Shown here: piece after piece, positions 1 to 35,593 of the stretch | How positions within the stretch are numbered: position 1 is the first letter of the stretch | Layout of the letters: every line of letters begins with the position of its first letter | Assembly (NCBI GenBank): GCA_002686295.1 | Contig: NZBB01000012.1 | Span: 1 to 35,593 of the forward strand | Direction of reading: 5' to 3' | Length of the DNA stretch: 35,593 bases | Source: Candidatus Woesearchaeota archaeon | GTDB lineage: Archaea; Nanobdellota; Nanobdellia; Woesearchaeales; GCA-2686295 | Made by a program: the position numbers and the translations under genes | The notes under the pieces: model-generated | What the model saw: only the letters and a program-made list of their open reading frames with translations | Database searches by the model: none | Told to the model about the DNA's origin: nothing

Positions 1-3000
1 CAGTTGAGTTAACACCAAAAGTATTTACTGATTTTAGATGCACATAATACATTTCTCCAGGTACAAGTGTTAAGTTTGTTATTTCATATGACACATTATT
101 TCCTACTGCAAACCACGTTTCTTCATTATCATAACCATTATTTGGATAAGTCTCTGTTCCGACTGCTAATTCATAATGATCAAAGTATTGCTCACTCGTA
201 GTGTTTGTCCAGCTAACATTTAACATAAATCTATTATCTGTTGTTGCACCCGTATCATTTATTTCTGAAGATCCTGAGATTGTTGCAGCAATAATTATTG
301 CTTTATTATCTGTTATCTGATGATTTATTGTATCATTGATTGTGAATGATAGATTGTATGTGTCGTCTGAAAGACTTTGTGTTAAGCTACATGTTTGCAA
401 ATATCTATTTCCTGAGCAGCTTATGTTTGCTCCCATCTCCCAACTACTTATGTTGTGAGCTGTTTCTTGATCCCATACATGCATTGTGCTGTTTGTACTA
501 TTTGAGATGTTCAACAGCAATGTTGGCAGGCTAACATTGTAATCATCCTCTAAAACAAATGTTATAGTTGGAGTGTTAGTAGTTAAGTTTCCTGGAATTG
601 TTGAAAGATTTATTGTTGGAGCTGAATTGTCATAGAATATTGTTATTAAGTCAGAATCCTGTCCTATTAATCCAAGCCTACTACCTTCTAATGTTATATT
701 GTTCTCCCCTTCACGTAAACTGAGCGTGATGTTAAACCATCCTTTTGGATAATTTGTGTCATAAACACTTATTGAAGTTGTAGTTGGTACTGTGGCTGTT
801 AAGTTTTCCTGCATACAAACTCGTGTATAAAATGCGTTTTCTCCTTCCCCCCAGTCGTTTGTTCTGTTTGTAATATTATATCTTTCAAAGTAAGCATTAC
901 TCTTATTGTGATTTACAAATTCAATCCATCTTCCTGGAATAAAACTCTCATTCAGCGTCTTGTTTACATATACACAATATTCTCCTTGTGATGCCTGTTG
1001 TTTTAGTGTGGTTGTTATTAAATTTAATTCTGAATCTTGAGTACTTGTGGTGTAGTTGTTGTATGGTATTAACTCTCCTTGTTCTATTGTTGCATTCACT
1101 AATGTGTTGTTTTTACCTATTACTCCAATTATGTTTGCAATGTTTGTGTCTATTAATGATTCATAAAGCCATATTCCTGCTTTTTCCGGAGTGTTTGATA
1201 TTGTGAATGTTCGTGTTTCTGAAGTATTTGTTAATCCTAAGTCATTTTCACAACTAACATCCCAGTTATATTCTCCATCTGTCAAGTTATCTAATTGAAC
1301 TCCTGTGCTTGTTCCATTCTGTACTGTTTCGTTTGTGTTGTTTAATATTGTGTTTATGTAAATGGAGCAGTTCAATGATTGGTCGAATATATCTGTAACA
1401 TTGAAGCTTAATGTTATGTTATTATTATCATCCTCTTCATAATTATCTGCAAGCAACTCTAAGCTAACTATTGGCGTCTGAGAATTAACAAGAAATTGTT
1501 TTTTCTCGCTTGTGTTGCTGTTTCCAATTACATCATTTATACTAACTGTTATGTTATGGTAACTATTAGTTAAGTTTGCATTTAACGAACATTCTTGTTG
1601 TGTTGCTGTTCCTGAACAACTAACATTTGTTGAGTTGTATATTGTTCCTGATATATTCGCCACTACTGTTGAAACATTCAAGACATAGTCATCTGAAATT
1701 GAGAAGTTTATCTTTGCATTGTTAATTGTATAATTGGTGACTAATGACAAGTTTATCGTTGGCGCTGTAATATCTGAGAATGTGTTGAATGAATCTGATA
1801 CAGGACCATAGTTCTCCAGTCTCTTAGCATCAACCTGTATAGTGTTATTTCCTGAGAACAAAGGCACCGATACATTGAACCATCCTGTTGGTTTTGATTG
1901 ATTATAAGCTGAAACTGAATCGCTTGTGTTTATATCTTCTCTTAGAGACGGAGTTATGTTTATTTGATATCTGTCTGCAAATTCCGTTGTGTCGATTATT
2001 TCATATCTTTCCCAGTTTGGTGGTTGATGGTTTGAAAATTCTGTGAAATTACCTACTCCAAAACCTGCTGGTAAGGATCCTTCTTTATTTATGTAAAAGA
2101 AACCATTGCCTGCTATTTGTGATTCATTTATTGTCGCCGTTCCTGTTTTACTTGATGTTTCTGTTGTCAGTGTTGAATTTATATACTGACTTGCTTCTTG
2201 CTGTGCATAAACTGTTACATTTGTATTTAGTCCACTTCTGTTCACATATCCATAGATGTTTATTCTTGTATCACTTGTTAAATTGATTGGAGTGAATATT
2301 ACTGGTTTGTCAGGTGTTACATCTACTGTAAAGCTTTTTGTTTCTGAAGTGTTGTTGTTTCCTGCAAGATCTTCACAGCTGATATTCCAGTTATAGTTTC
2401 CGTCGGCTAAGAATTTATTTACAAATTCAGTTTTAGTGTCGTTTTGTACTGTGCTGTTTGTTTCGTTCAAAACACCATTTATTATTAGGTCACAATCCAG
2501 AGTGTTTGAATAAGCATCTGTTACATTAAATGTGAAGTTAAAATTGTTTTGATCCAGATAAGTATAACTATCTATTGGATTTGATAAATTCATTGTAGGG
2601 TTTGAAGTGTCTAAAAGAACATACGCTGTTTTTATTGGCGTTTCGTTGTTTCTGGCATCATCTCCTGAAAAGTACTTTACTGTGTTGTTTCCTTCTGAAT
2701 TGATTGTTTGAGAATTTGCAGCTGTTGGTGTACAACCAACTCCTTGACATGAATAGTTTGTTATCGGGCTAAGATCATCGTTATCAGATGTAAAATTAAC
2801 TATTATGCTACTAACACTTTTCCATTCACTTGGAGCATCTGTGCTTGATATTGGTGCTAAGTTGTCAATACCGATAATATTTTCTGAAGAAGACATAGAT
2901 CCATTGTTGTTACTGCAGTTAACATACCATGTATGTGTTCCATTATCCAAAGTTTTATTGGCTAATATTGTTGTAGTAACATTCTCCAAAACATTAGACT

Positions 3001-3229
3001 CGTTTCCATAATTATCATCATCTATGTATAGTGTACAATTAGCAAGTGCAATAGGTCCTCCAGTCCAATTGAAACGGAAATCTATAGTGTCGTTTGTTCC
3101 GTTTATCCACCCTGAAGCTGATAAATCTGCAGGATCATAAATTGTAACATAACTGATAGCAGCACTTACTAGCAATACAACTAACAAAAACAATATTGCT
3201 CCGAATCCTATTATGCTCTTATTTCTCAT
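1..3229 (-). CDS. Giant secreted/surface protein with repeated Ig-like/FN3-like modules (C-terminus off the left edge)
   Basis: Minus-strand frame open from ATG at 3229 to the window edge (>=1076 codons), so absent from the ORF track. N-terminus MRNKSIIGFGAILFLLVVLLVSAAISYVTIYDP is a signal/anchor. Very many N-x-S/T sequons and repeats such as SETKSFTVDVTPDK / SETRTFTISNTPEK. Confidence 0.85.
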   Translation of the reverse strand, partial: MRNKSIIGFGAILFLLVVLLVSAAISYVTIYDPADLSASGWINGTNDTIDFRFNWTGGPIALANCTLYIDDDNYGNESNVLENVTTTILANKTLDNGTHTWYVNCSNNNGSMSSSENIIGIDNLAPISSTDAPSEWKSVSSIIVNFTSDNDDLSPITNYSCQGVGCTPTAANSQTINSEGNNTVKYFSGDDARNNETPIKTAYVLLDTSNPTMNLSNPIDSYTYLDQNNFNFTFNVTDAYSNTLDCDLIINGVLNETNSTVQNDTKTEFVNKFLADGNYNWNISCEDLAGNNNTSETKSFTVDVTPDKPVIFTPINLTSDTRINIYGYVNRSGLNTNVTVYAQQEASQYINSTLTTETSSKTGTATINESQIAGNGFFYINKEGSLPAGFGVGNFTEFSNHQPPNWERYEIIDTTEFADRYQINITPSLREDINTSDSVSAYNQSKPTGWFNVSVPLFSGNNTIQVDAKRLENYGPVSDSFNTFSDITAPTINLSLVTNYTINNAKINFSISDDYVLNVSTVVANISGTIYNSTNVSCSGTATQQECSLNANLTNSYHNITVSINDVIGNSNTSEKKQFLVNSQTPIVSLELLADNYEEDDNNNITLSFNVTDIFDQSLNCSIYINTILNNTNETVQNGTSTGVQLDNLTDGEYNWDVSCENDLGLTNTSETRTFTISNTPEKAGIWLYESLIDTNIANIIGVIGKNNTLVNATIEQGELIPYNNYTTSTQDSELNLITTTLKQQASQGEYCVYVNKTLNESFIPGRWIEFVNHNKSNAYFERYNITNRTNDWGEGENAFYTRVCMQENLTATVPTTTSISVYDTNYPKGWFNITLSLREGENNITLEGSRLGLIGQDSDLITIFYDNSAPTINLSTIPGNLTTNTPTITFVLEDDYNVSLPTLLLNISNSTNSTMHVWDQETAHNISSWEMGANISCSGNRYLQTCSLTQSLSDDTYNLSFTINDTINHQITDNKAIIIAATISGSSEINDTGATTDNRFMLNVSWTNTTSEQYFDHYELAVGTETYPNNGYDNEETWFAVGNNVSYEITNLTLVPGEMYYVHLKSVNTFGVNST

Positions 3230-3407
3230 CTTTCAAATTCACCATTAGGGCTGTGCCTATCTTTGTTATTGTAAGCTGTTCACGATACATTTTTATCAGG
3301 TCGCGTACAGTTCCCATTTCTATTTCAAAATGTTTTGAGATTGATGTATAGGTTTGATTAGGATTATTCTCTAAGAATTTTGTAAACTCGACTCTATCAG
3401 GGATTAT
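3219..3407 (-). CDS. Small HTH-like protein without ATG start, overlapping the giant surface gene
   Basis: Open frame IIPDRVEFTKFLENNPNQTYTSISKHFEIEMGTVRDLIKMYREQLTITKIGTALMVNLKDEK*; in-frame TGA just upstream (3414-3416); GGTGA Shine-Dalgarno-like motif at 3414-3418; stop overlaps next gene start (GATGAGAAATAA). Confidence 0.45.
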   Translation of the reverse strand: MIPDRVEFTKFLENNPNQTYTSISKHFEIEMGTVRDLIKMYREQLTITKIGTALMVNLKDEK

Positions 3408-3591
3408 TTTAAATCACCGTTGTTTTCTCTTTAATATCAATTAAAAACAATTGTTTTCTCTTTTTTTTAAGAAAAAAAGCTTGAAAACGCTTTCTTTCAC
3501 ACATTTTAACTTTTCAATACTTGATAACCAATATCTAATGATGTTTTTATAAAATCTCCTACTATATAAATATTTTGGTGGGAAAAACTTT

Positions 3592-4149
3592 TTAGAAAAA
3601 AGCATTAAGCAAATTTGAATAGACACTAAAGCCGTCAATACCAGGTATTGGCAACATATTCAAAATAAATAAGAAACCATTTATCTTTTTTGTTAGCAGT
3701 AAATAATAAGTTTTTTTCCTGTCAAGCTTCAGGTTCTTAAGAGCAAAAGAAGAACCAATCCAAAAAAGTGCATGCATTAAAGGACCTGCAAAAGAAATCA
3801 TTGCAAACTGCAAATTCGTACCTGTTCCAAGAATAGAAACAAAACCCGGAACAAAGAATATGAAACCAAAATTCATCAATTTCAACAAAATACCCAATCC
3901 TAGAAAAGTATAATGTGCATGAAATGTGGCTTGCATTCCGAAACTCAGAGCAAAAAACTTGTGTGCCAACTCATGAAAAATTATGGCAGGTACAACAACA
4001 GAACAGGCAAACCAAAAATTGCCCCAATTAAAACCTGATTTGAAATCAACCAGAACATCTTTCGGTCTATTTTTGAAAACATTCATAAAAATATATCCAA
4101 TACCAAAAGTCATTATTATAGCGTCAATAAATTCTTGAAAAACAAACAT
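3592..4149 (-). CDS. M50 (site-2-protease-like) intramembrane metalloprotease
   Basis: HELAH (HExxH) in a hydrophobic segment plus LNMLPIPGIDG (NxxPxxxxDG) near the C-terminus; multi-TM. Confidence 0.8.
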   Translation of the reverse strand: MFVFQEFIDAIIMTFGIGYIFMNVFKNRPKDVLVDFKSGFNWGNFWFACSVVVPAIIFHELAHKFFALSFGMQATFHAHYTFLGLGILLKLMNFGFIFFVPGFVSILGTGTNLQFAMISFAGPLMHALFWIGSSFALKNLKLDRKKTYYLLLTKKINGFLFILNMLPIPGIDGFSVYSNLLNAFF

Positions 4150-4188
4150 GATAGTATTTAGAGAATCTGTTTTTTAAAAAATTTGTGT

Positions 4189-4770
4189 TTAGCAACAAAG
4201 AACAGATGTGAAAGAATTCTCTTTAACATCACCAGCGTCTTGCAAAGAACAATAACCTGCAAAAGTTCTGACTCTAACATCACAATTACCAAATTCATTA
4301 GAAGAGTCTTTGAACTGCAAACCACTACAAGAACTATCACTTGAGGAATAATAGCTTACTGTTTTAGCCTTATTGGTCATTAAGCAAGAATCATAACCAG
4401 AAACTTTGCAAGCAGTTTTTCCAGTCATGGCTTTAATCTTTGAATAACCTTTATTATCAAGATTTATCCAAGAGCATTTTTTATCAGAAATATCCTGAAC
4501 AGAACTAACAACCGCTTTCCCTCCAATATTACTATTCTTAAATGAGAATACAGACTTTGTTATTTCAAAATCTAAATTTTTAAAAAAGTCTTTACTAAGA
4601 GCTAAAATTTTTGGAGATTCAACAGTTTTTTTTAAAAATGTAGAGTCTTGATTTGATTTCTTTACAACATTAGCAGTTGGACTTACTTGATTAAAAGATA
4701 ATGTCATCATAAAAAAAGCTAAAATTAGAACTATAGCCATAAAATGAATATCATGTTCATGATTTCCCAT
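4189..4770 (-). CDS. Membrane-anchored Cys-rich protein of unknown function
   Basis: Single N-terminal TM (FMAIVLILAFFMMTLSF) followed by an extracytoplasmic domain with about nine cysteines, ending in SVLCC. Confidence 0.7.
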   Translation of the reverse strand: MGNHEHDIHFMAIVLILAFFMMTLSFNQVSPTANVVKKSNQDSTFLKKTVESPKILALSKDFFKNLDFEITKSVFSFKNSNIGGKAVVSSVQDISDKKCSWINLDNKGYSKIKAMTGKTACKVSGYDSCLMTNKAKTVSYYSSSDSSCSGLQFKDSSNEFGNCDVRVRTFAGYCSLQDAGDVKENSFTSVLCC

Positions 4771-4817
4771 AAAGCACCCCTAAATAAATCCAATACTAAT
4801 GAAAGTATTTAAAGTTT

Positions 4818-4850
4818 TCTAAATACCGTCTAAATACCGTTTAAATACTG
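4818..4850. repeat. Three tandem 11-bp repeats
   Basis: TCTAAATACCG TCTAAATACCG TTTAAATACTG, between the Cys-rich protein gene and the M50 gene ending at 4841. Confidence 0.85.
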
Positions 4851-5449
4851 ATGAAATTGACTGCAAAGAACAATATTAGTAAAGAAGGTACAATTACTGC
4901 AGCATAAGCTTTCTTGCTCCATATCAAAACCTTTTTTCCATCTAAAATAAAGAAAGGCAACATATTGAAAAAAGCCAAGAAAGCATTCACCCAAACACCA
5001 TAAGAAGCTAATTCTTGAATTATATCTAAACCAAAACTATTGGCTAAAAAAAAGATAATTAAAAAAAACAGAGACAAAAAAATGTTCATAACAGGTCCTG
5101 CAATCGATATTTTCCCATTTTGAGCTCTTGAAACTCGTCCTGAAATCATAACTGCTCCTGGAGCAGCTATCAAAAAGCCGAAAAAACTCATTATTAAAGC
5201 AAGTACCAACATCTGAATATTAGCTCTGAACTCTGCAAAACAACCATACCTTTGAGCAACAATTTTATGACCAAGTTCGTGAAGAAGAAAACCAGAACCA
5301 ACAGTAAAAGATGCAAAAATAACAGATTTTATTATATTTAAAGAGAATAAATTTCCTCCATTCAACAATATTCCAAAAGCCAGACTTATGAAAATCCAAG
5401 CTTCTAAAAGATCATGTATTTCTCTCTTCGAAGTTCTTATTTTCATCAA
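4841..5449 (-). CDS. M50 (site-2-protease-like) intramembrane metalloprotease, second copy
   Basis: HELGHKIVAQRYG (HExxH) and FNMLPFFILDGKKV (NxxPxxxxDG); multi-TM. Confidence 0.8.
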   Translation of the reverse strand: MMKIRTSKREIHDLLEAWIFISLAFGILLNGGNLFSLNIIKSVIFASFTVGSGFLLHELGHKIVAQRYGCFAEFRANIQMLVLALIMSFFGFLIAAPGAVMISGRVSRAQNGKISIAGPVMNIFLSLFFLIIFFLANSFGLDIIQELASYGVWVNAFLAFFNMLPFFILDGKKVLIWSKKAYAAVIVPSLLILFFAVNFISI

Positions 5450-5566
5450 ATTGTAAGAACTTATTTTTGTTTATAAAATTTGTTAAACAAACTATGACTA
5501 CTCAAGAATAGATAAAATCAAAAAGTTTATATAATTAGTTTGATTTCAAAAAAATAAGGGCTCAAG

Positions 5567-6064
5567 GTGGATAGCAAAGGACCAATTTTAATAAGTTATT
5601 TGTCTCAAATAATACTAATAATAATTCTTTTTCAAGCAAGCGATTTATTAAAAGCATTTACAAATATTGCATTGATGGCTTCATTATTATTGGTTATAAC
5701 AACCATGGCAAAAGAGAAAAGATTAGCATTTAGTCAAAAATACTCTTTTTTCACATTCATAATACTAGCACTATTTGTATTTATTAATATTTCAAGTAAA
5801 ACATCAGATTCATTGTCGATATTAATCATACTGTCTTTAATAATAGGATTTTTTCTGACAGCTTTCTCAAAAGAAGAAACAACTGAAACAAAAATTGTTG
5901 ATTTAGAAATGCCTAAAAAACCAAGAATAGTGTCTGCCAAAGATAGTTTGAAATATCATTCAACAGATTGCGGATATGTCAACAATGCAAAAGAATTAAA
6001 ATTTTTCAACTCTGAAAAACAGGCAGAAGCAATGGGCTTAAATCCATGCAAGATGTGTCAATAA
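5567..6064 (+). CDS. Multi-TM protein with C-terminal Ada-type Cys/His metal-binding tail
   Basis: GTG start; about 4-5 hydrophobic segments, then KYHSTDCGYVNNAKELKFFNSEKQAEAMGLNPCKMCQ. Confidence 0.7.
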   Translation: MDSKGPILISYLSQIILIIILFQASDLLKAFTNIALMASLLLVITTMAKEKRLAFSQKYSFFTFIILALFVFINISSKTSDSLSILIILSLIIGFFLTAFSKEETTETKIVDLEMPKKPRIVSAKDSLKYHSTDCGYVNNAKELKFFNSEKQAEAMGLNPCKMCQ

Positions 6065-6795
6065 TTAGATAAATTTTTCTGATTTTTATTATGTCTGACA
6101 AGCCTCATAGGAGAATTAACAAGCTTCCAGGAAAAACCCCATTTTTTAAGCATCTCTTCCGCATTTGGAGCAATTTTTGGAGAAGCAATTATTCCTGAAA
6201 CATTCTTAACACCTCTCAATTCTTTTATTTTTTCAACATAACGCCTAAGCTGTTGAACAGCATCTAAACCAGCAGTATAGCGTTTACATTCTATAATTAC
6301 TAATGTTCCATTATTGTCATGCCCAAAAACATCTATGAATCCAAACTTAGTATGCTCCTCTCTACTAAGAGGTTTAAAATTCTTACTTATAAGAACAGGA
6401 TTTTGCTTTATCATATCACTCATATCAGCTTCTGTTCCAGCAAGTAATTGTTTTTGACCATCATCTAATTTTCTAGACATAAAAGAATAAACTCTACTTA
6501 TTTCTAACTCCAAATATTCTTTTGTTGAAGAATTATAAGCTTTGAACAAAATATCATATTCTTGTTTTATTATCTCAACACAACCTCCTGCCTTCATATA
6601 ATTTATAGGATTTCCTCCTTCTGGTTGATGAACAAAAATTGTTCCATCTTGTTTTACGCCAACTAAACGATCCCCCTTTCCTAGAGACGCTTCAGCTCTT
6701 CCACTATAAACTATTTTGCATTTACAGAAAAACACGATGAATTCTTTTTTATTAGCAGATTCTTCAAACTTATATTCAAATTCCCTCAAATCCAT
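6058..6795 (-). CDS. nucS: Endonuclease NucS/EndoMS
   Basis: N-terminal DRLVGVKQDGTIFVHQPEGGNPINYMKAGG and nuclease core FGHDNNGTLVIIECKRYTAGLDAVQQLRRYVEKIKE match the NucS family. Confidence 0.9.
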   Translation of the reverse strand: MDLREFEYKFEESANKKEFIVFFCKCKIVYSGRAEASLGKGDRLVGVKQDGTIFVHQPEGGNPINYMKAGGCVEIIKQEYDILFKAYNSSTKEYLELEISRVYSFMSRKLDDGQKQLLAGTEADMSDMIKQNPVLISKNFKPLSREEHTKFGFIDVFGHDNNGTLVIIECKRYTAGLDAVQQLRRYVEKIKELRGVKNVSGIIASPKIAPNAEEMLKKWGFSWKLVNSPMRLVRHNKNQKNLSNY

Positions 6796-6838
6796 TAAAT
6801 TAAAGAAAAGAACACTCTTAAAAAAGCTTACGGAATTA

Positions 6839-8056
6839 TTAAAAATAACTGCTTATCTTTAGTTGATTCTTTAAATCTTTTAATAACTTGCTTTTATTCA
6901 ATAGTTCTTTAACATCATAACCAAACTCTTTTTTCACTAAAGTCTTAACATATGTTAACATTGATTTCTTGCTGTCAAAAATAACTGGTTTATTAGACAA
7001 CGTCTTTCTGACGGTCTGTCTTACAACCCATACACCAAGAGGAACCCAATAATCATCAGTTACAAAACGAAGAAGTAACGCTGCTCCCTGTCTTTTCTTT
7101 TTCTTCAAAAACTCTGTTACTGGCAATCTTGCAGCATAATAACCTCCAACAGTATTAAAAGCATATTTTTTTCTTCCATCATAATTTTCAAAATCAGCGA
7201 ATGTTTTTAGCTCCTTAAGTTTCCAAGGCTCATCAGGCATATAGGTTTCAAACAATTCATAACTCCAAATATCTGGGAAAAACATTATCACATAAAAATT
7301 ACCCATATAGTCTCCTGTGAAAACAGAATAGTCTATTTTATTATTAAAATCTTTAATATTGTCTATGTTCTTCTTTCCAATAGTATCATCGACAGCAGTT
7401 ATAGACCACCTTGTCGGAACAAGCTTTCTCTCAGTTTTAACTCCTAATGTACCTGCACTCAAAAGCTTTGTCAAATAGTGTTCATCGAAATTTTTTTTGT
7501 TAAGATAATCAATTGCTTTAGTTGCTTTCAAATCAGTATCTGAGAAAACCTTGTCAACTTTTGAAGGAATTTTAGGATTCTCTGTTATAGATGCTTTTTT
7601 AAGCTTCACAGTCGGACCATAAGGAGTTATATCTTCTGAAACTTTCAAAGTATATCTTGGTTGTTTATTGAGATTAACCTCTAAATCAACAGGTTCTTTT
7701 GCCATACCTATTTCCTGTGTTAAATCCAGCAACCTATCATTGAAAGACTTGACATTTAGCTGGAAGTTTGAGTTTATCAAAAAACTTCTTAAAGAAACAA
7801 TCTTAGGAATATCAAACCCTTTTTCATACCAAAGTAAAGGATCATCATACTCAGCAGTTATTTTTTCATTTGATAATAATCCGACATTAACTTTTGGATA
7901 TCCATGCTTTCCAACAAAAATATTTGGTGCTTCTCCAAAAAAATCTTTCTTTGGTTTTGAATGTTTTTTAGTTAATTCATTCAAACGTTTGTAAAATAAA
8001 TGTGCATTCTTCAAAACCGGATGCTCTTCGTTTTTCTTTCTATCAGACTTAACCAT
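6839..8056 (-). CDS. nreA: DNA repair protein NreA
   Basis: FFGEAPNIFVGKHGYPKVNVGLL signature, TRWSITAVDDTIGK, and C-terminal PIP-box QLKISSYF. Confidence 0.85.
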   Translation of the reverse strand: MVKSDRKKNEEHPVLKNAHLFYKRLNELTKKHSKPKKDFFGEAPNIFVGKHGYPKVNVGLLSNEKITAEYDDPLLWYEKGFDIPKIVSLRSFLINSNFQLNVKSFNDRLLDLTQEIGMAKEPVDLEVNLNKQPRYTLKVSEDITPYGPTVKLKKASITENPKIPSKVDKVFSDTDLKATKAIDYLNKKNFDEHYLTKLLSAGTLGVKTERKLVPTRWSITAVDDTIGKKNIDNIKDFNNKIDYSVFTGDYMGNFYVIMFFPDIWSYELFETYMPDEPWKLKELKTFADFENYDGRKKYAFNTVGGYYAARLPVTEFLKKKKRQGAALLLRFVTDDYWVPLGVWVVRQTVRKTLSNKPVIFDSKKSMLTYVKTLVKKEFGYDVKELLNKSKLLKDLKNQLKISSYF

Positions 8057-8149
8057 CCCAAAAAAAGAAAGTTGTCAAGTTATTAAAAATTTTTCAAAAA
8101 AACATTTCGCGTCAAAAACTTTAAAAATAACCCTTAAATTCTTTTTTAT

Positions 8150-8809
8150 ATGAATAGATACGAATTTCAAGAATTATTTGAAGAAATCGGAGAGAAAAGT
8201 TCAGAACTAAGAAAAAAAATTGTTATGATAATAGGTAGCGGTAGCTTAGGTTCAACTGTTTCAGACATGCTTCATAGAGAAGGCGTTCCTTTAAAAATAG
8301 TCGATAAAGGTCGTTCAGAAATAAAAGATTTGCAACACCAAAGTCTTTATTTGGAAGAAGATGACAATAAATTTAAGGTCAAACAGATAAAGAAAAGATT
8401 AGAGCCAATAAATACCAAAAACAAGATTAGAACATTCCACGAAGATTTAGTTGAAGATAACCTTTTCCTACTTGATTCTGTAGATATAATAATTGATTGT
8501 AGCAACGATTTAGAAACAATGAAAATGGTTGGCAACTATGTTAAGAAAAAAACTCAACTGATAAACTGCAAATACGCAGGTTCAAAAGGAACAATATTCA
8601 TATCTAATAGAAAACATTACTTCAAAGATGTTGTTGAGAAAATAAAAATTGGAGATATAAATAAAGAAGGTCTGATAAACTCAACAGTCCATTTAGCTGC
8701 AGGAATAATTGTTTCTCAAGCACTAAAAATACTTGTTGGAGAAAAAATAACAGATAACTTCATATTATTTGATGTTTGGAAAGATTCTGTTAGAAGAATT
8801 AGTATTTAA
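8150..8809 (+). CDS. ThiF/MoeB/HesA-family (E1-like) adenylyltransferase
   Basis: IGSGSLGSTVSDMLHREGVPLKIVDKGRSEIKDLQHQSLYLEED: Rossmann GxGxxG and D..xxxNLxRQ-like motif of ThiF proteins. Confidence 0.75.
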   Translation: MNRYEFQELFEEIGEKSSELRKKIVMIIGSGSLGSTVSDMLHREGVPLKIVDKGRSEIKDLQHQSLYLEEDDNKFKVKQIKKRLEPINTKNKIRTFHEDLVEDNLFLLDSVDIIIDCSNDLETMKMVGNYVKKKTQLINCKYAGSKGTIFISNRKHYFKDVVEKIKIGDINKEGLINSTVHLAAGIIVSQALKILVGEKITDNFILFDVWKDSVRRISI

Positions 8810-8853
8810 ATTTTCTAGTTAAGTTTTTAAGCAAGAAAGAATTACCAATTATT

Positions 8854-9852
8854 ATGTCTAGGGGGGATATAAAAATATTTGCTTGCAGAGCAGGTAAACC
8901 TTTTGCTAAAAGAATTATTTCTGAACTTAATAAAATTCTTGAAAGCACTGGCAGAATAGTTAATCTTGGAAAATCTAAAAGTGTCAGCTTTGCAGACGGC
9001 GAAATAAAAACGGTTATTAAAGACTCAGTAAGAGGAAAAGATGTTTACCTAGTTCAAAGTTTTATTAACACCAATGATTTGAGTGTCAATGATAACATAA
9101 TGGAATTCTTATTGGCTGCAAACGCTTTGAAACGGTCTGGACCATCACATATTAATTCTATAATACCCTATCTGGCATATTCAAGACAGGACAAACCAAA
9201 AGATAGAGAACCAGTAAGTGCAAGTTTATTAGCAGAAACAATTGAAAGAGCAGGAATAGAAGGAATAATAACAATGGATGTTCATTCAGATCAAATAGCA
9301 GGATTTTACAAAAATATAGGATTTGACAATCTTAGAGCATCAATGACATTAATAAATTATTTTAAGAAACACAAAAGTTTAGATGACGTAGTAGTTATAA
9401 GTCCTGATGCGGGTGGAGCAAAACGTGCAAAGTTCTATGCCAAAAAATTAAAGACTGATATGGCTATAATGCATAAAAATAGAAACTATGAAAAAGAGAA
9501 TGTTGTAGAAAAAACATCTCTTCTTGGAGATGTAAAAGAAAAACAAGCTCTGATAGTTGACGATATTGTAGATACAGGAGGAAGTCTTGTAAACACAATA
9601 GAAGAGCTTTACAAAAACAATGTGAAAACAGTTAGTGTCGCATGCACACATGCATTACTTAATAATCATGCAAAAGAAAAACTTGACAGATTATACCAAG
9701 AAGGAAAACTCGAATACTTAGCAGCCACAGATACAATTATTCAAAAAAACAATCCTAAATGGCTAAAAGAAGTTCCTGTCTCAGGATTATTTGCACAAGT
9801 AATAAATAATATGAATATGGATCTTTCTGTTAGTGAACTCTACGAACAATAA
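8854..9852 (+). CDS. prs: Ribose-phosphate pyrophosphokinase
   Basis: SVSFADGEIKTVIKDSVRGKDVYLVQSF, YLAYSRQDKPKDREPVSA, PRPP loop ALIVDDIVDTGGSLV. Confidence 0.93.
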   Translation: MSRGDIKIFACRAGKPFAKRIISELNKILESTGRIVNLGKSKSVSFADGEIKTVIKDSVRGKDVYLVQSFINTNDLSVNDNIMEFLLAANALKRSGPSHINSIIPYLAYSRQDKPKDREPVSASLLAETIERAGIEGIITMDVHSDQIAGFYKNIGFDNLRASMTLINYFKKHKSLDDVVVISPDAGGAKRAKFYAKKLKTDMAIMHKNRNYEKENVVEKTSLLGDVKEKQALIVDDIVDTGGSLVNTIEELYKNNVKTVSVACTHALLNNHAKEKLDRLYQEGKLEYLAATDTIIQKNNPKWLKEVPVSGLFAQVINNMNMDLSVSELYEQ

Positions 9853-9857
9853 AAAAA

Positions 9858-10475
9858 TTATTCTATAAATATTTTATTTATGAAAACATCTTCTACAGGC
9901 CAATCAGTCATACCATTCTTTACTGATGTTTGAACAGTTGCTATTTCATCAACAACAGCCATCCCTTCAATTACTTTTCCAAAAACAGCATAACCATCAT
10001 TTCCAGATGCATAATTTAACATATTATTATCAACAAGGTTTATGAAGAATTGAGATGTTGCACTATCAGGAACGCTTGTTCTGGCCATAGCAATTGAGGC
10101 CCTATTATTTTTTAAACCATTGTTTGATTCTAATTTAATAGGAGTTTTTGTTTCTTTCTGTAATCCATCTGAAGAAAAACCTCCTCCTTGTATCATAAAA
10201 CCACTGATAACTCTGTGAAAAACTAATCCATTAAAAAATCCATCCTTCACATAACTTAAAAAATTTTCAACTGTTACAGGAGCATTTTCTCTGTCTAACC
10301 TTATTTTTATAATTCCTTTACTTGTTTCCATAATCACAATATCTTCAGTCATTTGATCTTCCTCCAATCCTAATTTTGTTGTTTTCTCAACGCCCTCAGA
10401 TTCTAGAATAATTGGTTTAGCACAACCAAAAATAAAAAATGCCAAAACAACCAATATGAAAAGTTTTTCTTTCAT
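9858..10475 (-). CDS. Cyclophilin-type peptidyl-prolyl cis-trans isomerase, predicted lipoprotein
   Basis: Start taken at MKEKLF (10475) with upstream GAGGAAGAG; lipobox IFGCAKP; cyclophilin motifs [15 protein letters not shown] and SQFFINL. Confidence 0.88.
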
Positions 10476-10488
10476 CTTTAGCTCTTCC

Positions 10489-12435
10489 TCATAAAAATAA
10501 TGGTACAAAAACAACTGCAACTATACTCATAAGCTTTATAAGAATATTTAGGCTTGGACCGCTTGTATCTTTGAAAGGATCTCCAACTGTATCACCAATA
10601 ACTGTTGCTTTATGAACCTCACTTCCTTTACCGCCAAAATGTCCTTCTTCAACATATTTCTTAGCATTATCCCATGCACCACCTGCGTTCGCCATAAAAA
10701 CAGCCATTAAAAATCCTGTAGCTGTAACACCAGCAAGTAATCCTCCAAGAGCTTCAACACCTAAAAATATTCCTACAAATACAGGAACTATAACTGCTAA
10801 TAATCCTGGCAAAATCATCTCTCTCAAAGCTGCAGAAGTGCTTATATCAACACATTTCTTGTAATCAGGTTTTGCTTTCCCAGCCATTAATCCTTTAATT
10901 GTTTTGAATTGTCTTCTAACTTCCTTAATCATATGAAAAGCTGCTTTTCCAACTGCATTCATTGTTAGTGCACTATAAACAAATGGCATTACTGAACCAA
11001 GAAACAAACCAACTATAACTAACGGCTTGCTTAAATCTATTGATTCGAGACCTGCTACTTCTGTAAAGCTGACAAACAAAGCTAACGCAGTAAGAGCAGC
11101 AGATCCTATTGCAAAACCTTTTCCAATAGCAGCAGTAGTGTTTCCTACAGCATCTAAAGCTTCTGCTCTTTCCCTTGCTTTTTTACCCATACCTGCCATC
11201 TCTGCAATACCTGCCGCGTTGTCAGCCACAGGACCATAAGTATCAGTTGCCAAAGTTATTCCAAGAGTGCTTAACATTCCAACCGCAGCAATTGCTATTC
11301 CATAAAGTCCACCAAAATGATGAGCCAATATTATAGCTGCAGATACAGACAAAACAGGCACGACTGTACTAATCATTCCAACCCCTAATCCTCTTATTAT
11401 ATTAGTTGCCCCACCTGTCTGAGCTTCTTTCGCTATACTAATAACAGGCTTGTTATCCGGAGAAGTATAATATTGTGTTGAAAGACCAATAACTATGCCA
11501 GAAAATAAACCAGATAATACTGCGAAAAATAAATCTGACGAGCCCATATAACATTTTATGAGCAAGAAAGAAAATATTATCATGAAAAAAGACGCTGAAA
11601 AAACTCCTTTATTTAAAGCGCCATGAAGATTTTTTCCTTTTACTTTCACAAAGAAAGTTCCAATCATAGAAGCAAGAATACCAAATCCTGCTAATAACAA
11701 AGGAAGAATAGCTCCTTTTGCTGCAAAAACAATTGTTCCTAAAACCATTGCAGCGATTATGCTGTCAACATAGCTTTCAAACAAATCAGCACTCATTCCA
11801 GCCACATCACCAACATTATCTCCAACATTATCGGCAATAACAGCAGGATTTCTTGGATCATCTTCAGGAATCCCCTTTTCAACTTTACCAACAAGATCTG
11901 CACCAACATCAGCAGCTTTAGTGTATATTCCACCACCAACCCTTGCAAATAACGCAATGCTTGAAGCTCCAAAACCAAAACCATAAAGTATGTTTGGCTC
12001 ATTAAAAATCAAGTATAATACTGTAACTCCCAGAAGTCCTAAACCAACAACGCATAAACTAACAACTGTTCCGGTTAAAAAAGCAACTTTCAAACCTTTA
12101 TTCAAACTCTTATTGGCTGCGTTTGCAGTTCTTGCATTTGCAGAAGTAGCAATCCTCATCCCAATATTTCCAGCGACACCAGATAATATCGCACCAATAA
12201 TAAAAGTATAAGACATATTTTTTTCTATAAAAAAGAATAATATGAGAAATACAACTACGATGAATATTACTAAAACCTTGTATTCCCTGTTTAAAAAAGT
12301 CAACGCACCTTCTCTAATAGCAGAAGATATCTCCTTCATTTTTTCAGTACCTTCACTATACTTCTTAATCTTTAAAGCAGAAATAAAAGAATAAAACAAC
12401 GCCAGAACACTTATTATTATAACAAATTTCAACAT
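10489..12435 (-). CDS. hppA: Membrane-bound (ion-translocating) pyrophosphatase, K+-dependent-type motif
   Basis: [80 protein letters not shown]. Start set at MLKFV preceded by AAGGAGG. Confidence 0.95.
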
Positions 12436-12547
12436 TATAAAAACCTCCTTAATCAAAATACTAAATAATATTATATATAAAACTTTTGATAAACATTATT
12501 TTGCACATTTAATAATCCAAAAATCAAACTACACAACAAATCCAGAA

Positions 12548-13108
12548 TTAGCTTATTTTAAAAAATTTATTAAATTTTTCTTGAAATTTGTAATAAAATA
12601 GCAACATAAACACACCTACTAACATCCAAATAATAGATTTTGTTAAGAATCCAAAAAAAGGATTACATAAGTCTAAAGGATTTCCTGTTATATTATCTGT
12701 TCCACAAATAAAATTCCCAGATATTTCATGAATTGTAAATATTATTGGAAGCAGAAAAACATACTTTTTATTCTTATTCTTAGATTTTTTATAATAAAGT
12801 ATGGCTAAAAAAGTGGACATTAGGATTATTGTGATAATTCCACCTAAAGCAAAATTTAAAGATGGATTTCCTTCTATTATTTTAGTTCTTTGTGGGAGTT
12901 TAATAAAACTAAAAAGAGGCATATCAATCCAGTTTTCAATACTAAATTTAGTTATAGTCCCATCTTCTATTAGATTTCCTAAAAATCCATAAGCTATATG
13001 TCCTCCCTCGTGGATATAAAAAGAACCCCCATAAACAAATAAACTGATTAAAAAAGAAATAATGAACAATATGAAAAGAAAGTAAGCTTTGAAAAAAACT
13101 TTTTTCAT
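12548..13108 (-). CDS. Multi-TM protein with HExxH, possible membrane metalloprotease
   Basis: Hydrophobic protein with YIHEGGHIAYGFLGN in a membrane segment; clear NPDG motif not seen. Confidence 0.5.
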   Translation of the reverse strand: MKKVFFKAYFLFILFIISFLISLFVYGGSFYIHEGGHIAYGFLGNLIEDGTITKFSIENWIDMPLFSFIKLPQRTKIIEGNPSLNFALGGIITIILMSTFLAILYYKKSKNKNKKYVFLLPIIFTIHEISGNFICGTDNITGNPLDLCNPFFGFLTKSIIWMLVGVFMLLFYYKFQEKFNKFFKIS

Positions 13109-13288
13109 CTTAGTTACCTATAAACTTACAAAAATCACGCTCTTTATTCATATTATTTTATTGTTTTCACATATTTAAGTAATTTATGTTTTATGGAATA
13201 TTTCCGGAAAAGATTAAGAAAACAATATAAATCTAAAATAATAATGATTATTTAATGAAAATAAAAGTAACATCTTGCTGTTATATTC

Positions 13289-13377
13289 TTTGACTCTACA
13301 AACGAAGTGGATTGGAGTCAAATTTCGTTCGCAGAGTTGAGAATTTGTCTTTATTCTAGCACGAAGTGCAATCTAGG
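13289..13377. repeat. Cluster of overlapping inverted repeats/hairpins
   Basis: TTTGACTC(13289-13296)/GAGTCAAA(13315-13322); ACTCTACAAACGAA(13293-13306)/TTCGTTCGCAGAGT(13324-13337); GCAC-GAA-GTGC(13359-13369); ACGAAGTG occurs twice. Confidence 0.7.
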
Positions 13378-13401
13378 AAAACATTAAGGGCGGGAAGAAA
13401 A

Positions 13402-13527
13402 TTAGTTTTGGAATATTTTTATTATCTCTTTTTCAACTTCTTTAGATTTAGATGCCTTGAGAGACCCAATCTTATATAGAATGATGGATTTATCAGCAGT
13501 GAATAGCCTGTTTGGTTTTATTAATGT
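13402..13527 (-). pseudogene. C-terminal remnant of a MazF/PemK-like toxin
   Basis: Minus-strand frame LIKPNRLFTADKSIILYKIGSLKASKSKEVEKEIIKIFQN* resembles the MazF/PemK C-terminus; in-frame TAA directly upstream and no start. Confidence 0.5.
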
Positions 13528-13585
13528 TTAAAGCAGATAAACTTTTCAACAAACTTTTTAAAAATTAGCTTGTTCGTTATCTTTA

Positions 13586-14614
13586 ATGGCTATAAATCAA
13601 AAGGAGATTAATGAGATTAGAAAAGCACTTGGAAAATCTGCTAGGCCTTTGATTTTCTTTGACGATGATCCTGATGGTGCTTGTTCTTTTTTGCAGTTAT
13701 ATCATTATGTTGGCGAAGGAAAAGGAGTCATACTGAAAATAGGTTCTGAGCTTGGAGAAGTTTTTGCAAGAAAAGTTGATGAATATCAACCAGACTTAGT
13801 CGTTATTTTAGATGTTCCTAATGTTAGCCAAGATTTCATTGACCTAGTAAAACAAAAAATTATCTGGATAGATCATCATCCGCCTATTAAAAGAAAAAAA
13901 GTTAATTATTACAATCCAAGAATTCACAACGATAAAGATAATCGTCCAACTAGTTATTGGGCATGGAAAATAACCAAGAAAGATTTGTGGATTGCAATGG
14001 CTGGCTGTGTTGCAGACTGGTCAATACCCGATTTCAAAGATGACTTCATGAAAAAATATTCTGGTCTGTTCAAAAAAAACATAAATAATCCTGCAGAAGC
14101 TTTGTTTAATACAAAAATTGGTTTGTTAGCAAGGATGATTTCTTTCAACTTAAAAGGAACTGTTGCCGACTCAATGAAAGCTGTCAGAATTCTTTCAAAG
14201 ATTGAGCATCCTAATGAGATCTTAAAGCAGACAACACCGAAAGGAAAATTTATCTACAAAAAATTCAATTATTATAATAAAGAATATCAGGATATACTGA
14301 AGGAAGCAAGCCAAACAAAAAGCAAAATTTTATTACATATTTATCCGTACAACAAAACTTCTTTTACAAGCGAGTTAAGTAATGAATTATTATACAAACA
14401 TCCCAATAAGTTAATACTTGTTGGCAGAGATCGGAATGGTGAAATAAAGTTTTCAGTTAGAGGAAAAGATATAAAAGTTCTTCCAATAGTAAAGAAAGTT
14501 CTTGAAACACTTGAAGGTCGTGGAGGAGGGCATGAATATGCTTGTGGATTGCAGATAAAAAGCGTTGACTTAGATAAATTATTGAAAATAATTAATGAAG
14601 AGTTAGAGAATTAA
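13586..14614 (+). CDS. DHH-family phosphoesterase (RecJ-like/DHHA1)
   Basis: FFDDDPDGACS, WIDHHPP and C-terminal GRGGGHEYACG motifs; TATA-like TTTTTAAAAA upstream. Confidence 0.85.
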   Translation: MAINQKEINEIRKALGKSARPLIFFDDDPDGACSFLQLYHYVGEGKGVILKIGSELGEVFARKVDEYQPDLVVILDVPNVSQDFIDLVKQKIIWIDHHPPIKRKKVNYYNPRIHNDKDNRPTSYWAWKITKKDLWIAMAGCVADWSIPDFKDDFMKKYSGLFKKNINNPAEALFNTKIGLLARMISFNLKGTVADSMKAVRILSKIEHPNEILKQTTPKGKFIYKKFNYYNKEYQDILKEASQTKSKILLHIYPYNKTSFTSELSNELLYKHPNKLILVGRDRNGEIKFSVRGKDIKVLPIVKKVLETLEGRGGGHEYACGLQIKSVDLDKLLKIINEELEN

Positions 14615-14888
14615 TCTAATGTCATTCAAAACTCGTATATTTAAAAAAAATAAAAAATTATTTTTCTGCAATAATTAATAAAGTTAAAACAGCAATGATG
14701 GGTGAGGATTATGTTTTCCCGTCAGAAAAAATGATATTTGAATGATTAATTCAAACCAAAATCAATCCTTGCTTTATTATAATTAAAAACATTAGGAAAT
14801 ATTAAATAAGCAAGTGAAAAAACAAACTAACACTTAAAATAAAAAGAATTATAAACTAAAAACATAAATAATCTTTGAGAGGTGGGAA

Positions 14889-17555
14889 ATGGACGAGCAC
14901 AGAATTCATCTTAAAGAATTATATGATAGAACTAATTCTTCATTCAATGGTTTAAGCTCTGAAGAAGCAAGAAAGAGACTTGTAGAATATGGATCAAATA
15001 TAATAGAAGAAAAAAAATATGTTTCTCTAATAGTCAAGTATTTGAAAAACTTCACTAATTTCTTTGCAATCCTTTTAATGACTGGTTCGGTTCTTGCCTT
15101 AATAGCAGAATATCTTTCTCCAGGAGAAGGAAACTTATATATCGGCATAGCCCTATTTGTAGTTGTAATTCTTAATTCAACATTCACATTCATACAGGAA
15201 TATCAATCTGAGAAAATAATGCAGAGTTTCAAAAAGATGATGCCTACAAAGATACAGGTTTTGAGAGATGGAAGAAGAAAAGAAATACTGGCAGAAGAAC
15301 TTGTTCCTGGGGATATAATTTTTCTTTCTGAAGGTGACAAAGTGCCTGCGGATGCCAGACTAATTGAACATCACGCTTTGAAAGTTGATAATTCTTCCTT
15401 AACAGGTGAATCAGAACCACAACTAAGAAGTTTGGAATGTACTCATGATAATATTCTTGAATCTAGAAACATGATTTTCTCCGGAACACTTGTACAGACA
15501 GGGACAGGAACAGCAATAGTTTATAGTACAGGCATGAAAACTCAGATTGGTAGAATAGCTCAGCTAACAAAAGAAACTGAAGAAACAATCACTCCTATGA
15601 GAAAAGAAATAAACCATTTCATAAAAATAATTTCTTCAATTGCAATAATTCTTGGCGTAGCTTTTTTTTTCTTAAGTTTTGCATTAGGAAATAGGCTTAT
15701 GGGTAGTCTAATTTTTGCAATTGGAATAATAGTTGCGAATGTTCCTGAAGGATTATTACCAACTGTAACGCTGTCTTTGAGTATGGCTTCAAAAAAAATG
15801 GCAAAACATAATGCGCTCATAAAGAATCTCGAGTCTGTTGAAACTCTTGGTTCAACAACAGTTATCTGCACTGATAAAACAGGAACCATAACACAAAACA
15901 AAATGTTTGTTAATTCGTTATTTCTTAATATGACTGAATTAAACCACTCTGAAGATTTCTCAAACATAGATGGTTTTGACAAAGTTATAGGTGTTTCTGT
16001 TCTCTGTAATAATTCAAAACTTGACAAATTCAATGAAAAATACTTGGGTGATCCTACTGAAGGAGCCTTACTGATGTTCACAGAAGCTTATGCTGATATT
16101 GATAAACTGAACAAAGAACATCCTAGAATTGATGAACAGCCTTTTGATTCAAACACTAAATGCATGATTACTGCAAACAAATCAGGAAAAAAAACTTTTT
16201 CTTATCTTAAAGGTGCACCAGAAATTGTTTTGGAAAAATGTGATTATATATTATTAAACAATAAATTAGAGCATTTAGATCAAAACTTTAGAACAATCAT
16301 TAAACATCATTATGATAAAATGAGTTCTCGTGGAGAGAGGGTTTTAGCATTAGCTTTTAAGAATGAAGAAAAGAGTTTTATATTTGTTGGATTAGTAGGA
16401 ATAATAGATCCTCCAAGACCTGAAATAGCTGAAGCAATTTCTAAATGTAAAGAAGCAAGCATCAAAGTAATAATGGTTACAGGCGATTATAGTTTAACGG
16501 CAGAAGCTATTGCCAACATGGTTGGTATGTCCAATGATGGAAGTGTAAACGCAATTACTGGCTCAGAACTTAACAATATTTCTGATGAAGAGTTAAAAGA
16601 ATTATTGAAAAAACAGAATCTTGTTTTTGCCAGAACAACACCCATTCAAAAGCTCAGAATTGTGCAGACTCTGCAATCAAATGGAGAAGTTGTTGCAGTA
16701 ACGGGTGATGGAGTAAATGACGCACCTGCCTTGAAAAATGCAGACATAGGAATTTCTATGGGTCTTATGGGGACTGAAGTTGCTAAAGAAGCCAGCAACA
16801 TGGTTTTATTAGATGATAATTTCTCAACAATTGTGCATGCAGTAGAGCAGGGAAGAACAATTTATTCCAATATAAAAAAGTTCATAACTTATATTCTTAC
16901 AAGTAATGTTCCTCAAATACTTCCATTTATAGCATTTGTTTTACTAGGAATCCCTTTACCTTTGACTGTTGTTTTGATTCTGGCTATTGATTTAGGCACT
17001 GACTTGCTTCCAGCTCTTGGTTTGGGAAAAGAGAAAGCTGAATCTGATGTAATGAAATATCCTCCTCGTTCAAGGAAAGAAAGACTTCTTACAAGACAAC
17101 TTCTAATAGTTTCTTATGGCATAATAGGAGTTTTACAGGCTATTGCAGGATTCTTCTCTTATTTTGTAGTATTGTTTATGGGCGGATGGACTTTTGGTGA
17201 AAGTCTTGCTTTTAATGATCCTTTATATCTTAAAGCTGTAACTGCTTTCTTTGCCAGCATTGTCATATGCCAGATTCCTGATGTATTGGTTTGCCGTACC
17301 AGAAAACAATCTTTACTAAAACAGGGACTCTTCTCTAATGGTCTTGTATGGTTAGGTATATTTACTGAGTTATTATTGCTTAGTGTAATTGTTTTTGTTC
17401 CTTTCGCAAATAAGTTCTTTGGAACTCATAGCTTGTCTTTTTTTGAATTGTCTTTATCTCTGCCTTTTGCTTTGTTAATATTGCTGTTTGGTGAGTTTAG
17501 AAAATTCTTGATTAGAAAAGAAAATCTTTTTGTCAATAAATATTTGAAGTGGTAA
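14889..17555 (+). CDS. P-type cation ATPase, type IIC (Na,K-ATPase-like)
   Basis: ICTDKTGTITQNKM, TGDGVNDAPALK; IVANVPEGLLPTVTLSLSMASKKMAKHNALIKNLESVETLGST and ILAIDLGTDLLPALGLGKEKAESDVMKYPPR resemble Na,K-ATPase alpha. RBS GAGAGGTGGG. Confidence 0.92.
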   Translation: MDEHRIHLKELYDRTNSSFNGLSSEEARKRLVEYGSNIIEEKKYVSLIVKYLKNFTNFFAILLMTGSVLALIAEYLSPGEGNLYIGIALFVVVILNSTFTFIQEYQSEKIMQSFKKMMPTKIQVLRDGRRKEILAEELVPGDIIFLSEGDKVPADARLIEHHALKVDNSSLTGESEPQLRSLECTHDNILESRNMIFSGTLVQTGTGTAIVYSTGMKTQIGRIAQLTKETEETITPMRKEINHFIKIISSIAIILGVAFFFLSFALGNRLMGSLIFAIGIIVANVPEGLLPTVTLSLSMASKKMAKHNALIKNLESVETLGSTTVICTDKTGTITQNKMFVNSLFLNMTELNHSEDFSNIDGFDKVIGVSVLCNNSKLDKFNEKYLGDPTEGALLMFTEAYADIDKLNKEHPRIDEQPFDSNTKCMITANKSGKKTFSYLKGAPEIVLEKCDYILLNNKLEHLDQNFRTIIKHHYDKMSSRGERVLALAFKNEEKSFIFVGLVGIIDPPRPEIAEAISKCKEASIKVIMVTGDYSLTAEAIANMVGMSNDGSVNAITGSELNNISDEELKELLKKQNLVFARTTPIQKLRIVQTLQSNGEVVAVTGDGVNDAPALKNADIGISMGLMGTEVAKEASNMVLLDDNFSTIVHAVEQGRTIYSNIKKFITYILTSNVPQILPFIAFVLLGIPLPLTVVLILAIDLGTDLLPALGLGKEKAESDVMKYPPRSRKERLLTRQLLIVSYGIIGVLQAIAGFFSYFVVLFMGGWTFGESLAFNDPLYLKAVTAFFASIVICQIPDVLVCRTRKQSLLKQGLFSNGLVWLGIFTELLLLSVIVFVPFANKFFGTHSLSFFELSLSLPFALLILLFGEFRKFLIRKENLFVNKYLKW

Positions 17556-17594
17556 ACACAAAAACACCACTCAACAGTGATTAAAACCGAAATA

Positions 17595-17603
17595 TTTATA
17601 TAA
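17595..17603 (+). promoter_or_regulatory. Archaeal TATA box for candidate ncRNA
   Basis: ACCGAAATATTTATATAATAG: BRE-like CGAAA plus TTTATATAA, about 30 nt before GGGC hairpin start. Confidence 0.6.
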
Positions 17604-17629
17604 TAGTGGTTCCTACATAGTAGTAAATA

Positions 17630-17690
17630 GGGCTTGAACGAGCTATTCTTTTTACCAACACCTCATACACCCCTTAGCTCTTCACGCCCA
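17630..17690 (+). ncRNA. Candidate small structured RNA (long hairpin with 29-nt C-rich loop)
   Basis: GGGC-U-UGAA-(C)-GAGCUA (17630-17645) pairs with UAGCUC-UUCA-C-GCCC (17675-17689): 14 pairs, one mismatch, one bulge; followed by TTTATTCTT; no ORF. Confidence 0.5.
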
Positions 17691-17697
17691 TTTATTC

Positions 17698-19053
17698 TTA
17701 AAATTTAAAACCAGATTTACCAGAAAAACGTTTCATAAGCTTATCAATATTCTTTTCGCCACCACCTTTCATCATTTTAGCCATCTTCTTAGACTGACGA
17801 AACTGTTTTATTAAAGAACGAACATCACTAACAGATAAACCAGAACCTTTAGCAATTCTTTGAACATGAGCACCATCAAGGACATCAGGATTCTCAAGCT
17901 CTTCTTTAGTCATGCTATCCATCGCATAACGCCACTTTTCAAGCATACCTTCCTGTACCTTTAAAGCATCTTTTGGAATTTTCAATTGACCAAAACCAGG
18001 AATCATCTCTGTAAGTTTACTTAAAGAACCCATTTTTTTCATGGCTTTCATCTGTTCATAAAGATCTATGAGATTATGCTCTCCTTTCAAAAATTTCTTT
18101 CCAAGATCCTCTGCTTCATCCTCAGACATCGCATCTCTTGCTTTTTCAAGCAAAGCATCTAAATCGCCCATACCAAGAAGTCTGCCGACAAAACCTTCTG
18201 GTTTGAATTCCTCTAAATCAGAAATCTTCTCGCCTACACCTAAAAACTTAACCTGAGAACCAGTTACAGTACAAGCTATTAAAGCACCACCACCTTTAGC
18301 AGTACCATCAAGTTTAGAAACAACAACACCAGAAACACCACAAGAATCATGAAACGCTTCAGCTTGCTTCTCTGCAGCTTGACCTATATCAGCACTCAAA
18401 ACAAGCAAGTTCTCATTAGCCTTAACAACTTTATTAAGAGAATTAAGCTCTTTAATCAGCTCAGCACTCAAAGCATCACGCCCAGCACTATCAACAATAA
18501 CCAAATCATATTTATCCAGATTTTTTTTATTAGAATTATATATTTTAACAGGGTTCTTTTCTTTTTTATCGCCAAAAAAGTCAACTTTTGCTTTTTCGGC
18601 CAACTGCTTTAACTGGTCATAAGCTGCAGGCCTCCATGTATCTGTCTGAATAACAGCAACTTTATAACCTCTAGACTTGAAAAATCTCGCCAATTTACCT
18701 GAAAGAGTTGTCTTTCCACTTCCAAACAAACCAACCAGTAAAATCTTGAAAGGCTTTTTTTTACCAATAGAAATTTTAGAGCCTGGACCCCCAAGAAAAT
18801 CGACTAATTCATCATAAACAATCTTTATCAAAAGTTCTTTCTTTGAGATAGCTGCAGAGTCTATTTCCTTTAAAGCACGTTTTTTTATTTTCTTAGTTAA
18901 ATCAAAAACAAGTTGTACATTAACATCTGCTTGAAGAAGAGCTTTCTGAATATCTTTAACTAATTCATTTATCAGCTTTTCATCAACAAAAACTGCTTTA
19001 GTAATTTTCTTCAAAGTATTTTTCAAAGAACTTGAAAGCTTATCTAATACCAT
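17698..19053 (-). CDS. srp54: Signal recognition particle 54 kDa protein
   Basis: GLFGSGKTTLSGKLA P-loop, TDTWRPAAYDQL, VIVDSAGRD, SKLDGTAKGGGAL; M domain with GMGDLDALLEKA and IPGFGQLK. Confidence 0.96.
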   Translation of the reverse strand: MVLDKLSSSLKNTLKKITKAVFVDEKLINELVKDIQKALLQADVNVQLVFDLTKKIKKRALKEIDSAAISKKELLIKIVYDELVDFLGGPGSKISIGKKKPFKILLVGLFGSGKTTLSGKLARFFKSRGYKVAVIQTDTWRPAAYDQLKQLAEKAKVDFFGDKKEKNPVKIYNSNKKNLDKYDLVIVDSAGRDALSAELIKELNSLNKVVKANENLLVLSADIGQAAEKQAEAFHDSCGVSGVVVSKLDGTAKGGGALIACTVTGSQVKFLGVGEKISDLEEFKPEGFVGRLLGMGDLDALLEKARDAMSEDEAEDLGKKFLKGEHNLIDLYEQMKAMKKMGSLSKLTEMIPGFGQLKIPKDALKVQEGMLEKWRYAMDSMTKEELENPDVLDGAHVQRIAKGSGLSVSDVRSLIKQFRQSKKMAKMMKGGGEKNIDKLMKRFSGKSGFKF

Positions 19054-19140
19054 TCACTTATAAAATAATAAATTGTTTATAAATATTTACGTTGAAAACT
19101 TTAATAACCTTTTTATATCTAGGAAATAAACTTTTAATAA

Positions 19141-20112
19141 ATGAAAAAAACTATTGTGATAACAACTTTATTACTTTTGTTTCTGCAGTTAGCTTCAGCT
19201 CAAACAATCTCTAAACCTATAAAACTCGAAACAGTTAGCGATTATGAATCATTATCAAACACACCTGTTAATTATGAACTTAATTCTTTATCAAACAATA
19301 AAACTTTTGAAGGAACAATAATCTCGACAAATAATGGTTATATTGAACTAGATTTTTTCTCTGGTTTTCAAGAATTAATTTTGTCTATAGATAATATTAA
19401 TACAGAAGGAATTGATTTCTTTGGAAAACATTCTTTTTTTGTAAATGACTCTAAAGAAGTTGTTGTAGCATTATTTCCAGTAGGTTCTTTAAGGATAATA
19501 GTTGTTGACAAAAAGAACAATGCTTTGCAAACACCTATTAGAATTGACTGCTCAAAAACAAATGGAGTACAAGGATATTTTATGACAGATGAATTTGGAG
19601 TTCTGTCAGCAAACTACCTTCCAGTTGGAAGTTGTACAATTAGGTCGGCAGTTGATGATTTCATAAAAACAGAGTACATCAATATTTCTAAGGGATCAAG
19701 ACAAGAATTAACAATTAAATTCGAGGAATATTCTCAGAAAAACAAAGGATTAGTTTTTTGGTTTGTCACAATAATTTTTTTAGCAGTAATAATTTATTTA
19801 AAAAAAACATTAAAGAAAAAATCAACTGAAAAACTTTCAGAAAAAAAAGAATTATCGTCTGTAAAAGAAGACATACTAACTGCACTTGGTAAGAAAGAGC
19901 AGCAAGTTGTCAGATTCATGCTCAAAGAACAAGATATTAGCGATAAAAAAAGATTTTATCTTTCTCAAGCGTCTATTGTCAGAGGAGCAGATATTCCTAA
20001 AACATCTTTGGTTAGGATTTTTGATTCTTTGGAGCAAAAAAACATTTTGAAAATAGAGAAGTTTGGAAAGATGAAGAAAATCTCGTTTACAGATTGGTTC
20101 GAGTCCAAATAA
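19141..20112 (+). CDS. Membrane-spanning protein with extracytoplasmic Ig/CarboxypepD_reg-like domain and cytoplasmic winged-helix domain
   Basis: Signal peptide MKKTIVITTLLLLFLQLASAQ; TM VFWFVTIIFLAVIIYL; C-terminal QQVVRFMLKEQDIS...LSQASIVRGADIPKTSLVRIFDSLEQKNILKIEKFGKMKKISFT, typical wHTH. Confidence 0.75.
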   Translation: MKKTIVITTLLLLFLQLASAQTISKPIKLETVSDYESLSNTPVNYELNSLSNNKTFEGTIISTNNGYIELDFFSGFQELILSIDNINTEGIDFFGKHSFFVNDSKEVVVALFPVGSLRIIVVDKKNNALQTPIRIDCSKTNGVQGYFMTDEFGVLSANYLPVGSCTIRSAVDDFIKTEYINISKGSRQELTIKFEEYSQKNKGLVFWFVTIIFLAVIIYLKKTLKKKSTEKLSEKKELSSVKEDILTALGKKEQQVVRFMLKEQDISDKKRFYLSQASIVRGADIPKTSLVRIFDSLEQKNILKIEKFGKMKKISFTDWFESK

Positions 20113-20263
20113 ACCTTCTTTCTCTAATCGGACGAAAATAACCTGAAATCAGCCATAATAATGTGTTTTGGCCCTTTTTTTACTTTTTTAGACCACTCAA
20201 AGTATTTATATTTGTCTCGCTTTATAACCTTTAAGCAAAACATAATTTGCGGAGGTAAACAAA

Positions 20264-21454
20264 ATGAATGAAAAAACATTGCTTGCATCATTGGTGTTAC
20301 TATTAATACTTGTGTCAAGCGTTAGTGCAGCTGTTCAGACAGAGATTGCACCAAACACATTAGCAATCAAAACAGCCGACAATAAATTTGTTGGAATACA
20401 AACAACAAATGACAAAGAAACTATAGAAGTTGAACTTGGAGAAGAGTTTAAAGCAAATATTGGCGATAGAATAAGAGTTGCAGATACAGCATTATTTTTT
20501 GAAATAGCTGATATAAAAGTAGAATACCCAACTTCTTTACCATATGTAAAGATGAAACCAATAGGGAAAGCTTTATTGTTAGTCTCATATAAAAGCGAGC
20601 TTGATGAATATATTAGTTCAGACTTAACTATTGAAGAAACAAGTTCAGACTTAACTATTGAAGAAACAACATCCATAGAACAACCAACAACTTATAAAAA
20701 AGCAAGAGTTGTTGTGGATCTATTTGATAGCAAAGACATTTTTGGTTTTTCTATAGAGTTTCGAAAGCTCAACGACAAAACAGCATTCTTCAAAGTAAAT
20801 AAAGGAAAAAATCCTGCAATATTAATGAATTCTGCTATTAGTATTGGTAATCCAGGCGACATGGGTATTCAAACCATCAAAGAACCAATGAAAAAACCAA
20901 CGTTCAAATTGATAATGCCGACAGAGAAAGGAATTACGGCAGGAATGATTGCAACTAACAGCATATCTATAAAACCAGGCGATTCAAAGCTCAGTTTCAA
21001 AGACTACGAAACAAAAAAAACAATTGAGATGGAAGCAGATCTTGAAAAAGGATTGGTTTTACCGATTGTAACAAGTGCCGAGAACAACTTTTTAACTATT
21101 AGAGGCAACAAAGAAAAACTGGAAAGTTATATCCGAGATGAGGAAACAGTTGTAAGCACAAGAGCAGAACTTATAAGCAAAGAAAACGGATTGTATCTTA
21201 AATCTGTTCATGGAGAAAAACCTGTAAAAGTAATGCCTTCAATAGCAGCTAAAAAAGCAATTTTGGCAATGGGCGGATTTGACAAAGCAGAGTTAAAAGC
21301 TGTTGAAAAACCAGTCTATAAGTTCAGCAAGGAGAAACAATCAAAGTTGTTCGGCTTAATACCTATAAAAATGCAGTTAGAAGCACAAATAGATGCCGAA
21401 ACAGGAGAACTTGTTTCTTCAAAGAAACCATGGTATGCTTTCTTAACAAGATAG
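20264..21454 (+). CDS. Secreted protein of unknown function
   Basis: Signal peptide MNEKTLLASLVLLLILVSSVSAA; RBS GGAGGT; no recognised domain. Confidence 0.75.
   Translation: MNEKTLLASLVLLLILVSSVSAAVQTEIAPNTLAIKTADNKFVGIQTTNDKETIEVELGEEFKANIGDRIRVADTALFFEIADIKVEYPTSLPYVKMKPIGKALLLVSYKSELDEYISSDLTIEETSSDLTIEETTSIEQPTTYKKARVVVDLFDSKDIFGFSIEFRKLNDKTAFFKVNKGKNPAILMNSAISIGNPGDMGIQTIKEPMKKPTFKLIMPTEKGITAGMIATNSISIKPGDSKLSFKDYETKKTIEMEADLEKGLVLPIVTSAENNFLTIRGNKEKLESYIRDEETVVSTRAELISKENGLYLKSVHGEKPVKVMPSIAAKKAILAMGGFDKAELKAVEKPVYKFSKEKQSKLFGLIPIKMQLEAQIDAETGELVSSKKPWYAFLTR
20615..20668 (+). repeat. Perfect 27-bp tandem duplication within CDS
   Basis: AGTTCAGACTTAACTATTGAAGAAACA x2, encoding SSDLTIEET twice. 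Confidence 0.95.
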
Positions 21455-21473
21455 GAAATCATTAATTAAAGAA

Positions 21474-21500
21474 TTTTTTATTTTTTTATTTTATTTTTTT
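21474..21500 (+). terminator. Oligo-T transcription terminator
   Basis: ttttttatttttttattttattttttt directly after the 20264-21454 gene, at a convergent junction. Confidence 0.6.
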
Positions 21501-21795
21501 AAATTCCTAATAACGCTTTTGCTTCATCACTAATCATTTTTGGAGTCCAAGGAGGGTCAAAAACGAATTCTACCTGTACCTTTTTCACCCCTTTCAACTT
21601 TTTGACTACTTCTTGCGACTCAGACATTATTTGAGGTGCAATAGGACATCCTGGTGAAGTTAGAGTCATATCTATCTCAACAAGACCATTATTAATTCTG
21701 ACATCATATACTAATCCGAGATTCACTAAATCAATTCCTAACTCAGGATCAACTACTTTCTTTAAAGCTTTCATAACATTCTCTTTTTTCACCAT
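21499..21795 (-). CDS. MIP18/DUF59 (PaaD/SufT-like) Fe-S assembly factor
   Basis: VMKALKKVVDPELGIDLVNLGLVYDVRI...DMTLTSPGCPIAPQI...VEFVFDPPWTPKMISDEAK. Confidence 0.9.
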   Translation of the reverse strand: MVKKENVMKALKKVVDPELGIDLVNLGLVYDVRINNGLVEIDMTLTSPGCPIAPQIMSESQEVVKKLKGVKKVQVEFVFDPPWTPKMISDEAKALLGI

Positions 21796-21838
21796 AATTT
21801 AATAGTGGAGAAGACCATTTATATAATTTATGATTTGA

Positions 21839-22414
21839 TTAAAGTCCCTTATTAAGAATTTTTTTTATATTGTATTTCTCTGTATACTCTGCCTGTGATT
21901 TTAATTGAAAAGATCTAAGAACATCCTGAATGACCTTTGCAGTCTTTTCAGGCTCATCAAGAAATTTTAGTTCAATCTCTTTCTGTCTCATACTGCTAAG
22001 CTCCAAAATCACCGTTCCAATACTGAAAAGACCATCAAAAAATCCATCATCATTAAATGCAACTCTTGAAATGTTTTGATAAGGAATATTTTTTGTTTTT
22101 GTGAATAAGAGAAATGATTTTTTTGTAAAAATTAATTTGTTCTCAAGAAATTTATATTTCACATTGGAAACTGCTAAATAAGTTGTTGCTAAAACAAACA
22201 TGGCAATTAAGAATAATATAAATATAACTCCGGAAAAAGCATCAATGCCAGATATTTTAATTCCAAAAGCCAAGAAAGACTCATACAAAGAATTTAATCC
22301 ACCAGATAACTGCATCAGAGCCAGTATTAAGACCATTACAAGCACTCCTGAAACTACTTTAAAAAGATTTATCAACAATATTTTCTTTTTATTAGGAGTT
22401 AAAAGCGTACCCAC
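21839..22414 (-). CDS. Two-TM protein with bacterial PH-like domain
   Basis: TM segments followed by YKFLENKLIFTKKSFLLFTKTKNIPYQNISRVAF...IGTVILEL, typical bPH pattern. Confidence 0.6.
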   Translation of the reverse strand: MGTLLTPNKKKILLINLFKVVSGVLVMVLILALMQLSGGLNSLYESFLAFGIKISGIDAFSGVIFILFLIAMFVLATTYLAVSNVKYKFLENKLIFTKKSFLLFTKTKNIPYQNISRVAFNDDGFFDGLFSIGTVILELSSMRQKEIELKFLDEPEKTAKVIQDVLRSFQLKSQAEYTEKYNIKKILNKGL

Positions 22415-22469
22415 AAATATACTTATATCATAAAGAATTAATATATTTTTCTAAAAAAGAACTATTTTT

Positions 22470-23687
22470 CTAAAAATTTTCTTCAATCCTTAAAAGCTGA
22501 TTGTATTTTGCAGTTCTTTCTCCTCTACATGGAGCGCCTGTTTTTATCATACCACAACCAAGTGCAACAGCAAGATCGGCTATGAAGGAATCTTCTGTTT
22601 CTCCACTTCTATGACTAACCATAACCTTCCAACCTTCATAATAAGCTTTTTCTGCAGATTTTATTGCTTCTGTCACAGTCCCTATCTGATTAAGCTTCAA
22701 AAGTAATGCGTTGCACGCACCAACATCAGCAGCTTTTTTTATACGCTCAACATTAGTAACCAACAAATCATCACCAACGACCAATATTTTCTTGCTAACA
22801 TCTCTCATAAACTCAGCGAATGATTTAAAATCATCCTCTTGAAAAGGATCCTCTATAGATATTATTGGATACTTCTTAATTAACTTTTTATACAGATTTG
22901 CAAGCTCTTTTGAATCATAAGATTTTTCATTGACAAAATAACTTTTTTTCTTGTAAATATCCGATGCAGCTATGTCCATCGCCAATTTCACATCTTTTTC
23001 ATAACCCAAATTTTTTGCTGCTTCCATTATTAATTCTAAAGGCTCTTCAAAACTTACAATATCAGGAGCAAAACCTCCTTCATCACCAACACCTGTTGAT
23101 AAACCTTTTTTCTTCAAAATTGTTTTTAATTCATGATATATTTCTGAACCAATTCTTAATGATTCTGAAAAAGTTTTTCCTTGAGGAACAACCATGTATT
23201 CCTGAAAATCAAGATTGTTATCGGCATGCAAACCACCATTTATAATATTCATGAATGGTGTAGGCATCTTAGCATCCTGTTTTATTAACGAATTAAGATA
23301 TTCAAATAATTTCTGTCCTTTCTCCAAAGCAGCAACTCTTGCACAAGCCATGCTAACAGCAAGGATTGCATTTGCTCCAAAACGCCTCTTATTTTCTGTT
23401 CCATCTAATTGTATCATTAAGAAATCAAGTTCTGACTGATCAACAACATTTTTTCCTTTTAGAAATTTTTCTATACGCACAATTTTTTTAACTGCTTCTC
23501 TAACGCCTAAACCAAAATATCTTTTTTCTCCATCTCTCAACTCCAAAACTTCATGTTTTCCAGTACTGGCGCCTGAAGGAACTATTGCTCTCGCAGAAAA
23601 ATTTTCTGTAAATACTTCTGCCTCAATAGTCGGATTTCCCCTGGAGTCCAAAACTTCTCTTCCAAGAATCTTCGTTATTTTAGGCAT
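22470..23687 (-). CDS. eno: Enolase
   Basis: ILGREVLDSRGNPTIEAEV, GVGDEGGFAP, SIEDPFQEDDF, VSHRSGETEDSFIADLAVA. Confidence 0.97.
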   Translation of the reverse strand: MPKITKILGREVLDSRGNPTIEAEVFTENFSARAIVPSGASTGKHEVLELRDGEKRYFGLGVREAVKKIVRIEKFLKGKNVVDQSELDFLMIQLDGTENKRRFGANAILAVSMACARVAALEKGQKLFEYLNSLIKQDAKMPTPFMNIINGGLHADNNLDFQEYMVVPQGKTFSESLRIGSEIYHELKTILKKKGLSTGVGDEGGFAPDIVSFEEPLELIMEAAKNLGYEKDVKLAMDIAASDIYKKKSYFVNEKSYDSKELANLYKKLIKKYPIISIEDPFQEDDFKSFAEFMRDVSKKILVVGDDLLVTNVERIKKAADVGACNALLLKLNQIGTVTEAIKSAEKAYYEGWKVMVSHRSGETEDSFIADLAVALGCGMIKTGAPCRGERTAKYNQLLRIEENF

Positions 23688-23736
23688 ATTATTTAGAACA
23701 AAGCCACACTATATATAAGTTTTGATTAATTTGAAA

Positions 23737-26142
23737 CTATTTTTTCAAATTTTTTTCCTTCTCTGCAATCAAAAGAGTTGTTTTTATCACAGTATCAGGA
23801 TTTAATGAGATGCTCTGAATGCCTGCTTCAACTAAAAACTCTGCAAATTCAGGATAATCTGATGGTGCCTGACCACATATACCTATGTATTTTCCTTTTT
23901 TATTTGCCACATCTATAACTTTCCTTATCAATTTCTTCACAGATTCGTTTCTCTCATCATAAATATCACTAACTATTTCTGAATCTCTATCAAGACCGAG
24001 AGTTAATTGCGTTAAGTCATTACTACCTATTGAAAAACCGTCAAAAACATCTAAGAATTCATCTGCCTGTAAAACATTTGAAGGAATCTCACACATCCCA
24101 TAAACTTCAAGCCCATTTTCTTTCTGTTTTAGACCTGCTTCTTTCATTGTGGAAACTACTTTTTTTGCTTCTTTAATAGTTCTGCAGAAAGGAATCATGA
24201 CTTTCACATTTGTCAAACCAAATTCGTTTCTCACTTTAAGTATGGCCTTACATTCCAATTGAAATCCTTCCCTATATTCTTTTCTGTAAAAACGCGAAGC
24301 ACCCCTCCAACCAATCATAGGATTATCTTCTTTTGGCTCGTATAAATACCCTCCAATGAGATTTGCGTATTCATTGCTTTTGAAATCAGACATTCTTACA
24401 ATTACCGGATTAGGATAGAAAGCAGCAGCTATTTTCCCAATTCCTCTAGCCAGTTTATCTATGAAAAATCTTTTTTTATCATTATAATTATATGTTAAAT
24501 CAGATATTTTCTTTTTAAGGGCAGAATCTTTTATTTTTTCAAAGTTAATCAGTGCATTTGGATGAATTTGTATATGACTGTTTATTATGAATTCTTCTCT
24601 TGCAAGTCCAACTCCTTGACATGGTATGAATGAATCCTCAAAAGCTTGATCTGGCTGTGCAACATTCATCATTATCTTAGTTTTTGTTTCAGGCAAATTT
24701 TTAAGGTTATGCTCTTCTTTTTTGAATTTCAACAACCCTTTATAGACATACCCTATCTCTCCTTGAGAACAATCAATGGTTATTTTATCGCCATTTTTTA
24801 TTTGTTTTGTACCTTCATCAGTTCCAACAATGCAAGGTATGCCAAGCTCTCGACTAACAATTGCTGCATGACAGGTTCTTCCACCTCTGTTTGTTACTAT
24901 TGCAGATGCGATTTTCATTATTGGCTCCCAATCAGGATCAGTCATCTCTGTAACAAGAACTTCTCCTTTCTTGAATTCGTGAATTTTTTTAGGATCTTTT
25001 ATCACTCTTGCTTTTCCAAAACCTATTTTTTCACCTACAGAACTTCCTTCAACTATCACTGTTCCTTTCTCTTTCAAAACATATTTTATTATTTTAGTCA
25101 TATCCTTTTGTGAATGAACAGTCTCTGGTCTTGCTTGTACTATGAATAATTCACCAGTCAAACCATCTTTTGCCCATTCCATATCCATCGGTTTGAAATG
25201 ACCTGCTTTTTCTGAGTAATGATTCTCTATTATGCAAGCCCATTTTGCTAATTGCAGTACTTCATCTTCTGAAAGAACATATTTTTTTCTATCCTCTATA
25301 TCAACAGGAATATTTTTTATTAATTTTGAACCCTGAGAATCATAAACCATTTTCTTTGATTTTTCACCAACTTTTTTGCTTATGATTGGTTTAAATCCTA
25401 GCTTTAAAGTTGGTTTGAAAACATAATACTCGTCTGGATTAACACTTCCCTGCACTATGTTTTCTCCTAATCCATAAGAACCCGTTATGAAAGCAACTTC
25501 TTTAAATCCTGATTCCGTATCTATTGAGAACATCACTCCTGAACAAGCCTTATCTGAACGAACCATTTTCTGCACACCAATACTCAAACCAATAGAGAAA
25601 TGATCAAAATTTTTATCTTCACGATAACTTATAGCTCTATTTGTAAATAATGAAGCAAAGCATTTTTTACACGATTCTATTAACTGTGCTTCCCTAACAT
25701 TAAGATATGTTTCCTGCTGACCTGCAAAACTTGCATCCGGCAAGTCTTCTGCAGTTGCTGAACTTCTAACTGCAACATCCACTTGTTCACCATACTGTAT
25801 TTCCAAATGATGATAAGATTCTAGAATAACTTTTTTCAATTCTTCTGGTAACTCCGCTTTTAAAATTGTATGCCTAACTTTATATCCTCTTGTTTTAAGA
25901 TTCTCAATGCTTGAAGTATCAAGATCTGAAAGTATTTCTTTTATTCTGTCTTTTATGCCTGCTTTTTCCAGAAAATAATGATATGCCCTAGCAGTTACTA
26001 TAAAACCATTTGGTACTTTTACTCCTTTCTCTGACAAGTTTCTATACATCTCGCCAAGAGAAGCATTCTTACCACCAGCCAAACCAACATCCTCAATACC
26101 AACTTGATCAAACCAAAGAATAAAAGCTTCTTCTTTATTCAT
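23737..26142 (-). CDS. ppsA: Phosphoenolpyruvate synthase
   Basis: VGLAGGKNASLGEMYRNL, AVRSSATAEDLPDASFAGQQETYLNV, TNRGGRTCHAAIVSRELGIPCIVGT, GICGQAPSDYPEFAEFLVEAGIQSISLNPD. Confidence 0.97.
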   Translation of the reverse strand: MNKEEAFILWFDQVGIEDVGLAGGKNASLGEMYRNLSEKGVKVPNGFIVTARAYHYFLEKAGIKDRIKEILSDLDTSSIENLKTRGYKVRHTILKAELPEELKKVILESYHHLEIQYGEQVDVAVRSSATAEDLPDASFAGQQETYLNVREAQLIESCKKCFASLFTNRAISYREDKNFDHFSIGLSIGVQKMVRSDKACSGVMFSIDTESGFKEVAFITGSYGLGENIVQGSVNPDEYYVFKPTLKLGFKPIISKKVGEKSKKMVYDSQGSKLIKNIPVDIEDRKKYVLSEDEVLQLAKWACIIENHYSEKAGHFKPMDMEWAKDGLTGELFIVQARPETVHSQKDMTKIIKYVLKEKGTVIVEGSSVGEKIGFGKARVIKDPKKIHEFKKGEVLVTEMTDPDWEPIMKIASAIVTNRGGRTCHAAIVSRELGIPCIVGTDEGTKQIKNGDKITIDCSQGEIGYVYKGLLKFKKEEHNLKNLPETKTKIMMNVAQPDQAFEDSFIPCQGVGLAREEFIINSHIQIHPNALINFEKIKDSALKKKISDLTYNYNDKKRFFIDKLARGIGKIAAAFYPNPVIVRMSDFKSNEYANLIGGYLYEPKEDNPMIGWRGASRFYRKEYREGFQLECKAILKVRNEFGLTNVKVMIPFCRTIKEAKKVVSTMKEAGLKQKENGLEVYGMCEIPSNVLQADEFLDVFDGFSIGSNDLTQLTLGLDRDSEIVSDIYDERNESVKKLIRKVIDVANKKGKYIGICGQAPSDYPEFAEFLVEAGIQSISLNPDTVIKTTLLIAEKEKNLKK

Positions 26143-26206
26143 TAAACACCTCTTTTTAATGTTCTTTAATTAGAAATCTTGTTTAAATAGTATATAAATT
26201 TTTTGC

Positions 26207-26629
26207 TCAAGGTTCGAAGAAAAACTTTTTTCCATAAGCTTTAACATATCCATTAAGTTTTTTAGACCAAACATAACCTTTTTCCTTGTAAACTGACAAA
26301 ACTTTGTCAGCAATATCAGAATTATATTCATACAAATTGCTACTGTCCAATAAATGAATGTTTTTATTTTTCGAAACTTTATGTTCAAATTGTTCAATAA
26401 CTTTTTTAATTAATTCCTCAGAATATCCGTTTCCTCTGAATTCTTTTTTTACGTTAAGCCAACAAAGATATACTGATATCCCTTCCTCACAATATTTCGG
26501 GAATACATGAGGATCTGTTGAGAAATCATATGATCCTATAAGATTATCGCCGATGAAAGCCTTAAAAAGATGAGATTTAATAAACGATTCTTTTCTAAAT
26601 TCATAATCAAGTTTTAATTCAATACCCAT
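26207..26629 (-). CDS. GNAT-like N-acetyltransferase
   Basis: LCWLNVKKEFRGNGYSEELIKKVIEQFE motif-A-like; start placed at MGIELKL. Confidence 0.6.
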   Translation of the reverse strand: MGIELKLDYEFRKESFIKSHLFKAFIGDNLIGSYDFSTDPHVFPKYCEEGISVYLCWLNVKKEFRGNGYSEELIKKVIEQFEHKVSKNKNIHLLDSSNLYEYNSDIADKVLSVYKEKGYVWSKKLNGYVKAYGKKFFFEP

Positions 26630-26683
26630 ATAAACCACTATTTTTTCTTGAAAAAATTTGAAAATAACATTCATTAATAAATG

Positions 26684-27544
26684 TTAGCAAAATTCTTCCA
26701 TTAATTTCTTTATAGAAATATTTTTCAAGCTTTGTTTTACCAAAGGAGTTTTTTTCAACACCGGATGCGTTTCTTCATACAACTCTTTTTTCTCTTTGAA
26801 AAACACACCAATTGGAATCTTATCTCCAAACTCTATAGATTTTTTAAAAGCTCGCTCTAAATTATTTGGTTTATAACCTTTTTTTTGCAAATCATAAACT
26901 CTCTCTTTGAACCAATCATAAGTGTTGTGCTTATTGAATGTTACACATGGCTGAAACATATCTACAAAAGAAAATCCTTTGAATGAAACAGCATCTGCAA
27001 TTGTATTTGTTAAATGTTCAAGATCTCCTGCAAAACTTCTTGCTATGAAAGATGTTTTTTGAGCAACCGCTAAAGCAATAGGATTTACTGGCTCGTCAAA
27101 ATTTCCTATTTGAGAAGTAACTGATTTGTCTCCATGCATAGAAGTCGGAGATGTCTGTCCTTTCGTCAAACCATATATCTGATTGTCATGCACCAAAAGT
27201 GTGATGTCAATGTTTTTCCTCAATGATTGAATGAAATGATTCATACCCTCCCCATAAATATCTCCATCTCCGCCGATAACTATTACATGAAGTTTTTTAT
27301 TTGCTATCTTTATCCCTGTTCCTACTGGTAAACCTCTTCCATGGACACCATGATATCCAAAAGTATTTATCCATTGAGGAAGCTTTGAAGAACATCCTAT
27401 TCCAGATACAACCACTACTTGATTTGGATTAAGATTCAGTTTAACAATCGCTCTTTTTAGAGCATTAAGTATTATGTAATCGCCACAACCAGGACACCAG
27501 TCAGGAGTGTAGTTTCCTGTTGATAAATTTTTCAATTCAACCAT
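26684..27544 (-). CDS. 2-oxoacid:ferredoxin oxidoreductase beta subunit
   Basis: PDWCPGCGDYIILNALKRA, GIGCSSKLPQW, GVHGRGLPVGTGIK, GGDGDIYGEGMNHFIQSLRKNIDITLLVHDNQIYGLTKGQ. Confidence 0.93.
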   Translation of the reverse strand: MVELKNLSTGNYTPDWCPGCGDYIILNALKRAIVKLNLNPNQVVVVSGIGCSSKLPQWINTFGYHGVHGRGLPVGTGIKIANKKLHVIVIGGDGDIYGEGMNHFIQSLRKNIDITLLVHDNQIYGLTKGQTSPTSMHGDKSVTSQIGNFDEPVNPIALAVAQKTSFIARSFAGDLEHLTNTIADAVSFKGFSFVDMFQPCVTFNKHNTYDWFKERVYDLQKKGYKPNNLERAFKKSIEFGDKIPIGVFFKEKKELYEETHPVLKKTPLVKQSLKNISIKKLMEEFC

Positions 27545-29291
27545 TATAAACACCTTTTAATTCATCATAAATTTCACTCGGATAAAATGTTCTGCCATTA
27601 TATTTTAACACTTTTTTTTCAATTTTAAAACCTGTAAATTCACTTATAATTCCTGCCAACTGAGCAGATTTGTTCTCTTCTACATCAACAACATTCTTTG
27701 AGTTTTTCAAGAATTCTCTAACATATTCTGAATGAAAAGGAAAAACATATACAAAATGCAAAAAATTTGCTTTAATGCCGTCTGATTCTAAATAATCCAT
27801 TGCTTCAAGTATTGCACCCTTTGTAGAACCCCAACTAATTATTGTCAAATCGGCTTTTTTTGGCCCATATAATTTTGGCAAAGGAATTTCTTTTTCTGCG
27901 GTTTTAAGTTTTCTGAATCTTTTATCTTCCTGTAAAATTTTATTATCTCCTTTCTCACAAATCTCTCCGTATTCATTATGCTCATCACTGCTTGATCTAA
28001 ACATACACTTTTGACCTGGTATTGCTCTTGGCGACACTCCGTTTTCTGTAATCATAAACCTCTTATAATCTTTCAAATTAGCAGCTTCTTCATCTGACAA
28101 TAACAATCCTCTATCTATCTTTAAATGCGAAGTATTAAACTTTGGTATTGATTTATAAGATACTGCCAAATGCTTGTCTGAAACAATAAATACAGGCAAC
28201 TGATATTTTTCTGCAAAGTTAAAAGCATTGAATGTTTCATAAAAACATTCTTCAACATCTCCTGGAGCAATTACTATACGAGGAAATTCTCCGTGACCAA
28301 TGTTTAAAACAAATTTTAAATCTCCCTGACCTTGTCTTGTTGGCAAACCAGTTGAAGGACCAGGTCTTTGAACATTTACTATCACTAATGGAACCTCAGT
28401 CATTCCAAGAAGACTTATTGTTTCTGACATCAAAGCTAAACCACCTCCACTTGTTGAAGTCATTGAGCGAACACCAGCATAAGATGCTCCTAAAGCCATA
28501 TTTATAGCTGAGATTTCATCATCGGCCTGTTTCATAACCACTTCTGAATCTAATTCTTTCTTTGCATAATAATTCATTATAGAGGATGCAGGAGTCATCG
28601 GATAAGCAGACAAGAATTTACAACCAGCTTTTATAGCTCCAAGACCTATTGCTTGGTTCCCTGTCAAAAGCATTCTTTTTTTCCTTGTTTTTTTCTTTAG
28701 TTTTACCTCAAAATCAGATAGATAATTTTTCTTCACATAATCATATCCTTTTTTTGCAGCTCTAACATTTAACTCTGCAATCTTGCTACCTTTTTTCTTT
28801 TTTGAATTAACCCCTCTAATTGCTTCAGCAAGATAATCAAAATCATAATCCAAAACAGCTATTGAAGCACCCAAAAGGACCGAATTCCTCATAATTTTTA
28901 TAGCGCCTTTTATACTCTTTAGAATTTCCATTAAAGGAACATTATAAAGTCTTATATCATATCTTATACTACATTCATCTATGTTCACTTCATTTGCATC
29001 ATATATTATTCCACCACCAGCAGTTACAAAATTCTTATGTCTTATAATTGTGTCCTTATTAAGAGCTGCAACTAAATTATACAATAATATAGGACAAGTA
29101 AGTTCTCGCTCTTCAACTCTTACACCAAAAGAGTTATGACCTCCTCTTATAAGTGAAGGATATTCTACATGCGTAAAAACATTCAGCCCACCAAGAATCA
29201 TGGCTCTAGCAAATTTTTGTCCTGCAGTCATTATTCCATAACCTGCTTCTCCTCCAACCAACCAAGAAAGTTTATTTATATCAATCGCCAT
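27537..29291 (-). CDS. 2-oxoacid:ferredoxin oxidoreductase alpha subunit (gamma-alpha fusion)
   Basis: GGEAGYGIMTAGQKFARAMILGGLNVFTHVEYPSLIRGGHNSF (gamma) fused to GNQAIGLGAIKAGCKFLSAYPMTPASSIMNY...VQRPGPSTGLPTRQGQGDL (alpha). Confidence 0.93.
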   Translation of the reverse strand: MAIDINKLSWLVGGEAGYGIMTAGQKFARAMILGGLNVFTHVEYPSLIRGGHNSFGVRVEERELTCPILLYNLVAALNKDTIIRHKNFVTAGGGIIYDANEVNIDECSIRYDIRLYNVPLMEILKSIKGAIKIMRNSVLLGASIAVLDYDFDYLAEAIRGVNSKKKKGSKIAELNVRAAKKGYDYVKKNYLSDFEVKLKKKTRKKRMLLTGNQAIGLGAIKAGCKFLSAYPMTPASSIMNYYAKKELDSEVVMKQADDEISAINMALGASYAGVRSMTSTSGGGLALMSETISLLGMTEVPLVIVNVQRPGPSTGLPTRQGQGDLKFVLNIGHGEFPRIVIAPGDVEECFYETFNAFNFAEKYQLPVFIVSDKHLAVSYKSIPKFNTSHLKIDRGLLLSDEEAANLKDYKRFMITENGVSPRAIPGQKCMFRSSSDEHNEYGEICEKGDNKILQEDKRFRKLKTAEKEIPLPKLYGPKKADLTIISWGSTKGAILEAMDYLESDGIKANFLHFVYVFPFHSEYVREFLKNSKNVVDVEENKSAQLAGIISEFTGFKIEKKVLKYNGRTFYPSEIYDELKGVYNG

Positions 29292-29389
29292 TAAAACAAT
29301 ATTTAAAATTAAATATATTTAAATGTATTTTAGCATTACAAAGTAGTTTAAAAAAAACTTTTATAAAGAATAAACCATTAAATGAATTT

Positions 29390-30148
29390 ATGAAGACTAT
29401 TTCTTTCAAAAACAAAGAGGACGAAAAACTTTCCGGATTATTGTCAAAAAACAATGATTCAGATATAGTTATAGTATTAAGTCATGGTTTTCTAAGCGAT
29501 AAATTTCATTCTGTTGTCACAGTTGTTTCTGAAGAGTTGTCTTCAAAAGGTTTTAACACTTTCATCTTTGACTTTTCAGGTAATGGTGAGAGCGAAGGTC
29601 TTATCGGAGATTCGTCATACATTAAAGAACAGGACGACCTTGTTTCGGCAATTGATTTTCTTGAAAACAATGGTTTCAAAAAGTTCTGTCTTATAGGTCA
29701 TAGCATGGGCGGAGGAGTTTCAATAATAACTGCTTCAATCGATAAAAGAGTCAAGTGGCTTGTTGATTTGGCTTCTCCTGGTTTTCCTGAGAAAATAAAG
29801 GAGCGAAGGTTTAATGCTGAAAAAATTCTCGAAGCTTATAAAACCGGAAGCACTAGTTATGAATTTGGTAATGAAAAAACACTTAAATTCAATAAAAAGT
29901 TTTTTGAAGATCTTGAAAAAATAGACATCTTTAAATCTATAAAAAAAGTTAAAATGCCTTTATTAATAGTTCATGGTACAAAGGACTTGGCTGTTGATTT
30001 AGAAGAGTCTGAAGAATTATTTACAATTGCAAATAATCCCAAAACAATAAAAATTATAAGCGGAGCAGACCATTGTTTTTCAGATGCAAATTCAATGAGC
30101 GAATTATTAAAATCTGTTAATAAATGGGTTTTAAAATGGGTAAAATAA
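29390..30148 (+). CDS. Alpha/beta hydrolase (S33-like serine hydrolase)
   Basis: LSHGFLSDK, FIFDFSGNGESEG, LIGHSMGGG, LIVHGTKDLAV, GADHCF. Confidence 0.88.
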   Translation: MKTISFKNKEDEKLSGLLSKNNDSDIVIVLSHGFLSDKFHSVVTVVSEELSSKGFNTFIFDFSGNGESEGLIGDSSYIKEQDDLVSAIDFLENNGFKKFCLIGHSMGGGVSIITASIDKRVKWLVDLASPGFPEKIKERRFNAEKILEAYKTGSTSYEFGNEKTLKFNKKFFEDLEKIDIFKSIKKVKMPLLIVHGTKDLAVDLEESEELFTIANNPKTIKIISGADHCFSDANSMSELLKSVNKWVLKWVK

Positions 30149-30579
30149 TTGCAATCTTATTTTTTACTTTATTTCTGATTGGTTGTTCGAATAATGTTGA
30201 ACCTGTGTTTAAATATGAAGAAGCAAAGGTTGTCATTGGTAACTTCACTGTTTCTGTTGAAATAGCTGATAATTATGAAAAACAAATGAGGGGATTAATG
30301 TACAGAACAAAACTTGAAGAAAATAAAGGAATGCTGTTCATATTTAATGAAGAAAAGTTTAGAAGTTTCTGGATGAAAAACACATTCATACCATTAGATA
30401 TAATATTCATAAATTCTGATTATGAAATTGTGAAAATTCAAAGAGGCGTTCCTTGTAAAGAAAATTCCTGCAAAACATATAATTCTGAAAAAACAGCGAA
30501 GTATGTGCTTGAAATGAACAAAGGTTTCACAGAAAAAAATAAAATACTTGAAGGAATGAATATAAGTATAATTATTTGA
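30136..30579 (+). CDS. DUF192 family lipoprotein
   Basis: Lipobox LFLIGCSNN; VSVEIADNYEKQMRGLMYRTKLEENKGMLFIF...SFWMKNTFIPLDIIFI is diagnostic for DUF192. Confidence 0.88.
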   Translation: MGKIIAILFFTLFLIGCSNNVEPVFKYEEAKVVIGNFTVSVEIADNYEKQMRGLMYRTKLEENKGMLFIFNEEKFRSFWMKNTFIPLDIIFINSDYEIVKIQRGVPCKENSCKTYNSEKTAKYVLEMNKGFTEKNKILEGMNISIII

Positions 30580-30635
30580 AAAACGCATTTTTCGTTTTAG
30601 AAAAATTTAAATATTTCTTATTAAAATAATAGTTT

Positions 30636-32594
30636 ATGCCTGTTATAGATTCTGTCTCTGTTGAAAAAAGAAAGTTCTCACCAAAGAAGAATTTTGTTAA
30701 AAAATCTCATATAAAGAGTTTCAAAGAATACAAAAAACTTTACAATGAGTCTATAAATAACCCTGAAAAATTCTGGAGTCGAGAAGCTGAGAATCTTGAC
30801 TGGTTTAAGAAATGGAACAAGGTTTATTCTTGGAAGAAGACAAAACTTGAAACTAAGTGGTTTGATGGTGGCAAAATAAACATTTCTTATAACTGTCTTG
30901 ATAGGCATTTGAAAACTAGAGGAAATAAAACAGCTTTAATATGGGAGTCTGATAAAGGCAGAAGTAAACAGTTTACCTATAAACAATTGCATAAAGTTGT
31001 TTGTAGATTTGCTAATGTGTTGAAAAAGCATGGAATGAAAAAAGGCGATAGAATAGTTTTCTATATGCCAATGATTCCTGAACTTGCAATTGGCATACTT
31101 GCATGTACAAGAATTGGAGTTATTCACAGCGTTGTTTTTGGCGGTTTCAGTTCAGAATCTTTAAAAGACAGAATTCAAGATTCAAGAGCTAAGATTGTTA
31201 TAACCAGCAATGCCAGTATTCGCAAAGGACAAGCTATTCCAATGAAGAAAAACATTGATAAAGTTTTGTCAGAGTGTAAGTCTTTAAAGAAGGTCATTGT
31301 TGTTCAACGCGATAAAAGTTTAAAAACTTCAATGAAAAAAAATCGTGATGTATGGTTGCATGAAGAAATCAATTATTCAGACATAAATGATTTTTGTAAA
31401 CCTGCTGAAATGAATTCTGAAGATCCTGCTTTTATTCTTTATACAAGTGGCACTACTGGAAAGCCAAAGGGCGTTGTTCATTCAACTGCTGGTTATCTAA
31501 TGTATGTTTATCTGACTTTCAAATATGTATTTGATTATCGCGAAGAAGATGTTTATTGGTGTACTGCTGATATTGGATGGATAACAGGGCACAGCTATAT
31601 AGTGTATGGTCCTCTTGCAAATGGAGCTACAAGTTTAATGTTTGAAGGAGTTCCAACTTATCCTAATCCTGATCGTGCTTGGAAGATTGTTGAAAAGTAT
31701 AAAGTAAGTGTTTTCTATACTGCACCAACTGCTATTAGAGCGCTTGCAAGATTTGGTGATGAATGGGTTAATAAATGTGATTTGTCAAATTTGAGATTGC
31801 TTGGTAGTGTAGGCGAGCCAATTAATCCAGAAGCTTGGCTTTGGTATCACAAAGTTGTTGGAAAAAATAAATGCCCTATTGTTGATACATGGTGGCAAAC
31901 AGAAACAGGAGGTATTATGATTACTCCTCTACCAGGAGCAATGGATTTAAAGCCAGGATCTGCTTGTTTTCCTTTCTTTGGTATAAAAGCAAATATTTTA
32001 AGAGAAAATGGCAAACCGACCAAAAAAGGCGAAGGAGGTTACATTGTAATTGAACAGCCATGGCCAAGCATGCTTAGAACTGTTTATCGCAATCCAAAAC
32101 GTTTCAGAAAAACATATTTTAGCAAATTCAAAGGCGGAATCTACTTTGCTGGAGATGGTGCTAAACGCGACAAGGATGGTTATTTCTGGATTATGGGACG
32201 AATAGATGATGTAGTTAATGTTTCAGGTCACAGATTTGGAACATCTGAGATTGAAAGTGCATTAGTAAGTTTTAAAGGAGTTGCAGAATCTGCTGTTGTT
32301 CCTTTTCCCCATAAAATAAAAGGAAAAGCTTTATATGCTTTTGTAACTTTAAAAAAAGGATTAAATGAATCTGATGAATTAGTTGCAAAGCTAAGAACAC
32401 ATGTTTCTAAAGTAATTGGACCAATTGCTAAACCTGACAAGATTCAGTTTACAGATGCTCTTCCAAAAACAAGGAGTGGCAAGATAATGAGAAGAATCTT
32501 AAAGGCAATAGCTGAAGGATTGGATGATGTTGGCAATACAACAACTCTTGCCAATCCAGAAATTGTTGAAATTCTAAAAAAGGAAAGAGTTTGA
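30636..32594 (+). CDS. acs: Acetyl-CoA synthetase (AMP-forming)
   Basis: LYTSGTTGKPKGVVHSTAGYL, DTWWQTETGGIMITPLPGA, GRIDDVVNVSGHRFGTSEIESALV, PKTRSGKIMRRILKAIA. Confidence 0.97.
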   Translation: MPVIDSVSVEKRKFSPKKNFVKKSHIKSFKEYKKLYNESINNPEKFWSREAENLDWFKKWNKVYSWKKTKLETKWFDGGKINISYNCLDRHLKTRGNKTALIWESDKGRSKQFTYKQLHKVVCRFANVLKKHGMKKGDRIVFYMPMIPELAIGILACTRIGVIHSVVFGGFSSESLKDRIQDSRAKIVITSNASIRKGQAIPMKKNIDKVLSECKSLKKVIVVQRDKSLKTSMKKNRDVWLHEEINYSDINDFCKPAEMNSEDPAFILYTSGTTGKPKGVVHSTAGYLMYVYLTFKYVFDYREEDVYWCTADIGWITGHSYIVYGPLANGATSLMFEGVPTYPNPDRAWKIVEKYKVSVFYTAPTAIRALARFGDEWVNKCDLSNLRLLGSVGEPINPEAWLWYHKVVGKNKCPIVDTWWQTETGGIMITPLPGAMDLKPGSACFPFFGIKANILRENGKPTKKGEGGYIVIEQPWPSMLRTVYRNPKRFRKTYFSKFKGGIYFAGDGAKRDKDGYFWIMGRIDDVVNVSGHRFGTSEIESALVSFKGVAESAVVPFPHKIKGKALYAFVTLKKGLNESDELVAKLRTHVSKVIGPIAKPDKIQFTDALPKTRSGKIMRRILKAIAEGLDDVGNTTTLANPEIVEILKKERV

Positions 32595-32648
32595 TTTTTC
32601 TGTTTCATCAAAAAAAAAGAAAAAAGTTTATAAACAACACAAAAATGA

Positions 32649-32671
32649 TTATTAATAATGATTATTAATAA
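32649..32671. promoter_or_regulatory. Fur/PerR-type operator overlapping the start codon
   Basis: TTATTAATAAT-G-ATTATTAATAA: perfect 11-1-11 inverted repeat with 7-1-7 Fur-family architecture; centre G is the third base of the ATG at 32658. Confidence 0.65.
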
Positions 32672-33062
32672 GAAATTATTGACAACAAGAAATACTATTC
32701 AGAAAAAAGGAATTCTAGAATATTTAAAAAATGTTAAAACACATCCAACCGCAGAAATAGTTTTTAAGAAAGTAATAAAAAAAATGCCTAAAATAACCTT
32801 AGCAACAGTTTACAGAAACTTAAATCAGATGGCCGAACAGAAAAAAATATTGAGACTTGAAATAAATAAAGAATATCATTATGATGCTTGCACAAAAAAA
32901 CACCAACATGGAGTTTGTCAAGATTGTGGAAAAATAATTGATTTCTTTCAAAACAACATATCTGATTTTGCAATAAAAAATCTTAAAACTAACAAATTCA
33001 AAGCGAATAATGTATCTATTATGTTTAAAGGATTATGTGATGAATGCGAGGTTAAAAAATGA
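32658..33062 (+). CDS. Fur/PerR-family regulator
   Basis: HPTAEIVFKKVIKKMPKITLATVYRNLNQM, HQHGVCQDCGKIIDF, GLCDEC zinc motifs. Confidence 0.92.
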   Translation: MIINKKLLTTRNTIQKKGILEYLKNVKTHPTAEIVFKKVIKKMPKITLATVYRNLNQMAEQKKILRLEINKEYHYDACTKKHQHGVCQDCGKIIDFFQNNISDFAIKNLKTNKFKANNVSIMFKGLCDECEVKK

Positions 33063-33160
33063 TTGAAGGAGAAAACAAGGAATTTCTTATTAAAGCTTTT
33101 GAAAACGTGAAACCATTAAAACATGTTTCAGAAATATTAGAGTTTATAAAAAACCAATAG
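33059..33160 (+). CDS. Candidate 33-aa microprotein between fur/perR and peroxiredoxin
   Basis: ATGA overlap with the regulator stop; MIEGENKEFLIKAFENVKPLKHVSEILEFIKNQ*; stop followed by GGAGG of the next gene. Confidence 0.5.
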   Translation: MIEGENKEFLIKAFENVKPLKHVSEILEFIKNQ

Positions 33161-33175
33161 GAGGAAAAAAATAAA

Positions 33176-33751
33176 ATGGAAGAACAAAAACTTTGTATAA
33201 ACGAAAAAGCTCCTGCTTTCACAGCAGAAGTTTACCACAACAACGAGATAAAGAAAGTAAGCTTAAAAGATTATGAAGGCAAATGGACAGTCTTATTCTT
33301 TTACCCTGCAGACTTTACTTTTATCTGCCCAACAGAATTAGGAGAGTTGGCAAACAAATATGATGAGTTAAAAAAACTAGGTGTTGAAGTGTTAAGTGTA
33401 TCAACAGACACAACATTCGTTCATAAAGCCTGGCACGACAATTCTAAAACAATCAAGAATGTTAAGTTTCCAATGGTTGCAGATCCAACCGGACAAATAT
33501 GTAAAGATTACAAAACTTACATCCTGGAAGAAGGTCTTTCTTTAAGAGGAACATTCATAATAGATCCTGATGGAGTATTGAAAGCTTTTGAAGTGCATGA
33601 TAATTCAATAGGTAGAAGTGTGGATGAACTTATAAGAAAAATACAGGCAGCACAATTTGTCAGAGAAAATGGAGGAGAAGTTTGCCCTGCAAACTGGAAA
33701 CCAGGATCTAAAACATTAAAACCAGGTTTAGATTTAGTTGGAAAAATATAG
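33176..33751 (+). CDS. ahpC: 2-Cys peroxiredoxin (AhpC-like)
   Basis: FFYPADFTFICPTELGELANKYDELKKLGVEVLSVSTDTTFVHKAWHD and GGEVCPANWKPG. Confidence 0.95.
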   Translation: MEEQKLCINEKAPAFTAEVYHNNEIKKVSLKDYEGKWTVLFFYPADFTFICPTELGELANKYDELKKLGVEVLSVSTDTTFVHKAWHDNSKTIKNVKFPMVADPTGQICKDYKTYILEEGLSLRGTFIIDPDGVLKAFEVHDNSIGRSVDELIRKIQAAQFVRENGGEVCPANWKPGSKTLKPGLDLVGKI

Positions 33752-33761
33752 ATGGAAAAAA

Positions 33762-34136
33762 ATGACTGAAAAAAAACAAATCTATAAATGCCCCTTTTGC
33801 GGAAACGTTGTTGAAGTTGTTTATTCTGGAGAAGAACAATTAGTCTGCTGTAGACAACCAATGAAACAGTTAAAAGAGAACACAGAAGATGCTGCAACAG
33901 AAAAACACATCCCAATAATTGAAAAAACAGAAAATGGGGTGTCAGTTCAAGTTGGTTCTGTTCCACATCCAATGGATGAAGATCACTACATAGTGTTCAT
34001 AGAAATTATAGCAGATGGAAAAATTTATAGACAAAATTTAAAGCCCGGAAACGAACCAAAAGCACATTTTTGTATTGAAGCAAAAGAATTTGCTGTTAGA
34101 GCATATTGTAATTTACATGGTTTGTGGAAGAATTAA
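33762..34136 (+). CDS. dfx: Desulfoferrodoxin/superoxide reductase
   Basis: KCPFCGNVVEVVYSGEEQLVCCRQPM (desulforedoxin), EKHIPII, VPHPMDEDHYI, AYCNLHGLWKN. Confidence 0.93.
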   Translation: MTEKKQIYKCPFCGNVVEVVYSGEEQLVCCRQPMKQLKENTEDAATEKHIPIIEKTENGVSVQVGSVPHPMDEDHYIVFIEIIADGKIYRQNLKPGNEPKAHFCIEAKEFAVRAYCNLHGLWKN

Positions 34137-34163
34137 TTTTTTTATTTTTCTATTATTATTTTA
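34137..34163 (+). terminator. Oligo-T terminator after the oxidative-stress operon
   Basis: T-rich tract tttttttatttttctattattatttta after the dfx stop. Confidence 0.5.
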
Positions 34164-34277
34164 TAAACAAATTCTTCAGAGCTCATGAGTATATTCAGAT
34201 TCTGCATTCACTATACTTGACAAAAAAAATAGCCAATATAAAGAAGACTAATTTGTTTTTCTTCATTAACTAAACAT

Positions 34278-35246
34278 CTAATTATTTTTATTTTTCCATA
34301 AGAATCTTGCTAGTAAGACAACAAATACAATAAATAAAATCATTCCTAAAATATTTGAGTAAGGCCATACTATTAGCAAATCTTGCAAAGAATAGAAATA
34401 TTTTTTTGTCTTGAATATATCAAATACATTAATAAATCCTGTTCCTTTAAATATAAGTAAAAACAATCCCATAATAATAAATAGAATTCCTGCAATTAGA
34501 TTAGTTGAGTGAATGAAATATTTTTTTTCATCAACACTAAATTCAAACATTTTACCTTTGATAAACTTACTTTTTGAAAGATTAAACTTATCATAAAACA
34601 CAGCCAATATAAATAAAGGCATTAGATTTCCTAAAGAGTAAAAAAACAACAACAACGCAGAATAAAAAACATTGTTCAACAAAGCACCTATACCCAGTAT
34701 TCCGGCTAATATAGGACCAAGACAAGCAGTCCACCCAATTGCAAAGAAAACACCAAATAAAAAAGTTCCAGGAATATCATTTTTAAATTTCTTATCGTGC
34801 TTTATAAAAGATGAAAAACCTTTTCCAGAAAAAGATAACACCCCCATTATAAAAAGGAATATTCCAGCCACAAAAATTAACCATTCACTTTTAATAATTT
34901 GTATTGATCTTTCGCCAATAAAACCTGCTATTATACCCATTGTGATAAATGCTGAAGAAAAACCAAAAAAGAACACAAGAGTCATAAAAGTTATGTTCTT
35001 CTTCTCTTTAAATGTATAAGAAAAATAAGCAGGCAGAAATGGAAGTATACAGGGAGATAATATCCCAATAAGTCCTGCAACAAAAGCTATGAAAAAAGAT
35101 ATCTTAACAGAAAAATCAATAGTTGATTGTTTGTTATAATCTATTATTTGTTGTAATCCAACAGAAACATTTGATTGAGCAGAAATTAGATTAACAAAAA
35201 TAAAAAATACGAAAATTGAAAAAAAAAGTTTGTAATTCATTCTCAC
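34278..35246 (-). CDS. ccdA: CcdA/DsbD-like transmembrane thiol-electron transporter
   Basis: GILSPCILPFLPAYFSYTF and AIGWTACLGPILAGILGIGA with the paired TM cysteines; N-terminal signal-like segment. Confidence 0.85.
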   Translation of the reverse strand: MRMNYKLFFSIFVFFIFVNLISAQSNVSVGLQQIIDYNKQSTIDFSVKISFFIAFVAGLIGILSPCILPFLPAYFSYTFKEKKNITFMTLVFFFGFSSAFITMGIIAGFIGERSIQIIKSEWLIFVAGIFLFIMGVLSFSGKGFSSFIKHDKKFKNDIPGTFLFGVFFAIGWTACLGPILAGILGIGALLNNVFYSALLLFFYSLGNLMPLFILAVFYDKFNLSKSKFIKGKMFEFSVDEKKYFIHSTNLIAGILFIIMGLFLLIFKGTGFINVFDIFKTKKYFYSLQDLLIVWPYSNILGMILFIVFVVLLARFLWKNKNN

Positions 35247-35404
35247 CTAACTATTAGTTGCCCAGACATTCTGCCGTGACCTGAGCCACATGACACACTA
35301 CAATAAAATGTAAATGTTCCTTCTTTATCTGCTAAAAACTCAACTGTTTGCTCAGATCCATCACTACCAAGATATAAATCAATTATAAATGATTCTGCTG
35401 TAGA
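35243..35404 (-). CDS. Cupredoxin domain protein with CuA-like motif, 5' part lost at the right-end junction
   Basis: Minus frame ...AESFIIDLYLGSDGSEQTVEFLADKEGTFTFYCSVSCGSGHGRMSGQLIVR*, motif C-x3-C-x3-H-x2-M. Confidence 0.75.
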   Translation of the reverse strand, partial: STAESFIIDLYLGSDGSEQTVEFLADKEGTFTFYCSVSCGSGHGRMSGQLIVR

Positions 35405-35593
35405 TCAAGATTTTGGGACGTTGGGAATAATTTTGAAACAACGTGCATACCATACAAATTTTATCTTTTCAGGGGACCCAAACTTTGATAATATGAAAGG
35501 ATTCTTTAGATCCCATGGTTTTGATAAATTTTATGGCGAAGAAATATTTTCAGATAAAACATTTTCTACTTCATGGGGTGTCTCTGATGAAGC
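35400..35593 (+). CDS. Internal fragment of an LtaS/phosphoglycerol-transferase-like sulfatase-fold protein, open to right edge
   Basis: Plus frame DQDFGTLGIILKQRAYHTNFIFSGDPNFDNMKGFFRSHGFDKFYGEEIFSDKTFSTSWGVSDEA; no start codon in window. Confidence 0.6.

Follow-up and report, generated by a model that had tools for sequence, protein, structure and literature searches.

Site-2 proteases of family M50, among them SpoIVFB, the M. jannaschii enzyme MJ0392, and RseP, are multi-TM proteins that combine an HExxH motif with a second motif, N-x-x-P...DG. Rhomboids of family S54, such as GlpG and Haloferax RhoII, form an unrelated class with a GASGA serine and a conserved histidine. In fungal SREBP cleavage, a rhomboid acts in a step that is done elsewhere by a site-2 protease: S. 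pombe and A. fumigatus have no site-2 protease homologs, and their rhomboid Rbd2 or RbdB takes part in the cut (PMC5285346). Unlike the case described below, fungal cleavage additionally depends on the Dsc E3 ligase complex, and an in-place swap of genes has not been described for it (PMC5285346). Among archaea, Haloferax volcanii carries both enzyme classes without exclusion; its RhoII is tied to the surface glycoprotein, and deletion of rhoII raises the amount of the site-2 protease homolog HVO_1870 (PMC9263693). What archaeal site-2 proteases and rhomboids cut, and to what end, is described as scarcely known (PMC9263693).

Here we analyze a Woesearchaeales locus encoding a small site-2 protease, M50b, whose place is taken in sister genomes by a rhomboid, RhoA. 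We consider it fairly likely that the job of M50b can be done by either of these two unrelated enzymes and that one has repeatedly replaced the other, often in place.

Two site-2 proteases around a cysteine-rich membrane protein

The window is the whole stretch of DNA that was analyzed, a 35.6-kb contig of an 858-kb genome that is 84% complete. A preliminary description had reported a cysteine-rich protein flanked by two M50 proteases. This cluster is real, comprising three open reading frames on the minus strand at the positions described, and a fourth gene lies downstream:

1..3229, minus strand: giant surface protein, incomplete here because the contig ends within it
3592..4149, minus strand: M50b, 185-aa site-2 protease with HELAH and NMLPIPGIDG, of an order-wide family, assigned by motifs, orthologs, and AlphaFold2 fold; this is the "slot" protease, whose position a rhomboid takes in sister genomes
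4189..4770, minus strand: CysR, 193-aa single-pass membrane protein with a C-terminal cysteine domain, assigned by orthologs, without a match in Pfam or NCBIfam or a confident one in the PDB
4806..4813, minus strand: putative TATA-like box (TTTAAATA), located 36-43 nt upstream of the CysR start codon, proposed from sequence
4841..5446, minus strand: M50a, 201-aa site-2 protease with HELGH and NMLPFFILDG, of an order-wide family, assigned by Pfam match and orthologs

Transcription would run from M50a (5446-4841) through CysR (4770-4189) and M50b (4149-3592) to the giant gene (3229-1), with intergenic gaps of 70, 39, and 362 nt. The earliest possible start of M50a is a TTG at 5449, followed by an ATG at 5446, and the ATG is the preferred reading. 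Given the TATA-like box before its start, CysR may have its own promoter, so that a single operon is only possible.

Both flanking proteins had been called site-2-protease-like, and conserved motifs together with the profile match of M50a and the fold match of M50b bear this out. M50a scored 42.5 bits against Pfam PF02163, above the cut-off of 27.2, while the window's M50b fell just under it (21.2 bits) and its ortholog in G006 exceeded it (44.9 bits). The H, E, and H of HExxH, which lies in a TM region, were invariant in 4 M50a and 10 M50b orthologs, as were the N, P, D, and G of N-x-x-P-x-x-x-x-D-G. When the AlphaFold2 model of M50b (pLDDT 86.6) was compared with the PDB using Foldseek, the top matches were SpoIVFB and M. 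jannaschii S2P (8vjm, 3b4r) at a probability of 1.00, with a TM-score of about 0.5 and E-values of 0.009-0.02. By these signatures, M50a and M50b belong to the site-2 proteases, with active sites that are conserved and proteolytic activity that is predicted, and M50b shares the predicted fold of SpoIVFB and MJ0392. They differ from SpoIVFB, MJ0392, and RseP in being a minimal core of 185-202 aa that has no PDZ or CBS domains and no gene for a known sigma or anti-sigma substrate in its vicinity, and M50b differs further in being replaceable by a rhomboid. When 324 genomes of the order were searched with profiles of M50a and M50b, most of them proved to contain relatives.

A third HExxH protein had been noted at 12548-13108 on the minus strand. 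It is indeed multi-TM with an HEGGH motif, but we rejected it as a third M50: neither Pfam nor NCBIfam gave an M50 match, and the seven nearest genomes contained no homolog, which places this orphan outside the M50/CysR cluster. Separately, positions 5567-6064 on the plus strand encode a three-TM protein whose short cysteine-containing tail weakly resembles the Ada zinc domain or a "sunset" domain; in several relatives this gene is retained, with NucS on one side and the M50a/CysR locus on the other.

CysR and its neighborhood within one family

CysR has one TM segment at about residues 8-26, preceded by only about 8 cytosolic residues with a conserved H-x-H-D-[IL]-[HY] start and followed by a linker motif, [TS][GA]x[VA][VI]. 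Six cysteines of its C-terminal domain are invariant across eight orthologs. The remaining two are either both present or, in G003 and G006, both missing, as expected of a disulfide pair, which supports an outside location of the domain. The earlier picture of a single-pass protein with a cysteine-rich outer domain therefore holds, and judging by its orthologs in all eight genomes of the family and its invariant cysteines, CysR is a real gene. It also continues to be unrecognized: searches of Pfam, NCBIfam, PDB sequences, and PDB folds gave no meaningful match, and its profile had no hit among solved structures (best E 0.28). The AlphaFold2 model was moderate (pLDDT 62.7, mostly 77-88 in the outer domain) and had no meaningful fold match in the PDB.

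Orthologs of CysR were found in 8/8 genomes of the window's family (f1, G000-G007) and in none elsewhere among the 353 order genomes searched. Since M50a and M50b occur order-wide, CysR is not their general substrate. More distant copies of the outer domain occur once each in about 11 scattered Woesearchaeales genomes, in proteins that typically begin with a single TM or a lipoprotein-like start (L049-L053, L070-L074), and no M50-like HExxH gene adjoins them. When genome contigs were scanned with just the window's CysR, no relatives came up, and the eight-row alignment was too diverse as a query; a closer four-row alignment led to four MAGs. CysR and most of its distant relatives share a small-residue motif, approximately [TSA][GA]x[AV], shortly past the TM. 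We rejected [TSA]Gx[AV] as a proteome-wide processing signal: counted over most of the window's genome, it occurred in 2/157 N-terminal-TM proteins versus 1 in a control position, which makes it a trait of the CysR-like family rather than a general signal.

The 3' neighbor of CysR is M50b in G000, G005, and G006, and RhoA in G001, G002, G003, and G004, where the rhomboid lies on the opposite strand with its GxSG serine and histidine intact. M50a is the 5' neighbor in G000, G003, and G005. In G007, CysR sits on a short contig without a visible protease, M50b lies by the giant protein, and M50a lies by NucS, in three separate places. As to whether homologs of CysR neighbor M50 genes, the answer is therefore divided: 4/8 orthologs do (G000, G003, G005, and G006), 3/8 have a rhomboid but no M50, and G007 and the distant homologs have none. 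The giant surface protein lies beyond the slot protease in 7/7 testable genomes, with one extra gene between them in G002, and this adjacency is at least as consistent as that of CysR and the giant gene. In G001 (L013:5240-12130) the giant protein spans 2296 aa, with an N-terminal signal or TM, a C-terminal TM followed by a cytosolic tail, and 122 NxS/T sequons.

These arrangements bear on two alternative readings of the cluster. The first holds that two M50 genes around CysR are a chance neighborhood inherited within one genus and functionally meaningless for CysR. The complete M50a-CysR-M50b order is confined within f1 to G000 and G005, and each M50 has different neighbors elsewhere, which fits a chance arrangement. 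However, CysR retains an adjoining intramembrane protease in 7/8 genomes despite the change of enzyme class, which keeps a link between CysR and a protease plausible, and we regard a meaningless neighborhood as rather unlikely.

The second reading, regulated intramembrane proteolysis with CysR as a dedicated substrate, extends a proposal of the preliminary description. The outer domain would read a signal, a site-1 cut would follow, M50a, M50b, or RhoA would cut the TM, and the histidine-rich N-terminus would be freed. The architecture of CysR fits, with its single TM, outer cysteine domain, and conserved cytosolic start, as do its persistent contact with protease genes and the motif past the TM that recurs in most of its distant relatives. 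There is also a tree conflict in G003, whose CysR and rhomboid group with those of the RhoA genomes while a small NucS and Nre tree places it with the M50b genomes G000 and G005. This conflict hints, with weak support, at joint transfer of the CysR-protease pair. Against this reading, most protease-bearing genomes lack CysR, the short cytosolic part contains no DNA-binding, signaling, or effector domain, and no conserved site-1 protease gene lies beside the cluster in orthologous loci. Furthermore, CysR is unlinked from both M50 genes in G007, and the rhomboid gene is convergent with CysR in RhoA genomes and so is not co-transcribed with it. Protease adjacency thus survives from the original proposal, but the missing effector and the order-wide occurrence of M50s without CysR tell against the rest, and we judge a dedicated cascade to be unlikely.

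Mutual exclusion and in-place exchange of M50b and RhoA

RhoA resembles GlpG and Haloferax RhoII in its GASGA serine and conserved histidine, and its profile matches solved GlpG structures. The active site (G107-A-S109-G-A and H164) is invariant in 10 members, and Pfam Rhomboid scores were 112-122 bits. Unlike GlpG and RhoII, RhoA is mutually exclusive with M50b and occupies its gene slot. We defined RhoA, from sequence alone, as the rhomboid-tree clade holding the neighbors of CysR. This clade has 46 members and a node support of 0.59, with 0.82-0.92 for nested groups of 44 and 40. No RhoA was found in the window genome's assembly (84% complete).

We called M50b present at a profile E-value below 1e-25, which made 195/304 listed genomes positive, and searched 311 genomes for rhomboids, taking those with E of at most 1e-28 as short rhomboids. 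Of the 46 members of the RhoA clade, 40 belonged to M50b-negative genomes and 0 to M50b-positive ones, and 6 were not listed. Inside families having both enzymes, 13.9 co-occurrences were expected and 0 observed. Short rhomboids as a whole occurred in 11/195 M50b-positive versus 47/109 M50b-negative genomes (Fisher 4e-15), counts in which same-family genomes are not independent and presence calls depend on E-value cut-offs, hand-transcribed tables, and incomplete genomes. When M50b labels were shuffled within families, the mean was 22.9 co-occurrences versus 11 observed, and 0/20000 shuffles were as low; this result also held without f1. As a control, M50a showed no association with the same short rhomboids (p = 0.18), so that the exclusion distinguishes M50b from M50a.

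Exclusion does not extend to all rhomboids, a generalization that we rejected since M50b is found together with the long class and with other clades. M50b-positive genomes carry clades other than RhoA; co-occurrence was seen for 8/11 in the sister clade and for 6 in other subfamilies. We also considered whether weak M50b matches conceal true M50b genes among the negatives; the one checked, in G021, was a cross-match to M50a on the same contig and in the same place. About 69 listed genomes have neither M50b nor RhoA, including 26/26 of family f62, which lack M50b and short rhomboids altogether. In other orders of the class, under a looser rhomboid definition, M50b was present in 6/43 rhomboid genomes versus 33/61 of the remainder (Fisher p = 3e-5), a trend that is weaker than in Woesearchaeales and carries strong family structure. 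None of the seven closest RhoA relatives outside the order has M50b. Open-access literature, of which coverage was incomplete, contained no report of such an exclusion.

The two enzymes also share genomic surroundings. Both M50b, commonly, and RhoA adjoin pyrG, the gene for CTP synthase, which was identified by eye from sequence. Using a set of neighbors chosen by inspection (pyrG, a 117-aa gene, patatin, FKBP, and PCMT), at least one lay within 1.5 kb at 17/26 M50b loci and 16/25 RhoA loci, versus 0/26 M50a loci. In at least four families besides f1, M50b and RhoA stand between equal neighbors. The order in G138 is a 554-aa gene, M50b, patatin, and pyrG, versus a 566-aa gene, RhoA, patatin, and pyrG in G139. 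Likewise, pyrG-M50b-FKBP in G296 corresponds to FKBP-RhoA-pyrG in G299, and the enzymes are exchanged at pyrG between G348 and G349. In G342 and G343, respectively, one flank of the exchanged gene consists of 522/526-aa and 304/298-aa genes, and the other of 117-aa and 196/199-aa genes. In f1, the exchange is between CysR-M50b-giant and CysR-RhoA-giant.

Mutual exclusion could also arise if each of M50b and RhoA damages the other enzyme or its substrates, such that only one is tolerated per genome. The complete lack of co-occurrence in the RhoA clade is expected equally under antagonism and redundancy. However, M50b coexists freely with other rhomboid clades, and a slot that loses one enzyme while gaining the other points to substitution, which makes such incompatibility improbable. 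Least probable of all is a genomic hot spot by pyrG that takes varied cargo and for which the proteases merely compete: one slot is used in many families, but the genes are single copy, no mobile-element genes were noticed at swap sites (viewed without family models), and exclusion holds where the slot lies elsewhere (between CysR and the giant gene in f1, and away from pyrG in the examined flanks of G169 and G174), and therefore does not stem from the pyrG site.

A probable shared job for two unrelated enzymes

Two unrelated membrane-cutting enzymes that swap one for one most likely have a common job. Each genome of the order holds, as a rule, M50b, a RhoA-type rhomboid, or neither, as expected from repeated non-orthologous replacement between a metalloprotease and a serine protease. 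The pattern would be identical, and redundancy would be inferred equally, had an ancestor carried both enzymes and its descendants each lost one of them. The roughly 69 genomes without either enzyme imply that cells can do without the job or that a third enzyme performs it. Opposite substrate orientations are usually preferred by rhomboids and site-2 proteases, which counts against this reading. Nevertheless, the exchange suggests that M50b and RhoA have the same biochemical role and substrate class, with CysR or the giant protein as a candidate client.

The shared job would most likely be cutting the TM anchors of single-pass membrane or surface proteins, for maturation, release, or clearance, which we think likelier than a dedicated two-step signaling cascade. 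In f1, the slot has moved to between CysR and the giant surface glycoprotein, making these two the best local candidate clients. We lean slightly towards the full proposal that M50b and RhoA are functionally equivalent and have been replaced in place many times across the order, with CysR, the giant protein, or both as clients in f1.

If this is true, zinc and serine chemistries must each be able to cleave the substrate that the enzymes share. An exclusive pair that swaps in place provides a genomic handle on archaeal intramembrane proteolysis, since equivalence is open to complementation and the substrate is narrowed to proteins retained in both kinds of genome. Family f62, which is without both enzymes, offers a negative set for substrate finding.

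Two minor observations concern other genes. At L256 in G344, a single gene separates M50b from a rhomboid that belongs to a different subfamily, possibly an intermediate arrangement. In the window, positions 32658-34136 on the plus strand encode in a row a Fur-like regulator, a peroxiredoxin, and a desulfoferrodoxin-like protein, which by eye form an oxygen-defense cluster in a host presumed to be an anaerobe.
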